The notes beneath the pieces were generated by a model. That model did no database searches. It worked only from the letters and a program-made list of their open reading frames with translations, and was not told where the DNA came from. Of a stretch of 64,000 bases of DNA, positions 1 to 64,000 are shown piece by piece. A program made the position numbers and the translations under genes. The DNA is from Kangiella sp. TOML190 (GTDB lineage Bacteria > Pseudomonadota > Gammaproteobacteria > Enterobacterales > Kangiellaceae): positions 1,674,001 to 1,738,000 of the forward strand of contig NZ_BQYL01000001.1 in assembly GCF_023706045.1 (NCBI RefSeq). The letters run 5' to 3'. How positions within the stretch are numbered: position 1 is the first letter of the stretch; every line of letters begins with the position of its first letter.

Positions 1-13
1 GTAACAAAGTTTT

Positions 14-394
14 TCAGCCTAGGCCAAGGTGCTGCGAAATCCACCAGATATTACCCCATTGATCTCGAATACCGCCTGTCCGATCACCCCAAGGCTCATC
101 AGTGGCTTGCATCTCACATTGACCTCCGGCAGAAACGGCTTGAGCTATCGATGTATCCGCATCTTCAACATACAAATAAATAGAAGTGGTCATAGCAGGG
201 TAGTCATCCGTTACGTCGCTAATAAAAAGCCGAGCTTCATTGATAGATAAGCAAGCATTGGTTACTCGCTCTCCACGCATAGTTCGGCTCAGTTCTTCGG
301 CATTAAAGGCAGCTTTTAAGAAATCAACATATTCACTGGCTTTATCCACGAATAAATAAGGTGTTATGGCGCCAAAGCCATCAGGCATTTTCAT
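14..394 (-). CDS. VOC family (PhnB/glyoxalase-like) protein
   Basis: The 126-residue product is a single vicinal-oxygen-chelate domain of the PhnB/glyoxalase subfamily. It opens with the typical beta strand and helix (YLFVDKASEYVDFLKAAF) and ends with the subfamily signature PWGDR..GGIRDQWGN followed by WWISQH. Such proteins bind a metal or a small ligand, and many are unassigned enzymes or antibiotic-binding proteins, so the substrate cannot be told here. The ATG is preceded by AAGGAG with a 6-base spacer. It is cytosolic, with no signal peptide, and is the last gene read leftward before the window edge. Confidence 0.85.
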   Translation of the reverse strand: MKMPDGFGAITPYLFVDKASEYVDFLKAAFNAEELSRTMRGERVTNACLSINEARLFISDVTDDYPAMTTSIYLYVEDADTSIAQAVSAGGQCEMQATDEPWGDRTGGIRDQWGNIWWISQHLGLG

Positions 395-529
395 AAGTAT
401 CTCCTTTCAAAATAACTATACAAGAATTAAGACGTAGGAGTTACGCGAACTTCGACAGCATAAAATTAAGTACCTCATATATCAATGGTACTATTTCTTG
501 CTGCTTCTTTTTGCGCGAAATCATGGCGT

Positions 530-1687
530 TTATTTTACTTTGGTATAAACCTCATTGTATTCACCAATCTCAAGACTGTATCCTGCGCCGCCTGAAACCG
601 TAAATCCTAGTAGCTCGGGCTGTCCATTTTCTGGCGTAAAATAGCTATACCAGACCCCCACACCAACGCCAAAGTCTGCATTAGTTTCAACGACTAAACC
701 TTGCGAGTACCCGGTCTCAAAACGGTTCCCCCATATACCTACCGTAATACTTCCATCAATACCTGCAGACACCCCCTTGGTAAAACTATGGGCACCGTAT
801 TTAACTAACTCTTCTGGTAGAATATTCACGGCTAAACCAAACTCAAATTGTGTACCTATACCTAAAGAAGCATCGCCACCAAAACCAATAGAGACTGATA
901 CTTGGCCTGCTTCTCTGGCAGTATCGATTAGATCATTATACTCGTCAAACTCTTGTAAAATCGCTACCGCTTCGGCTAATTGCTTTTTCTTGATTTTTTT
1001 CTTGAGTTCTCGAACCTTTTCTTTAGTGGCTTCATCTTGCTGACTTAAGCGTATTACTAAATTCACAATTCCTGCTAATATTTCTGCGGCTTCATCAGCC
1101 CCTGCAGCATTAGCCGCAAAGGTGGTTATATCAAACGGCTCAGAGCACAGCTTTCTCGATTTTAAGCCGAGCCAATTGCCAAACCGATTAAGTAAGTTGT
1201 TAGGAGGTTGTTTTGCTAAAACCAAGCCTGGGTCACAGTAATGCTCCTTGGGTACTTTGCAGTGACCGCTATCAATCCCCGCAACATGTTGTCGCTTAGT
1301 AGCGGGTGGGCAGGATTTACATTTTCTTTTATGTTTAAACTGACCTGAAGGACAGCCAAATGCATCTTTTTGGAAAGACGCAGCCGTATACTCCTTTTTA
1401 AAAAGTCCTCTTTTTTGACAGGCTTGGGGGTGAGTCATTTTACGACCAAGGCTAGCTCTTTTGTATCCTGACGGACAGGTATAACAGTTGCCACCGGATA
1501 AGTAGCTTTGTTTGCCAGGGCAACCTTTTTCAGGATTACCATGAACCGTGGCATCTATTTTCTTGCAAATTTCTTGTCCATATCCACCTTTGTCGGGGCA
1601 GTATCCCTGCTCAGCAGATAGGCTCTGCGGGCTGTATAAAAAAGTCAATAACAATAATGGCCATATTGGCATTAAGAATATTTTCAC
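530..1687 (-). CDS. Secreted Cys-rich protein of unknown function
   Basis: The gene is not recognised. The 385-residue product starts at GTG behind AAGGAG (7-base spacer) and has a signal peptide of about 24 residues ending ..SLSA. The next 155 residues hold twelve cysteines in short CP/CxxC-type motifs (GNCYTCPSGYK, CKSCPPATK), resembling small EGF- or GCC2/GCC3-like modules. A charged helical stretch follows around residues 215-245 (RELKKKIKKKQLAEAV). The last 125 residues are rich in Gly and alternating hydrophobics (SIGFGGDASLGIGTQFEFGLAV), which suggests beta strands. It could be a surface or periplasmic beta-structured protein with a disulfide-rich head. It stands alone on the minus strand. 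Confidence 0.75.
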   Translation of the reverse strand: MKIFLMPIWPLLLLTFLYSPQSLSAEQGYCPDKGGYGQEICKKIDATVHGNPEKGCPGKQSYLSGGNCYTCPSGYKRASLGRKMTHPQACQKRGLFKKEYTAASFQKDAFGCPSGQFKHKRKCKSCPPATKRQHVAGIDSGHCKVPKEHYCDPGLVLAKQPPNNLLNRFGNWLGLKSRKLCSEPFDITTFAANAAGADEAAEILAGIVNLVIRLSQQDEATKEKVRELKKKIKKKQLAEAVAILQEFDEYNDLIDTAREAGQVSVSIGFGGDASLGIGTQFEFGLAVNILPEELVKYGAHSFTKGVSAGIDGSITVGIWGNRFETGYSQGLVVETNADFGVGVGVWYSYFTPENGQPELLGFTVSGGAGYSLEIGEYNEVYTKVK

Positions 1688-1765
1688 GCAGAAACTCCTT
1701 GTTTAGCGTTTAAGTCAGTATAGAGTGCCAATATGTAAACTTTAGTGAACGACTAGACAATTTAA

Positions 1766-2251
1766 TCAGAGAAATTTCTGCCAATAGCCGACATCAATCC
1801 AGCGTTCAAACTTAAATCCGACTTGCTTAAAATGAGCCACTTTTTGCATACCCATGTTTTCGTGCAAAGCTATGCTGGTAGGATTGGGCAAAGAAATGCC
1901 AGCTATGACCGCATGATAATTAAGAGATTCTAACTCCTCGAACAATTGCTGATAGAGTCGGGTGCCATAGCCTTTACCGGTAACATTCGGCGCTAAATAA
2001 ACCGTCGCTTCAACTGAAAAACGATAGGCGCAACGACCTTTCCATTTGCTGGCGTAAGCATAACCGACAATTTTATTCTCTTCTTCAATTACGAGGTAAG
2101 GCAGTTGTTGAGTAAGAGTCTCTTCTATCCGGTTAGCCATGTCTTGACTGGGAACTGGCTTGGTTTCAAAGGTGATAATACTAGTTTTAATATAATGATT
2201 ATAAATTTTGGCAATGGTTTGCGCATCAGTTACGCTGGCAGTTCGTATCAT
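1766..2251 (-). CDS. GNAT family N-acetyltransferase (phosphinothricin acetyltransferase-like)
   Basis: The 161-residue product matches the Pat/YwnH-like branch of the GNAT superfamily in length and motifs. The start RTASVTDAQTIAKIYNHYI is the usual first strand and helix. The acetyl-CoA pyrophosphate loop appears as TGKGYGTRLYQQL, and the C-terminal IALHENMGM is the typical SxxLHE(K)xGF motif. Family members acetylate amino-acid-like amines such as phosphinothricin or methionine sulfoximine; the substrate here is unknown. It follows the retropepsin-like gene after 35 bases, so it may be the last gene of that leftward operon. Confidence 0.88.
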   Translation of the reverse strand: MIRTASVTDAQTIAKIYNHYIKTSIITFETKPVPSQDMANRIEETLTQQLPYLVIEEENKIVGYAYASKWKGRCAYRFSVEATVYLAPNVTGKGYGTRLYQQLFEELESLNYHAVIAGISLPNPTSIALHENMGMQKVAHFKQVGFKFERWIDVGYWQKFL

Positions 2252-2286
2252 AGTCAGTATTCTTTTGGCTCCAAAAACTTGACTTT

Positions 2287-3174
2287 TTATATGCCTTCTA
2301 CAACGATTGGTTCAAGCATCATTAACTTGTTTTTGCGATCAATCGATACTATGAAATTTTGCAAAACATTATAGCCAATAACATTTAACCTTTGTTTGTG
2401 GTCATTATCATTAAAAATTACTTTGTATTCTACGTCCTTAATTTTGTTATGCCCTATCAAAATATAATTTGCTTTATTATTTTTATAAGCTAATGAAGCT
2501 TTATGAATCCCTGATTTTTTTTCATGAAGATCCTTACTCTCTAGGGCTTCCATTAAAGTTGAGTTTTCAATAATTGAAGACTGGGACACAAGCATATCTC
2601 CAGCATTTCCAGTATCCACTAACATTTCAATTTCTGAGCCTTCTAATTGAATGGTTGTATATAATAAGCCTTTTCGCAATTTCAGCGGGACGCTTTTTTC
2701 TTTATTGAAATTAACAACATCATTGTCGGTAAACCGTATTAATTTATCTTTATAATTAATTTGCAGAACAGGTTTTTGGATAAAGTCCATTCCCAGAATC
2801 AGATCAATATTTTTAAGTTTTGAATTTATTGCTAGTTGAAGCCATTTATAAGTATCTTGATTAAGTTCTATTTTGACTTTTTTAGTAAGGGGTAAAAGTC
2901 TTTTACCTACGGTTCCATAAATATTCATCATGTCAGAGGATTTTCTTAACTTTAACTTTTTTTGAGTTTTTTTGCTTATCGCACTGACATTGGCACCTGT
3001 GTCAATGATTGCTGTGATTGGCTTGTTTTTTATTAAAACTGTTATGGTTACATGGTTTTTTACTAGCTCGAAAGGTATCCAGCCATCTAAAGATTCTATT
3101 TGCGCTATTGCTCTATTTGAGAATAAAGAAACTATAATAATGAATGCTAATGAGGAAAAACTAAAGGATCGCAT
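2287..3174 (-). CDS. Retropepsin-like aspartic protease with two DTG motifs
   Basis: The 295-residue product has an N-terminal signal peptide or anchor (residues 1-24). It has two retropepsin-type active-site motifs: AIIDTGANVSAIS around residues 56-68 and MLVDTGNAGDMLVS around 184-197. Each is followed by strands, with ILGMDF after the first. Single-lobe bacterial retropepsins work as dimers; two DTG lobes in one chain suggest an intramolecular pair as in pepsins, which is inference. The start lies 2 bases after the DUF3565 gene, which lies 2 bases after a DUF6090 gene, so the three form a tight operon. The coding sequence looks AT-richer than its neighbours. Substrate unknown; the likely location is periplasmic. 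Confidence 0.8.
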   Translation of the reverse strand: MRSFSFSSLAFIIIVSLFSNRAIAQIESLDGWIPFELVKNHVTITVLIKNKPITAIIDTGANVSAISKKTQKKLKLRKSSDMMNIYGTVGKRLLPLTKKVKIELNQDTYKWLQLAINSKLKNIDLILGMDFIQKPVLQINYKDKLIRFTDNDVVNFNKEKSVPLKLRKGLLYTTIQLEGSEIEMLVDTGNAGDMLVSQSSIIENSTLMEALESKDLHEKKSGIHKASLAYKNNKANYILIGHNKIKDVEYKVIFNDNDHKQRLNVIGYNVLQNFIVSIDRKNKLMMLEPIVVEGI

Positions 3175-3176
3175 AG

Positions 3177-3383
3177 TTAATTAATACCGTTGCTTGATTT
3201 TTCTTCGCATTTTACACAATTTAACTCAGAACCCAACATTGTTTTACGACCTTCAAGTGTTTCCACCCAAGGCCGATTAAAAAAGGGCGGCTTATGGCGA
3301 ACGTGCTGGAAATGACCGCATTCTAATTCGGCCACCCAATCATCTTCTTGGTCTTTATGGTAGCCGCAAATAGCTTGTTTCAT
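3177..3383 (-). CDS. DUF3565 domain protein
   Basis: This short 68-residue protein carries the DUF3565 pattern. It begins AICGYHKDQEDDWVAELECGHFQHVRH, continues with PFFNRPWV and ends with a CVKC pair. The conserved Cys and His residues (C in ECGH, the following H, and CxxC) suggest a metal site. Members are common in gammaproteobacteria and have no known role. It is the middle gene of a three-gene minus-strand operon, with 2-base gaps on both sides. Confidence 0.8.
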   Translation of the reverse strand: MKQAICGYHKDQEDDWVAELECGHFQHVRHKPPFFNRPWVETLEGRKTMLGSELNCVKCEEKSSNGIN

Positions 3384-3385
3384 AC

Positions 3386-4129
3386 TTACTGGTTATTTTT
3401 TCTTTGTGGAGTATAGCCTAATACTTCCACCACCGCTTTTTGCAACTGGCGAATATCGTCTTGATCATTTTTTGCATTCCTACGTTGAATTTGAAACATG
3501 GCTCTCATTTGAGATAAGCGATTGATAAATTCTTGGTTATTTGCCAATGTATCGAAATCATACTGAATCTTAGTAATGCCTTTAGGCTTAAAGTCAGATT
3601 CGATAAATTGCCAATGACTACTGACCTCACTGAGATGTTTTCTTCTGTTTTCCTTCATGTGTAAAGCATGTTCTTTGGTGGTGCTTAGTCGTTGTTCCAC
3701 TAACCCGATCAGTTCTCTTAGTTCAATATCGCTAATTATTGCCATTCTGCCCGAAGACTTTAATTCTTGGACAGCTAATGATTCGCGAGTATGGATAGGA
3801 GAGTAACCAAAGAAAGCTAAACCTCGTTCGAAAATGGCTTTATCTTGGGGTCGTAAAACACCGCTTCTGAAAGAATTTAGTACCACGACTTGCGAAGCCT
3901 TTTGATCCTCAGACCACTCTAATCCATCTTCTATATCAGTAATTAAGCGCTCGGTATCGAAATATATTCGCTCTAAATATTGTTGTTCCAAAACACGCTC
4001 AGCAAGCTCTTCATTCCAATTAGCGACTTGAATACCAATGAAAACACCAACCACCACGATGATAAAGTCTATAAAAACTGCAAACCAGTTTTGGTCTTTG
4101 ACATGTTGGGTAATTCTTCTTAGTAGCAT
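3386..4129 (-). CDS. DUF6090 family membrane-anchored protein (copy 1)
   Basis: The 247-residue product starts with the DUF6090 hallmark: a basic cytosolic stretch (MLLRRITQHVKDQNWF) and one transmembrane helix (FIIVVVGVFIGIQVANWNE). About 200 mostly helical residues follow (LEQQYLERIYFDTERLITDIEDG). No enzymatic motif is visible. The first 40 residues are nearly identical to those of two other genes in this window (6142-6912 and 6915-7664), while the rest diverges strongly. It leads the operon with DUF3565 and the retropepsin-like gene. The family's function is unknown; a single-pass membrane protein with a coiled soluble domain is a fair description. Confidence 0.85.
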   Translation of the reverse strand: MLLRRITQHVKDQNWFAVFIDFIIVVVGVFIGIQVANWNEELAERVLEQQYLERIYFDTERLITDIEDGLEWSEDQKASQVVVLNSFRSGVLRPQDKAIFERGLAFFGYSPIHTRESLAVQELKSSGRMAIISDIELRELIGLVEQRLSTTKEHALHMKENRRKHLSEVSSHWQFIESDFKPKGITKIQYDFDTLANNQEFINRLSQMRAMFQIQRRNAKNDQDDIRQLQKAVVEVLGYTPQRKNNQ

Positions 4130-4167
4130 ATCGGATCCTTGTTAATGCTAGTAAGATACTAGCAGCT

Positions 4168-6000
4168 TCATAAACCCTCAACAAACCGTTGGAATACTTG
4201 CTTATGGCGCTCTAAGTCTAAATCGCCCGATACTGCCACGCGAGCGATATAGTCTTTATCTGCTTCTTTGGTGGTGCCTTGAGTTGAGGTCGCTGGGATG
4301 GTCCAGTAACAACCTTTGAGTTGGCCATAACTAACGCAGTATTTACTCTCTTCAGGGATCTCGGTAATCATCATATTAATCAACTTGAGGTTTAACGCTC
4401 GTTTGTATTCTTCGCGCTCTGCATGCGTATCGCCTTTAGTGGGCAAGTCCAAAGAAAATACCGAAGGGGTAAATCCTTGGCTAGCTAACTCTTCGGAAAC
4501 AAAATTAATTTTTGCATCAGGCAGCTTCTCTTGAATAAAATTAACAAACTCGCGAGTATTTTTATAAGCGTCTGCAATGCGCTGATTCATGGATGGCATT
4601 TGCTCAGCGAGTAGTTCCATCTGCAAAGGTGTCGCTTGGTTATCGCAAAGTTGCAGGTGCAAACCAATCTTTGCCATTAAATGCGCGGCCTTCTTATTGG
4701 CAACGCAATAACCGGCAGTACATTTGCCACCGCTTGGGAACTTTGAACCGCTGATATAAGCGATCGTTTGAACCCCTGCCAAAATATCATTATCCCTTAA
4801 GAAATGAACATTGGGGCAGAAGGTTTGGTCTAGGATAAACACAGGAGCGGTTGCCAAGTTGCCATTCGGTGTTAGCCGCTCTTGAGTTAATGCCGCTTTT
4901 AGCTTTTCGAGATCAGGCACTTCTACTCGAGGATTGGTCGGAATTTCTGCAATGATAAGCGGCACTGCGTCCAGCGCTGCAACTTGAGCTAAAACCCGCT
5001 CAACTCCTTGCGCCATGTCATTACCGCCATCAACTGGCAAATCCATCACTTCTACATTGTCCGAGCAAGCAGCGACCCGTCTGGCTTGATCGTTAGTTCC
5101 ACCATAGCAATTTGGCGGGACTATCACCTTGATGGCTTTGAGCGGATGCGCTTGTTGAGCATCATCAATCAAGCCCATCATAATGGCGTATTGAATCGAT
5201 AAACCGCTGGATGCTACTAGCGCATTGGTATCCAGCTCAACAATATCCTTAATGGTCGAAATAACCGAAGCTTGATTAGCGCTAACGTCATATTCATGAG
5301 TAGAGTAGGGCAGACCGACTAGGTTATGCAATACCTGATTACAGTCAGCCGGTGTCATGGCAATGGATTCGCGACGACGCACATGCTGGATTTCAGCGAC
5401 ATAGTCTTGCGCACTTGGATCCAGTGCTAAAAGAATACTTCCCAAGTCACCATGGGTATTGATGATAAAATCAACTCCACTGACAAGGTTAAACTCGCCA
5501 ATATGGTCTTTATCATCAATCAATACGGTTGAGCCATTAAACGCTGGGAGATCGTCAAGGCTAGCGACTTGCTGTAATTCAAAGTTATAGCCATAAACCT
5601 TGCGCACCAGAGCCGCGTCAAAATGCTCCAGTAATGAATCTCTATAGCAAATTCGAGTCTTGATATTAGCAAGTAAGTTTTTTCGGAGAATGGCTAGAAT
5701 TGGCATGGTTTGCGAAGCAAAGCTAATCACATTAGCTGCTGGCAGCGAATTTTTCTTGGCAATGATCCATTCGAGCACCGAAGACAGTGGATGCCCTAAA
5801 CGAATATAGTCATAAGCAGTGGGCAAATTCCCTAGTTCAGATTCGCTGGCAGTTCCCTTGGTGTACAGAGCTTCAAGTTGCTCTAAAAACTCAGATTTCG
5901 CCAGTTCTTCGTTGTAAATATCGAGTCTATGGGTGGTTAATCGGAGCCAATCATTAGGCTGGTTTTTAAGCACTTCTTTAATAAAATCAATCATTTGCAA
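4168..6000 (-). CDS. Long PLP-dependent Cys/Met-metabolism family enzyme
   Basis: The 610-residue protein has a recognisable fold-type I core of the cystathionine gamma-synthase/lyase family. It has a substrate/PLP-binding region (VASSGLSIQYAIMMG, residue about 262 on), VPPNCYGGTNDQARR near 295, a cofactor-ring Asp in FILDQTFCPN near 391, and the probable Schiff-base Lys420 in AYISGSKFPSGGK. Ordinary bacterial CGS or CBL enzymes are about 390 residues; the N-terminal 240 residues are extra. Similar long forms occur in fungi and some bacteria. The reaction is probably a C-S lyase or gamma-replacement, but the substrate cannot be set. It stands between DUF6090 genes, with 38 bases separating it from the downstream one. 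Confidence 0.75.
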   Translation of the reverse strand: MQMIDFIKEVLKNQPNDWLRLTTHRLDIYNEELAKSEFLEQLEALYTKGTASESELGNLPTAYDYIRLGHPLSSVLEWIIAKKNSLPAANVISFASQTMPILAILRKNLLANIKTRICYRDSLLEHFDAALVRKVYGYNFELQQVASLDDLPAFNGSTVLIDDKDHIGEFNLVSGVDFIINTHGDLGSILLALDPSAQDYVAEIQHVRRRESIAMTPADCNQVLHNLVGLPYSTHEYDVSANQASVISTIKDIVELDTNALVASSGLSIQYAIMMGLIDDAQQAHPLKAIKVIVPPNCYGGTNDQARRVAACSDNVEVMDLPVDGGNDMAQGVERVLAQVAALDAVPLIIAEIPTNPRVEVPDLEKLKAALTQERLTPNGNLATAPVFILDQTFCPNVHFLRDNDILAGVQTIAYISGSKFPSGGKCTAGYCVANKKAAHLMAKIGLHLQLCDNQATPLQMELLAEQMPSMNQRIADAYKNTREFVNFIQEKLPDAKINFVSEELASQGFTPSVFSLDLPTKGDTHAEREEYKRALNLKLINMMITEIPEESKYCVSYGQLKGCYWTIPATSTQGTTKEADKDYIARVAVSGDLDLERHKQVFQRFVEGL

Positions 6001-6141
6001 CTTCTATAATTCGTTGGCAGTTTCGCTAGCGGAATAGGCTGTAATATACAGCAACTATTAGAATATTTGTATGAGTTCGGGACGTTTTCTTTTGTTGCAA
6101 AGCTATTGGTTATCAACTTTACTGTTCCACCTTATTAATTG

Positions 6142-6912
6142 TCATGAATTTTTTCTTATTGATTCCATCAGCTGTTCCGCTTGATTTAAGAAAAGCTTGA
6201 GATTAAAAACTTTTGTGTCATTAATGGCTATTTGCAGACGCAAACTGGACAGCAAGTTTGGTAGTTTTCTCATTTGCTCAGTGGCATGTTTTATTTCCTC
6301 TTGTGTATGAGGAATATCACAGGTTTCAGGTAAGGTTGCAGAAAAGTTATTTGTAGTACTTATCAATTGGTCCCCACAAAGATTTTTAATTGAATCTTGT
6401 ATTGTAACTGGCATATGGCTACGGACTAGTTCACGATACGGAGCTCTTGCTGTAAGAAATTCGTTAGTTGCAAAATCTACCGAGTAGTAGCCAAAAATCA
6501 ATGATTTTAACTTTTCGTCTTGGATCAAGTTTATATCTCCGGTACTTAGCATCTCGTTATAAGTAGCTCTGTTACTCCAGACACCATTAATTTGTGTTGC
6601 CTGATAAATTGCTATCACCAACTGTTCATCATCAATAGCTTGTTTATTGTTTAACCTATTTACCGCTGTCATTGCATACTGTCGAACAACTGTAAGATAA
6701 TCTAATTCTGCCTTAAAGACTTCGATATCATTGTTGAGATCATTATAAGTTCTTTTCAGTAATACTTTTGCTCGCTTCTCACCTGCTATTTGTTCATTCC
6801 AATTCGCCACTTGAATACCAATAAATACACCGACCACAACAATTACAAAATCAACAAATACCGCGAACCAGTTTTGGGCTTTAACGTGCTGAGTAACTCT
6901 TCTAAGCAACAT
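6142..6912 (-). CDS. DUF6090 family membrane-anchored protein (copy 2)
   Basis: This 256-residue paralogue of the gene at 3386-4129 has the same basic start and single transmembrane helix (FVIVVVGVFIGIQVANWNEQ). The C-terminal part is different and helical, with two cysteines (LCGDQ, ETCDIP) absent from copy 1. It lies 2 bases downstream of copy 3 on the minus strand, so the two are surely cotranscribed. The N-terminal codons differ from the other copies mainly at synonymous sites, which points to an old duplication with selection on the membrane segment. Function unknown. Confidence 0.85.
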   Translation of the reverse strand: MLLRRVTQHVKAQNWFAVFVDFVIVVVGVFIGIQVANWNEQIAGEKRAKVLLKRTYNDLNNDIEVFKAELDYLTVVRQYAMTAVNRLNNKQAIDDEQLVIAIYQATQINGVWSNRATYNEMLSTGDINLIQDEKLKSLIFGYYSVDFATNEFLTARAPYRELVRSHMPVTIQDSIKNLCGDQLISTTNNFSATLPETCDIPHTQEEIKHATEQMRKLPNLLSSLRLQIAINDTKVFNLKLFLNQAEQLMESIRKNS

Positions 6913-6914
6913 AG

Positions 6915-7664
6915 TTATTGTTCTCCAATTTCAGATTTTAATACTTCTTGAAACTCTATGGTCTCGGCTTTAAATCGCTTTAGACGCATATTAATTGAGG
7001 TGAAAAAACCAATGGTATTAATGAACCTGTTTCTAAAAGAAGCATCTTTGCAGACAATTTCGAAAGGTTGAGCTAATTTGAAGCCCCAGCCTTCAAAATC
7101 TGATGTATCGCCTTTATAGATTGGATTGCCAGAGAAATAAGCGCTAACAGAAGAATGATAATTAACATGATAAGCCCATAGATTATTGTAGTGACTAGTT
7201 AGTTGCTCATGCTCCTCAGCTATTCGTGCAGAGTAATGACTTAAAGAATCTTGGAACGATAGAGAAAGAAGAGGGCGGTAACGATCTTGCCGTCCAAGCT
7301 GATCTAATACCTCGGTTACGAAATTAGGAAGTACATCTTCAACAAATTGAAACATTAAACTCTCTAAAGCGGCTTGATTTTCAGGTGAGTAATCGCAAGC
7401 ATTCAATGCTTCTCGGCCTATTTCCATATTCTTACTACTGGCTTGGTAGTGATTTAATATTAAATTTATATTGGATATGTTTTGAGAAACTTCTTTATCT
7501 AGACGCTCTAATGAAATAATCAATTGCTTTTTATTGGTTTGAGTTTCATTCCAGTTCGCGACCTGAATACCGATAAAAACACCTACCACTACAATAAAGA
7601 AGTCGATAAAAACCGCAAACCAGTTTTGGTCTTTAACGTGTTTAGTGATTCTCCTTAGAAGCAT
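6915..7664 (-). CDS. DUF6090 family membrane-anchored protein (copy 3)
   Basis: The 249-residue product again begins with the family's basic segment and one membrane helix (FFIVVVGVFIGIQVANWNE). A helical region follows (SLERLDKEVSQNISNINLILNHYQ) and then a domain unlike those of the other two copies. It is the first gene of a two-gene operon with copy 2. Three paralogues within 4.3 kb that share only the membrane anchor suggest anchored variants of one system or recombined tails. There is no catalytic motif. Function unknown. Confidence 0.85.
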   Translation of the reverse strand: MLLRRITKHVKDQNWFAVFIDFFIVVVGVFIGIQVANWNETQTNKKQLIISLERLDKEVSQNISNINLILNHYQASSKNMEIGREALNACDYSPENQAALESLMFQFVEDVLPNFVTEVLDQLGRQDRYRPLLSLSFQDSLSHYSARIAEEHEQLTSHYNNLWAYHVNYHSSVSAYFSGNPIYKGDTSDFEGWGFKLAQPFEIVCKDASFRNRFINTIGFFTSINMRLKRFKAETIEFQEVLKSEIGEQ

Positions 7665-7806
7665 GTATAAGTCCTTATACAGTGGGGTCTTTAAATTTGT
7701 GATTATTCATTGATATTGAGCATTTAAATCATCGCTATCGTCTATGGACTGCTATCCTGCATCATTTTACACGTTTTGAATTAATTAACCATGATCGTTT
7801 TAAAGC

Positions 7807-7989
7807 TTGTATTTTATTTCGATTTTACTGGCAGCAATGAACGGAATCTTGTTTAGACATCCTTTTATGGGCTTCATAATTGGAAACTATATAAATATGG
7901 TTTTAGTGCAACACTTATTTAAGTGGCTGGTGTGGTTGGCCGTGTCCATAGTAGTAGTTTACAGGTATGAAACACTCAAAAAACATTAA
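7807..7989 (+). CDS. Possible small membrane protein
   Basis: This is a 60-codon open frame from a TTG, or 50 codons from the ATG at 7838. It would encode one or two hydrophobic segments (FIIGNYINMVLVQHLF, WLVWLAVSIVVVY). No ribosome-binding site precedes either start. It lies in the 453-base gap between the divergent DUF6090 operon and the serine hydrolase, where nothing else is visible apart from AT-rich promoter-like DNA. It may be a chance frame. Confidence 0.22.
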   Translation: MYFISILLAAMNGILFRHPFMGFIIGNYINMVLVQHLFKWLVWLAVSIVVVYRYETLKKH

Positions 7990-8117
7990 GTACTTCGCGC
8001 TAGATAAAATCCATAGTCGATACTAAAAAAATATATAATTTTTTTGCGGATTAACCCATGATTAACCAAGGCAATAATAAGATTAAGCGACTGTTAATTT
8101 TTACTAGGACTAATACT

Positions 8118-9287
8118 ATGTCGCATTCCCCCCGAATTCTTTTTTTCTTATTGTTTTTAATAGCTTTTTTCGTTCTTGTAGGTTGCTCTTCGGACTCTAG
8201 AAGCACCCCTGAAATTGATGATAGTCTTTCCCTAAAGGAGCAACTCCAAATTGTAGTTGATAATGCAGTTGATAGTGGCCTGCCAGGTATTTCACTGCAT
8301 GTTCAACGTGGTAATGAAAACATTAGTGTTGTTGCTGGTGTTATAAATTTAGAAACTGAAGAAGCAGTCACTAGTTCTAGTTTGTTTCACGTTGGCAGTA
8401 CTGGCAAGGCTTTTGTAGCTACTTTGATCCTCCGGTTAGTCGACGCTGATTTTCTGCAGCTAAATGATCCCATCGATAAGTGGCTTGATCCTGCAATGAG
8501 TTCTATGATTGCTAACTCAGACAAGATTACTATAGAAATGTTGTTAGCACACACAAGCGGTATTGAAGATTATTTTGATGTTGAGTTTGCCGCCATCTTT
8601 GGGGCTTCGGCTGGAAAAATTTGGCCGCCGATGGAATTGCTTGAATATATTAATAACACTGAAAATCTGTTTGAGCAAGGAACACAGTTTAGCTACTCTA
8701 ATACAAACTATGTATTACTTGGCGTTGTCGCAGAACGTATTACCGGTTTATCGATTGGAACAGCTTTGCGTCAATGGGTATTCGAGCCAGCGGGACTTGA
8801 AAATACTTTCGGCGTGTTTGAGAATCTAGGTCAACCCTTAACAACGCGTGGATACTTCCCTGCAGATTTACGCGATGCTTTAGGGAATGCTGACTTACCA
8901 ATTATCGGTTCGGCTCTAGATACTACGGTTTTAATTAACTCTGAAGGACTAGGCGATGCGCCCCTCCACTCAAGCCCAAGCGACCTAAACACTTTTATAC
9001 GGACTTTACTCGATACTGACATACTGCTATCCGAAGAACTTAAGGAAAAGATGATCACAGAATCGTTTCCTGGGGTATCAGGATTTGGAGCAGGTTTATT
9101 CATAAAAGATGACGGCAACAGATTAGGGCATGGCGGAAGAGGAATAGGATTATTCGCGGAAATGGATTATATACCCTCGGAGAATATAAGCTTTGCTACC
9201 ACTGTAAATGCTGGATTCGGAGATTATGACACTCTCTATAATGAATATTTATATCAATTGTATTTTGTTCTGGAGAACAGCCAATAG
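8118..9287 (+). CDS. Lipoprotein serine hydrolase (beta-lactamase/D-Ala-D-Ala carboxypeptidase family)
   Basis: The frame opens at 8058, but ATG 8118 is preferred: AGGA sits 8 bases before it and the product then starts with a clean lipoprotein signal (hydrophobic run, lipobox LVGC). The 389-residue protein has the class C beta-lactamase-like motifs: S-T-G-K (Ser94, Lys97) as the SxxK nucleophile motif, YSNTNY as the YxN motif, and HGG near residue 340 as the third motif. Such lipoproteins are usually esterases or peptidases acting in the periplasm, rarely real beta-lactamases. It is followed by a 10-bp hairpin. Confidence 0.88.
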   Translation: MSHSPRILFFLLFLIAFFVLVGCSSDSRSTPEIDDSLSLKEQLQIVVDNAVDSGLPGISLHVQRGNENISVVAGVINLETEEAVTSSSLFHVGSTGKAFVATLILRLVDADFLQLNDPIDKWLDPAMSSMIANSDKITIEMLLAHTSGIEDYFDVEFAAIFGASAGKIWPPMELLEYINNTENLFEQGTQFSYSNTNYVLLGVVAERITGLSIGTALRQWVFEPAGLENTFGVFENLGQPLTTRGYFPADLRDALGNADLPIIGSALDTTVLINSEGLGDAPLHSSPSDLNTFIRTLLDTDILLSEELKEKMITESFPGVSGFGAGLFIKDDGNRLGHGGRGIGLFAEMDYIPSENISFATTVNAGFGDYDTLYNEYLYQLYFVLENSQ

Positions 9288-9310
9288 GTAAATGAACCTC
9301 TCACGCACAT

Positions 9311-9341
9311 AACTCCGCTTTTATATTTAGTAAGCGGAGTT
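9311..9341 (+). terminator. Terminator-like hairpin after the serine hydrolase
   Basis: Arms AACTCCGCTT (9311-9320) and AAGCGGAGTT (9332-9341) pair perfectly over 10 bp with an 11-base loop. The tail CCTTTAG is only weakly T-rich. The hairpin lies 24 bases after the stop codon. Confidence 0.6.
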
Positions 9342-9398
9342 CCTTTAGAAAATATAAAAAACTTCTCATCGGGAAGTTAAACTATTAGGATTAATAAA

Positions 9399-10322
9399 AT
9401 GCAATCACCAATAGATAGAAAATTATTGTCGTCACTGCTCCCTAGATTCCAATTTATAACAATACCAACATTACTTAGCTTTATTTTAATAGCAGAAGCT
9501 AATGCAATAGTTGTTCGGCATGATATTCCACCTGAAAGCTTTATAGTTGAGGAAAGTGATTTTCCGGCAATTTTCCCTTTACACGATGACGGCAATGTTA
9601 AAGATTGTGTTGCAACACTAATTGCGCCCACATGGGCAGTGACAGCTGCACATTGCATATCTGATTTTGATAAAAAACGAATTTCTGAGACACCCCATAT
9701 TGTTAAGCTATTGCAGGATAAGTATGGAATAGTTGATTTTTTTTATCCTAAAGAGTTTCGAGATGATAACAAGGCTGCCAAAAGCATTAGCATTGGTGGT
9801 TTAATTCATATCACTGAATCTGACAATATTAACTATGAATATGATATCGCGCTCCTTAAGTTTTCTAAACCCGTAAAAAATATAAACCCCATTCCGTTAT
9901 ACGAAGGAAAAAAAGAAGTGGGCAAAAAAGTAATATTCTTAGGCTGGGGGGATTATTCGACAGGTGATACTGGTATCAATAGATTTTTTTCATTCAATGA
10001 TAGAAAACTTCGTAGAGTTTCTAATAAAGTTGACGCCGTTAGTGAAACTCAGTTGTATTTCGATTTCGATGATCCTAAATCAACTAATAGTGATGCTTTG
10101 CCATTAGAAGGGATCAGTGGGCCTGGTGACAGCGGAGGACCTGCTTTGCTTAAAACAGCTTCCGGTTATGCGATTTTAGGTATTAGCTCTAGAGGAAATT
10201 ATAGTGACTCTCTAAAGTCTAAACCGTTTAACACTGGTAAGTATGGTTGGTTAGAGTTTTATACTAGGGTATCAGGCTTTTCGAAATGGTTAAATGATAC
10301 AATGTCATCACAAACAGATTAA
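9399..10322 (+). CDS. Secreted trypsin-like (S1) serine protease
   Basis: The 307-residue protein has a hydrophobic signal segment (residues 17-36, ending AEANA) and the complete S1 triad: His85 in WAVTAAHC, Asp149 in YDIALLKF, Ser245 in GPGDSGGPAL. The ATG follows AGGA with an 8-base spacer. It is probably secreted or periplasmic. No C-terminal GlyGly-CTERM anchor is visible, so it is not an obvious substrate of the rhombosortase encoded at 58.8 kb. A two-component pair starts 57 bases downstream on the same strand; a regulatory link is possible but not shown. Confidence 0.92.
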   Translation: MQSPIDRKLLSSLLPRFQFITIPTLLSFILIAEANAIVVRHDIPPESFIVEESDFPAIFPLHDDGNVKDCVATLIAPTWAVTAAHCISDFDKKRISETPHIVKLLQDKYGIVDFFYPKEFRDDNKAAKSISIGGLIHITESDNINYEYDIALLKFSKPVKNINPIPLYEGKKEVGKKVIFLGWGDYSTGDTGINRFFSFNDRKLRRVSNKVDAVSETQLYFDFDDPKSTNSDALPLEGISGPGDSGGPALLKTASGYAILGISSRGNYSDSLKSKPFNTGKYGWLEFYTRVSGFSKWLNDTMSSQTD

Positions 10323-10378
10323 ACTTTAGCTTATAAGTGATTTCTTTATTAGAGCACCATCAAAAATAAGGATAAGTT

Positions 10379-11095
10379 TTGACAAAACAATCCAAGCCGT
10401 CAAGTTCGACTCCACTAAGACTTCTTATCGTAGAGGATGATGTTGCACTTGCTAATTCAATAATCGAATGGTTTGAACTTGACGGCCACAGTTGTGATTA
10501 TGTCGCTGATGGCAAAGCCGCTATTTCTCTTTTATCTCGAGTAGACTTTGATGTAATACTTTTGGACGTGAGCTTACCATATATTGATGGGCTTGAAGTT
10601 GCTCGTCGGTTACGTCAAGTAGGCAATTCGACGCCTATCTTAATGCTTACTGCTCGAGATGCTATTGAAGATCGCGTTACAGGCCTTGATTCAGGAGCAG
10701 ATGACTATGTAGTTAAGCCATTTGCTTTAATTGAAGTATCAGCACGGGTTCGTGTGTTGTCTAAGCGTCGAACAGGTGAAGTACAGCGTTTGTCTATTGG
10801 TTCACTTGAATTACTCCTCGATGAGCATCGTGTTTTTAGAGAAGGGCAAGAAATTGACTTATCCCCTATAGGATGGCGATTGATAGAAACCCTTGCACGC
10901 TCATGTCCTAATTCAGTTGATCGAGAAACTCTAAGCTTTGCAGCATGGCATGATGAGCCGCCAGAGACAAATAATTTAAAAGTGCAAATGTTTAAGCTAC
11001 GCAAGGCAATTGATAAACCGTTTAAGTCGTCAGTAATTGAAACCGTTAAAGGTAGAGGTTATCGTTTGCTTGCAAAAGGTACGCCAAATGATTGA
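10379..11095 (+). CDS. OmpR/PhoB-family response regulator
   Basis: The 238-residue protein has a receiver domain (acidic pair in VEDDVAL, phospho-acceptor Asp63 in VILLDVSLPYIDG, Lys113 in VVKPFA) and a winged-helix DNA-binding domain (residues about 140-233, ending ETVKGRGYRLL). The start is TTG with AAGGA 6 bases upstream. The stop codon overlaps the AAGGAG that serves the histidine kinase gene, so the two are translated as a pair. Target genes are unknown. Confidence 0.93.
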   Translation: MTKQSKPSSSTPLRLLIVEDDVALANSIIEWFELDGHSCDYVADGKAAISLLSRVDFDVILLDVSLPYIDGLEVARRLRQVGNSTPILMLTARDAIEDRVTGLDSGADDYVVKPFALIEVSARVRVLSKRRTGEVQRLSIGSLELLLDEHRVFREGQEIDLSPIGWRLIETLARSCPNSVDRETLSFAAWHDEPPETNNLKVQMFKLRKAIDKPFKSSVIETVKGRGYRLLAKGTPND

Positions 11096-11113
11096 AGGAG
11101 CTATTAATATCTG

Positions 11114-12406
11114 ATGTCTATCGGGAAATTATTGAGACTGGCGCTACTGAGTATAACCTTAATAATGGTTATCGGTTACACTTGGTTAATGGAAGGGAAT
11201 CTAGCTTCGGGAGTGCTATTGAGTTCCGAGATTCGCTTGAATCGCACAGCGGATGCTTGGATAAAAAATAGACCTGACTTTTTACAATACTCTCAACAAG
11301 AAAACCTTAACGATAATAAATCTAAACTCCCAGCTGATGGAACACCTATTGTCTATACTCGTGAGCAGTTTTTACCGGCTACTGTTAAGAAACATTTACC
11401 CGAAAAACTAGTTAATGGACAGTTTACGATTATTGAAACTGACGAACTTGGTTTGCTAAATGTAGGTTATTTACTGCATTTATTTAGAACCTTGCCTAGT
11501 GGTCAAGATTTGCATGTTGTACAACGACTGATGCTCTCAGACTATGAAGTGGAGCGGGTGCAACAGTTTGATGTGTTAATGGATAAACGAGCTTTAATAC
11601 CAGGCGCTTTGTTTGTTTTTACTACTCTGTTTATTATATTTTTGTTTGGACGCCATGTGTCGAAAACAACAACTCGACTTTTAATTTGGTTTGAAAATTT
11701 ATCCATCCAATCGTTACCAGATAAACCGCCCAAGCTATCGCTTTTAGAAATGAATCGGATCGCTGAAGCTAGTCTTGATGCCGTCAAGCGCGAAGCAGAA
11801 GCCGTTGAGCATCGTCATCGATTTTTACGTTTTGCAAGTCATGAGTTACGAACACCCTTGGCTATTGCTTCAGCCAATACAGAACTGCTTTCAAGGCATG
11901 GTGTGGATGTGAAGGGTGTCACTGCTCTTGCTCGACTGGAAGAATCACTAAAAAACATGAGAAGTTTAACAGAAGCACTGCTTTGGCTAGGCCGCGGTGA
12001 AGCCTCCTTACCTGCCCCTGAGCCAGTTGACTTGCTTAGCTTGGTGAGCAGCATTATTGAAGAAAATAGTACCCAGGCAAAAAATAATAATGTGGTAGTC
12101 GAAGTTGTCAAGCCATTGAATAAACCGATAGTACAACCTCGGGTATTACTGATGATTCTTTGTTCAAATTTAATTGATAATGCTATTCGCTACACTCGAG
12201 ATGGTCGAGTAGAGATACGTCTTAGTGAACAAAGTATTGAGATCGAAAATAGAGGTAATCAGCTTGGAGATGGTATAGCAGGTAGTGGACATGGGCTGGG
12301 TTTGCAGCTTGTTGCGTGGGTGGTAGAGCGGGCCAATTGGCAATGGGAACAAGATGGAGGCGAAATGTTCAGGTGTCACCGTATTTGTTTGAGTACGGCG
12401 GATTAG
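11114..12406 (+). CDS. Sensor histidine kinase
   Basis: The 430-residue inner-membrane kinase has a first membrane helix (residues 9-25), a periplasmic sensor of about 130 residues, a second helix (about 160-180), a HisKA domain with His243 in FASHELRTPLA, and a HATPase domain with N box NLIDNAIRYTRDG and G box GSGHGLGLQLV. It follows its response regulator by 18 bases with AAGGAG upstream. The sensor domain has no familiar signature, so the signal is unknown. Confidence 0.92.
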   Translation: MSIGKLLRLALLSITLIMVIGYTWLMEGNLASGVLLSSEIRLNRTADAWIKNRPDFLQYSQQENLNDNKSKLPADGTPIVYTREQFLPATVKKHLPEKLVNGQFTIIETDELGLLNVGYLLHLFRTLPSGQDLHVVQRLMLSDYEVERVQQFDVLMDKRALIPGALFVFTTLFIIFLFGRHVSKTTTRLLIWFENLSIQSLPDKPPKLSLLEMNRIAEASLDAVKREAEAVEHRHRFLRFASHELRTPLAIASANTELLSRHGVDVKGVTALARLEESLKNMRSLTEALLWLGRGEASLPAPEPVDLLSLVSSIIEENSTQAKNNNVVVEVVKPLNKPIVQPRVLLMILCSNLIDNAIRYTRDGRVEIRLSEQSIEIENRGNQLGDGIAGSGHGLGLQLVAWVVERANWQWEQDGGEMFRCHRICLSTAD

Positions 12407-12650
12407 CTATGATCAAAATAAATCTATGAAATAATTAGTCCAAACAGGTGTTTTTAAGATTCAATCAAATTAATTGAAAGCTTGATAAAATAAGGGCTGA
12501 AAGCTTGTTTGTAGGGATTAAAAATGGTTTAATTCGCGCCGAGATTGAGATAGCTATAGATTATTGATTTATCATTTCTTTCTTAATGAACTGTAACTTG
12601 TTGATTTTCAATAAGATTACTTAAATAAAACACACACGAACCGTCACATT

Positions 12651-12720
12651 GGTCGGGGTGCAAATCGTAAGATTTGTCGGCTTAATGGGGTTTGTGGAGG
12701 CTTAACCCGAAATTCGGAGA
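12651..12720 (+). promoter_or_regulatory. Structured 5' leader of rpsB (S2-type autoregulatory leader candidate)
   Basis: The last 75 bases before rpsB fold into compact elements: a 6-bp stem CAAATC/GATTTG closed by a GTAA tetraloop (12661-12676), a GGGTT/AACCC pairing (12688-12692 with 12704-12708) whose loop holds GGAGG, and a small CCGA/TCGG hairpin (12707-12717) that covers the start of the ribosome-binding GGAG. The last two compete for the same bases. In gammaproteobacteria the rpsB leader is known to bind S2 and repress rpsB-tsf translation. The rest of the 320-base gap (12407-12650) is AT-rich with no gene; a weak promoter around 12599-12626 is possible. Confidence 0.5.
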
Positions 12721-12726
12721 AAAATT

Positions 12727-13455
12727 ATGTCTAAAGTTAGTATGCGTGACATGCTACAGGCGGGTGTGCACTTCGGTCACAAAACTCGTTTCTGGAACCC
12801 TCAAATGCGTCCATACATTTTCGGCGCGCGTAACAAGGTTCACATCATCAACTTGGAGCAAACGGTTCCAATGTTCAACGATGCTCTTAACTACTTAGGT
12901 AAAGTGGCGTCGAACAAAGGTAAAATTCTTTTTGTAGGTACTAAGCGTGCCGCTGGTAGCATCGTTAAAGAAGAAGCGACTCGTGCGGGTCAGTTCTTCG
13001 TAGACAAGCGCTGGTTGGGTGGTATGTTGACAAACTACAAAACTATCCGTGGTTCAATTAACCGCTTAAAAGATCTTGAAAAACAGTCTGAAGACGGTAC
13101 TTTCGAGCGTTTGACGAAGAAAGAAGCTTTAATGCGTTCTCGTGAAATGACCAAGTTAGAAGCCTCTATCGGCGGTATCAAGAACATGGGCGGTCTTCCA
13201 GACGTACTATTCGTAGTAGACGCAGACCACGAAAACATCGCCATCGCAGAAGCGAACAAGATGGGTATTCCAGTAGTTGCGGTAGTAGATACCAACACCA
13301 ACCCTAAAGGCGTTGATTACATCATCCCAGGTAACGATGATGCGATCCGCGCGATTCGTTTGTACTGTGGCGCAGTTGCTGACGCTGTTCTTGACGGTAA
13401 GCAGGCGAGCGCGACTACGGCCGACTCAAGCGAAGAGTTCGTAGCTGAAGAATAA
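12727..13455 (+). CDS. rpsB: 30S ribosomal protein S2
   Basis: The 242-residue protein has the normal S2 length and sequence: start [20 protein letters not shown], middle [13 protein letters not shown], and [19 protein letters not shown] near residue 155. S2 binds the 30S head-body junction late in assembly and helps recruit S1. GGAG lies 7 bases before the ATG. It is the first gene of the translation block. A structured 277-base gap separates it from tsf, which is longer than usual. Codon use is strongly biased, as expected for high expression. Confidence 0.98.
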
Positions 13456-13487
13456 TCGCACTGGCTGCAAAGTCTGATAACTGCGTT

Positions 13488-13549
13488 AGAAGCCTTATTA
13501 AAAATACTCGATTACCAGTTTGGTAACCTCCGTTTTTTAAAAGGCTTCT
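13488..13549 (+). other. Nested hairpin in the rpsB-tsf gap
   Basis: An outer 9-bp stem AGAAGCCTT/AAGGCTTCT (13488-13496 with 13541-13549) encloses a perfect 6-bp hairpin TTACCA-GTT-TGGTAA (13512-13526) and a T6 run. It may act as an attenuator or processing site that lowers tsf relative to rpsB expression. No long T tail follows the outer stem, so it is not a classic terminator. Confidence 0.5.
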
Positions 13550-13674
13550 GCCTTGTTCTAAAACTTTTCGCTCAGCGCGATACCGAACATAGATTTTGCA
13601 GTTGCTTTATTCTTAATGGCGATTTTTAAATAGTACATTACCGTACCAAATTTGAATCTATTGAATTTCTGATG

Positions 13675-13711
13675 AATGGCGCAATATAGGGTTCTATATT
13701 CAATCGCCATT
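13675..13711 (+). other. Two-tier hairpin just upstream of tsf
   Basis: AATGGCG/CGCCATT (13675-13681 with 13705-13711) encloses AATATAG/CTATATT (13683-13689 with 13694-13700) around a GGTT loop. Both stems are perfect 7-mers with a small internal loop. It ends 9 bases before the tsf ribosome-binding GGAG, so it may influence tsf translation or mRNA stability. Confidence 0.5.
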
Positions 13712-13732
13712 GGTCAAACCGGAGAAAATATC

Positions 13733-14599
13733 ATGGCAATTACTGCTGCATTAGTTAAAGAATTACGCGAGCGCACTGGCGCTGGCATGATGGAGTGTAA
13801 AAAAGCTCTAGTTGAAACTAACGGTGACATCGAAGTTGCAATCGACAATATGCGTAAATCTGGCGCTGCTAAGGCTGCTAAGAAAGCGGGTCGTGTTGCG
13901 GCTGAAGGTGTTATCTTGTCGCGCACGGGTAACGGTGCTGGCGTTTTAGTAGAAATCAACTCTGAAACTGACTTCGTTGCGCGTGACGAAAACTTCTTAG
14001 CCTTCGCTAATGGCGTGGCGGATTTAGCGTTAGAAAAAGGTATCAGCGACGTTGAAACTTTAAATGCTACTGAAATGGCATCTGGCGAAACGGTTGAAAC
14101 TGCTCGTGCTAATTTAGTTGCTAAAATCGGCGAGAACATCACTGTACGTCGCGTAACTAAAATTGAAGGCGAAAATCTTGGTGGTTATATCCACGGCGGC
14201 CGTATCGGCGTTTTGGTAAACATGAACGGTGGCTCTGAAGAATTGGCAAAAGACGTTGCGATGCACGTTGCTGCTGCTAACCCACAGTTCAACAAAGCTG
14301 ACGACGTTGATCCTGCGGTAATCGAGAAAGAAAAATCGATTATTCGTGAATTACCAGACATGGCTGGTAAGCCTGAGAACATCGTTGAGAAAATGATCGG
14401 TGGTCGTATCAACAAGTTCATCGGTGAAATCACTTTAGAAGGCCAAGCTTTCGTTAAAGATCCTTCAACTACAGTTGGTAAGCTAGTGAAAGCTGCTGGT
14501 GCTGACGTAGTATCTTACACTCGTTTCGAGGTAGGTGAAGGCATAGAAAAGAAAGAAGAAGATTTTGCTGCAGAAGTAGCAGCTCAAATGGGTGCTTAA
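13733..14599 (+). CDS. tsf: Elongation factor Ts
   Basis: The open frame extends upstream to 13676, but the ATG at 13733, with GGAG 8 bases before it, gives the standard start [26 protein letters not shown]. The product is then 288 residues, normal for EF-Ts. The N-terminal UBA-like domain is followed by the EF-Tu-binding core ([10 protein letters not shown]). EF-Ts exchanges GDP for GTP on EF-Tu. In most gammaproteobacteria pyrH follows directly; here a terminator and a two-gene insert intervene. Confidence 0.98.
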
Positions 14600-14641
14600 C
14601 TTCTATTAAGAAAACCGTTTGAAGTTCTTCTAGTAAGAGCG

Positions 14642-14680
14642 AAAAGCCGCTTCTCTGATAAAGAGCAGCGGCTTTTTTTG
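14642..14680 (+). terminator. Rho-independent terminator after tsf
   Basis: AAAAGCCGCT (14642-14651) pairs with AGCGGCTTTT (14667-14676), with extra CTCT/AGAG pairing in the loop, and a run of seven T follows. It lies 43 bases after the tsf stop and should separate rpsB-tsf from the downstream insert. Confidence 0.88.
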
Positions 14681-14696
14681 TTTATATACTGTTTTA

Positions 14697-14713
14697 ATAC
14701 ACTCATAGTGTAT
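14697..14713 (+). promoter_or_regulatory. Perfect palindrome abutting the -35 box of the AAA/TOPRIM module
   Basis: ATACACT-CAT-AGTGTAT is a perfect 7-bp inverted repeat with a 3-base spacer. Its last base is the first base of the -35 hexamer of the promoter at 14713-14740, a suitable place for a repressor or activator site. No regulator gene is adjacent. Confidence 0.5.
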
Positions 14714-14740
14714 AGACAAATAATGGAAAAAGGATATAAT
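14713..14740 (+). promoter_or_regulatory. Strong sigma-70-type promoter of the AAA/TOPRIM module
   Basis: TAGACA (14713-14718) and the exact consensus TATAAT (14735-14740) are 16 bases apart. The predicted transcript starts near 14747, about 33 bases before the ATG at 14780. The promoter lies after the tsf terminator, so the inserted pair has its own transcription unit. Confidence 0.7.
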
Positions 14741-14779
14741 AATAGAAGTTAAGCGATTTATTGTCTCAAAAGGCTTTTT

Positions 14780-16033
14780 ATGATAAAAAAATACACCTTT
14801 GAAAACTTCCAATCATATCTTGAAGAGTGTCATGTAGATTTTACGGTTAATAAAAAATCCGCTCATTCTTATTACGATTATGAACTAGAGGATGGCTCAA
14901 AAATTGCTAAAGTGATGGCTGTTTTAGGTGCAAATGGATCTGGAAAATCTAATTTGTTGAAGCCGTTATCATTTTTATCTTGGTTTATACCTAATTCTTT
15001 TGGCAGTTTAGAGCGTAATGAAGGTATACCAATTCTTCCTTATTTATTAAATCAAGAATGCTCAACCAAAATTGAGTTAGAGTTTTTAGTGCCTCGATTC
15101 TCTGACGGAAGTGAGGAAGTTGAGTATAAGTATTTCATTGAGCTTAATGAAAGAATGGTTTTAAATGAATCATTAAAAGTAAAGACATCTAAACTTTATT
15201 CAAATGTTATTTCTCGTACTTATAATGAAAATATAGGTAAATACGATGTAAAAAACAGTGCAGACTATGGCGTGGATTTAAAGAGAACCGTGCTAGAGAA
15301 AGCTCCAGAAAACTGCTCTATTATTTCGTACATACTCACCTTGCTATCAGAGGACGACCTCCTCACGGATAAGACCAATAGCTGTACAGCGTTAGCTGCT
15401 AAATATTTCCAAGCTAATAGTACCAATATCAGAGCTATCGGTAGGAGCCCTTTCCATGAAACTATGGACGATGCAACTGATTTCTATTTAGAACACCCAG
15501 ATTTTTTTGAAAAGATTAAGTCGCTCTTAATGAAATATGATCTTGGTATCTCTGACATTAAATTAGAGCAAAAGATTTTATTAGATAGTCGAACTGGGAA
15601 AGAAACGGAAAAAGTAATCCCTATTTTCTTGCATGAAGTAGATGGTGGATCTTTTGAAATCCCAATCTTTTTAGAATCTAGTGGTACACAAAGTGCATAT
15701 TGTATCTTAGCTATTATTACTGAAACTCTTGCATCAGGCGGCGTTGCTATTCTTGATGAATTTGACAATGACTTGCATCCATTATTAACAATGGAGATTA
15801 TTGAGTTATTTAAAGATGACTCTATAAATATTAATAACTCACAATTATTGTTTAATACTCATACAGTAGAAGTTTTGAAAATGCTCAGAAAGCAGCATTG
15901 CTATCTTGTCGAGAAGAAAGATGGCAAGTCAGAAGCATATCGAGCCGATGAAGTAGAAGGTCTACTAGCAAGGGATAATTTATACGCAAAATACATATCG
16001 GGTGCTTTAGGTGCTGTGCCGGAGTTTGATTAA
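14780..16033 (+). CDS. AAA/ABC-type ATPase of RloA/AbiLi-like family (putative phage defence)
   Basis: The 417-residue ATPase carries Walker A GANGSGKS at residues 50-57, a signature-like ESSGTQ at 299-304, Walker B VAILDEFD at 322-329 and an H-loop NTHT at 359-362. This SMC/ABC-like split arrangement is typical of AAA_15/AAA_21 proteins. The C-terminal YISGALGAVPEFD resembles the end of RloA/AbiLi proteins. Such ATPases pair with a TOPRIM or RloB partner and act as sensors in abortive infection (RloAB, AbiL, PARIS, Gabija logic). The partner gene starts 2 bases downstream. AAAAGG lies 6 bases before the ATG. The region is visibly AT-richer than tsf and pyrH, which suggests transfer. The exact family is uncertain. 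Confidence 0.82.
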   Translation: MIKKYTFENFQSYLEECHVDFTVNKKSAHSYYDYELEDGSKIAKVMAVLGANGSGKSNLLKPLSFLSWFIPNSFGSLERNEGIPILPYLLNQECSTKIELEFLVPRFSDGSEEVEYKYFIELNERMVLNESLKVKTSKLYSNVISRTYNENIGKYDVKNSADYGVDLKRTVLEKAPENCSIISYILTLLSEDDLLTDKTNSCTALAAKYFQANSTNIRAIGRSPFHETMDDATDFYLEHPDFFEKIKSLLMKYDLGISDIKLEQKILLDSRTGKETEKVIPIFLHEVDGGSFEIPIFLESSGTQSAYCILAIITETLASGGVAILDEFDNDLHPLLTMEIIELFKDDSININNSQLLFNTHTVEVLKMLRKQHCYLVEKKDGKSEAYRADEVEGLLARDNLYAKYISGALGAVPEFD

Positions 16034-16035
16034 AA

Positions 16036-16545
16036 ATGGCACGACGAATCAGGCGACCAATAAAAGAAACTTTAGTTATAGTTACTGAAGGGCAAGCTGA
16101 TGCAGCATTTACAAATCATTTAAAATCTATATATGGTGTTGGAAACCCTAAAGTAACTGCTAAATCTGCAGGTGGCAAAGGTCCTAGCAATGTAATAGGA
16201 GATGCTATTGGAACACATAAAAGCTATGGCTGCGACAGAGTGGCTTGCTTGCTAGATACAGATTTAGATTGGCCTGTGACTAAAAGAAAACAAGCACAAC
16301 AGAAAAAAATTCGATTAATTGGATCAACACCGTGTTTAGAAGGTTTGTTATTGAACATTTTGGGTATCGATGTGCCGCAATTAAGTGATGATTGTAAAGC
16401 TATCCTTCATCCTATGCTTGCAGGTAAGCCCACAGATAAAAATAGCTATGCGATATTATTTACAGAAGAAGTTTTAAATTCTGCTAGAGAACGTGTAGAA
16501 AGTTTGGATACGCTAATAAAAATTATTGCAGGTGAATTAAAGTAA
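16036..16545 (+). CDS. Small TOPRIM/RloB-like protein, partner of the ATPase
   Basis: The 169-residue protein has a TOPRIM-like layout: a strand ending in Glu18 (LVIVTEGQADAAF), then an Asp cluster D74/D76/D78 in CLLDTDLDWP, then TPCLEGLLLNIL (Cys100, Glu102), which recalls the NPcFElWlL motif of RloB/AbiLii. Canonical RloB proteins are longer and usually read EGekTE at the first motif, so this is a short, divergent member. The expected role is a metal-dependent nuclease or effector controlled by the ATPase; this is inference from the pairing. It starts with ATG 2 bases after the ATPase stop, so translation is coupled. Confidence 0.72.
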   Translation: MARRIRRPIKETLVIVTEGQADAAFTNHLKSIYGVGNPKVTAKSAGGKGPSNVIGDAIGTHKSYGCDRVACLLDTDLDWPVTKRKQAQQKKIRLIGSTPCLEGLLLNILGIDVPQLSDDCKAILHPMLAGKPTDKNSYAILFTEEVLNSARERVESLDTLIKIIAGELK

Positions 16546-16570
16546 ATGGTAGGCAGTTGTTATTTGAGAA

Positions 16571-16599
16571 TTGCCTGCTTGTCGTTACCAAACTATAAT
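16571..16599 (+). promoter_or_regulatory. Promoter of pyrH
   Basis: TTGCCT (16571-16576) and TATAAT (16594-16599) are 17 bases apart, 29 bases upstream of the pyrH ATG. The -35 box overlaps the right arm of a GGCAGTT/AATTGCC hairpin (16551-16574) that follows the TOPRIM gene. Confidence 0.6.
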
Positions 16600-16627
16600 C
16601 CCTACAATCAAATTATAAGGAGTCATC

Positions 16628-17344
16628 ATGCCTGAACTTGCCTATCAACGAATTCTTTTAAAACTTAGCGGTGAAGCGCTGCAGGGCGAGCAGTCGTTTG
16701 GTATCGATCCGGCTATTTTGCAGCAGATGGCGGATGAGATTAAAGAAATCACGGCGATGGGCGTTGAAGTGGGGGTGGTGATTGGTGGCGGTAATATCTA
16801 TCGTGGTCAGGCGTTATCTGAGGCGGGCATGAACCGCGTTACAGGCGATCATATGGGGATGTTGGCTACTGTGATGAATTCTTTGGCTTTGCAAGATTCA
16901 TTAGAGCGCAACAAGGTTCCGGCTAAAGTATTATCAGCTATGCCGATTGATGGGGTTTGTGAAGGCTTTTCTCGTCGCGGCGCTATTAATGCCCTAGAGA
17001 AGGGTAAAGTCGTGATTTTTTGTGCGGGAACCGGTAATCCATTCTTTACTACTGATACTGCGGCTTGTTTACGCGGTATTGAGATTGAAGCGGATTTAAT
17101 CTTAAAAGCAACCAAGGTCGATGGGGTTTATAACGCCGATCCGGCCAAAGATCCTAATGCGGTCAAATATGACCAATTAAGCTACAAAGAAGCCTTAGAT
17201 AAAGAGTTGGCAGTTATGGATTTAACCGCGTTCCACTTGGCGCGTGACCATAATAAATACCTGCGTGTCTTTAATATGACCAAAAAAGGTGCTTTGCAGA
17301 ATGTGATTGCAGGGCAGGCTGAAGGGACTTTGGTGCATCCTTAA
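16628..17344 (+). CDS. pyrH: UMP kinase
   Basis: The 238-residue protein matches bacterial UMP kinases of the amino-acid-kinase fold. It has [13 protein letters not shown] at the N-terminus, [12 protein letters not shown] around residues 49-60, [14 protein letters not shown] near 140 and [13 protein letters not shown] near 160. It makes UDP from UMP and ATP for RNA, cell-wall and LPS precursors. The ATG has AAGGAG upstream (5-6 bases). Its own promoter lies in the gap after the AAA/TOPRIM insert, which keeps pyrH expressed despite the tsf terminator. Confidence 0.98.
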
Positions 17345-17356
17345 ACTATTTATCAG

Positions 17357-17435
17357 CGTCATTCCCGCGCAGGCGGGAATCATGTTGAAAATTAAGTGGT
17401 TAAGCTTATTGATTCCCACTTTCGTGGGAATGACG
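17357..17435. repeat. Paired palindromic (REP/BIME-like) repeat between pyrH and frr
   Basis: Two hairpins face each other: ATTCCCGC-GCAG-GCGGGAAT (17361-17380) and ATTCCCAC-TTTC-GTGGGAAT (17412-17431). The outer ends CGTCATTCCC (17357-17366) and GGGAATGACG (17426-17435) are also inverted repeats, so the whole can fold as one structure or two. This looks like a small dispersed palindromic element. It fills most of the 219-base gap; the rest is AT-rich with AGGAG just before frr. Confidence 0.75.
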
Positions 17436-17563
17436 ATATCAGTAATAAATCATTATTTTACTTAGAATTTAGTCCATTTTAGGGCATAATATGCGCCTTG
17501 CGCTGGCAAGCTAGATTTAACTGGCTGGTGCGAATTGAATTAGAACGATTTTAGGAGTTTGCA

Positions 17564-18121
17564 GTGATCAACGATATTCATCAAGATGCCGAACAACGTA
17601 TGGATAAGTCTCTTGAGGCTTTGAAAAGCGCATTAACCAAGGTTCGTACTGGCCGCGCGCACCCAAGCTTACTTGAGCATATTATGGTGCCTTATTATGG
17701 CGCTGATACTCCTATTTCTCAGGTAGCGAGCATTTCGGTTCAAGAAGGCCGTACTTTGGTGCTGCAAATTTTCGACAAGGGTGCAATTGAAGCGACTGAA
17801 AAGGCCATTTTAAAGTCGGATTTAGGCTTAACGCCAAACGTTGCCGGCCAGGTCATTCGGATTACTTTGCCACCGCTAAACGAAGAGCGTCGTCGTGAGT
17901 TGACCAAGGTTGTTGGTGGCGAAGGCGAAAATACCAAGGTTGCGATCCGTAATATTCGTCGCGACGCTAATTCGACTTTAAAAGATTTGGAAAAAGAGAA
18001 AGAAATTTCCGAAGACGAGTTGCGCGCTGCTGAATCGAATATTCAATCGCTAACTGACGATATGATCAAGGCCGTTGATAATATGGTTGCGGATAAAGAA
18101 GCAGAATTAATGGAAATCTAA
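17564..18121 (+). CDS. frr: Ribosome recycling factor
   Basis: The 185-residue protein has the exact family length and pattern: [18 protein letters not shown] near residue 25, [14 protein letters not shown] near 104, and the three-helix bundle end. RRF with EF-G splits post-termination ribosomes. The start is GTG with AGGAG 6 bases upstream; no ATG fits. A palindromic repeat lies between it and pyrH. Confidence 0.98.
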
Positions 18122-18139
18122 TTTAAGAGGGCTTTCTTT

Positions 18140-18226
18140 GCTGATACTGCGTTAAAGCTTTTGTTCAGGTGCTCATTTGCCTATGCAAACTCCGCGCCTT
18201 CACTAAAAGCTTTGCCTTGTCTCAGC
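18140..18226. repeat. Long nested inverted repeat between frr and uppS
   Basis: Concentric inverted segments are present: GCTGA/TCAGC (18140-18144, 18222-18226), AAAGCTTTT/AAAAGCTTT (18154-18162, 18205-18213), AGGTGC/GCGCCT with one G-T pair (18167-18172, 18194-18199) and TTTGC-CTAT-GCAAA (18176-18189). Together they form an 87-base stem-loop. It has the look of a MITE-like or structured-RNA element. Nothing coding overlaps it. Confidence 0.55.
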
Positions 18227-18258
18227 TTTGCTATCCCACTTAAATGGTTGCCTAAATG

Positions 18259-18280
18259 GCCGCGGAGAATCGCGGCTTTA
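18259..18280 (+). terminator. Short GC-rich hairpin before uppS
   Basis: GCCGCG (18259-18264) pairs with CGCGGC (18271-18276) around a 6-base loop, followed by TTTATTG. It is a weak terminator or attenuator between frr and uppS. Confidence 0.4.
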
Positions 18281-18311
18281 TTGTATTTATAAGTTATTGA
18301 TTTAATTGAAG

Positions 18312-19031
18312 ATGAGTGATACTAAGCCTTACATTCCAGAGAGTTTGCAACATATTGCTATCATTATGGATGGTAATGGTCGCTGGGCGCAGAAGCGTGG
18401 TAAAAAGCGCGTGATGGGGCATAAGGCGGGGATGGAGCGAGCTCGTGAAATGGCGGAATATTGTGGCGAGCAGGGCATAAAGGTTTTAACCTTGTTTGTT
18501 TTTTCCAGCGAGAATTGGAAGCGTCCTCCAGAAGAAGTCAGTTTTTTGATGGACTTGTTTGCTACTAGCTTAAAAAACGAATCGAAAAAACTGCATAAGA
18601 ATAATGTAAAATTGATCGTTATTGGTGATAAGTCGGGTTTCGATAAGCGCTTGCAAAAGGCGATTGATAAGGCCGAAGACTTAACCAAAGATAACGATGG
18701 TTTATTACTGCAAATTGCCGCCAATTACGGAGGTCGTTGGGATATCGCACAAGCGGCGACACAATTAGCCCAAGCGGGCATCACCGAAATCAGCGAAGAG
18801 ATGCTTTCGGACAAAATGGTTACCGCTGGCATTAATGAGCCTGACTTGATGATTCGTACTGGCGGCGAGAAACGCATCAGTAACTTTTTAATCTGGCAAA
18901 CCGCCTATTCGGAGCTGTATTTTAGCGATGCACTTTGGCCTGATTTTGATAGTCTTGAGTTGCAAACGGCGATTGATGATTTTGCTAAACGGCAAAGACG
19001 GTTTGGCCAAACGGGCGAACAAATAAGCTAA
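18312..19031 (+). CDS. uppS: Undecaprenyl diphosphate synthase (cis-prenyltransferase)
   Basis: From the ATG at 18312 the protein has 239 residues; a TTG at 18306 would add two. The catalytic region IAIIMDGNGRWAQKRG (Asp in MDGNGRW) and GHKAGMERAREM bind FPP. SSENWKRP and RTGGEKRISNFLIWQTAYSELYF near the end bind IPP and Mg. It makes the C55 lipid carrier for peptidoglycan and O-antigen. No clear Shine-Dalgarno is seen, only GAAG right at the start. It begins the uppS-cdsA-dxr-rseP run. Confidence 0.97.
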   Translation: MSDTKPYIPESLQHIAIIMDGNGRWAQKRGKKRVMGHKAGMERAREMAEYCGEQGIKVLTLFVFSSENWKRPPEEVSFLMDLFATSLKNESKKLHKNNVKLIVIGDKSGFDKRLQKAIDKAEDLTKDNDGLLLQIAANYGGRWDIAQAATQLAQAGITEISEEMLSDKMVTAGINEPDLMIRTGGEKRISNFLIWQTAYSELYFSDALWPDFDSLELQTAIDDFAKRQRRFGQTGEQIS

Positions 19032-19048
19032 CACGACAGGAATTTTTA

Positions 19049-19948
19049 ATGTTAAAACAACGAGTTATTACCGCTTTATTGTTATTGCCTTTGGCAATCA
19101 TCCTGTTGTTCTATCCGTCGTTACCAACCTTTTCTTTAATTTTGACCCCAGTGTTTGGCATTTTAGCGTGGGAATGGTCAGGTTTATTGCAGACTAATAA
19201 AGCTGTAGTGAAATACGGCTTTGTCTTTGGCACTTTAGCCATTGTTAGCTTTTTCTTTTACCAATTACTAAACATGGGCTTTTTCGAGTCGCCTAACCAT
19301 CTGTTTATCAAAAAAGCGGGTTTGGGTTTAGTCGATGTCTATCCGTTTAAAGCATTGGCGGTTGCAGCCTTAGTTTGGGCTTTGGCCTTTGTCTTGGTGT
19401 TGATGTTTCCAAAAGGCACGAAACTGTGGACTCGCGGCGCGGCGCTGAGAATGCTCTTTGGCTGGGTGATGTTGGCTGCGGCTTGGTTGGCGGTGGTGAT
19501 GATCCGCTCTAGCCAAATCGAGACAGATTTTTATCATGGTGGTTTCTCATTATTGCTCATGTTCTTGATTATCTGGGGCGCGGATGTGGGTGCTTATTTT
19601 GCTGGTAAAACCTTAGGTAAGCATAAGTTATCGCCAGTGGTGAGCCCCAACAAAACTTGGGAAGGTTTTTTTGGCGGGATGCTAACGGCAGTGTTGGTGG
19701 CTTACGGCTTGGCAACTTATATGGGCATGCCCTTGCCGCTGAAATACTTTATCCCGTTTGTGCTATTACTGGTGATTGTGTCGGTCATTGGTGATTTGTT
19801 CGTCTCGATGCTTAAGCGTCAGGCTGGAGTTAAAGATACCAGCAATATTTTGCCAGGACACGGTGGCTTGCTTGATCGTTTGGATAGCACCTTATCGGTA
19901 GCACCATGTTTTGTGATTTTATTGCTATGGCTTAGAGGCGGTTTATAA
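19049..19948 (+). CDS. cdsA: Phosphatidate cytidylyltransferase
   Basis: The 299-residue integral membrane enzyme has about eight hydrophobic helices and the CDP-diglyceride synthetase signature near the C-terminus ([20 protein letters not shown], then LLDRLDS). It makes CDP-diacylglycerol from phosphatidic acid and CTP in the inner membrane, feeding all phospholipid synthesis. It starts 17 bases after uppS with AGGA upstream and ends 5 bases before dxr. Confidence 0.97.
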
Positions 19949-19953
19949 GCGTT

Positions 19954-21144
19954 ATGGCAGTTCTTAAAGAGCAGATCACGGTTTTAGGCGCTACCGGCTC
20001 GATTGGCGTTAATACCCTTGATGTGTTAGCGCGTCACTCCGAAAAGTATCAGATCTTCGCGCTCACCGCTCATCAGAATTTGCAACGGTTAAAAGAACAA
20101 TGCCTTAAGTTCAAGCCACGCTATGCGGTGATAACCGATAGTCAGAAGGCTGAGTTGTTAGCTGAAGTTTTAGCCAGTCATCAGCTAGAAACGCAAGTTT
20201 TATCCTCAGCTGAGGATTTAGCTATGGTTGCTAGTCATGCGCAAGTGGATACGGTGATGGCGGCTATCGTTGGTGCGGCAGGTTTGTTGCCAACGCTAGC
20301 GGCGGTTAAGGCCGGTAAAAAAGTCTTGCTAGCCAATAAAGAAGCCTTGGTGATGTCAGGTGCTATTTTTATGCAGGCGGTTAAAGCGTCAGGCGCGACC
20401 TTGTTGCCGATTGATAGCGAACACAATGCGATTTTCCAGTGTTTGCCAGAGCATTTTGTTACGCGCGGAATCCAGTCCTGTGGAATTGAGAATATTGTTT
20501 TGACTGGCTCTGGTGGGCCGTTTTTAGAAAAGCCACTGGAAGAGTTTGCGGCGATCACGCCGGATGAAGCCTGTGCTCACCCCAATTGGGATATGGGGCG
20601 CAAAATTTCGGTGGACTCTGCGACTATGATGAATAAGGGCTTGGAGTTGATCGAAGCCTGTTGGTTGTTTGACGTCGAGCCTGCTGATATTGAGGTGGTT
20701 CTACACCCACAAAGCATTATCCATTCGATGGTACGTTATCAAGATGGCTCGGTTTTGGCGCAAATGGGCAATCCCGATATGCGCACGCCTATAGCCCATG
20801 CGCTGGCCTTTCCTGAGCGGATCGAGGCGGGGGTGGCGCCGTTAGATTTTATGCAAATTTCTCAGCTGAGCTTCGATAGACCTTGTTTTGAGCGCTATCC
20901 ATGTCTGCAGCTGGCAAGTCAGGCGATGATTCAAGGCGGCAATATGCCGGCGACCTTAAATGCGGCCAACGAAGTGGCGGTGGAGGCTTTTTTAAATGAG
21001 CAGATAGCTTTTACTCAGATTTCGCAGGTGATTCAGCAAGTGTTAAGCCAAACCGACTATGCTGAAGTGGCGGATTTACAGGCTGTATTAGTGGCAGATG
21101 CTGCTGCGCGGCAAATGGCACAACAGGTTATAAGCAACAAATAA
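19954..21144 (+). CDS. dxr: 1-deoxy-D-xylulose 5-phosphate reductoisomerase
   Basis: The 396-residue enzyme has the NADPH-binding loop [15 protein letters not shown] at the N-terminus, KEALVMSG near residue 130, the metal/substrate motif [14 protein letters not shown] near 152-165, SGGPF, and [21 protein letters not shown] near 210-230. It performs the first committed step of the MEP isoprenoid pathway and so supplies the precursors UppS uses, two genes upstream. The start ATG is 5 bases after cdsA. Confidence 0.98.
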
Positions 21145-21203
21145 ATTGTTAGCGTGAATTTTTAGCATAAACTGTTAAGTAATAACTTTTAAGAGATCAG
21201 GCA

Positions 21204-22535
21204 TTGAGTTTTTTCTATAGCATTTTCGGTTTACTGATTTTATTGGGCATTCTGGTGACCTTCCATGAGTGGGGGCATTATTGGGTGGCAAAAAAACTGG
21301 GAGTAAAAGCCGCCCGCTTTTCAGTGGGTTTTGGTAAGCCTTTTTGGAGTAAATACAACAAAGAAGGTGTCGAGTTTGCGGTGGCACCGATCCCCTTGGG
21401 CGGCTATGTAAAGTTTGTCGATGAGCAAGAGGGGAATGTTTCTGAGCAAGATTTGCCTTTTGCTTTTAATCGAGCGCCAGTATGGAAGCGGATATTAATT
21501 GTTCTAGCAGGCCCTGCGGCGAATTTCTTATTGGCGATTTTATTATACGCTGGCGTATACATGATGGGGATTGCGGTTAGCAAGCCGTTTGTATCCGAAG
21601 TGGCGCCTAATACTCTAGCCGCTCAAGCGCAATTCCCTAAAAACAGCGAAATTCTTGCGGTTAACGGCGTTGCGGTCAAACAGCTCGAAGATGTGGTGTT
21701 TGCGTTGGTGGACGAAATTGGCAATGACGAGCCAGTGGCGATCGAGATAAAGCCAGTCAATCAGCCTCGCCAAACAGTGTATTTGGATGTAAAAAACTGG
21801 AAAGAGCCAGCTCAGGGTACGGTATTTGATAGTTTGGGCTTGAGCTTTGGTGCTTATAAGGTGGCGCCAGTGATTGGCTATGTTCAGCCAGACTCTGCGG
21901 CAGACAAAGCCGGTTTACAAGCCGAGGATAGAATTTTAAGCATCGATGGCAAGCCGATTGCTTGGTGGTCAGAAATTTCGGAGTCATTACTTGATAATTA
22001 TGATAAAGCGGTTGCTATCGAGATTGAGCGGGACGGTTCGACTCAAACGCTAATGACTCGGCCAGCTTTGAGCGTTCGCGGCGATCAAAAGTATGGTGTG
22101 CTGGGGGTGTCTGTTAAAGATATGCCTTTTAATACCATTCAATATGGCTTTTTTGAGTCCTTGCAAAAAGGTACAGAGCAGACCTGGCTGATGATGGAGC
22201 GAATTGTCAGTTTCTTAGGTAAATTGTTCACGGGCAAGTTATCGATTAAGAACCTTGGTGGTCCGGTAGGAATCGCCCAAGGCGCGGGGCAAATGGTACA
22301 AGCAGGAATGGTTGCATTCTTGCTTTATCTCGCTATGATAAGCGTCAATTTGGGATTCGTGAATTTATTACCGATCCCGATGCTTGATGGCGGTCATTTA
22401 ATGTACTATTTGGCCGAATTAGTCCGGGGAAAACCAGTTTCAGAAAAAATAATGGAACTTGGCATGCGGATCGGCATCATATTATTGCTGACAATCATGG
22501 CGATTGCGCTATATAACGACATCAACCGAATATAA
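21204..22535 (+). CDS. rseP: Site-2 zinc protease RseP
   Basis: The 443-residue intramembrane protease has the zinc motif HEWGH at residues 21-25 in the first helix, two central PDZ domains (residues about 115-290), and the second metal-site motif PIPMLDGGH around 395. It cleaves the anti-sigma factor RseA after DegS and so releases sigma-E in response to outer-membrane stress; its neighbour bamA is a classic member of the same physiology. The start is TTG (MSFFYSIFGLLILLG), with CAGG nearby and no better ATG. Length matches the family. Confidence 0.97.
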   Translation: MSFFYSIFGLLILLGILVTFHEWGHYWVAKKLGVKAARFSVGFGKPFWSKYNKEGVEFAVAPIPLGGYVKFVDEQEGNVSEQDLPFAFNRAPVWKRILIVLAGPAANFLLAILLYAGVYMMGIAVSKPFVSEVAPNTLAAQAQFPKNSEILAVNGVAVKQLEDVVFALVDEIGNDEPVAIEIKPVNQPRQTVYLDVKNWKEPAQGTVFDSLGLSFGAYKVAPVIGYVQPDSAADKAGLQAEDRILSIDGKPIAWWSEISESLLDNYDKAVAIEIERDGSTQTLMTRPALSVRGDQKYGVLGVSVKDMPFNTIQYGFFESLQKGTEQTWLMMERIVSFLGKLFTGKLSIKNLGGPVGIAQGAGQMVQAGMVAFLLYLAMISVNLGFVNLLPIPMLDGGHLMYYLAELVRGKPVSEKIMELGMRIGIILLLTIMAIALYNDINRI

Positions 22536-22554
22536 TGTATAGAGACACCCATTA

Positions 22555-25032
22555 ATGCGCTTTATAACAAAAACACTAACAGCTTTAACCCTATCCTTGG
22601 CCTTTGCAAAATCGTATGCAATCGAGCCATTTGTGATTGAAGATATTCAAGTTGAAGGCTTGCAAAGAGTCGAGCTGGGTACTTTTTTTACTGCTTTGCC
22701 AATTCGTGTTGGCGAAACCATTGACGATGCCCGTGTTCCTAACATCATCCGCTCGCTCTATAAAACCGGCAACTTTGACTTTGTAAAGCTCGAAAAAGTA
22801 GGCAATACGCTTAAGGTCTCAGTGGCAGAAAGGCCAACTATTGCTAACATTATTTTGAGAGGAAATAAAATTCTTAAAACGGATCAATTGTTAGATGGTC
22901 TTAAAAATTCGGGTATCGCAAAAGGCGAAGTTCTTAATAGTTTTGTTCTTGATAAAATGGAGCAGGCAATAACAGGACAGTATTTTTCCAATGGCCATTA
23001 CCACCTAAACATTGAGAAGAAAACTAGAGAGTTATCTCGTAATAGAGTTCAGTTGATAATTGAAATTAAAGAAGGTAATACCGCGCTGGTTAAATCTATT
23101 AGTATTGTCGGGAATAAGATTTTCAGTGATCAAGAGCTTTTAGAGCAAATGGAATCCACCACGGGCGGTGCTTTTTCTTTTATAACTTCTGATAATAAGT
23201 ATTCAAGTGAAGTCTTAGATAAGGATATTGAAACTATCGAGTCATATTATCGGGATAGAGGTTACGTTAAGTTTAAAGTAGATAAGACGCTTGTATCCTT
23301 GTCAGATAATAAAGAAGAGGTTTACATTACACTAAATGTTAGTGAGGGCGAGGTATTTAGGGTTAATAAAGTTAACTTTATCGGTGAGCTTATTTATGAT
23401 CTAGAGCTGTATGAAAGAATATTTCCGCTCAAAAAAGACGATATTTTTTCGCAAGCATTGGTTACCTTCAATGAAGAGCAGATAAAGAATCTATTAGGGC
23501 TTGAAGGATTTACTTTCGCCGAAGTAAATACGGCTCCAGAAATCTTAGAAGATACCAACGAAGTTAATATCAATGTGCTAGTGCGTCCGGGCGAGCGCTA
23601 CTATGCTAAAAGCATTACTTTTGATGGAAATGTTAGCACTGATGATGCAGTGTTTAGGCGCGAAGCTAGAATGCAAGAAGGGACGCCTCTGTCCTCTTCA
23701 TTAGTTGAGAGATCCAAGCAGAGAATCCAAAGACTACCTTTTGTTGAAGAAGTTAATGTCGATGTGAAAAAGTCTGAAAATCCTGGCGAAGCTGATGTGG
23801 CTTTTTCAATAGAGGAGCGTAACTCTTCCGAAGCAACTTTCAGTTTAGGCTACAATGATTTTTATGGGTTGCAGTTGCAGGCTGGTGTTACTAATAGAAA
23901 CTTTTTAGGTTCTGGTAAAACGCTTGGAGTCAATCTTAATACCAATAAAGCAATTGATAGCGTAAATGTAAACTATTCGGATCCCTATTTCTTCAATGAC
24001 ACTATTGGCTTTAACTCTAGTTTATCTTATCGGCAAACTGATTTTTCAAAGTTCAATACCATCGGTAAAAGTTTAGACACTCTAAGTCTTGGCTTTGGTG
24101 TTTATTATCCAATCAGTGAGATTTCGACGGTTAATTTTGGTGTTTCATTGCAGGATAGTACCTTGAAAGCTCCTGTCATCAATGGCGAGCAAGATCAGAG
24201 GATTATTGATTTTTATGATGAGCTTGGAGCCGATGCAAGGCTAGATGATTCGGTAGATTTTGATGTGATCAGCTTTTCTTTGGGCTGGCAAGCCAATACT
24301 CTAAACCGCTTTATTTTTCCAACCAATGGTTTTAGCCACAATGTAGGCCTTGAATACGCTAGCTCTTTAGGCGATGTTGAGTACTATAAGCTTCAATACG
24401 ATTTTAAGCATTATTTCCCAATAAGTGATAGCGACTGGATCGTTCTATTACGTGCTAACTTGGGCTATGGACAAGGTTTGGGCGATACCGACCGCCTTCC
24501 GTACTTTGTGAATTTTTACTCAGGCGGGGAAACTACCATCCGAGGTTTTGAGACTAACACTATCGGCCCCAAGAGTATCTTGAGGCGAATAGGAGCAATA
24601 CCTGTCACACCACCTATTCCTGGCCTCCCACCAGGCGGAGTTATTCTTCCTGAAGATCAAGATTTCATTTTTATCGAAGATAGGTTCTCAGTTGGTGGTA
24701 ATGCTAAAGCCTTTACATCCCTTGAACTAATTTTCCCAACCCCGTTTCTTGCGGACAACAAAAATGTTAGGACTAGCGCATTTATTGATGTGGGCAATGT
24801 TTGGGATACGGAGTTTGACCCTAATAGGTTTAATGGTTTAACTTTGTTAAACGATGATATAACTCAGGTGCCAGACTATAGTAAGGCATCTCGCTATCGA
24901 GGCTCATATGGGATATCGCTACAGTGGTGGTCGCCTTTTGCACCCTTAGCATTCAGTGTTTCGCGAACCTTCAAAACCCAAGAGTTTGATGATTCGAAAA
25001 CTTTTACCTTTACTATCGGTCAAACCTTTTGA
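22555..25032 (+). CDS. bamA: Outer membrane protein assembly factor BamA
   Basis: The 825-residue precursor has a signal peptide of 22 residues (ending KSYA), five POTRA domains (residues about 24-425, e.g. FVIEDIQVEGLQRVE and YAKSITFDGNVSTDD) and a C-terminal 16-strand barrel. The conserved loop-6 motif IRGF is near residue 663 and the chain ends in Phe (TIGQTF), the beta-signal. It folds outer-membrane proteins with BamB-E. Loop 6 carries a proline-rich insertion (PVTPPIPGLPPGG), longer than usual. It lies between rseP and skp as in most gammaproteobacteria. Confidence 0.97.
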   Translation: MRFITKTLTALTLSLAFAKSYAIEPFVIEDIQVEGLQRVELGTFFTALPIRVGETIDDARVPNIIRSLYKTGNFDFVKLEKVGNTLKVSVAERPTIANIILRGNKILKTDQLLDGLKNSGIAKGEVLNSFVLDKMEQAITGQYFSNGHYHLNIEKKTRELSRNRVQLIIEIKEGNTALVKSISIVGNKIFSDQELLEQMESTTGGAFSFITSDNKYSSEVLDKDIETIESYYRDRGYVKFKVDKTLVSLSDNKEEVYITLNVSEGEVFRVNKVNFIGELIYDLELYERIFPLKKDDIFSQALVTFNEEQIKNLLGLEGFTFAEVNTAPEILEDTNEVNINVLVRPGERYYAKSITFDGNVSTDDAVFRREARMQEGTPLSSSLVERSKQRIQRLPFVEEVNVDVKKSENPGEADVAFSIEERNSSEATFSLGYNDFYGLQLQAGVTNRNFLGSGKTLGVNLNTNKAIDSVNVNYSDPYFFNDTIGFNSSLSYRQTDFSKFNTIGKSLDTLSLGFGVYYPISEISTVNFGVSLQDSTLKAPVINGEQDQRIIDFYDELGADARLDDSVDFDVISFSLGWQANTLNRFIFPTNGFSHNVGLEYASSLGDVEYYKLQYDFKHYFPISDSDWIVLLRANLGYGQGLGDTDRLPYFVNFYSGGETTIRGFETNTIGPKSILRRIGAIPVTPPIPGLPPGGVILPEDQDFIFIEDRFSVGGNAKAFTSLELIFPTPFLADNKNVRTSAFIDVGNVWDTEFDPNRFNGLTLLNDDITQVPDYSKASRYRGSYGISLQWWSPFAPLAFSVSRTFKTQEFDDSKTFTFTIGQTF

Positions 25033-25060
25033 CGATTTTTTTATAACTTAGGAGTTTGTT

Positions 25061-25561
25061 TTGAATAAGTTTATTTTTGTTTTAGCCACAGTGTTAAGTG
25101 TTTTTTCTTTTTCGGCAATGGCTGAGACGCGTATTGCAACTGTCAATACGGGCTATATTTTAGCCAAAGCCCCGCAAAATGATGCGATTAAGCAGCGTTT
25201 GAAGTCTCAGTTTTCTGGACGTGAGAACGAGATTAAGCGTTTAGCTGAAAATATTAACAAAGATCGTGAGTCATTAGTCAAAAATGCCGCTACTATGTCA
25301 GAAACGCAAATGACTAATAGCCGTCGTGAATTGGAAAAGAAAATTTCTGATCTTCAGTTAAAAGAGCGTAACGCTAAAGATGATTTTCAACGCGCTACTC
25401 GCGAAGAGCAGCAAAAGCTTGGTGGTGAAATCAAAAAAGCGATTGATGCAGTAGCCGTTAAAGGTGGTTTTAACTTAATTGTTGACCGTCAAGCAGCGGT
25501 GTTCACCGACGTTTCTGTGCCTGATTTAACTGAGCAAGTTTTGGCTGAATTGAAGAAGTAA
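25061..25561 (+). CDS. skp: Periplasmic chaperone Skp/OmpH
   Basis: The 166-residue precursor has a signal peptide (residues 1-21, ending AMA), a short core strand (RIATVNTGYILAKAP) and a long coiled-coil region (residues 45-125) that forms the tentacles of the Skp trimer. It holds unfolded outer-membrane proteins in transit to BamA. The start is TTG with AGGAG 6 bases upstream. It sits between bamA and lpxD, the standard order. Confidence 0.95.
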   Translation: MNKFIFVLATVLSVFSFSAMAETRIATVNTGYILAKAPQNDAIKQRLKSQFSGRENEIKRLAENINKDRESLVKNAATMSETQMTNSRRELEKKISDLQLKERNAKDDFQRATREEQQKLGGEIKKAIDAVAVKGGFNLIVDRQAAVFTDVSVPDLTEQVLAELKK

Positions 25562-25578
25562 TATTCCTAGGAGTGCTT

Positions 25579-26634
25579 TTGACTAAAACACTTCAAGAAA
25601 TTGCATCTGCTATAGATGCAAAATTACTTGGCGAACCGCAGTGCGAAATCACTGCGGTTTTGCCGTTAAATAGATCCCATGAAAAAGCGATCAGTTTTGT
25701 TAATGACACCAAGTATTTAGATCAATTAACGGATATCAAACTAGGTGCTTTGATCGTTAACACTTCGATCCAAAAGAAGCTTCCTGCCAATTTTGAAATC
25801 CCTATCTTGCTGGTACAAGACACTTACCTAGCTTACGCCAAGGTAGCACAACTTTTTGACTCAACCCCCGTACCTAACCCAACAATTAGCGATAAAGCTG
25901 CTGTAGCTGCGAGTGCTACAATTGGCAAAAATGTTTATATTGGTGACTTCGTCTCTATAGGAGCGAATGTCAGTATTGGTGATAATAGTGTGATTGAAGC
26001 TGGTACTGTGATTGCACAAGACGCTAAAGTTGGTGTTAATTGCCGTATTTACTCCAATGCGAGTCTCTACCATTCGGTAGAAATAGGCGATAATTGCATT
26101 ATTCATGCCAATGCGGTGATCGGTTCCGATGGTTTTGGCTATGCTAATGAGCAGGGTGAATGGGTTAAAATTCCACAAGTCGGAACCGTGGTTATTGGCA
26201 ATAAGGTGGAGATTGGCGCCCACACCGCCATTGATCGCGGCGCTATGGATAATACTATTATTGAAGATGGGGTGATTTTAGATAACCACATCCACATTGC
26301 GCACAATGTACAAATTGGTAAAAACACTGCCATTGCTGGCTGTACCGCCGTTGCGGGTAGCGCTAAAATTGGTAGCTACTGCACCATAGCTGGCAGAGTC
26401 AGCATCATTGGCCACTTGGACGTTTGTGATAAAGTGCATATTACAGCTTGTACTTTTGTCAATAAATCCATTACAACACCTGGGGTTTATTCGTCGGCGA
26501 CTACTTTCCAACCGAATAAAGATTGGCAAAAGAGCGCGGTCCGATTTAGACAATTGGACGATATGTGGCGTAAACTAAAGTCTCTTGAGAAAGAGATCAG
26601 AAATTTGAAAGAAGAGAACAACAAAGATGAGTGA
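25579..26634 (+). CDS. lpxD: UDP-3-O-(3-hydroxyacyl)glucosamine N-acyltransferase
   Basis: A GTG at 25573 is in frame, but it lies inside the AGGAG (25569-25573). The TTG at 25579 has the right 5-base spacing, giving 351 residues starting [12 protein letters not shown]. The N-terminal uridine-binding domain is followed by a left-handed beta helix of hexapeptide repeats ([20 protein letters not shown]). The catalytic His lies in [11 protein letters not shown] near residue 240. A C-terminal helix trimerises. It performs the third step of lipid A synthesis. It overlaps fabZ by 8 bases. Confidence 0.96.
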
Positions 26635-27088
26635 TGATGCGGTAATGAATTCGATGGATATTTACGAGGTGATGAAACACCTGCCTCACCGTTATCCGTT
26701 CTTATTAATCGACCGAGTGGTGGATTATACGCCTGGTGAATCCTTAACCGCGATTAAAAATGTTACGGTTAATGAGCCCTTTTTCCCTGGACACTTCCCA
26801 CACCGTCCTGTCTTCCCTGGGGTTTTAATGTTGGAAGCGTTAGCGCAAGCTACGGGAATTTTGTCCTTTAAAACTACTCAAGACTTGCCTAGCGAAGGCT
26901 CCCTGTATTATTTCGCTGGCATTGATAACGCTCGTTTTAAAAAACCGGTAGAGCCAGGCGATCAGTTAGTGATGACAGTTAAGTTGTTGAAACGCAGACG
27001 AAATTTATGGCGCTTTGAAGCTGAAGCAAGAGTTGACGGTAAGGTAGTTTGTGCTGCAGAATTGATGTGCGCTAAATCTGACGTTTAA
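26627..27088 (+). CDS. fabZ: 3-hydroxyacyl-ACP dehydratase FabZ
   Basis: The 153-residue hotdog-fold enzyme has the catalytic His in [14 protein letters not shown] and Glu in [10 protein letters not shown]. It dehydrates 3-hydroxyacyl-ACP in fatty acid elongation and competes with LpxA and LpxD for 3-hydroxyacyl-ACP, hence its place in the lpx operon. The ATG lies inside the end of lpxD (8-base overlap), so translation is coupled. Confidence 0.97.
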
Positions 27089-27103
27089 TTGAGAACAAGT
27101 TAA

Positions 27104-27862
27104 ATGATTCATCCAACTGCGATTATTGATCCATCAGCAACCATTGCCGATGGGGTTACCATTGGCCCTTATTCGATTATTGGCAAAGAGGTTACTATAG
27201 GCTCTGGTACCAATATTGGCCCCCACGTGGTGATAGGCGATTATACAGAAATCGGCAAGGATAATCGGTTTTTTCAGTTTTCTTCAATTGGCGAAGAAAA
27301 TCAGGACAAAAAATACGCCGGTGAGCCAACCAAAACCATTATTGGTGATGGTAATGTGTTTCGCGAGTGCTGTACCGTTCATCGCGGCACCACCCAAGAT
27401 AAATCGGAAACCCGCATTGGTAATAATGGTTGGTTTATGGCCTATACGCATATCGCTCATGATTGTGTGTTAGGCGATAATATCATCATGTCCAATAATG
27501 CAACCTTAGCCGGTCATGTGGAAGTAGGCGACTTTGTGATCCTTTCTGGTTTTGCCAAGATCCACCAGTTTTGCAAAATTGGTGCTCATGCTTTTGTTGG
27601 TATGGATTGTGCCATTAGTAAAGATATTCCGCCTTTTGTGTTGGTTGCCGAAAATGCCCCTTACGGTTTAAACAGTGAAGGTTTGAAACGTCGTGGTTTT
27701 AGCGGTGATTCAATCAGCGCCCTAAAAAAAGCTTACCGTTCCATCTATCGAAAATCCCTTAAAATTGACGAAGCGATTGCCGAAATGGCTCAGTCGGATG
27801 ATATCCATGTAGCCCACTTAATTCAGTTCCTAAAAGACGCCAAGCGAGGAATTTTGCGTTAA
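27104..27862 (+). CDS. lpxA: UDP-N-acetylglucosamine acyltransferase
   Basis: The 252-residue enzyme is almost all left-handed beta helix, opening IHPTAIIDPSATIADGVTIG. The catalytic His is in AYTHIAHDCVLG near residue 118-124. The C-terminal helical part (SALKKAYRSIYRKSL) is typical. It catalyses the first step of lipid A synthesis, moving a 3-hydroxyacyl chain from ACP to UDP-GlcNAc. It is 15 bases after fabZ and 3 bases before lpxB. Confidence 0.97.
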   Translation: MIHPTAIIDPSATIADGVTIGPYSIIGKEVTIGSGTNIGPHVVIGDYTEIGKDNRFFQFSSIGEENQDKKYAGEPTKTIIGDGNVFRECCTVHRGTTQDKSETRIGNNGWFMAYTHIAHDCVLGDNIIMSNNATLAGHVEVGDFVILSGFAKIHQFCKIGAHAFVGMDCAISKDIPPFVLVAENAPYGLNSEGLKRRGFSGDSISALKKAYRSIYRKSLKIDEAIAEMAQSDDIHVAHLIQFLKDAKRGILR

Positions 27863-27865
27863 TCC

Positions 27866-29044
27866 ATGAGCGCCGTTCCCCCGATTAAACGTATTGCCAT
27901 TGTCGCCGGAGAATCTTCCGGCGATATTTTAGGTGCCGGACTTATTCGTGAGCTCAAAAAGCATAACCCTTGGCTAAAGTTTGAAGGTATTGGCGGTCCT
28001 TTGATGCAGGCGGAAGGTTGCGAATCGCTTTATCCTATGGAGCGGTTGGCAGTGATGGGTATAGTGCCGATCTTAAAGCGATTACCTGAGCTGTTAAAAA
28101 TGCGCAAGGCGCTCGCGACTCGTTGGCAAAAAGAACAACCGGATTTATTTATTGGTATTGATGCTCCTGAATTTAATCTTGGTCTGGCGCAAAAGCTTAA
28201 ATCCAAAGGTATTAAAACAGTACATTATGTTAGCCCTTCAGTCTGGGCTTGGCGTCCAAAGCGAATTTTTAAGATTAAGAAAGCGGTGGATCTGATGTTG
28301 TGTTTATTTCCATTTGAGCAATCGATATACCAAAAACACGCTATCGACAATCGCTGCGTAGGCCATCCATTAGCCGATCAAATTTCAATGAGTTCTGATA
28401 AAGCCACCGCTAGAGAACAGTTAGGCCTTAATAAAAACACTAAAACTATTTGCGTAATGCCCGGCAGTCGTGGCAGCGAAATGAAATTTTTGGCCGAGGA
28501 CTTTATTCAAACTGCTAAGCTAGTCCAACAGTTTTATCCGGAGATTGAATTTATTGCGCCAATGGCAAATGCTGCTCGCAAAGCGCAGTTTTTAAAAATT
28601 CTTGAGCAACAGCAAGCGCCGCCTAACATTCGGTTATTTGATGGCCAATCACGTCAAGTTATGGCCGCTTCGGATTTGATCTTGATGGCTTCTGGCACCG
28701 CAACTTTGGAAGCGATGCTGATCAAAAGACCTATGGTGGTAGCCTATAAAGTGGGTGCTATCAGCTATCGAATTTTTAGAAAGTTGTTAATTATCGATAC
28801 TTTTGCAATTCCAAATTTATTAAGCGGTCAAACCGTAGTGCCAGAGGCAATCCAGCAAGAGTGCACTCCTGATGCGTTGTTTGGTGAAGTGCGCGCTTGG
28901 CTTGAAGCGAGTCCTGAGCGTTGGCAAACTACCGAAGCCTTGTTTACCGACTGGCATCAAAAATTAAAGAAAAATGCCGATGAGTTTGCCGCGGATTCGA
29001 TTTTGCACTGGTATTCACAGCAGAATATAAAGCCTAATGTCTGA
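27866..29044 (+). CDS. lpxB: Lipid A disaccharide synthase
   Basis: The 392-residue GT19 glycosyltransferase has the N-terminal [14 protein letters not shown] motif, [23 protein letters not shown] near residue 125 and [14 protein letters not shown] near 195, with the nucleotide-binding [10 protein letters not shown] near 270. It joins UDP-diacylglucosamine and lipid X at the inner face of the cytoplasmic membrane. It overlaps rnhB by 8 bases. Confidence 0.97.
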
Positions 29045-29621
29045 TCGCAGCCAATACCAATTGATTGCGGGAGTCGATGAGGTCGGACGCGGCCCCTTGG
29101 CTGGGCCTGTAGTAGCGGCGGCGGTTATTTTAGATCCCAATAAGCCGATAATAGGGTTGGCAGATTCAAAAAAACTCTCCGAGAGCAAGCGTGAACAGCT
29201 CAGTTTGGAAATTAAGGAAAATGCGCTAGCTTGGTCTATTGCTAGAGCCGAGATTGAAGAAATTGATCGGATCAATATTTTGCAAGCGAGTCTGCTTGCT
29301 ATGAAAAGGGCCGTGGAGTCTTTATCCACGTTTCCGCAACTTGCCTTGATTGATGGTAATAAACTGCCAGAATTAGACTGTGCAATGGAAGCCATTATCA
29401 AGGGCGATTCCAAAGAAGCTTGTATTAGCGCCGCTTCGATTATTGCTAAGGTTTCGCGCGATCAAGAGATGGTGGCTATGGATGAACGTTATCCGGGCTA
29501 TGGTTTTGCTAAGCACAAAGGATATCCCACCAAGCAGCACCGTGAGGCAATCGAAAGGCTGGGTATAACGCCTATCCATCGCCGCTCTTATGCTCCAGTG
29601 CAACGATTGTTGTTCGATTAG
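29037..29621 (+). CDS. rnhB: Ribonuclease HII
   Basis: The 194-residue enzyme has the family signature [20 protein letters not shown], with the catalytic Asp-Glu pair near residues 14-15, ALIDGNKLP with a third acid near 107, and [11 protein letters not shown] near 130-140. It nicks RNA-DNA hybrids and single ribonucleotides misincorporated in DNA. Its ATG lies within lpxB (8-base overlap). It sits upstream of dnaE, a common gammaproteobacterial arrangement. Confidence 0.97.
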
Positions 29622-29727
29622 CGAGTTAGCGGCAAAGATCATAAGATTTTGTCAATGGTTGCTGAAATACAAAGCAACTGACCTTATAATGAACCTAATA
29701 AAAACGCTCAAAAATAATTATTTCTAA

Positions 29728-32700
29728 ATGAATCAAGGCTTTATCCATTTAAAAGTACATACCGAATACTCGATGGTTGACGGTTTGGTGCGCGTGAAGC
29801 CTCTGATTGCCCAGTGTAAGTCACTCAATCAACCCGCGGTTGCCATGACCGACCAGATGAATTTGTGCGGTCTGGTTAAGTTTTACTCCGGCGCGGTTAA
29901 CTCTGGTGTAAAGCCCCTAGTTGGTGCAGATCTGTTGATTGAATACCCAGAGCAAGAAGGCGAACATTTCCGAGTTACTGCGCTTTGTATGGATCAACAA
30001 GGTTACCTCAACCTTAAAGAACTGATTTCTAAAGCCTATCTTGGTAACCAGCAACGCGGTTTGCCCTTAATCAAAAAAGATTGGCTACCGCAACATAGCC
30101 AAGGCTTAATTATTCTTTCTGGTGCTCGCGATGGCGATGTGGGTAAGGCTTTATTAGCAGCCAACATGGATGCAGCGGCAGAAGCCTTGGGTTTTTGGAA
30201 TCATCACTTTAACGATCGCTACTACCTAGAATTACAAAGAACTGGCCGTCCGCAAGAAAACGAATATATCCATCAGGTGATTGGCATCGCTCAAGGTTCT
30301 AATACCCCAGTCGTTGCCACTAATGATGTTCGTTTCTTAGATTCAAGTGATTTTGGCGCCCATGAAGCCCGTGTTTGTATTAACCAAGGACGAGTTTTGG
30401 GTGATCCGCGCCGTCCGCGTGATTATTCGAATCAGCAATATTTCCGCACCGCAGAAGAGATGCAAGAGCTCTTTTCAGATATTCCCGAAGCACTCGAAAA
30501 TACAGTAGAAATCGCCAAACGCTGTAACTTGGATTTGATGTTGGGTAAATATTTTTTACCAGATTTTCCAATTCCTGACGGCATGACCATTGATGAGTTT
30601 TTTGCTGAAGAGTCTAGAAAAGGCTTAGAAAAACGCCTCGATCATTTGTATGACCGTCGAGCGAATAATTTTGCAGAAATTCGTGCGCCTTATGATGAGC
30701 GTTTACAGATCGAGTTAGACGTAATTAATGAAATGGGCTTTCCCGGTTACTTCTTGATCGTAGCCGACTTTATTCAGTGGTCAAAAAATAATGGTGTGCC
30801 GGTAGGGCCTGGTCGTGGTTCGGGCGCGGGATCTTTAGTTGCTTATGCGCTGGATATTACCGATCTTGATCCTCTGGAATACGATTTACTATTTGAGCGC
30901 TTTTTGAATCCTGAGCGGATCTCGATGCCGGATTTCGACGTTGATTTCTGCATGGAAGGGCGTGATCGAGTGATTGATTACGTGGCCCAAACCTATGGTC
31001 GGAATAGCGTTTCGCAAATTATTACTTTCGGTACTATGGCTGCTAAAGCAGTGATCCGTGATGTAGGTCGGGTTTTAAGTCAGCCTTACGGTTTTGTGGA
31101 TAAGCTAGCTAAACTGATCCCTTTTGAGGTGGGCATGACCCTCGAAAAAGCTTGGGAGCAAGAGCCGGAACTATCCAGGCGTTACGAAGAAGATGGCGAT
31201 GTTCGTGAGCTTTGGGATCTGGCGCGTAAGCTCGAAGGTATCACGCGAAACGCAGGTAAACACGCCGGCGGGGTGGTAATAGCACCAAATGATTTAACCG
31301 AGTTTGCACCGCTCTATTGTGATGAAACTGGCTCGAATATCGTTACTCAGTTTGATAAGGACGATGTGGAAAAAGCAGGTTTAGTGAAGTTTGACTTCTT
31401 AGGCTTAAGAACCTTGACGATTATCGATTGGGCGCTTGAAACGGCTAATCGACAATTGGCTAAGCAGGGCGATGAGCCAATCGACATCACCAAGATCGAT
31501 ACTGAAGATCAGCAAGTCTATAAACTGCTACAAAAAGCCGATACTACCGCAGTTTTCCAGCTCGAATCTCGCGGCATGAAAGATTTGATCAAGCGGCTGC
31601 AACCGAGTCGTTTTGAAGATATTATCGCATTGGTGGCTTTGTTCCGCCCTGGCCCCTTGCAGTCGGGGATGGTCGATGACTTTATCGCCCGTAAGCATAA
31701 TCGCCAGCCAGTTTCTTATCCGCATCCGGATTATCAGCATGAGTCGCTAAAAGACACATTGGAGCCAACTTATGGCATCATCTTGTACCAAGAGCAAGTC
31801 ATGCAGATTGCTCAGATCCTTTCGGGTTATTCGTTAGGCGGCGCGGATATTTTGCGCCGTGCTATGGGTAAGAAAAAGCTCGAAGAGATGGAGAAACAAA
31901 GAGCTATTTTCAAAGAAGGCGCAATTGAAAATGGAGTCGATGGCGATCTTGCCATGAAGATTTTCGATCTGGTCGAAAAGTTTGCAGGCTATGGTTTTAA
32001 CAAGTCGCACTCGGCGGCTTATGCGCTGGTCGCCTACCAAACTGCTTGGTTAAAAACCCACCATCCGGCGGCTTTTATGGCGGCGGTGATGTCTTCGGAT
32101 ATGGACAATACCGATAAGGTAGTGACTTATGTTGAAGATGCGGAAAACAGCGGCTTAACCATACGTCCACCGGATGTTAACGAAGGTTATTATCGCTTCT
32201 CGGTAGATGACGATGGCAATGTGATTTATGGCATTGGCGCGATCAAAGGCGTTGGTGAAGGTGCGATTGAATCGATCGTGAACGAGCGCCAAGACAATGG
32301 TGATTACAGTGATCTATTCGATTTTTGCAGTCGGATCGATTTGAAAAAAGCCAATCGTCGAGTTTTGGAATCGCTGATTAAAGCAGGCGCTTTGGATAAA
32401 ATTGGTCCTAATCGCGCGACTTTAATGGCAAGCCTTGACGAAGCGATTAAGGCCGCAGAGCAATTCAATAAAAGCCAAGCTGCCGGTCAAGACGATTTAT
32501 TTGGCTCGGTGGTTACCGAAACTGCAACGCAACAGCATCAATATATTCGAGTGAAGCCCTGGACCGATGAACAGGTTTTACAAGGGGAAAAAGAAACGCT
32601 TGGGCTTTATTTAACAGGCCATCCGATTGAACGTTATTTGCCTGAAATTAAGCAAATGTCGATTCGTCGCTTGCGTGATTTACAACCCACTAGACGCGGT

Positions 32701-33213
32701 GAAAACACCAAGGTTTCTGGCCTTATTGTTGGAATGCGAGTGATGAATACTAAGCGTGGCGATAAGATGGCAATTTTAACGCTTGACGATAAATCAGGAC
32801 GTTGCGACGTTACTGCTTATGCTGAAACTTTCGAAACTTACCAGCATCTTTTATCCAAAGATAATGTGATAGTGGTAGAAGGCGAAGCACGTAATGACGA
32901 TTATTCCGGCGGTGTTAGCGTGAGTGCTAAAACCATTATGTTGTTTGAAGAAACTCGCGAGCGCTATTGTAAAAAAATTCTATTGTCTATTTCAGATTCA
33001 ATCGTTGGCCCTGATACTTTGCAGGAACTTAAAGAGCTATTACTTCATAATCGCGATGGTGCCTGCCCATTGAAGATACGACTCGAAGCGCAGCAAGCGA
33101 AAGTTTCGGGCGAGTTTACCCTTGGCGAAGATTGGCTTGTGCAGCCCAAAGATAGTTTGGTTTTTGCCTTAAAACATCTTCCGGGCTGCGTGGATTATAA
33201 AGTGGTATATTAA
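29728..33213 (+). CDS. dnaE: DNA polymerase III subunit alpha
   Basis: The 1161-residue protein is the replicative polymerase. The PHP domain occupies about the first 280 residues ([15 protein letters not shown]). The palm has [15 protein letters not shown] near 355 and the catalytic acids in [14 protein letters not shown] near 400. The fingers and HhH regions follow ([13 protein letters not shown] near 760), then a C-terminal OB fold ([20 protein letters not shown]) and the tau-binding tail. It fits DnaE1, not the error-prone DnaE2. The stop abuts the stop of the convergent 2TM gene. accA, normally next, is 3.3 kb away. Confidence 0.98.
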
Positions 33214-33521
33214 CTATAACTTACGTCCTAGTTTCCGCTCAGCAATTCTCTTTTCCCAGCTAACCTTAAAGAAATTTAATTTTTCAAAAGCGTTTAAACC
33301 GTGGAACACAACCCCAATGCCCCAGCCTAGCATGATCCAAATATAGGTCGAATCATCAATTCCTTTTTTATAGAGGAGAACAGGAATAAAACTACAAAGA
33401 GTAAAAGATGAGTTAAAAACTCTTTCACGCCTTTAGCATACTCAATAGCTTCATTTTCATCTTGCTCAATGGTTGCAACGGGTAATGGTTGTTCATTAAC
33501 TTTAATATCTTGTTCGGTCAT
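33214..33521 (-). CDS. 2TM domain protein requiring a -1 frameshift
   Basis: Read from ATG 33521 (GGAG 8 bases upstream), the frame gives MTEQDIKVNEQ..., a helix (AKGVKEFLTHLLLFVVLFLF), then stops early after SSIKKELMIRPIFGSC. In the -1 frame the second half of a 2TM domain follows at once: YIWIMLGWGIGVVFHGLNAF, then a basic tail ending RIAERKLGRKL and a stop at 33214, exactly against the dnaE stop. The switch point is the heptamer A-AAA-AAG (33369 to 33363), in the zero-frame phase required for -1 slippage. Full length would be 102 residues. It is either programmed frameshifting or an indel in the A6 run. 2TM proteins have no firm function. Confidence 0.7.
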
Positions 33522-33739
33522 ATTAGATTCTCCAGAAGTGGATTTATCAGTAGTTGCTGTTTCAGTTAAGGGAGTCGATATTATGACCGAGAATAGCCTG
33601 AGTATAGCACGGCAACTCAACGGCATTCATCAGCATTTATTACGGCTTTTGGCCGACATTTGCCCGACATTTTAATAAAATCAATAAGTTACAGGGCAAG
33701 ATTGGAGGCTTGGTTAGAGAGTGAGCTTAGAGAGTAAGC

Positions 33740-34222
33740 CTAGAGCATTTTCGCCATTGATTCATGCTTAAGTAGCCACTCTTTTGCTTTTAATCCGCCT
33801 GCATAGCCTGTTAAGGAACCGTTAGCACCAATCACACGATGACAAGGCACGATAATCGATATTGGGTTTTTACCATTGGCAGCGCCTACAGCGCGACTGG
33901 CGTTTTTATTGCCAATGGCGCTAGCAAGCTGGCCATAATTCCAAGTTTTGCCATAGGGGATTTCAGTAAGTTTTTTCCAGACCTGTTGTTGAAACTCTGT
34001 ACCACCAGCTTTAATCGGTAAGTCAAAAGTTTGGCGCTGTTGATTAAAATATTCTTGTAGCTGTTGCTGACAAAGTCGAATTAAAGCGGTTTCTTTCTGT
34101 GCCGCTCTTGCGGCGTGCGAGCTTTGCCATGGCTTAAACAGCAGTGCTTTGATGTGACTCTTATCAGCATAAATATAGACTTTGCCGAAAGGGGTTGGAT
34201 ATTGTTGATAGTTGATAGTCAT
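33740..34222 (-). CDS. ogt: Methylated-DNA--protein-cysteine methyltransferase
   Basis: The 160-residue suicide enzyme has the active-site motif [10 protein letters not shown] followed by [17 protein letters not shown], and the HTH region [23 protein letters not shown]. It moves O6-methyl groups from guanine to its own Cys. It starts 19 bases after the Ada-AlkA gene on the minus strand and is probably cotranscribed with it, so the operon covers alkylation sensing, base excision and direct reversal. The region just downstream (33522-33739) holds the 2TM gene's upstream DNA and no other gene. Confidence 0.95.
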
Positions 34223-34241
34223 AGGATAATAAAAAAGTAAA

Positions 34242-35675
34242 TTATGTAAACCTAGTTACGGCTTCCCAAAGTTGTAATGTGGCATAGCTGCGCCAAGGCC
34301 GCCAGCTTTCAGTATCTTCAAGCATAAAATGTTTTAAGGCTTTTTGTACCACTAAATCGTTTTCGGGGAAGGCATCGCTTTCTTGCCCGCTTCGTAGTTT
34401 TATGTATTCCAGCGTCCAAGGTCCAATGCCTTTGATTTCAAGAATTGATTCCAAATTGTCGCCTTGAGTTTTTAGATACCAATTGGCAAAGGCCTTTAAA
34501 GTGGCTTTGCGACTGGCGGGCATTTTTAAGAAGGATAAATCGGCATTGGCGATTTGCTGTGGTGTTGGAAATAGGTGATATTGCTGATTGTATTTATGAC
34601 CAATATTGGCTACTAGTTTTTGGGAATGGCCATAGGCTGCTTTTATTGAAACTTGCTGTCCTAAAATCGCTTTAACGCCAGCTTCAAAGCTATCAAAGCA
34701 AGCCGGTAGCCGTAGGCCTTTTTGTAGCAAGGGCTTTAATTTAGGATCTTGCGCTAGATGCGACTCAATCAGATCCGTATTAGCATTAATATCCAATAGG
34801 GTTTTAATTTTTGATATCAATGGCATCAAGTACGCCGGATCAGAAATTTTAATGCTAATGTCAAAAGCTTTGTTATCAGCTTTATGCTCTGCATAAAATT
34901 GGCCTCTAATAGGTTTCTCAGATCCGCGGTCACTCTCAAACTGAAAAGTCCGCTGATAACTTTTATCCTCCACTTGCTCAAACAGTGAAACTTCTCTTTG
35001 TTTTAAAAAGCTTTGCATTAATGGCCAGTTATAATTGCCTTGATAATGCAGCTGAATATTAATCGCAGAATCCCTACAAACTTGGTAGTTACGAATATCG
35101 CTAGGCGTTAAACGTAAGCTTTTTTTAAAGGCATCATTAAAGCGCCGAATGCTGTTAAAACCAGCACTAAAGGCAATATCGGTAATGGGTAACTTGGTTT
35201 GATGCAGCAGTTGTTTTGCAAACATAAGGCGCACATGGTTGGCGTATTTAAGTGGCGAAGTTCCCATATAATCTTGAAACAATTTGCGTAAATAGCGCTC
35301 TGAAATACCTAATTGTTGGCAAAACTCAGCGAGTTTTTGGTTATTGAGTGCGCCTGCTTGAATTTTGCTTATTGCTCGATTGAGCACCGCTTGAGTGCCG
35401 ATCCAAGCTGCTGATTGTGGCGCAGACTCAGGGCGACAACGACGGCAAGGACGAAAACCTGCTTCTTGCGCTTGGATAGCTAAATCATAATAGATCACAT
35501 TATGCTCTTTCGGTGAGGGCGCGGGGCAAATGGGACGGCAATAAATCTTAGTGGTTTTTACCGCGACAAAAAATTTGCCGTCGTAACGCGCATCTCTGGC
35601 CATTCGAGCTTTTTGGTAGAGTTCCGTCAAAGAGTTGATCAATGTGGTTGGTCTAGAGTGATCACATAATAGCAC
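34242..35675 (-). CDS. Ada-AlkA fusion: alkylation sensor/activator plus DNA-3-methyladenine glycosylase II
   Basis: The 477-residue protein has three parts. Residues about 20-85 are the Ada zinc domain with four Cys in YCRPICPAP...[10 protein letters not shown], the first being the phosphotriester acceptor. Residues 90-195 are an AraC-type HTH domain ([32 protein letters not shown]). Residues 205-477 are the AlkA glycosylase with its mixed N-domain and the HhH motif [18 protein letters not shown]; Asp in FPENDLVV is the likely catalytic residue. The E. coli Ada carries Ogt in place of AlkA; here Ogt is the next gene. ATG 35675 is taken; Met25 is an alternative start. Confidence 0.92.
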
Positions 35676-35837
35676 TTTGTAGAATCAGCAGTAGCCATAT
35701 TCGGTACTAAATGATCATCTTGCAAGAAACAGATGTCTTGAGTCTTGGCGCGAAAGACGAATAAGCGATGGCAAATGAACCAAATAGCATTAAGTCCATC
35801 AAAAAGCATAAGGAACCGTAAAAACGTTAAGAGCAGT

Positions 35838-36470
35838 ATGACGAAATTAACAGCCTTTATTGGATTGCTATTAGCAATGCTATTCGCAGTTAGCCAAGAA
35901 GCGGCTTATGCTGATGAAACCCTGTCTGAACAATTAGTTAAGGCTGCTAAGCAAAGAACTCAAAGCTTTGTTGTCTATAACGGCAGTTATCGAAAGATTG
36001 ATTATCCAATGGGGGATGTGCCTGCCAATATCGGCGTTTGCACCGATGTGCTGATTCGTGCTTACCGCAAACTGGGGATCGATTTGCAAGAATTAGTGCA
36101 CAAGGATATGAAAGCAAATTTTTCTAAATATCCCAAGAATTGGGGTTTGAAACGGCCTGATAGCAATATTGACCATCGCCGAGTACCGAACTTAGAAACC
36201 TTTTTTGCGAGGTTTGGTCAGTCATTGACCATCAGTCAAAATTCCAAGGATTATCGGCCTGGTGATATTGTCAGTTGGCGCTTGGATAATAATTTACCGC
36301 ATATTGGGATTGTCTCTGATATCAAGGCTGATGATTCGGATAACTATAAAATTGTGCATAATATTGGTGCTGGACCGCAGTTAGAAGATATGTTGTTTGA
36401 CTATACAATCGTCGGTCATTACCGCTATTTGCCTGCAAAAATCGAGCCTACTAATTTGTCTGACCAGTAG
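35838..36470 (+). CDS. DUF1287 secreted protein
   Basis: The open frame runs from a TTG at 35745, but the ATG at 35838 gives a proper signal peptide (MTKLTAFIGLLLAMLFAV...AYA) and is preferred; AAGAG lies 4 bases upstream. The mature part follows DUF1287: GVCTDVLIRAYRKLGIDLQ, DSNIDHRRVPNLETFF, GDIVSWRL and LPHIGIVSD. The Cys-His layout is NlpC/P60-like, so a periplasmic amidase or peptidase role is possible but untested. It stands alone between the divergent Ada-AlkA gene and accA. Confidence 0.85.
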   Translation: MTKLTAFIGLLLAMLFAVSQEAAYADETLSEQLVKAAKQRTQSFVVYNGSYRKIDYPMGDVPANIGVCTDVLIRAYRKLGIDLQELVHKDMKANFSKYPKNWGLKRPDSNIDHRRVPNLETFFARFGQSLTISQNSKDYRPGDIVSWRLDNNLPHIGIVSDIKADDSDNYKIVHNIGAGPQLEDMLFDYTIVGHYRYLPAKIEPTNLSDQ

Positions 36471-36551
36471 AGATTACTTTCCTTAACACCTTGATTGCAG
36501 GTAGAATAGGCGACTTATTCATGACTAAGCCAAATTCAAAGAAATCATAAG

Positions 36552-37511
36552 ATGAGTTTAAACTTTTTAGAATTTGAACGCCCGATTGCTGAGTTAGAAG
36601 CGCAAATCGATGAGTTGCGTTTAATGGGCGAAGATAAAGAGCTGAATATCAGCGAAGAAATTGAGCGCCTTAAACTAAAATCCAATGAGCTGACCGAGCA
36701 GATTTTCAAAGATCTAACTCCTTGGCAGGTGGCTCAGTTGGCGCGTCATCCGCAGCGCCCTTATACCCGCGATTATATTCAAAACGTCTTTACCGACTTT
36801 AATGAGCTGGCTGGCGATCGTGCTTTTGCTGACGATGCTTCTATCGTTGGCGGTATGGCGCGTTTAGACGGCGAGCCAGTGGTAGTCATTGGTCATCAGA
36901 AAGGTCGTGATACCAAAGAAAAAATTAAGCACAATTTCGGTATGTCGCGCCCCGAAGGTTACCGCAAAGCTAAGCGCTTGATGGAGCTGGCAGAGCGTTT
37001 TGAATTACCAATTTTCACTTTTATCGACACGCCTGGCGCTTTTCCTGGAGTAGGAGCGGAGGAGCGTGGTCAGTCTGAAGCCATTGCGCGTAACCTAAAA
37101 GTCATGGCGCGATTAAAGGTGCCAATTATTGCGACCGTTATTGGTGAAGGCGGTTCGGGCGGCGCTTTAGCCATTGGCGTTGGCGATCGAGTTAATATGT
37201 TGCAATATTCGACTTATTCGGTGATTTCACCTGAAGGTTGTGCCTCTATCTTATGGAAAAGTGCGGAAAAAGCTGAAGAGGCGGCTTCTGCCATGGGCAT
37301 TACCGCCGATAGAATTAAATCTTTAGGCTTGATCGATAATATCGTTGATGAGCCTAAAGGTGGCGCGCATCGTGATTACCAAGAAATGGCGGCTAATTTA
37401 AAGCAGCGCTTAATCGACGATCTTAATTACCTAAAAACGCTGGACGAAGATACCCTACTCAACAGCCGTTACGACAAATTTATGGCCATTGGAACCGTCA
37501 CCGAAGATTAA
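36552..37511 (+). CDS. accA: Acetyl-CoA carboxylase carboxyltransferase subunit alpha
   Basis: The 319-residue subunit has the family start [18 protein letters not shown], the crotonase-fold core [35 protein letters not shown] and the conserved [14 protein letters not shown]. With AccD it transfers the carboxyl group from biotin to acetyl-CoA, making malonyl-CoA for fatty acid synthesis. Its stop shares a base with the tilS ATG. dnaE-accA adjacency, common in gammaproteobacteria, is broken here by four genes. Confidence 0.98.
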
Positions 37512-38803
37512 TGTCGTTAGCCCCCTCTAAGTCCCAGCCAGTGATTCACGCACTCAATGAATTTCTGGCTTTTCTTTCTAGTCAGTATCCGCAAATCAAT
37601 ACCTTAGTCTTAGCTTTAAGTGGCGGTAAAGATTCGGTTTGCTTGCTGCATGCTCTATCGCAGCGGCTATCAGCAGAAAATAGTGCCAACTATCGGCTCA
37701 AAGCCGTTTATATCGATCATGGTTTGCAGCAAGACTCAGCTCAATGGGGTGAGTTTAATAAAAACCTATGCCAGCAGTTTGAGGTTGAGTTTGAGCAGCT
37801 TAAAGTGTCTGTTAATAGGCAAGAAGCAAGTCTTGAACAAGCAGCCAGAAAGGCACGTTATCAAGCGTTAGCAGCATATATCGGCCAAGCGAGTTGTTTG
37901 CTTACAGGGCAGCATCTTGATGACCAGGCTGAAACTCTGCTCTTACAGCTTTTTCGTGGCGCGGGCAGTAAAGGTTTTGCGGCCATGCCTTACGTTAAGA
38001 GTTTTGCTCAAGGCTTGCAGGCGCGACCGCTATTATCCGTTATGCGCAAAGATATTGAGGCTTATATCCAGCAGCAGGGTTTAAGCTATATTGACGATCC
38101 TAGCAATAGTGATAACACTATTCGGCGTAATTTTATTCGCAATAAAGCGATGCCATTACTCCGTACCTTGTGGCCGGAGCTCAGTGTTTCTTTAGCAACG
38201 GCGGCTAGCAATCAAGCTGAAGCGCAAAATCTATTAGAACAAATCGCGGCGCAAGATTTACTGACATGTCAGCAACAAGAAGCCTTAGCGCTCAGCCCTT
38301 TACTATCTTTAAGTGTCGAACGACAAAACAATCTTTTACGCTATTGGTTTGATCAATACCGTATTAAAATGCCTAGCCGAGCCGTATTTGAGCAAGTCCG
38401 ACAGCAGTTTTTGATCCTCAAAAATGATACCGATCCGAAGCTGGATTTTGGACAGTGGCAGTTAAGGCGCCATCAGCAAGCTCTGTATTTAGTTGATAAG
38501 GCTTCTTTGGTGTTTGATTCGAAATTTACTGATGAGTGGCAACTAGAAAACGATTATCTGCCCTTGGCTGCATATCCATTAAAGGCCCAGTCAATTTTAG
38601 AAAAATGGCCTGAATTGGCAGGAAAAACCTTGAAACTGTCCTTTCGGCAGGGCGGTGAAAAATTTTATCGACCTGATCTGGCGCATGGAAAGAGCTTAAA
38701 AAATTATTTTCAAGAGCAACAGATCCCGCGCTGGAAGCGTGATTCGGCACTGCTGGTATCTTATCAGGATAAAGTGATTTTTATTCAAGAAAAAATTCTT
38801 TGA
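37511..38803 (+). CDS. tilS: tRNA(Ile)-lysidine synthase
   Basis: The 430-residue enzyme has the N-type ATP pyrophosphatase loop LALSGGKDSVCLLHAL (residues about 32-47), VYIDHGLQ, and GQHLDDQAETLLLQLFRG near 135. The C-terminal TilS domains hold the typical LKLSFRQGGEKF and LKNYFQEQQIPRWKRD. It modifies the CAU anticodon of tRNA-Ile2 to lysidine so that it reads AUA. Its ATG overlaps the accA stop by one base, as in E. coli relatives, and its 3' end overlaps the convergent patatin gene by 23 bases. Confidence 0.97.
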   Translation: MSLAPSKSQPVIHALNEFLAFLSSQYPQINTLVLALSGGKDSVCLLHALSQRLSAENSANYRLKAVYIDHGLQQDSAQWGEFNKNLCQQFEVEFEQLKVSVNRQEASLEQAARKARYQALAAYIGQASCLLTGQHLDDQAETLLLQLFRGAGSKGFAAMPYVKSFAQGLQARPLLSVMRKDIEAYIQQQGLSYIDDPSNSDNTIRRNFIRNKAMPLLRTLWPELSVSLATAASNQAEAQNLLEQIAAQDLLTCQQQEALALSPLLSLSVERQNNLLRYWFDQYRIKMPSRAVFEQVRQQFLILKNDTDPKLDFGQWQLRRHQQALYLVDKASLVFDSKFTDEWQLENDYLPLAAYPLKAQSILEKWPELAGKTLKLSFRQGGEKFYRPDLAHGKSLKNYFQEQQIPRWKRDSALLVSYQDKVIFIQEKIL

Positions 38804-39920
38804 CGGCCGTTGCTTCCGCCATCGTATCCTCATAACCAATTTGCATTAAATGCTTAGTAAAAGGCGCATAAAACAGTAAGTAGCTTAGAATACTTTCACC
38901 TTTATCATCAGCAATTCCCATACGTTTAAAGAAAAACTTTAAACCACGCGGCAGCTCCTTAAAGTAGCGTCCTGCTAATTCAGCCGGGTCAATGCTGGGC
39001 GATAAGATGAGTGCATCAATCGGTTTTAGCGAAAGCTTATCTTTAATGGTATCTTCTTGCGGAATATGCTCCAGTAGCTGATTGACACGGATCAAGCGCT
39101 CTATATCGCTTTCTAAACTGTCAATAAAAATACTGTTTAGCAAATGACCGCTAATGTCTCCCAGAGAAGGGGTAGTGATATGGAGTTGCTCTTCAACATT
39201 TAAAGGATTAACCGTAATCACTAACAGTTTGCGTGAACCTAAATGCAGAGCAGGGCTTAAGGGCGTCAAAAAACGCATAGCGCCGTCACCATAATGGGTG
39301 CCATCAATAGCAGTAGAGGGAAATACCATTGGAATGGCTGAAGAGGCCAATAAATGCTCCACCGTTAGTTTGTCCGCTTGGCCTCGGCGGCGAAAGCGCT
39401 GCCAATTATCGAGAGCTTCTGTTCCTTGGTAAAAACTTACTGAATCACCGGTGTTGTAATCGTAAGCGGTGGTGCAAACAGCGGTTAAATTACCTTGCTC
39501 GATATTATTTTGGATCGAGTCTAGTTCTAACACCTTGCTTAGCAGCTCTTTTAACGGAGTATTATCAAGCAAGGCCATTGGCTCTTTAGTTTGCTGTTTC
39601 GGTTTGGCCATACCCCATAGCCAGTGCATTAAGTTGCGGCTTAAATGAGCAAAATCGGTACGGTAAACCTGATTTGGCTGAAACTGCCCCCAAACTTGAG
39701 CTAATCGACCAATGCCTTCTGAAAACTGATGGTTATGAGTGGCTAAAACACAGCTGTTAATAGCGCCTGCGGAGATCCCAGTTAAGATATCGAACGGCGA
39801 TTGCTGAGGCTGATCTAGGATTTTATTGATGGCTTGTAAAGCACCGACTTGGTAAGCTGCCCGAGCACCGCCGCCGCTAAGGACTAAGCCAGTGCTCAAC
39901 TTTGGCATTAGAGCGCCCAC
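38781..39920 (-). CDS. Patatin-like phospholipase
   Basis: The 379-residue protein has the patatin oxyanion motif GLVLSGGGARAAYQVG (residues 11-26), the nucleophile elbow GISAG with Ser50, and the catalytic Asp in the DGA motif (YGDGAMR). It lacks a signal peptide, so a cytosolic or membrane-associated lipase or acyl hydrolase is likely. The C-terminal 100 residues are helical and of unknown role. Its start overlaps the end of the lytic transglycosylase gene by 13 bases, so they are cotranscribed. Confidence 0.92.
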   Translation of the reverse strand: MGALMPKLSTGLVLSGGGARAAYQVGALQAINKILDQPQQSPFDILTGISAGAINSCVLATHNHQFSEGIGRLAQVWGQFQPNQVYRTDFAHLSRNLMHWLWGMAKPKQQTKEPMALLDNTPLKELLSKVLELDSIQNNIEQGNLTAVCTTAYDYNTGDSVSFYQGTEALDNWQRFRRRGQADKLTVEHLLASSAIPMVFPSTAIDGTHYGDGAMRFLTPLSPALHLGSRKLLVITVNPLNVEEQLHITTPSLGDISGHLLNSIFIDSLESDIERLIRVNQLLEHIPQEDTIKDKLSLKPIDALILSPSIDPAELAGRYFKELPRGLKFFFKRMGIADDKGESILSYLLFYAPFTKHLMQIGYEDTMAEATAVKEFFLE

Positions 39921-40504
39921 CGTTTGTTAAGAGCTCGATAGACTTTTTTCGGGTATTTCATTTTGCCGCGCGAACCATTGTAGCGGCCTAGAGCGAGGGT
40001 TGTGTTACCTTTTTCATACTTCAAGTAGAGCTTATAAATGTAGCAACCGTATTTGATATTGGTCTCCATATCAAACAAATCGTCTTCTGGCTGGCCAATT
40101 TCTTTTTTCCAAAAAGGCATGATTTGCATCAAGCCGCGAGCATAAGCAACGGACAACGCATAGCGATCAAAATTGGATTCTACCTCCATGATCGCCAGTA
40201 CCATTTGTGGATCGACACCGGCGGCATTGGCATGCTTGTGGACTAGGCTAAGAATTTTAAGGCGCTCAGCCTCGGGGATGTGTGGGGCGCGTTTGCCAAG
40301 TCGCAATGACATATCCTTCATCCAAACTTCAGCATCATATTGATCCGCAAAATGGTGCTCGGCATTCAGTAGTGTTTTTAATTCTTGCTTAAAAGCTTTG
40401 TTTGGCTCTTGTTGGGCGTAAGCTTGGTTGGCTGCAAGACAAAAAAAGCCAAGCAGCATAACCTTAAGCATAATAGTAAGATTTTTGCGTAACATTATTA
40501 GCAA
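39908..40504 (-). CDS. Lytic transglycosylase (SLT domain)
   Basis: The 198-residue precursor has a signal peptide ending AANQAYA and one SLT domain. The catalytic Glu is in LAIMEVESNFDRYA, followed by ARGLMQIMPFW and the family's NIKYGC and LGRYNGS motifs. It cleaves peptidoglycan between MurNAc and GlcNAc in the periplasm. Several Met codons are possible starts; the outermost gives a rather long basic n-region, so Met5 or Met12 may be the true one. It is 13 bases after proS and overlaps the patatin gene. Confidence 0.92.
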   Translation of the reverse strand: MLIMLRKNLTIMLKVMLLGFFCLAANQAYAQQEPNKAFKQELKTLLNAEHHFADQYDAEVWMKDMSLRLGKRAPHIPEAERLKILSLVHKHANAAGVDPQMVLAIMEVESNFDRYALSVAYARGLMQIMPFWKKEIGQPEDDLFDMETNIKYGCYIYKLYLKYEKGNTTLALGRYNGSRGKMKYPKKVYRALNKRWAL

Positions 40505-40517
40505 ATAGTAGTTCCTT

Positions 40518-42239
40518 TTATGATTTGCTTAATAAATTTACTACAAAATTTTCCACGGTTTCAAGCGCAATGTCTTGTTTATCGCCGCCCACACGAGGCT
40601 TATATTCCAAGGTTCCATTGTTTAAACCGCGCTCACTAATGACGATTCGGTGTGGAATACCGATTAATTCCATATCAGAAAACATGACGCCTGCGCGCTC
40701 TTTGCGATCATCGAATAGCACTTCGAAACCTTGCTTGCTAAGCTTTTGGTATAAATCTTCAGCTACTTGTAGCACGGCTTCAGATTTATGCATATTCATC
40801 GGTACAATCGCCAATTGGAATGGAGCGATAGCCTCTGGCCATACAATGCCATAATCATCGTGGTTTTGTTCGATAGCTGCCGCTACGATTCTGGAAACGC
40901 CAACGCCATAGCAGCCCATCGCCATCGCCAAAGCTTTGCCGTTTTGATCGAGCACCGTAGCATTCATGGCTTCTGAATATTTAGTGCCAAGCTGGAAAAT
41001 ATGACCCACTTCAATGCCGCGTTTAATTTCTAGCTGACCTTTGCCATCAGGGCTTAAGTCGCCAGCCACTACTTCGCGCAAATCAAATACTTCATCAAAT
41101 TGCGCATCGCGTTGCCAGTTTACTCCAGTGAAGTGATACTCATCTTCATTGGCACCGCAAATAAAATCTGCCAGCACTGCAGCATCGCGATCAACAATGA
41201 TCGGAAGCTCTAGATTTACCGGTCCCAGTGAACCAGGCATTGCGCCAGTTATTGATTTAATGGTGTCAATATCTTCTATAAAGGCTAACGGCGAGGCGAT
41301 CAGCGGGTGCTTCTCCGCTTTGATTTCGTTTAAACTATGGTCGCCACGCAAAATTAAACAGATAATCGGATGCTCTTCGTTTGCCCCTTTAACCAGCAAG
41401 GTTTTCACAGTGCGCGTCGCCTCAACCTGCAAAAATTTTGAAACCGCGTCAATGGTTTTGCTATTAGGTGTAGAAACTTTGCTTAAGTCTTGCTGTGGCT
41501 CGGGACGTTCATTGCTGGGAGCTAAGCTTTCGGCTTTTTCCACATTCGCGGCGTAATCACTTTCAGTGCTAAAAGCAATGGCATCTTCGCCAGATGCTGC
41601 TAACACATGAAATTCGTGAGAAGTAGAGCCGCCTATAGAACCTGTGTCGGCCAGAACGGGACGGTAGTCTAAGCCAATCCGATCAAAAATATTGCAGTAG
41701 GCTTGGTGCATGGCTTGATAGGTATCTGCAAGCGATTCGTCATCAATGTGGAAGGAGTAGGCGTCTTTCATTAAAAACTCACGCGCACGCATCACCCCAA
41801 ATCGTGGTCTCACCTCATCACGAAACTTGGTTTGGATCTGATAGAAATTAATGGGCAATTGCTTGTAGCTGTTAATTTCATCTCGAATTAAGGCTGTAAT
41901 AATTTCTTCGTGGGTTGGTCCAAGGCAGAAATCACGATTGTGTCGATCGGTAAACCGTAGCAATTCAGGGCCAAACTGATCCCAGCGGCCAGACTCTTCC
42001 CATAAATCAGCGGGTTGCACCCCAGGCATCAAAACTTCGATAGCATTGGCTTTGTTCATTTCATCGCGCACAATAGCCTCAACTTTACGCAAAACGCGTA
42101 AACCCGAGGGCAACCAAGTGTACATTCCTGATGCAATTTTGCGGATCATGCCCGCTCGTAACATGAGTTTATGGCTGATTAATTCAGCGTCGCTTGGATC
42201 TTCGCGTAAGGTTGATAGAAGGTAATTACTGGTGCGCAT
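40518..42239 (-). CDS. proS: Prolyl-tRNA synthetase
   Basis: The 573-residue class II synthetase is the bacterial type with an editing insertion. The N-terminal motif 1 region is [20 protein letters not shown], motif 2 lies around [16 protein letters not shown] and [17 protein letters not shown], the INS editing domain covers residues about 225-400, and motif 3 is [15 protein letters not shown]. The C-terminal anticodon-binding domain ends the protein. It is the first gene of a three-gene leftward run with the transglycosylase and patatin. Confidence 0.98.
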
Positions 42240-42405
42240 AGCTAAAGTCTGCGAATTAAAGATGCAGGCATTGTAGCAAGGTTAGATCTGCGGCTAAAGA
42301 TTTGCAGTGATATTTGCGACAAAATTATTTGCCTGCTGTACAAAAAACGTACTATATTGATGGTGAGCAGTCTGATTTAGACGCTCTTACATCTATGGGC
42401 TTTGT

Positions 42406-42651
42406 ATGAAAAAGACTCTATTAGTAGGCGTTATTATAAGTTTATTGCTAATGGTGGGCTGTAGTTCATCGCAGCGTTATGTTGCGAATAAGCAACCGGA
42501 GTCTAAAGAAGAGTATGTCCACGTTATTGACCACGAAAAAGTTGCTCGAGTATCTTTAGCAAACTATTACTCTCCTTCAGCGGTTAGAACCATTTGGGTA
42601 AACCCACCACAAAAACGAGTTAAAAAAAGCGAGCTCGAAAAGTCCAAATAG
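42406..42651 (+). CDS. Small lipoprotein of unknown function
   Basis: The 81-residue product has a lipoprotein signal (KKTLLVGVIISLLLMVGC, with lipobox LMVGC at residue 18) and a short charged mature part with no known domain (HVIDHEKVARVSLANYY, VRTIWVNPP). The context is a divergent promoter region with proS. TTGCCT (42329) and TATATT (42353), 18 bases apart, are a possible promoter. The family is not recognised. It is convergent with the amidohydrolase gene, 18 bases away. Confidence 0.72.
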   Translation: MKKTLLVGVIISLLLMVGCSSSQRYVANKQPESKEEYVHVIDHEKVARVSLANYYSPSAVRTIWVNPPQKRVKKSELEKSK

Positions 42652-42669
42652 GATTTTAGCTTCGCCAAA

Positions 42670-44313
42670 TTAAAAAACTTGCTTGCCAGCAAGCCAAGTT
42701 TGCAGAGTCTTTGTTTGCCATAATTCTTTTTGATCGGCGAAAATATCCCGGTCGATCAAGATAAAATCCGCTTTTTTGCCTGGCTCTAATGAGCCAATTT
42801 GTTTTTCCCAAAAGCCCGCATAAGCTGCATCGATGGTAAAGGCTTTTAATGCTTCTTCGAGGCTTAATTTTTCCTCAGGATACCAGCCATTTTTAGGTAA
42901 ATGGTTATGATCTTGGCGAGTTACCGCTGAAAAGAGGCCATGAAAGGGATTGGCTAATTCCACTGGAAAATCTGAGCCTGCGGCGATAAGCACATTATTA
43001 TCAAGCATCTTACGCCAAGCATAAGCACCTTTGATTCTTTCCGAGCCGACTCTATCTTCCGCCATATTCATATCGGAAGTGGCGTGGGTTGGCTGCATAG
43101 AAGCGATGATATTCAGTTCCGCAAACCGAGAGATATCCTCAAGCGCAACCAATTGGGCGTGTTCTATCCGGTGGCGAGCATTTTCAATCGAGTCTTGCTC
43201 ATTAAGTGTGGCAAAACTATTGAGCACCTGCCGATTACCTAGATCGCCTATGGCATGAATATTGATTTGGAAATCATACTGGGCAACCTTATTAACCAGA
43301 CTCATCAAATCTTTATCGCTGTGAAATAATAAACCACTATTGTCGCCATCATCAGAGTAAGGCTCGATTAAAGCCGCTCCGCGACTACCCAGCGCGCCAT
43401 CGGAATAGAGTTTTACCGACTGAATTTTTAAAAAAGGGTGATCGACCTTACCCAGTTTTAGCATCGCATCAATATTCGGATCCGAGCCTGCCAGCATGGC
43501 GTACACACGAATTGGGATCTGATTTTTGTCCGCCATTTTGAGCAACACTTTATAAGTTGCAAAGCTGATCCCAGCATCATGCACTGAGGTAATGCCCAGT
43601 TTGACCAGATGCTCAAAAGCACGATCGAGTGCACTTTCAATTTCTAAAGCACTTGGCTGCGGAATTTTTTGTTCAATCAGCGCCATCGCGGTATCAATAA
43701 GAATACCAGTGGGTTTACCATTTTTATCTCTGTATATCTTGCCGCCTTGAGGATCTGGGGTGTTTTCGGTAATTCCAGCAAGCTCTAGCGCCTGACTATT
43801 GGCCCAACCCGCATGACCGTCAATCCTTGAAAGCCAAATTGGGCGATCGCTGTTAATTTTATCTAGGTCGCTTTTGTTGGGAAATTGCTTATCTTGCCAT
43901 AAGACTTGATTCCAGCCACCGCCAGTTAACCATTGTTTTTTGGGATTAGCATCAGCGTATTGCGCAACCATACTGATGGCTTGCTCTAAGCTACTAACGC
44001 CGCGTAAGTTAATTTGTTCCAGCTCGTTACCAAGCCCTAATAAATGGCCATGCGCATCAATCAAGCCAGGAAGTAAGGTTTTGCCCTGGCCATCGATGCT
44101 AATACTAAACCCAGCTCGGGTAGCGAGCTTATCTTTGTTGCCAATAGCAATAACCGTATTGTCTTCAAACAATAGCGCATCGAATTGAACCAATTTGCCA
44201 TCGTTGATGCTATAACCTTTGATGTTGTGAAGCAGGGTCGGCAGCGCTTGTGCCACACTCGTTAGCAACAGCAGGGACAGTAGGATTAAGGTTTTGGCGA
44301 TCTGTTTCATCAT
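42670..44313 (-). CDS. Secreted amidohydrolase, YtcJ-like
   Basis: The 547-residue protein has a signal peptide (residues 2-23, ending AQA) and the amidohydrolase family 3 pattern: LLPGLIDAHGHLLG with the metal HxH-type site, SRIDGHAGWANS, TSVHDAGIS, INIHAIGD near residue 350, RIEHAQL, and GSDFPVELANPFHGLFSAVTR near 445. YtcJ-like proteins hydrolyse amides or carbamates with unknown natural substrates. The signal peptide places it in the periplasm. Confidence 0.9.
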   Translation of the reverse strand: MMKQIAKTLILLSLLLLTSVAQALPTLLHNIKGYSINDGKLVQFDALLFEDNTVIAIGNKDKLATRAGFSISIDGQGKTLLPGLIDAHGHLLGLGNELEQINLRGVSSLEQAISMVAQYADANPKKQWLTGGGWNQVLWQDKQFPNKSDLDKINSDRPIWLSRIDGHAGWANSQALELAGITENTPDPQGGKIYRDKNGKPTGILIDTAMALIEQKIPQPSALEIESALDRAFEHLVKLGITSVHDAGISFATYKVLLKMADKNQIPIRVYAMLAGSDPNIDAMLKLGKVDHPFLKIQSVKLYSDGALGSRGAALIEPYSDDGDNSGLLFHSDKDLMSLVNKVAQYDFQINIHAIGDLGNRQVLNSFATLNEQDSIENARHRIEHAQLVALEDISRFAELNIIASMQPTHATSDMNMAEDRVGSERIKGAYAWRKMLDNNVLIAAGSDFPVELANPFHGLFSAVTRQDHNHLPKNGWYPEEKLSLEEALKAFTIDAAYAGFWEKQIGSLEPGKKADFILIDRDIFADQKELWQTKTLQTWLAGKQVF

Positions 44314-44561
44314 AAGGGCGCAGTTAATTTTAAAATTTAAACTACTCTATTACAGTCGATGCTATTTTAAAAGCTGCCGAAGGCAACATTTATACAGTGA
44401 TGTCTTAAGGGGTAGGTTAGCCATCATGCATGAAAAGATGCGGGAAAAAGCGTATTTCTGCCGGTGCTAACTTGCCTCAAAAGCTGCTCTGGCGTACCAT
44501 ATGGCGTTTTCTTGGCACTAGCCTTGTAGCCCCAAATTACGAATTTCGGATATATCATTCC

Positions 44562-46325
44562 ATGAGCACTCAAATGCGCAGCCATTATTGTGGCGACCTT
44601 TCAAAAAGCAATGAAAATCAATCAGTTACCTTGTCAGGCTGGGTACATCGTCGCCGTGACTTGGGTGGCCTAATCTTCTTGCAACTGCGGGATCGCACGG
44701 GCGTATTGCAAGTGGTGGTGGATCCGGACTTTAAAGAATTATTTGCCACTGCCGAGCAGCTGCGCAATGAATTTGTGATTCAGGTAAAAGGTCAGGTGCG
44801 TGCGCGGCCAGAAGATATGGTTAATAAAAATATGGCTTCTGGGGAGATCGAAGTCTTGGCGCAAGAACTGGTTATTTTAAATAGAGCGCAACCGCCGGCG
44901 ATCCCGATTGACGAAAATTTGGAGGCGTCTGAGGAAATGCGCTTGAAATATCGCTATTTGGATCTGCGCCGCCCTGAAATGCAACAAAAGTTACTGTTTC
45001 GCCATAAAGTAACCAGCGCCATGCGCCGCTATATGGATGAACATGGCTTTGTGGATGTGGAAACGCCGATTTTGACTAAAGCAACGCCTGAAGGGGCGCG
45101 TGATTATTTGGTACCAAGTCGGGTTAATAAAGGTGCTTTCTACGCACTGCCACAATCTCCCCAGTTATTTAAACAGCTCTTAATGATGGCAGGCTTTGAT
45201 CGTTATTACCAAATCGTCAAATGTTTTCGCGATGAAGATTTGCGCGCCGATCGTCAGCCAGAATTTACTCAGCTGGATATCGAGACTTCGTTTTTAAGCC
45301 AAGAAGAAATCATGAACTTGATGGAAGGCATGGTGCGCCATTTGTTTAGTGAACTCAAAGGAATTGAGCTACCCGAATTCCCGCGCATGAGCTATGCCGA
45401 AGCTATGGAGCGTTATGGTTCGGATAAGCCAGATCTGCGTATGGATACAGAGTTAGTTACAGTCGATGACTTATTAAAAGACGTCGAGTTTAAAGTGTTT
45501 GCCGGCCCGGCGAATGATGATAACTCTCGCGTAGCAGCCCTAAGAGTACCAGCGGGTGCGCAATTTAGCCGTAAGCAAATCGACGAATATACTAAATATG
45601 TCGGTGTCTATGGTGCTAAAGGTTTAGCGTGGATCAAAGTTAATGAGGATGGCTTGCAAAGTCCAATCATTAAATTTATCGGCGATGAAGTAGCGGCCAA
45701 AATTGTTGAGAAAGTGGGTGCGGCAGCTGGCGATATTATCTTCTTCGGCTCGGACACGAAACGTGTGGTTGCCGATGCCATGGGGGCGCTGCGTTTAAAA
45801 ACTGCGGAAGATTTAGATTTAATCTCTAACGAGTGGAAGCCTTTGTGGGTAGTGGATTTCCCGATGTTTGAAGAGATTGATGGTCATGTGCATGCTTTGC
45901 ACCACCCGTTTACTGCGCCTAAAGAGTTAGACGTTGATGCTGTTCGTGCAAACCCAACGCAAACCCTATCTAAAGCCTACGATATGGTACTAAACGGAAG
46001 CGAAGTCGGTGGTGGCTCGGTGCGTATTCACGATCAAAAAATGCAAGAGACAGTGTTTGATATTTTGGGTATTGACGAAAACGAACAGCAAGAAAAGTTT
46101 GGTTTCCTATTAGATGCACTAAAATTTGGTTGTCCACCGCATGGCGGTTTAGCCTTTGGTTTAGATCGACTAGTGATGTTAATGGTCGGCTCAGATTCCA
46201 TTCGTGACGTGATTGCCTTCCCGAAAACCACCACGGCGTCGTGCCCATTAACTCAAGCGCCAAGTAAAATTGAAAAGGTACAACTCGATGAGTTGGGAAT
46301 ACTAGTAAAGCAAAAAGAAAAATAG
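44562..46325 (+). CDS. aspS: Aspartyl-tRNA synthetase
   Basis: The open frame extends to 44430, but the bacterial AspRS start is [14 protein letters not shown] at 44562, giving 587 residues. It has an OB-fold anticodon domain ([20 protein letters not shown]), motif 2 ([19 protein letters not shown]), a bacterial GAD insertion (residues about 300-415) and motif 3 ([13 protein letters not shown]). No strong Shine-Dalgarno is visible. A palindromic repeat follows the stop. The gap before it (44314-44561) holds no gene. yebC, which often follows aspS, is absent. Confidence 0.97.
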
Positions 46326-46326
46326 A

Positions 46327-46400
46327 GTCATTGCGAGGAGCTTCGCGACGTGGCAATCTAGTCTTAAATCAAAAGATTGCTTCGCTATGCTCGCAGTGAC
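46327..46400. repeat. MITE-like palindromic element between aspS and ruvC
   Basis: The ends GTCATTGCGAG (46327-46337) and CTCGCAGTGAC (46390-46400) are inverted with one mismatch. Internal GCAATCT (46353-46359) and AGATTGC (46374-46380) are a second perfect inverted pair. The composition recalls the small GTCATTGCGAG repeats found in many proteobacteria. The element starts 2 bases after the aspS stop and ends 14 bases before the ruvC ATG. Confidence 0.75.
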
Positions 46401-46413
46401 TGGAATACATTAA

Positions 46414-46956
46414 ATGGCAATTATACTAGGAATCGACCCCGGCTCTCGAGTCACTGGCTTTGGTATTATCCAAGTGGGTGACGGTATTCCCGCCAACAAA
46501 CCTAAATACATTACCAGTGGCTGTATTCGGATCAAAGATAACTCGTTAGATCTCAAGTTAAAGCAAATTTTTGACTCGGTTTGTGAGTTGATTTTAGAAT
46601 TTAAGCCAGATGAATTTGCCATTGAATCGGTGTTTCTATCTAAAAATGCGGATTCGGCGTTAAAGCTTGGCCAAGCGCGAGGGGCGGCTATTGTTGCCGC
46701 CAGTCACTATGCTTTGTCAGTGGCGGAATATCCAGCAAGAAAGGTTAAGCAATCGGTGGTCGGAACGGGTGCTGCCGATAAGACTCAAGTGCAACATATG
46801 GTCAAGATGATTCTTAAATTGCCATCGAATCCGCAAGCCGATGCGGCGGATGCGTTAGCGGTGGCTTTATGCCATGCTAATACTGCCAGTGGATTAGATA
46901 AACTTACCGGCGCCAAAGGTGCCGCAAAAACAATTGCTAGAGGGCGCTTACGTTGA
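46414..46956 (+). CDS. ruvC: Crossover junction endodeoxyribonuclease RuvC
   Basis: The 180-residue Holliday-junction resolvase has the acidic active site: Asp in [13 protein letters not shown], Glu in AIESVFL, and the pair in [13 protein letters not shown]. The start ATG lies just after a palindromic repeat with only GGAA as a possible ribosome-binding site. It overlaps ruvA by 4 bases (TTGA). Length is close to the usual 173. Confidence 0.97.
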
Positions 46957-47570
46957 TAGGAAGAATTCGCGGTATTTTAATCGAAAAAACTCCCCCCTTT
47001 GTTATCGTCGAAACTTCTGCCGGCGTGGGTTACGAAATCCAAGTGCCGATGACCACTTTCTATCAGCTGCCAGAAGAAGGCGCGGAAACCACGCTTTCCA
47101 CCCACCTTTCGATTTCGGAAAATTTGCATGCGCTTTACGGTTTTATTTCCGTAAAAGATCGCTCGTTATTTAGAGAATTAATAAAAGTTAATGGCGTAGG
47201 ACCAAAATTAGCCTTAGCGATTCTTTCTGGCATGGAAGCGGATGAATTTGTATTAACGGTGCACGATCATAATGTTGATCGGCTTGTTAAACTCCCTGGT
47301 GTCGGCAAAAAAACCGCAGAACGATTATTAGTGGAAATGACGGATAAACTAAAAGACTGGTCAGTATCGGCTGAATTAGTCGAGCAAACCGAAAGGCCAG
47401 CTCAACCTGTTGGCGGACGCTCTAATGACCAAACTCAAGAAGCGATTAGTGCACTTGTGGCATTAGGTTACAAACCACAAATCGCCAGCAAAGCCATCTC
47501 ACAAGTCGCAACCGACGGCTTAAAATCCGAAGACATTATTAGGATGGCCTTAAGGCAATTAGCGGGATAA
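46953..47570 (+). CDS. ruvA: Holliday junction branch migration protein RuvA
   Basis: The 205-residue protein has the N-terminal OB fold ([19 protein letters not shown]), two helix-hairpin-helix motifs ([31 protein letters not shown]) and the flexible-linker C-terminal domain that binds RuvB ([18 protein letters not shown]). The start is TTG, inside the ruvC stop (4-base overlap). ruvB, normally next, is not here; the next gene is a secreted peptidase. Confidence 0.97.
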
Positions 47571-47670
47571 ATTTTAGTTTTGGCTATCCTTTAACCTTTG
47601 CCACGATTATCAGTTCACAAAACAACCAATGATTCGCCATTAGCAACGCTATTACGTTTATAATTTAAGC

Positions 47671-47689
47671 TGTATACATTTCGTATACA
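47671..47689 (+). promoter_or_regulatory. Operator-like palindrome upstream of the repeat/M23 gene
   Basis: TGTATAC-ATTTC-GTATACA is a perfect 7-bp inverted repeat. A TATAAT at 47659-47664 precedes it by 6 bases, so the palindrome would cover the transcription start, a usual repressor position. No good -35 hexamer is seen. Confidence 0.5.
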
Positions 47690-47716
47690 CCAATGCTAAA
47701 AAACAGGAGGTTTTTT

Positions 47717-49369
47717 ATGTGGAATCTATGGAAGTTAATCCTATTCTTTTTCGTCTTACTGTCTGGTTTGTTATTTAAATCGGACGTTATAGCAGATCAA
47801 AAATATCTTGGAGTTTGGAAGGAGGCAAAAGGTGGTCACTATCTTTGGTCTGGTGTTGGCTGGAAAAATTTCGAAAGTAAATGGAAAGAGTTAGGTAAGA
47901 AAAATTTACGTCTAATTGATATTGATACTTATGTTGAAGACGGTAAACGCAAGTATTCAGGTGTTTGGCGTGCTGGTTCAGATGGTTACTATCTTTGGGC
48001 TGGTGTTAGCTGGAAAGACTTTGAAAACAAGTGGAAAGAATTAGGTAAGAAAAATTTACGTCTAATTGATATTGAAACTTACACTCAAGCTGGCAAACGT
48101 AAATATATAGGTGTTTGGCGGGGCGGCAAAGATGGCTATTACCTTTGGTCTGGTGTTAGCTGGAAAGACTTTGAAAATAAGTGGAAGGAATTAGGTAAGA
48201 AGAATTTACGCCTAATAGATATTGAAACTTATACTCAAGGTGGCAAACGTAAATATATAGGTGTTTGGCGAAGTGGTAAAGATGGTTATTATCTTTGGGC
48301 TGGTGTTAGTTGGTCTAACTTTACTAAAAAATGGAAAGAACTCACCAAGCAAAATCTCCGCTTAATTGATATTGAAACTTATGTTTCAAAAGGCAAGCGA
48401 AAATATACAGGCGTTTGGAGAAGCGGCAAAGGAGGGCATTACCTATGGGCTGGTGTGGATTGGGAAAACTTTACTGCTAAGTGGAATGAGTTAAGCAAAA
48501 AAAGCTTACGTTTAATTGATATGGATATGTATCCAGGTTGTAAATCCAAGTGTATGAATCAAGTGGTTGCCGACAAGAGCTATATTTATACTATAACTGG
48601 CGGCGATACCTATCGTTGGCCCGTGGACTCCTCAGGAAGCAAAAAGTATGTCCGCTTGTCCGCTATCAGCAAAATGGATAAATTTTTGACTCTGCCTTTT
48701 AATGATAAAAAGGTTAAGCGTAGTGGTATTTGGCGTTATAAAAACGGAGGTTATCACCATGCTGGTGATTATTCCAAAGGCGCTAAAACTTTTAAAGTAA
48801 GAGCTTCCGCGCCAGGAAAAGTTATTCAGGTTGGGTGGGATAACTGGTCTGGTAATTCCATTGTGATAAGCCATGATATTGGTAACAAAAAAGATGCTTA
48901 CAGAACTATTTATATGCATTTGCGAGATGGTAAAGATAACGATTGTGCGCTAGCTTGGAGTCGCTCTATCCCTAATTTGTCGGATAAAAACTTGACCGAT
49001 TATACTACTCATTTAAATGATACAGGTTGTAAGAAAAAGGTTAGTGATAGAGAGCCAGATCCTAGCCATTGGGGAAAAAATTCTGAAGCTATTAGTAATA
49101 GTTTACTCAATAAAACGGTAAAACGTGGCGAATTTATTGCTTGGGCTGGTAATACAGGGCCTGGTGGGAAAAGGGGCGCCGGTGGCCCTAATACACACCT
49201 GCATATTTTCTGGGCTAAAAAAGATACTGATGGTAAATGGTATTTCTTTGACCCTTATGGTGTCTATGCAATGCCAGATTGTTACCCATCGAGTGTAACG
49301 GGCAGTTTATCGAAATCCTGTGTCCGTTATCCCATTGCTTGGAAAAATAGTAAACCTGAATATCCTTAA
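47717..49369 (+). CDS. Secreted M23-type peptidase with five N-terminal tandem repeats
   Basis: The frame opens at 47693, but ATG 47717 has a perfect AGGAGG 6 bases upstream and gives a signal peptide (WKLILFFFVLLSGLLF). The 550-residue protein has five 50-residue repeats (residues about 30-279), each with the pattern GVWR.GK.GYYLW.GVSW..F..KWKEL and LRLIDIETY, which fits bacterial tandem repeat domain 1. A C-terminal M23-like domain has HHAGDYS (HxxxD), a middle IVISHD...YMHLRDG and THLHIF (HxH). M23 enzymes are zinc endopeptidases that cut peptidoglycan or secreted proteins; the repeats likely bind a surface ligand. It replaces ruvB as ruvA's neighbour. Confidence 0.85.
   Translation: MWNLWKLILFFFVLLSGLLFKSDVIADQKYLGVWKEAKGGHYLWSGVGWKNFESKWKELGKKNLRLIDIDTYVEDGKRKYSGVWRAGSDGYYLWAGVSWKDFENKWKELGKKNLRLIDIETYTQAGKRKYIGVWRGGKDGYYLWSGVSWKDFENKWKELGKKNLRLIDIETYTQGGKRKYIGVWRSGKDGYYLWAGVSWSNFTKKWKELTKQNLRLIDIETYVSKGKRKYTGVWRSGKGGHYLWAGVDWENFTAKWNELSKKSLRLIDMDMYPGCKSKCMNQVVADKSYIYTITGGDTYRWPVDSSGSKKYVRLSAISKMDKFLTLPFNDKKVKRSGIWRYKNGGYHHAGDYSKGAKTFKVRASAPGKVIQVGWDNWSGNSIVISHDIGNKKDAYRTIYMHLRDGKDNDCALAWSRSIPNLSDKNLTDYTTHLNDTGCKKKVSDREPDPSHWGKNSEAISNSLLNKTVKRGEFIAWAGNTGPGGKRGAGGPNTHLHIFWAKKDTDGKWYFFDPYGVYAMPDCYPSSVTGSLSKSCVRYPIAWKNSKPEYP
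47804..48553 (+). repeat. Five 150-bp coding tandem repeats
   Basis: Units start at 47804, 47954, 48104, 48254 and 48404 and encode 50 residues each. Units 2 and 3 are nearly identical in protein and close in DNA; units 1, 4 and 5 have diverged. This is a substrate for copy-number change by recombination. Confidence 0.9.
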
Positions 49370-49378
49370 TAAACCACA

Positions 49379-49406
49379 GGCTAAGGTGAGTGAGAACACC
49401 TTAGCC
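49379..49406 (+). terminator. Terminator-like hairpin between convergent genes
   Basis: GGCTAAGGTG (49379-49388) pairs perfectly with CACCTTAGCC (49397-49406) with an 8-base loop, 10 bases after the M23 gene's stop. The tail TTACTTGATTG is only moderately T-rich. Confidence 0.6.
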
Positions 49407-49416
49407 TTACTTGATT

Positions 49417-49434
49417 GTCATTCGCGGGAATGAC
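49417..49434. repeat. Short palindrome related to the 17.4 kb repeat
   Basis: GTCATTC-GCGG-GAATGAC shares the GTCATTC/GGGAATGAC ends with the element at 17357-17435. It looks like a reduced copy, placed between convergent genes. Confidence 0.5.
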
Positions 49435-49440
49435 TGAAAT

Positions 49441-51681
49441 TTACTTCTCTATCTCCAATAAATCCATAAAGAAGGCGTATTCCATTGCGGTTTGTTTGAG
49501 GCGTTTAAAGCGTCCTGACGCGCCGCCATGGCCAGCTTCCATATTGGTGTGGAATAGCAACTTATTGTCGTCAGTTTTATACTCACGAAGTTTTGCCACC
49601 CACTTCATGGGTTCGAAATATTGAACCTGCGAGTCGTGTAAACCTGTGGTCACTAACATATTCGGGTAGTTTTGTTTGGTGATCTGATCATAAGGCGAAT
49701 AAGACAGCATATATTGATAAGAGTCTTTATTTTTTGGGTTGCCCCATTCGTCAAATTCATTGGTGGTTAGTGGAATGGATTCATCCAACATGGTGGTAAC
49801 CACATCAACAAAAGGTACATGCGCTGCCACGCCTTTATATTTTTCAGGAGCCAAGTTAATCACTGCGCCCATTAAGAGTCCGCCTGCGCTACCTCCTGCG
49901 ATAAAGACTTTATCTTTGGCGCCATAACCTTGTTCGACCAAGCCATCGGTCACGTCAATAAAATCGGTGAAGGTGTTAATCTTATTAAACATTTTGCCAT
50001 CGTCGTACCAATGGCGGCCAAGGGTTTGCGAGCCGCGAATATGGGCAATGGCAAAGACAAAACCGCGGTCCAGTAGCGACAAAATGTTAGAGCGGAACCA
50101 AGGATCCATGTTGGCGCCGTAGGAACCGTAAGCGTATTGGTAGAGTGGGTTAGTACCATCTTTCTTGAAGCTATCTTTACGATAAACAATGGATACGGGA
50201 ACCATTTTTCCATCGCGCGCTTTAACACTGATACGCTCGCTGGCGTAATTGTTGCTATCAAAATCGCCTAATACTTTATCTTGCTTTTTCAGTTCAGATT
50301 TGCCCGTTTTAACATCATAATCGTAGGCAGAAGAGGGGGTGGTCATGCTGCTATAGCGATAACGAACTTTGGTCGCAGCCGGATCCACATTAGTGCTAAG
50401 TCCCATCACATAAGCTTGGTCATTAGCTGGTATTTTGGTAAATCCCCACGTTGTTTTATCCATAATTCGGATACGGCTCAGACCGCCGTGACGCTCGGCT
50501 AAAGCCAAGAAATCATTAAAAGCAATAACTCCTTGCAACAAAGTTTCGGTATCGTGCGGAACGACTTCAATCCATTTCGTAAAATCATCACGATTTGCCA
50601 AAGTGGTTTTCATTAAACGGAAGTTCTGCGCATCTTTATTGGTGGTGATGTAAAGCTCATCGCCAGACTTGGCTAGAGAATATTCCACGCCTTTTTCCAG
50701 TGGATAGAAAAGCTCAAAATCACCTTCAGGATCGTTGGCGTTCAAAAAGCTCACCCCTTGAGTATCAGTGCTGGAGTGCCAAATGGTGATCAGGGAATCG
50801 TCCATGGTTTTGCCAATACCGGTGTAAAAGGACTTATCTTTTTCTTCATAAACTAAAACATCGTCAGATTGCGGCGTGCCCAGTTTATGTCGATAGACTT
50901 TATCGGCTAATAGCGTTTGCGGATCTTTTTGCAGATAAAACAAATGTTCATCATCATTCGCCCACAAGATATTGCTGCTGGCATTAGTCAACTCGTCTTG
51001 ATACATCTCGCCCGTTTCAAGGTTTTTAAATTTTATGGTGTAGATACGGCGACCTGCTTGGTCTTCGCCATAAGCTAAGATTTGTTGGTTTTTACTTAAC
51101 GTTAAACCTGAAATATTAAAGTAACCTTCTTTAGGTGCATGGGCGTTAACATCAATAGTAATTTCTTCCGCCGCCTCTAAGCTGCCTTTTTTTCGCGCAT
51201 AAATAGGATATTCCTTATCTTTTTCATAGCGGCTATAAAACCAATAACCATTTTTGAAGTAGGGCACGCTTGATTTATCTTTCTCCATCCGAGAAACCAT
51301 TTCTTGGTATAACTTTTCTTGCAAGGCTTCGGTATGGGCGAGCATTTTTTCTTTGTACTGATTTTCTGCTTCAAGGTGTGCCAAAATTTCCGGATCTTTA
51401 CGTTCGTCATCGCGCATCCAATAGTAGTTATCCACTCGGGTATCGTCGTGGATGGTCATTTTATAAGATTCTTTACGTGCCACTGGTGGCGTTGGAAGCT
51501 TGGCTGCCTCGGTTGCCGACTGTGTGGTTATCGATGCACTTTCCTGCGCTTGCGGCTCTGGCGCTGTGCTTTGGCTATTGGCCGCGTTTACTTTTGTTGC
51601 AGTGTGCTTGTTTTTATTAATGGCGTAGTAGATTCCAAAGACGAGCGCCGCCAAACTGAGTAAAATTAATAGGTATTTCAT
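49441..51681 (-). CDS. Membrane-anchored S9A peptidase (oligopeptidase B-like)
   Basis: The 746-residue protein has an N-terminal hydrophobic segment (LLILLSLAALVFGIYYAI) and a low-complexity linker, then the beta-propeller and the alpha/beta hydrolase. The catalytic Ser is in IAGGSAGGLLMG near residue 605, Asp in the region of TGLHDSQVQYFEP and His in EAGHGG near 722. YYWMRDDERKDPEILAHLEAE is typical of oligopeptidase B, which cuts small peptides after basic residues. The membrane anchor is longer than in cytosolic E. coli PtrB, so it likely acts in the periplasm. Confidence 0.93.
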   Translation of the reverse strand: MKYLLILLSLAALVFGIYYAINKNKHTATKVNAANSQSTAPEPQAQESASITTQSATEAAKLPTPPVARKESYKMTIHDDTRVDNYYWMRDDERKDPEILAHLEAENQYKEKMLAHTEALQEKLYQEMVSRMEKDKSSVPYFKNGYWFYSRYEKDKEYPIYARKKGSLEAAEEITIDVNAHAPKEGYFNISGLTLSKNQQILAYGEDQAGRRIYTIKFKNLETGEMYQDELTNASSNILWANDDEHLFYLQKDPQTLLADKVYRHKLGTPQSDDVLVYEEKDKSFYTGIGKTMDDSLITIWHSSTDTQGVSFLNANDPEGDFELFYPLEKGVEYSLAKSGDELYITTNKDAQNFRLMKTTLANRDDFTKWIEVVPHDTETLLQGVIAFNDFLALAERHGGLSRIRIMDKTTWGFTKIPANDQAYVMGLSTNVDPAATKVRYRYSSMTTPSSAYDYDVKTGKSELKKQDKVLGDFDSNNYASERISVKARDGKMVPVSIVYRKDSFKKDGTNPLYQYAYGSYGANMDPWFRSNILSLLDRGFVFAIAHIRGSQTLGRHWYDDGKMFNKINTFTDFIDVTDGLVEQGYGAKDKVFIAGGSAGGLLMGAVINLAPEKYKGVAAHVPFVDVVTTMLDESIPLTTNEFDEWGNPKNKDSYQYMLSYSPYDQITKQNYPNMLVTTGLHDSQVQYFEPMKWVAKLREYKTDDNKLLFHTNMEAGHGGASGRFKRLKQTAMEYAFFMDLLEIEK

Positions 51682-51902
51682 AACTCACTTCCAATTGATT
51701 TTTCACCTGATAAAACACTATATACCAGCCTTTTAGGATTACTAGTCCAGTTTTGTATCAAATTATGAGATTAACGGTGGTTAAACGGGTGAAATATCCA
51801 TGAATTTCAAGGATAATGTGCGCCCCTAGAGTTTTAATTTACAGTCATTCCACTAGAAACTGGAACCAGTAGAACCAGGATCTAGGAAACGCGGAGAACA
51901 TC

Positions 51903-53003
51903 ATGAGTTGCGATTTTACTGCTTTAGCCGGTGCTGGCGTACAAAAATTACACCCTTATCAGCCAGGAAAACCTATTTCTGAGTTAGAAAGGGAGCTGGG
52001 GATCACTAATATCGTTAAGCTCGCCAGTAATGAAAACCCTATCGGTATAAGCGCCAAAGCCCAAGCAGCGATGGAAAAAGAGTTTGCCGATATGGCGCGT
52101 TATCCTGATGCCAATGGCTATTATCTTAAAGCAAAGCTAGCCGAGCGCTGCGGGGTGGATATCAACCAAATCACCTTGGGTAACGGCTCGAACGATGTTT
52201 TAGAGCTTATCGCGCGAGTATTTGTTCAGCCTGAACATGAGGTCATTTTCTCGCAGCATGCTTTTGTGGTTTATCCCATCGTCACGCAAGCGATTGGCGC
52301 AACTGCGGTTCAGATCCCAGCCACAGACTGGAGGCACGACTTAGCAGCCACGGCCAAAGCAATCACGCCAAATACGTGCATGATTTTTATTGCTAACCCT
52401 AACAATCCGACCGGCACTTGGAATAATGCTGCGGACTTAAAAGCCTTTATGGAAAAGGTGCCTACTGACGTCATCGTAGTGGTCGACGAAGCTTATTATG
52501 AATATGTGGAATTTGCAGAATATCCACAAACCATTCCGTGGATCAAAGAGCATCCGAATCTAATTGTGACTCGCACCTTCTCCAAAGCCTATGGCTTAGC
52601 GGGTGTGCGCGCTGGTTATGCCGTAGCGAATGAAGAAATCACAGGATTGATCAACCGTCCACGCCAGCCCTTTAATATGAACTCTTTAGCGTTGGCGGCA
52701 GCTGAAGCGGTATTGGATGATCATGAGTATCTACAAAGAGCCTTAGATGTAAACACAGCAGGTATGGAGCAATTAATCGCTGCTTTTGACACCTTGGGTT
52801 ATGGCTATATTCCATCGGTGACTAACTTTATCACGGTAGATATGAAGCAAGACGCAGGCCCTTTGTATAACCAGATGCTACACAAAGGCGTTATTGTGCG
52901 TCCAGTAGCCAATTATGAAATGCCGAATCATTTGCGCGTATCGATTGGCCTAGAAGAAGAAAATGCCAAATTCATTAGAGTTTTAACTGAGATGACAAAA
53001 TAG
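51903..53003 (+). CDS. hisC: Histidinol-phosphate aminotransferase
   Basis: The 366-residue fold-type I PLP enzyme has [10 protein letters not shown] at the N-terminus, the substrate/PLP region [13 protein letters not shown], and the Schiff-base Lys in [18 protein letters not shown] near residue 230. It transaminates imidazole-acetol phosphate in His synthesis and may act on aromatic substrates. The block gyrA-serC-hisC-(tyrA-aroA)-cmk-rpsA of other gammaproteobacteria is shortened: cmk follows directly after 14 bases. GGAG lies 6 bases before the ATG. Confidence 0.95.
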
Positions 53004-53017
53004 TAGTGGAAACAGTC

Positions 53018-53707
53018 GTGAGTGAAAACAATGTAAAAAACATTCCTGTGATTACAGTCGATGGTCCCAGTGGATCGGGTAAGGGCACTATTTGTCAAAT
53101 TCTAGCGACCAAGCTTGGCTATCATTTACTGGATAGCGGAGCCTTGTACCGCTTAACTGCTTTAGCAGTGATTAAAAATGATATTCCGTTGGACGATACA
53201 CCCGCGATTGAAGACGCTGCGTTGAACCTAGACGTGATATTCAAGCCTTCTAGTGATGGCTCTGAGCAGAAAATACTATTGAATGGGGAAGATGTGGGTG
53301 TACAACTGCGCCTAGATGAAACTAGCGCTATGGCCTCGAAAGTGGCGGCTATTCCAGAGGTTCGTGAGGCGCTTTTGACTCGTCAACGTAAATTTCGTCA
53401 AAACCCAGGTTTAGTAGCCGATGGTCGTGACATGGGAACGGTGGTTTTTACCGACGCTCAGCATAAGGTCTTTTTGACCGCAAGCCCCGAAATACGGGCG
53501 CAACGGCGGCATAAACAGTTGATCGAAAAGGGTGTTGATGCTAGAATTTCGCACCTTTTGAAAAGCATCATCGAACGAGATGAGCGTGATCGCACTCGAA
53601 CTGTGGCTCCATTGGTGCCAGCAGAGGGTGCTTTTGTTGTTGATAGCTCAAACTTAACGATTGATGAGGTGGTTCAGCAAATTCTTGATTTTATTGAGAA
53701 TTCTTAG
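53018..53707 (+). CDS. cmk: Cytidylate kinase
   Basis: The frame opens at a GTG at 53006; the GTG at 53018, with GTGGA 7 bases upstream, gives the usual start [16 protein letters not shown] and is preferred (229 residues). The P-loop [10 protein letters not shown] lies near residue 16, [13 protein letters not shown] near 39, and [11 protein letters not shown] near 133. It phosphorylates CMP and dCMP. It precedes rpsA, a very conserved pair, with a structured 159-base leader between them. Confidence 0.95.
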
Positions 53708-53729
53708 TCAGAGCATAACCTTTTTTTCC

Positions 53730-53849
53730 GTTTGCTTGCAAGGATTGATAAGCAAACTTAACTAACTGACCCAGTATTAGCGGATCTTAATCTGGTGATT
53801 TTGAAAACAAGTCTTAATGCGACGGATTGTTATTAATTTGCCCATTAAG
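53730..53849 (+). promoter_or_regulatory. Three-hairpin leader of rpsA with GGA in each loop
   Basis: Hairpin I pairs GTTTGCTT with AAGCAAAC (53730-53737, 53750-53757). Hairpin II pairs CCAG-ATTA with TAAT-CTGG with one bulged T (53771-53779, 53788-53795). Hairpin III pairs CTTAATG with CATTAAG (53813-53819, 53843-53849). All three loops contain GGA. There is no proper Shine-Dalgarno before the rpsA ATG. This matches the known S1-autoregulated rpsA initiation region of gammaproteobacteria. Confidence 0.72.
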
Positions 53850-53866
53850 GTATCAGGTACTAACAA

Positions 53867-55531
53867 ATGAGCGAAAATTTCGCAGAACTTTTTGAAGAAA
53901 GTTTAACTAACGTAGAAATGCGTCCAGGCGCCATCATCACAGGTGTGGTGGTCGATATTGATAATGAAGTTGTGATCGTTAACGCTGGCCTTAAATCGGA
54001 AGGCGTTATTCCACGTAACCAGTTCCTAAGTGACACTGGTGAGTTGGAAGTTAACGTTGGCGACGAAGTTCAAGTAGCTCTTGACGCAGTTGAAGATGGT
54101 TTTGGTGAAACTCGCCTATCTCGTGAGCGCGCTAAGCGTTTCGCAGCATGGGGCGTGTTGGAAGCTGCACACGAAGCAGAAGAAACCATTAAAGGTGTTA
54201 TCACTGGTAAAGTTAAAGGTGGTTTCACTGTTGAAGTTCAATCAATCCGCGCATTCTTGCCAGGTTCTTTGGTTGACGTTCGCCCAGTACGTGATACGAC
54301 ACACCTTGAAGGTGTAGAACTTGATTTCAAAGTGATCAAGTTAGATCAAAAACGCAACAACGTTGTGGTTTCTCGTCGCGCTGTGATTGAGTCTGAGAAC
54401 TCAGCTGAGCGTGAAGAATTATTAGCTAACCTTGAAGAAGGTGCCGAAGCTAAAGGTATCGTTAAGAACTTGACTGACTACGGTGCATTCGTAGATTTAG
54501 GTGGTGTTGACGGCTTATTGCACATCACTGACATGGCTTGGAAGCGCATTAAGCACCCAAGCGAAGTGGTTCAAGTTGGCGATGAAATCGACGTTAAAGT
54601 ATTGAAATTCGACCGTGAGCGTAACCGTGTTTCTCTAGGTATTAAGCAATTAGGCTCTGATCCTTGGGTTGACATCATGAACCGTTACCCTGAAGGTGCG
54701 CGTCTACAAGGTCGCGTAACTAACCTTACTGATTATGGTTGCTTCGTCGAAATCGAAGACGGCGTTGAAGGTTTGGTTCACGTGTCTGAAATGGATTGGA
54801 CTAACAAAAACATCCACCCATCTAAAGTGGTTAACTTAGGTGATGAAGTGGAAGTAATGGTATTGGATATTGACGAAGAGCGTCGTCGTATTTCGCTAGG
54901 TATCAAGCAATGTGTACCGAACCCTTGGGATGAGTTCGCTGCGAACTTCTCTAAAGGCGATAAAGTAACTGGTAACATCAAGTCGATCACTGATTTCGGT
55001 ATCTTTATCGGTCTTAATGGCGGTATCGACGGTCTAGTTCACTTGTCAGACATTTCTTGGAACTTGGTTGGCGAAGAAGCGGTTCGTGACTTTAAGAAAG
55101 GCGACGAAGTAGAAGCGGTAGTGTTGGCCGTTGACGCTGAGCGTGAGCGCATTTCTTTAGGTATTAAGCAAGTTGACGCGGATCCATTATCTGACTTCTT
55201 GGCGGCGAACCCTAAAGGTTCTATCGTTAAAGGTACTGCTAAAGAAGTAGACGCGAAGGGCGTTTTGGTTGACCTAGGTGATAACATCGAAGGTTATCTG
55301 CGCGCTTCTGACATCAGCGCTGAGCGTGTTGATGATGCTACTAAGCACTTCGCTGAAGGTGATGCGGTAGAAGCTAAGTTCGTTGGCGTTGATAAGAAGA
55401 GCCGTAACATCAGCTTATCTATCAAAGCTAAGGACCATGCTGAAGAGCAAGCCGCTATCAAAGAGTTCAGCAATGATAAGTCTGCACCTTCAACTTTAGG
55501 TGACTTGTTAAAAGAACAAATGGGCGAATAA
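53867..55531 (+). CDS. rpsA: 30S ribosomal protein S1
   Basis: The 554-residue protein has six S1 (OB-fold) repeats: two N-terminal ones for ribosome binding and four typical RNA-binding ones (e.g. [42 protein letters not shown]). Length matches the gammaproteobacterial S1. It recruits weak-SD mRNAs, including its own. The leader at 53730-53849 supports autoregulation. A strong terminator follows. Confidence 0.98.
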
Positions 55532-55554
55532 TCGCAAATTTGATGCTTTTTATG

Positions 55555-55581
55555 AAAAACCCGCCTTCTGGCGGGTTTTTT
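55555..55581 (+). terminator. Rho-independent terminator after rpsA
   Basis: AAAAACCCGCC (55555-55565) pairs with GGCGGGTTTTT (55570-55580) around a TTCT loop, followed by more T. It ends the hisC-cmk-rpsA unit 24 bases after the stop. Confidence 0.95.
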
Positions 55582-55599
55582 AATGTTTGTAAAAAATGT

Positions 55600-55637
55600 G
55601 AGGTAATTACCACAAAATAGAAAAAATGTTATATAAT
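55600..55637 (+). promoter_or_regulatory. ihfB promoter with palindrome
   Basis: TATAAT at 55632-55637 is preceded by the 10-bp perfect palindrome GGTAATTACC (55602-55611), which lies at the -35 position; the hexamer there (ACCACA) is poor. The arrangement suggests regulator-dependent transcription of ihfB. The rest of the gap to 55769 has no gene. Confidence 0.4.
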
Positions 55638-55769
55638 TAAGTAAGTTAGCGCATTTTATGGTTTTTAAGTGAAACTTTCTTAGGGTAAGTTTGCCCAACT
55701 TTTATAACGCTAAATAGATCATGAAAAGTAAGCCATGAGAAAGCGCACATTCTAAAGAAGGACTTAGGT

Positions 55770-56072
55770 ATGACAAAATCACAGTTGATCGAAAAATTGG
55801 TTGATAAAAATCCGCAACTATCGGTGCGCGATTTGGAGTTGGTGGTGAAGTCACTGATCGACCAAATGTCAGAGTCGTTGGCAAATGGTGATCGCATTGA
55901 AATTCGTGGTTTTGGTAGCTTTTCTCTACATTACCGAGCGCCAAGAGTTGGACGAAATCCTAAAACTGGTGAATCGGTGACTTTGACTGGAAAATATGTA
56001 CCACACTTTAAACCAGGCAAGGAGTTGCGCGAAAGGGCTAATGCAGGAAAAGATAAGCCAATAAAACCTTAA
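55770..56072 (+). CDS. ihfB: Integration host factor subunit beta
   Basis: The 100-residue DNA-bending protein has the HU/IHF pattern: [41 protein letters not shown], and the beta-arm [10 protein letters not shown]. Pairing after rpsA identifies it as the beta subunit. AAGGA lies about 10 bases before the ATG. It works with IHF-alpha, encoded elsewhere. Confidence 0.96.
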
Positions 56073-56145
56073 AAATTAAGCTCTAGATCCATGCTCGAGA
56101 GAAGCGGACTCTAGAAACCAACAATACCGCCGTAGGAGCTACTTC

Positions 56146-56439
56146 GTGCGACTGCTAATCGCCATCGTTTTATTACTAGCCGCTTTTGGCTTGGCCTTTA
56201 TGTTTGCCAACCAAAACGAACAAACCATTCAGCTGAATTACCTTTTTGGTGAAACCTCAATCCAATTGGTGCTGTTGATCACCATTTGTTTGGCCTTGGG
56301 TCTGATTATCGGTTTATTGATGTCGGGGATTTCTTTGATGAAAACTCGCGTTCAGCTTAAAAATAGCCGTAAGAAACTTGCCAAAGCCGAACAGGAGTTG
56401 AAAAACTTACGAAGCTTGCCAGTCAAGGAAGAGCTTTAA
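56146..56439 (+). CDS. lapA: LPS assembly protein A (LapA, DUF1049)
   Basis: The 97-residue inner-membrane protein has two transmembrane helices (LLIAIVLLLAAFGLAFMFA; LVLLITICLALGLIIGLLM) with FANQNEQTIQLNYLFGE between them, and a short basic coiled tail. The start is GTG with AGGAG 7 bases upstream. LapA works with LapB to control LpxC turnover in E. coli. It precedes lapB by 25 bases. Confidence 0.92.
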   Translation: MRLLIAIVLLLAAFGLAFMFANQNEQTIQLNYLFGETSIQLVLLITICLALGLIIGLLMSGISLMKTRVQLKNSRKKLAKAEQELKNLRSLPVKEEL

Positions 56440-56464
56440 GTGAAAAGGCAATTGAGAGCAAGCA

Positions 56465-57640
56465 ATGAATGAGTGGTTTTTAATTGGCTTTCTAGTGTTA
56501 TTGTCAATAGCGGTTTTTTCCGGCTATCGACTGGGAAAGAAACAAGCAACCGAACCGCAAGCTCAGTCCAAAAGCCTTTCCAGCAATTATGTCAAAGGAC
56601 TGAACTATCTACTCAATGAACAGCCCGATAAAGCGGTAGACACCTTTATCGATCTATTGCAAGTAGATACCGAAACGGTGGATACCCACCTTGCCTTGGG
56701 CCACCTGTTTCGCAAGCGAGGCGAAGTGGATCGAGCCATTCGCTTACACCAGAACATTATTGCCCGCCCACAACTATCCAAAGAAAGTCATAACGAAGCT
56801 TTATACGAACTAGCGGTCGATTATCAAGCGGTAGGGATGTATGACCGAGCTACCAGCCTATTTGAAAAGCTGCTTAGCGAGCCGAAACACAAAAAAGATT
56901 CACTGCACCAACTTTTACACGTTTATCAAGCGACTCGCGACTGGGAACAGGCGGCCAAAACTGCTGAACAGCTCGAAATTATTATGGGCGAAAAGCAAGC
57001 CAAAGCCATATCCCACTTTTATTGTGAGCTGGCTGAAGAAAAACAAAATAAAAAGGATCTCAAAGGCGCTCTGACTAGCATCAAAAAAGCCTTGGCAGCC
57101 AATCCGACTTCGGTACGGGCCAATTTGCTGCAAGGTGACTTGTATTTTGACAAGGAAAACTACCGCGCTGCAATTAAGTCTTATAGCAGTTTATTGGATA
57201 ACGATATTGCTTTTTTGCCCGAGGCTTTGGATAAAATAAAGCAATCCTTCGCTGCTCGCAAAGATAGCAAGGGTTACCAAAAGTTTTTACAACAGAGTTT
57301 ACAAAAAGGCGCTGGCGTTTCCGTTTTGATTGAATTGTCGAAACTGATCCAACAGGAAAAGGGCGATCGTGCTGCCGCTGAAGCGATTGGGGTTTATTTA
57401 AAAGATAAGCCTTCACTCAAAGGCCTACATCAATTGATAAGTTTGCACATTGAGCATGCGCAAGAATCAGCCAAACCAAGCCTGCAATTGCTTGATGGTA
57501 TTGTTGAAAAACTGGTGGAGCGTAAACCGCGTTATGTTTGCCATAATTGCGGATTTAATGGCCGGATTATTCACTGGCAATGCCCTAGTTGTAAGGAGTG
57601 GAGTTCAATCAAACCGATCCAAGGCCTTGAGGGCGAATAA
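56465..57640 (+). CDS. lapB: LPS assembly protein B (LapB/YciM)
   Basis: The 391-residue protein has an N-terminal membrane anchor ([20 protein letters not shown]), nine or so TPR units (e.g. [35 protein letters not shown] in shorter pieces) and a C-terminal rubredoxin-like zinc ribbon (CHNCG...CPSC). It tunes LPS by directing FtsH to LpxC. It follows lapA and precedes pyrF, the standard order. Confidence 0.95.
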
Positions 57641-57653
57641 GAGACTATTTAAC

Positions 57654-58376
57654 ATGACTAACGTTCCTAAAGATTCCGCTCCTAACATCATAGTTGCCCT
57701 AGATTTTGCTGATAAAAAGCAAGCGCTAAACTTGGTCGATCAGCTGGATCCAAATTTGGCGGCAGTAAAGGTTGGCAAAGAAATGTTTACACTGTTTGGC
57801 CCCAAGTTTGTGAAAAAATTGGTGAAAAAAGGGTTTAAAGTTTTTTTGGATCTAAAGTTTCACGATATTCCTAACACTGTAGCGAAAGCTTGCCGAGCAG
57901 CCGCTGAGCTTGGTGTTTGGATGACCAATGTGCACGCTTCCGGCGGCGTTAAAATGATGCAAATGGCGCGAGAAGCTATTCAAGAGTATGGCGATGATAA
58001 GCCTTTATTGATTGGCGTGACCATGTTGACCAGTATGGATGAGGCCAATTACCAAAAACTTGGCTATAGCAAATCTTTGGCTGAACAAGTTCAACATTTA
58101 GCAGGACTAACCCAAGAGTCGGGTTTGGATGGGGTGGTTTGTTCGGCTTGGGAAGCACAAAGCTTAAAACAGCAATTTGGCGTTGATTTTAAGTTGGTAA
58201 CTCCGGGCATTCGTCCAGTAGGCTCTGAAGTTGGCGATCAAAGCCGTATCATGACTCCAGCTAAGGCGATTGCAGCGGGCTCAGATTATCTGGTGATAGG
58301 TCGTCCTATTACGCAAGCACAAAATCCGCTAAAAGCCTTGTGCGATATATCTGAAAGCCTAGTAAGCGACTTGTAG
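57654..58376 (+). CDS. pyrF: Orotidine 5'-phosphate decarboxylase
   Basis: The open frame extends back into lapB, but ATG 57654 gives a normal 240-residue enzyme. Key residues lie in [24 protein letters not shown], the catalytic [16 protein letters not shown] (Lys-Asp), and [10 protein letters not shown]. It makes UMP, the substrate of PyrH at 16.6 kb. It lies 13 bases after lapB, with only GAG as a weak ribosome-binding site. Confidence 0.96.
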
Positions 58377-58397
58377 TCCTTTTCTTACCTCTCTAAT

Positions 58398-58430
58398 ATA
58401 AATATCGTCTTGAGGACAAACGATATTTAT
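58398..58430 (+). promoter_or_regulatory. Perfect 11-bp inverted repeat directly upstream of the ComEA-like gene
   Basis: ATAAATATCGT (58398-58408) and ACGATATTTAT (58420-58430) are perfect inverted arms around an 11-base loop (CTTGAGGACAA). The right arm ends 1 base before CAAGGAG. It can be a leader hairpin that controls access to the ribosome site, or a DNA operator. It has no T tail. Confidence 0.55.
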
Positions 58431-58443
58431 CAAGGAGATCATA

Positions 58444-58752
58444 ATGAAAAAGGTTATTTCAGTTCTTTGTCTGGCGTTGTCACTGTCGATGCCGTTTGTT
58501 AGTAACACTGCTTTAGCAAAAGATAAAGAAATCATTCCCCCAGCTGAAAATTTACTCAGTCGTGTCAATATTAACAAAGCCAGTGCTGAGCAGTTAGCGA
58601 CAAGCTTAAAAGGCGTTGGCCTAAAAAAAGCACAGGCAATAATCGATTACCGTAAGCAGTACGGCGACTTTAAATCGGTCGATGAGTTATCAGCGGTTAA
58701 GGGAATTGGTGAAAAAACGGTACAAAAAAATCGTAGCAAAATTGCGATTTAG
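58444..58752 (+). CDS. ComEA-like helix-hairpin-helix protein
   Basis: The 102-residue precursor has a signal peptide (residues 1-25, ending TALA) and a ComEA/HhH_3 domain (VNINKASAEQLATSLKGVGL, SVDELSAVKGIGEKTVQKN). ComEA proteins bind DNA in the periplasm during natural transformation; many short stand-alone members of this type have unclear roles. AAGGAG lies 6 bases before the ATG. Confidence 0.9.
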   Translation: MKKVISVLCLALSLSMPFVSNTALAKDKEIIPPAENLLSRVNINKASAEQLATSLKGVGLKKAQAIIDYRKQYGDFKSVDELSAVKGIGEKTVQKNRSKIAI

Positions 58753-58778
58753 TCGAACCAATTCTTAATTTGCTTAGT

Positions 58779-58809
58779 AAAAACAGCCAAATCAATCCGA
58801 TTTGGCTGT
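58779..58809 (-). terminator. Terminator overlapping the rhombosortase stop codon
   Basis: ACAGCCAAATC (58783-58793) and GATTTGGCTGT (58799-58809) form a perfect 11-bp stem with a 5-base loop. On the minus strand it is followed by TTTT. The stop codon of the rhombosortase gene (58792-58794) lies within the hairpin. Confidence 0.75.
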
Positions 58810-59424
58810 ATCATCAGCCTTTTTGGCGCCAATGAGTTCACCTAAACCGGGTTGATTAAGGCGGGTTTTTGGCCAGACTAGGCCAAGAATAATGCCTTGT
58901 AGATAGCCAATGATGTGGGATTCTTCGACCACAAAACCGCCGAGCCAAGAGTCGTATTCGGATTTAATCCCAAGAATTTGCGGCGCAAATATTTTCAAGC
59001 CAACTAGCAGTAGTAACAAGCCACTAAGTTTAACTCCGAGTCGTAGTTCGGCCACACAGCAGGCGGCAATAAGCCCATATAATGCTCCAGACATACCCAC
59101 ATATTGGTAAAGTTCCGGCAACCAAAAATGCATGCCAAGGGTATTAGCAAGGTATAAAAATATAAACCATAATACCCAGTCGATAACGGATAAGAGTGGA
59201 CGGAAGATAAGACTGATTAGCCAAAGGCTGGCTAGGTTCATCAGCGTATGCCACAAACTTAAATGCACCAGGTTTGCGCTAAGAAAACGCCAGATTTGAC
59301 CGTCGCCCACCGCTTGGCGTTGATAAGCAAACCATTGGGTTGAAAGGGGCTCTAGTGATAAAAGTGCTAGCACTAATATAGAAATAACGCCCGGCACCCG
59401 GTAGCGTTTGATGAACTCAAGCAT
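58792..59424 (-). CDS. Rhombosortase (rhomboid-type intramembrane protease)
   Basis: The 210-residue membrane protein has six hydrophobic segments and rhombosortase signatures: GQIWRFLSANLVHLSLWHTLMN in helix 2, the catalytic Ser in VGMSGALYGL, and the His in ESHIIGYLQGIILG. Rhombosortases cleave proteins with GlyGly-CTERM tails at the type II secretion exit. No GlyGly-CTERM protein was seen in this window, so the substrates lie elsewhere. The gene is followed by a hairpin that overlaps its stop. Confidence 0.88.
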   Translation of the reverse strand: MLEFIKRYRVPGVISILVLALLSLEPLSTQWFAYQRQAVGDGQIWRFLSANLVHLSLWHTLMNLASLWLISLIFRPLLSVIDWVLWFIFLYLANTLGMHFWLPELYQYVGMSGALYGLIAACCVAELRLGVKLSGLLLLLVGLKIFAPQILGIKSEYDSWLGGFVVEESHIIGYLQGIILGLVWPKTRLNQPGLGELIGAKKADDTAKSD

Positions 59425-59441
59425 ATTTGGATTTGCGATCT

Positions 59442-59864
59442 TTACTTGCTATTAACGGCTTTTAAAGGATTATAGCCTTTTTTATCTTTGTGGTTAGAGT
59501 ATTTCTTTTGGTAAGTTTGGTACTGATTTAATATCAATTCAGCTTTTTGCTTAGAGTTAAGCTCGATACCTTTAGCTTTAGCTAAGCCTTCAACCATGGT
59601 AATGGTCTTTGAAAGAATTTCGATATCTACAATTTGTTGTTGGTCTTGTTGACCGTGATTTTCTTCGCTAAGCGGGATCAAAGATAACCGATGCCCCATG
59701 GCTCGTGCGATACCATCGATCTTATGCATGCCGGGATCGGAAGTTCTGCCTTCTAGAATACGATAGATGGTAGATTGGCTGATATGAGTCTTATTTTGGA
59801 GTGAATAATCGGTTTCACCCAAACTCTTCATTAATGCTTTTAGCTGATCTAGAACACTGCTCAT
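59442..59864 (-). CDS. XRE-type HTH transcriptional regulator
   Basis: The 140-residue protein has an N-terminal HTH (ETDYSLQNKTHISQSTIYRILEGRTSD, residues about 17-43) and an acidic-to-basic C-terminal part rich in Gln and Lys (VEGLAKAKGIELNSKQKAEL) with no known ligand domain. Two near-identical palindromes lie 20-60 bases upstream of its start (59884-59923), which fits autoregulation and control of a divergent transcript. No clear Shine-Dalgarno precedes the ATG. It is 17 bases upstream of the rhombosortase gene, likely cotranscribed. Confidence 0.82.
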   Translation of the reverse strand: MSSVLDQLKALMKSLGETDYSLQNKTHISQSTIYRILEGRTSDPGMHKIDGIARAMGHRLSLIPLSEENHGQQDQQQIVDIEILSKTITMVEGLAKAKGIELNSKQKAELILNQYQTYQKKYSNHKDKKGYNPLKAVNSK

Positions 59865-59883
59865 AAATAAATTATTTTAATTT

Positions 59884-59923
59884 AATGCAAATTTGCATTG
59901 AATTTAATGCAAGTTTGCATTAA
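59884..59923. promoter_or_regulatory. Two operator-like palindromes spaced 22 bp
   Basis: AATGCAAATTTGCATT (59884-59899) is a perfect 16-bp palindrome. TTAATGCAAG/TTTGCATTAA (59904-59923) is a 20-bp palindrome with one central mismatch. Their centres are 22 bp apart, two helical turns, so two dimers would sit on the same face. They lie between the XRE gene and the divergent candidate RNA. Confidence 0.75.
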
Positions 59924-59926
59924 TAT
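59898..59926 (+). promoter_or_regulatory. Plus-strand promoter within the operator pair
   Basis: TTGAAT (59898-59903) and TAATAT (59921-59926) are 17 bases apart, each matching four of six consensus positions. The second palindrome fills the spacer and the first touches the -35 box, so a bound regulator should block it. The expected start is near 59933. Confidence 0.45.
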
Positions 59927-59932
59927 CGTACT

Positions 59933-60085
59933 CAACTTCAAGGGAAATTAAAGTAACTGTGACTTAATTCATGTTTTATCACAGTATTTGCAGTAAATAA
60001 AGCATTGATTTTACATTTCCCTTAAACGATTTCCTTCAGCTATATGGTGGGATTTGGGCTAAGTTTAGACTTAGCCCTTTTTTTT
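59933..60085 (+). ncRNA. Candidate small RNA
   Basis: From the predicted start near 59933 to a T8 terminator at 60085 there is no supported gene on the plus strand, only structure. A perfect 9-bp stem AAGGGAAAT/ATTTCCCTT (59940-59948, 60015-60023) encloses a 7-bp hairpin ACTGTGA/TCACAGT (59956-59962, 59979-59985). The terminator hairpin follows. A 9-codon frame (ATG 59971) could be a leader peptide but has no ribosome site. The family is not recognised. Confidence 0.45.
60056..60085 (+). terminator. Strong intrinsic terminator with no upstream plus-strand gene
   Basis: GGGCTAAG (60056-60063) pairs with CTTAGCCC (60070-60077) around TTTAGA, followed by eight T (60078-60085). The T run is on the plus strand, so it does not serve the minus-strand DUF4139 gene that ends at 60113. 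Confidence 0.85.
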
Positions 60086-60112
60086 GCTCATAAGAAAGAA
60101 CTCAAGCTCGGA

Positions 60113-61633
60113 TCACCACGAATACTTGACTTGGTATTGCACCTTAGTCTCGCCATTGGCTGGAACCTTGACTTTAAAATGAATGTGGCGCGAGTCTTGT
60201 TTAGTAAAACTATGGGAATGGTTAACAATTTTCCAGTTCGACCAGCGATACAAGGTTTCTCTGATAACCACTTCTTGGTCCTTCTCTTTATGATTTTTTA
60301 TTGTGATTTCAAAGGTTTCAGACATTTTCTTGTTATTGGTATCAACCGAATAATTGGTCTGTTTACGCTCGCCTTTTATATCGAAAGCATTGCCCATTTT
60401 GATTAATACTTCCTCATCTTTAGGCGTGTGATCGATAATATCTTCACCGATAAATTCTAATGAACCGTCCGAATCACGCTGGTTCACTCGAATCCGTCCT
60501 GCTGGCAAGGGGATCCCCATACCGCTGGCTTTGTCGTTTTTAAAGCGTAAGTACACATTCACATCATCCTGCGAATGGCGACCATAACCTTGACTGGTAT
60601 TTAAGCCTCCATAGCCGTAAAACTGGCTTGATGCGTCAAAAACCAGCTCTTTATTACAATTTATGTCACTTATGGCTGGAAATAGCTCCAATTGCTTGGT
60701 GGAGTTATTGGGTAAATCAGCCGGACGGCCAAGTGTATAGAGGTGATACTCAAAGAAAGACTTCTCTTCAAAGCCTGCGGAGTCCTCCATCATAGCCTCT
60801 GCGCGCATAGCTTTGCGCATTACGTGCGGTGAAGGTGCGGCTTGCGCACGATTAACATCACCGGCAATCAGTTTAAGTTTAGCTTGTTCAAAACTCGCTC
60901 CCGATTGATTGATGATACTAACCCAGCCACTTAAATCGAGCTTACAGTGGTTTTTACCTTTTTCGCTAAAAATAACGTTGTAATCTGACCACCAAGTCAT
61001 GCCTGCGGTTTGATAGCTTAACTCAATATCCTGCTTGCCGGGACTGTCAGAAAACAAGGACCAGACTAAGGTCGGTTTGGTTCTGAGGCCGCCGGGTAGT
61101 TGCGGGAAGCTGATGTTGTGATAATTATTAATGCTGTGAATGCCACCGCTAGAGTCTTTGATCACCAAGCCTCCATCGGCGCTGATCAACTCGCCAGTTT
61201 TTTTATGTATTTGATCACCAATTAATTGTTCGACGGTAATCACTTGTCCTAAATAGCGCTGCAATAATTTTTGCTGACTGACCAAATCAAACTGATAGTT
61301 CTGCTCTAACACTCGCGCATCTTTATCGTCTTGCGAGCGAAATTGAACGGTAGTTGGATCGAGCAAGGCCGCAACGTCAGATACTTCGAGCTGATTGACA
61401 CCACGCGCGATATTGTATTGGCGAGTGGATTTAATCATGGCGTAACCGGGTACATTGTAGCGCCCGCGATGTTGACCAGGCACGGGCCGATAAATGTCCG
61501 GTGAAATAGAGCCTGGTTGGGCGCTGGAATAAATGGTGATGGCTTCTTGTTCTTTGGCCATGGCAACTCCTGTCGAGAAAATGGTTGAACCTAATGCGCT
61601 AGCAACGGCTAAGGAGAGGATTTGTTTTTTCAT
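60113..61633 (-). CDS. Secreted DUF4139 domain protein
   Basis: The 506-residue precursor has a signal peptide (residues 1-26, ending GVAMA). It reads like the DUF4139/DUF4140-type periplasmic proteins: an N-terminal strand set (YNIARGVNQLEVSDVAALLDPTTV in shorter pieces), a middle with TWSLF-like strands (PTLVWSLFSDSPGKQDIELSYQT) and a C-terminal region (ETFEITIKNHKEKDQEVVIRE). The function is unknown; homologues are often annotated only by domain. It stands alone between the XRE region and the alpha/beta hydrolase. Confidence 0.75.
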   Translation of the reverse strand: MKKQILSLAVASALGSTIFSTGVAMAKEQEAITIYSSAQPGSISPDIYRPVPGQHRGRYNVPGYAMIKSTRQYNIARGVNQLEVSDVAALLDPTTVQFRSQDDKDARVLEQNYQFDLVSQQKLLQRYLGQVITVEQLIGDQIHKKTGELISADGGLVIKDSSGGIHSINNYHNISFPQLPGGLRTKPTLVWSLFSDSPGKQDIELSYQTAGMTWWSDYNVIFSEKGKNHCKLDLSGWVSIINQSGASFEQAKLKLIAGDVNRAQAAPSPHVMRKAMRAEAMMEDSAGFEEKSFFEYHLYTLGRPADLPNNSTKQLELFPAISDINCNKELVFDASSQFYGYGGLNTSQGYGRHSQDDVNVYLRFKNDKASGMGIPLPAGRIRVNQRDSDGSLEFIGEDIIDHTPKDEEVLIKMGNAFDIKGERKQTNYSVDTNNKKMSETFEITIKNHKEKDQEVVIRETLYRWSNWKIVNHSHSFTKQDSRHIHFKVKVPANGETKVQYQVKYSW

Positions 61634-61734
61634 TCTACGAATACCTTGTGATTAATCTTGTCCCTACTAAACGTCAGACTAACTGAAAAGGGTTAATTGA
61701 GCAAAATTGAGGTATGGAATTTCGCGGAAACAGA

Positions 61735-62607
61735 TTAATCAGCTAATACTTTGATCACAGTGTCTGCCCATAATTGAGGCGCTTCAAGCATGGGGAAATG
61801 ACCTATATTTTTGAGCCAAGTCAGTTGCGAGTTTTGGGTTTCCTGGTTAATGGTTATGGCCATTTGCGAAACTGCAATCGGATCTTTATCTGGCCAGATA
61901 ATTGCCATGGGCAATGGTGTTTGCTGCAAGGCACCGATCCAGCGATCCCAAAATTGTTGCCGCTCGAAAGTGTAGCGACTGATTTTTGCCAAGACTTTTT
62001 TACCTTGGTTAAAGGTCATCATCTGCCAAATCGCATCAATTTCCTGAACGCTTAACTGGCTTGGCTCAACAAAAATTTTTCGTAAGTTTTTTTGCAGAGT
62101 AAATTTCGAAGAAAGGCGCGCAATTAAAGGTCCAACTGGGCTTCGTAATAATTTTTGCATCAGTAATAGCTGGGCTAATTCAATGTGCATCGAGCCATTG
62201 CAAAGAGCTATCTTTTTGATACTAATGGGAAACTTGCCAGCATTGTCTCTGGCTAGGATCTCGGTTAAAACACTGGTTCCATAATCGTGAGCGAGCACGA
62301 AAGATTCGCTTATATTGAGTTGTTGCCAGAGTTGTTGTGCAATATCCGTTTGCTCAAATAAAGAGTAGCTATAATTTTTGGGTTTATCGGAAAAGCCGAA
62401 ACCCAAATGATCATGAATAATGACCCGAAAATGCTGCCTTAGAAAAGGCAGAGCTTTCCAGTAATCGTAAGACGAGGTGGGAAAGCCATGCAAAATGCAC
62501 AAGTTGGGTAAGCCGGATCCATTACTGGGATCGGTATCAATGACAAATAGCCGATGCCCATTAACCGTATGGTAACTACCTAGCTCGAACCAAGCTTGCG
62601 CATCCAT
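61735..62607 (-). CDS. Alpha/beta hydrolase (MEST/haloalkane dehalogenase-like)
   Basis: The 290-residue cytosolic protein has the oxyanion HGFPTSSYDYWKAL, the nucleophile elbow VLAHDYGTS with Asp in place of Ser, an acid in WPDKDP and His in IGHFPMLEAP. An Asp nucleophile points to the epoxide hydrolase/haloalkane dehalogenase/MEST group. The substrate is unknown. It starts 4 bases after hutH, in one operon with it, which may mean a catabolic link. Confidence 0.88.
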   Translation of the reverse strand: MDAQAWFELGSYHTVNGHRLFVIDTDPSNGSGLPNLCILHGFPTSSYDYWKALPFLRQHFRVIIHDHLGFGFSDKPKNYSYSLFEQTDIAQQLWQQLNISESFVLAHDYGTSVLTEILARDNAGKFPISIKKIALCNGSMHIELAQLLLMQKLLRSPVGPLIARLSSKFTLQKNLRKIFVEPSQLSVQEIDAIWQMMTFNQGKKVLAKISRYTFERQQFWDRWIGALQQTPLPMAIIWPDKDPIAVSQMAITINQETQNSQLTWLKNIGHFPMLEAPQLWADTVIKVLAD

Positions 62608-62611
62608 TGAG

Positions 62612-64000
62612 TTAGACTAAGCTTGGAAGCTCGACTTCCTTAGCTAGCTGATTAAAGACGCCGGATTGAATCAGCTTTTGCACAGCTTGAATATCGGGAC
62701 CAAAATGGCGATCCTTTTCGTAGTAGGGCACTTGCTCGCGAATGGCATCGTAGGCTGTTTGCAAGGCTTTTGAGGTTTTATGCGGCGCTCTAAAATCAAT
62801 CCCTTGGGCTGCGGCAAGTAGCTCTACTGCAATCACGCCGGCAGTGTTGAAGTTCATATCTTTTAAACGACGCGCGGCAAAGGTTGCCATGGATACGTGA
62901 TCTTCTTGGTTTGCCGATGTTGGCAAACTATCAACAGAAGCAGGGTGCGCTAAAGTCTTATTTTCAGAAGCTAAAGCTGCAGCGGTTACTTGGGCAATCA
63001 TAAAGCCAGAATTAACGCCAGAATCTTGCACCAAGAAAGCCGGCAAGCCGCTTAAATGTTTGTCCAACATTAAAGCAATTCGGCGCTCGACTATAGCGCC
63101 CACTTCCGAAATCACAATCGCCAACAAATCAGAAGAGATGGCAACGGGCTCGGCGTGAAAGTTACCGCCGGAAATAATATCGCCTATCTCTTTTGGATCA
63201 GGAGCAGGAAAAACCAGCGGGTTATCGGAGACGGCATTGGCTTCGGTTAATAGCACTGAAGCGGCGAAGCGCATATGGTCAAGTGCTGCTCCCATAACTT
63301 GTGGCTGGCAGCGTAAAGAATAAGGATCTTGCACCTTATCGCATTCGGCGTGAGATGAATTAATCTCTGAATCTTTTACTAGGTTTAATAAATTTAGCGC
63401 CACTTGTTGTTGTCCTTTGTGACCACGCACTTGATGGATCCGCGCATCAAAAGGCGCAGTCGATCCTAAAATTGCATCGATCGATAGGGCGCCCGCGACA
63501 ATCGCTGCGGCAAAATTATTTTCAGCGCCAAATAAACCCGCCAAAGCTAAAGCCGTGGAGCATTGAGTTCCGTTCAGTAAGGCTAACCCTTCTTTGGCGG
63601 CTAGGGTTAGTGGTTCAAGACCGGCAATTTTTAAACCTTCAACTGCGGACATGATTTTGCCTTGATGGCGAACTTCGCCGACACCAATTAAAGTACAGCT
63701 CATATGGGCCAATGGTGCTAAATCACCAGAAGCGCCCACCGAACCTTTTTCGGGAATACAAGGATACACTTGACGGTTAACGAGGCTAATCAGCGCATCG
63801 ACAGTTTCGCGCTTAACACCCGAATGGCCTTGCGAAAGGCTGGAAAGCTTAAGCACCATTAATAGGCGCACAATATTATCATCCAACAAGTCGCCAACAC
63901 CGGCAGCGTGCGACAGCACTAAGGATTTTTGCAGCAGCTCCAATTTTTCTTTGGGAATTCGAGTCGAGGCCAGTAAACCAAAGCCGGTATTGATACCATA
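62612..64000 (-). CDS. hutH: Histidine ammonia-lyase (5' end outside window)
   Basis: The gene is cut by the window edge; translation continues to base 64000 with YGINTGFG, the conserved N-terminal signature. About 460 of the usual 510 residues are present. The MIO prosthetic group comes from ASG in [15 protein letters not shown]; further motifs are [22 protein letters not shown] and SAN near the end ([11 protein letters not shown]). It deaminates histidine to urocanate, the first step of the hut pathway. The short internal TTG at 63943 is not the real start. Confidence 0.95.

Follow-up and report, generated by a model that had tools for sequence, protein, structure and literature searches.

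The stretch of DNA analyzed here (the window; 64,000 nucleotides of the 2.45-Mb genome of Kangiella sp. TOML190) carries, at positions 59933 to 60085 of its plus strand, what comparison across Kangiella and the predicted fold indicate to be a small RNA (sRNA) gene of about 150 nt. Divergent from it, on the minus strand (59442 to 59864), lies a gene coding for an XRE/Cro-CI-type regulator of 140 aa, in which an HTH_26 domain was recovered at the Pfam cutoff and which weakly resembles phage repressors (best match phrog_3; E, 1e-5). Pfam searches with the flanking genes in the window recovered HHH/ComEA-like and rhomboid domains, and genes that we take, by eye, to be lapB and pyrF also flank the locus. 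No Rfam 15 family reaches its gathering threshold in the sRNA region; the only match in the window that does so is a t44 RNA (RF00127; 76 bits) at 12613 to 12706 on the plus strand.

A first-pass annotation of this DNA had placed a promoter at the right distance upstream of the candidate transcript and described it as bracketed by XRE operators. The promoter itself was borne out as the sigma-70-like TTGAAT-N17-TAATAT (59898 to 59926, plus strand). Each of its hexamers matches the consensus at four of six letters, placing it below the 9/12 threshold of a consensus scan, in which it hence goes unlisted; we call it a promoter because the pattern TTG-N20-TA..AT is conserved in all 19 Kangiella genomes that have the sRNA. 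Transcription would be expected to start near 59933. The operators were found as two palindromes that are copies of a single 16-bp palindrome, but they touch the −35 element and fill the spacer instead of bracketing the promoter: the last two bases of candidate operator 1, AATGCAAATTTGCATT (59884 to 59899), are the first two of the −35 element, and candidate operator 2, AATGCAAGTTTGCATT (59906 to 59921), 22 bp from operator 1, occupies the spacer together with the first −10 base. Because this pair sits at the XRE gene's own promoter, we infer that the XRE protein binds palindromes of this type.

The predicted fold of the 153-nt transcript has a free energy of −39.8 kcal/mol, against a mean of −25.7 (standard deviation, 3.5) for 200 dinucleotide shuffles, none of which folds as well (z, −4.08). 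The perfect 9-bp closing stem that had been reported is present, with its 5′ arm AAGGGAAAT at 59940 to 59948 and its 3′ arm ATTTCCCTT at 60015 to 60023, and so, in the predicted fold of the window, is the 7-bp inner hairpin; the latter is not conserved as such, other folds being predicted in its place in other clades. Between the arms lies an A-rich box, AAATAAAG (59995 to 60002), conserved in all 19 genomes, which is a possible Hfq-type A-rich site if its composition is a guide to its role. The 3′ end is formed by an intrinsic terminator, GGGCTAAGT-TTAG-ACTTAGCCC followed by 8 T (60056 to 60085), whose stem-loop (60056 to 60077) has 9 pairs, 5 of them G-C. As had been noted earlier, this strong plus-strand terminator lacks an upstream gene, no plus-strand open reading frame (ORF) of at least 40 aa ending between the XRE gene and it. 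Terminator-like sites in the 3 kb scanned are at chance level (4 found, 3.4 expected), and we take this one as real because of its conservation and the two-sided changes in its stem described below. The most conserved part of the element, absent from the first-pass annotation, is the core TTTCCTTCAGCTATATGGTGGGATTTGG (60030 to 60057) just before the terminator, which is predicted to be able to fold as a short hairpin with a GCUAUA loop.

Through comparison with related genomes, we found the sRNA element in 19 of 20 Kangiella genomes, as read from the loci; the sole miss, G002, where the covariance model gave no match, is a genome only 55% complete. Of 41 relatives searched by BLAST with a 248-base query, 20 gave matches at an E value of ≤0.001; each of the 20 belongs to the same genus, and the matches in G002 and G008 cover the palindrome region only. 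The covariance model recovered the sRNA in 19 of 40 genomes of the family, all of them Kangiella, with one strong match per genome; four weak extra matches (E, 5e-4 to 9e-4) are without the core, look like bare terminators, and were rejected. Allowing at most three mismatches, the core occurs in 17 of 394 genomes of the order, all of them Kangiella, and was not found outside the genus in that set; G008, also a Kangiella, has five mismatches. The exact 18-mer that begins the core occurs in 17 stretches of a genome contig collection, 13 of which are titled Kangiella or Kangiellaceae. The other four (Rhodospirillales, Saprospiraceae, Lachnospiraceae, and Oscillospiraceae) have a partial core and no terminator. 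The 18-mer is also present in four viral contigs, in surroundings that differ from the sRNA locus (and that two of them share) and, by eye, with no terminator after it; because of low model scores (12 to 23 bits, against 59 to 87 for true copies) and the missing terminator, we attribute these occurrences to chance. No similar DNA was found in plasmid and phage records. The XRE protein has a single marginal match outside the genus among 41 genomes (E, 8e-4; 26% identity). By these sequence searches, the sRNA-regulator pair is confined to one genus in the collections searched.

All 19 copies share the TTG-N20-TA..AT promoter pattern, a TT-TA-CA-A motif, the AAATAAAG box, the core, and the terminator, and the expected transcript length by species is roughly 135 to 205 nt (about 150 in the window). 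Letters 1 to 18 and 23 to 26 of the core are identical in 19/19 genomes, and the remaining letters are retained in 16 to 18; by comparison with these 18 invariant letters, the neighboring XRE proteins are 55 to 64% identical to that of the window. Even in G008, the most divergent copy, a six-pair hairpin is still predicted at the core. That 19 of 20 Kangiella genomes keep the gene together with its promoter, palindromes, core, and terminator supports, with no Rfam match, the original proposal of an undescribed sRNA. Covariation in relatives, which that proposal had named as its check, is found in the terminator, where four of seven pairs show changes on both sides when the stems are anchored at the T run. 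The row for L007 is one pair out of register in this recount, giving one wrong count in each of pairs 2, 4, 6, and 7, and the four two-sided changes hold without it. In alignment A4, pair counting revealed no excess of covariation (481 of 500 shuffles scored at least as high), the reason being that the clade A rows are shifted there by one column.

The closing stem passed the same check in part, being re-formed with changed letters but convincing singly in 10 of the 19 genomes. The arms read AAGGGAAAT/ATTTCCCTT in the window, TTAGTTAAAT/ATTTAACTAG in G016, and CTAGTTCAG/TTGAGCTAG in G013 and G011. Clade B has TTCTGAAATG/CATTTCAGAA or the TATTTCAGAA variant of it, and part of clade C has TACTTTAATC/GATTAAAGTG and the like. 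Cognate arms form duplexes with a mean of −12.5 kcal/mol, whereas the 260 pairs made by exchanging arms between clades average −7.1, and a helix of at least 8 pairs, with G-U allowed, is found in 16 of 19 cognate arm pairs, against 70 of 260 swapped ones. In ten representatives, the observed mean helix was reached in 2 of 20,000 permutations. Taken one at a time, 10 of the 19 cognate duplexes beat 95% of 500 arm shuffles and 9 do not (G018 stands at 0.5). Within clade A, swapped arms also pair well (helices of 4 to 11). In G018, G009, and G010, the longest helix is not the outermost. G004 and G008 carry long inserts, their helices are short (6 and 7), and the stem would have to be rearranged in both. 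On the basis of these comparisons of predicted pairings, the long-range closing stem is a shared feature that drifts in detail and is clearly re-formed in about half of the genomes.

The palindrome is not restricted to this promoter. The pattern AATGCANRYNTGCATT was found at 84 sites in the 20 Kangiella genomes, where its reversed control has 1, and at 11 in the genome of the window, where the control has 0, although the reversed palindrome contains CG steps and is a weak control; from base count alone, our estimate is far less than one site per genome. The eight sites in the genome of the window that read exactly TGCAAATTTGCA fall outside ORFs of at least 90 aa, and at least one other palindrome site (G000:C1:180224) lies inside an ORF start. 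Further intergenic palindromes in this genome (G000:C1:2312, 496351-496389, 842887, 1852556, and 2294514; loci L322 to L326) adjoin unrelated genes, by eye those for a surface-repeat protein, an HD-GYP-like protein, and others. Similar palindromes are seen upstream of a trxB-like gene in G012 and G014 (L024 and L028) and beside an mlaC-like gene in G001 and G002 (L019 and L026), these genes again being named by eye. The XRE protein may therefore control a scattered regulon.

An operator-like site also occurs within 350 nt upstream of the DUF3050 gene in all 12 of the 20 Kangiella genomes that have this gene (Pfam E, 1.1e-81), with no mismatch in 5 and one or two in 7; among 600 mononucleotide-shuffled control stretches, the best had two mismatches, in 3 instances, and none had fewer. 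DUF3050 is described as related to heme-oxygenase-like di-iron enzymes (PMC4520260). The position of the site is near −78 in clade B, but in the seven clade C genomes the best such site is found near −245. In clade B (G003, G006, G012, G014, and G019), a perfect palindrome and two core-complementary stretches occur together at the DUF3050 gene. The first stretch, TATAGCTGAA, lies in the leader just before the ribosome-binding site and is kept while nearby letters vary. The second, CCCACCATAAA, spans codons 14 to 17 and is complementary, with one mismatch, to the other half of the core; it overlaps Ser-His-His codons, and its complementarity may only reflect the protein sequence. In four clade B genomes, duplexes between the start region and the core have predicted energies of −25.9 to −28.6 kcal/mol, surpassing those with 200 of 200 mononucleotide-shuffled cores, and the leader alone gives fractions of 0.0 to 0.05 against shuffled cores. 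The fifth, G012, whose copy of the gene has an in-frame TAG, was left out of the shuffled-core comparison; its start-region duplex is −28.6. In the seven clade C genomes, the pairing is about that of shuffled cores (fractions of 0.045 to 0.48, leader or full region), so that complementarity is strong in only one clade, i.e., five of the 12 genomes having the gene. Among 56 operator-adjacent regions, the three strongest duplexes are those of DUF3050 regions; four regions stand at 0.05 or below, three of them DUF3050, with no general excess. Judged from complementarity and the operator-like site, the DUF3050 mRNA is the best candidate target, a plausible one in one clade, and not the function of the RNA. 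No DUF3050 gene was found in eight of the 20 genomes, among them that of the window and the rest of its clade, and any targets of the core in these genomes must be different ones.

Searches of the 20 Kangiella genomes with complements of the core yielded no genus-wide target. AGCTGAAGG with an ATG after it was counted 83 times, including two hits to the sRNA gene, and the control 69 times. With one mismatch allowed, 116 places matched ATATAGCTGAAGG and 74 matched CCCACCATATAGC, of which 19 and 18, respectively, are the sRNA gene. The corresponding reversed patterns gave 50 and 26; these do not keep dinucleotides, and the excess is not interpreted. Classification covered 92 of the listed nonself ATATAGCTGAAGG places (46 sense in ORFs, 27 antisense, 12 intergenic, and 7 before an ORF start); of the CCCACCATATAGC matches, the loci of some were inspected. 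The strongest site in the genome of the window is a 14-nt perfect core complement (G000:C1:180072-180085, minus strand; L321) just after a TATAAT box and before a putative lipoprotein gene. This leader was the one row at 0.02 or below among 15 clade A operator loci screened; the site is missing from three orthologues, and we rejected it as a target. Separately, a hairpin-rich, conserved gap before a small PspC-like gene (by eye) in clade B contains the core-complementary stretch TAGCTGAAGG(G)AAAG (L167, about 1150-1650, with equivalents in L247, L258, L275, and L286). It has no Rfam match in the three loci scanned and may be another RNA gene. In L167, a subthreshold Phe_leader match (1039-1162, minus strand; 46.5 bits, gathering threshold 55) lies upstream of a pheA-like gene (by eye).

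The rigidity of the core invites an explanation other than base pairing, namely, that it is a protein-binding site by which the RNA titrates or scaffolds an RNA-binding protein, either one with CsrA-like binding of GGA or a Kangiella-specific one. An sRNA seed is usually 7 to 12 nt long, and a block of 18 invariant letters (18/18) is longer and more rigid than this; the core also contains GUGGGAU, and the lack of a target found conserved across the genus would be expected if pairing were not its role. Sponges of the CsrB/RsmZ type carry several GGA motifs in hairpin loops. The Kangiella sRNA resembles these in having a GGA in a conserved hairpin, but its conserved part has a single one, in the stem and not retained in G008, and we rejected assignment to this type. 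More precisely, the fold prediction puts the GGGA in the hairpin stem; two genomes have GGAA instead, and G008 also departs from it. Protein binding would moreover leave the DUF3050 complementarity of clade B without a place, and we consider it unlikely.

Still less probable is that the locus is the remnant of a prophage or plasmid immunity region, with a CI/Cro-like repressor and a divergent antisense RNA, kept by the genus. The likeness of the regulator to phage repressors noted above and the two palindromes between divergent genes are reminiscent of such a region, but its flanking genes are ordinary chromosomal ones, it is present as a single copy in 19 of 20 genomes, and such palindromes are dispersed along the chromosome. 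Plasmid and phage records contain no similar DNA, and the four viral contigs have the 18-mer in a different context and without the terminator. This possibility concerns the origin of the locus and is compatible with a present-day role as an sRNA gene.

A structured 5′ region followed by a terminator also resembles a leader or riboswitch-like attenuator, whose terminator would govern whether transcription continues into the gene that follows. We compared downstream neighbors, considering ORFs over 130 aa or matching proteins of the window. A plus-strand ORF does follow the sRNA in the five clade B genomes, 237 to 465 nt downstream, and in G008, at 366. In clades A and C, however, the first ORF listed downstream runs in the opposite direction: clade A has the sRNA-XRE pair beside rhomboid and comEA-like genes, with DUF4139 or another minus-strand ORF downstream, and clade C likewise has minus-strand ORFs there, whereas clade B loci long enough to show it have an extra ORF between the pair and the rhomboid gene. 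Thus, no downstream gene in the same orientation is conserved, whereas the XRE gene is adjacent and divergent in 19/19 genomes having the sRNA. Because the XRE neighbor is constant and the downstream neighbor changes between clades, we view the element as an independent sRNA gene; the synteny largely refutes a leader, which we rejected as very improbable. A short mRNA for a small protein is the least credible alternative and was rejected from the ORF comparison, for although an ATG is found in the core in 19/19 genomes (in the window, a 120-aa plus-strand ORF at 60044 to 60406 starts in the core, crosses the terminator, and is antisense to the DUF4139 gene), in nearly all genomes its frame stays open into the terminator, the letters before it, UUUCCUUC, do not make a ribosome-binding site, third codon positions in the core are no more variable than first and second ones, and no other ORF is common to the 19.

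The reading that we favor, and regard as likely, is that of an XRE-repressed, probably Hfq-assisted base-pairing sRNA, encoded by an independent gene of the genus Kangiella and laid out like OxyR-OxyS. To the extent that sequence conservation can tell, it is an independent, genus-wide RNA gene, with a conserved promoter, core, and terminator and a drifting stem, linked to the XRE gene and its palindromes. An own promoter and a terminator with a U tail, recognized from sequence and comparison, are as in Hfq-dependent trans-acting sRNAs, and the genome of the window codes for Hfq (100.2 bits; E, 1.2e-28). In the mechanism that we propose, the divergent XRE-type repressor would sit on the two palindromes over the shared promoter region and shut off both its own gene and the sRNA. 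Its release would yield the transcript of about 150 nt, with a 5′ domain predicted to be closed by the long-range stem and a 3′ end formed by the terminator, whose long U tail resembles those bound by Hfq and would presumably let Hfq associate with the RNA. The invariant core UUUCCUUCAGCUAUAUGGUGGGAUUUGG, predicted as a weak hairpin between the 5′ domain and the terminator, would then pair with target mRNAs around their ribosome-binding sites. The DUF3050 gene, coding for a predicted di-iron, heme-oxygenase-like enzyme, has the same candidate operator in its promoter in one clade and would thus be under the control of both repressor and sRNA. One can conceive, tentatively, of a two-layer switch, with the XRE repressor at the DUF3050 promoter and each half of the sRNA core gripping a separate site on the mRNA of that gene, the leader site UAUAGCUGAA pairing with UUCAGCUAUA and the coding site AUCCCACCAUA with UAUGGUGGGAU; we consider this possible, if rather doubtful. 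If it holds, such bipartite, multitarget use would account for the unusual rigidity of the core.

The same arrangement is known from enterobacteria, where the OxyR-OxyS, GcvA-GcvB, and SgrR-SgrS pairs are presented as sRNAs transcribed divergently from the genes of their own transcription factors (PMC4423775). The Kangiella sRNA shares with OxyS, GcvB, and SgrS the divergent orientation to an adjacent regulator gene (in 19/19 genomes with the sRNA), likely operators over its promoter, an intrinsic terminator, and a highly conserved short core. It differs in its regulator, a phage-repressor-like XRE protein that is presumably a repressor, whereas those of OxyS, GcvB, and SgrS are LysR- or SgrR-type factors, and also in that it has no Rfam match to these RNAs and is found only in Kangiella. 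Likenesses to STnc480 (32.2 bits; gathering threshold, 72; minus strand) and SorY (27.3 bits; gathering threshold, 111) are limited to the terminator-like hairpin region, and it is a member of neither family.

A literature search for Kangiella with "small RNA" returned nothing on Kangiella sRNAs, the match concerning mosquito-associated CRISPR systems; by title, none of the matches listed for Kangiella with "transcriptome" is about Kangiella sRNAs; and no match combined sRNA, divergently, XRE family, Hfq, and seed region. The design of the sRNA is a known one; this RNA and its regulator appear new, and they may constitute the first well-delimited sRNA family of Kangiella. The family combines a 28-letter core that varies less than the neighboring protein with a candidate regulator, an operator of defined sequence, and a target open to testing, and, as an sRNA-regulator pair confined to one genus in the collections searched, it is a useful case for asking how such pairs arise.
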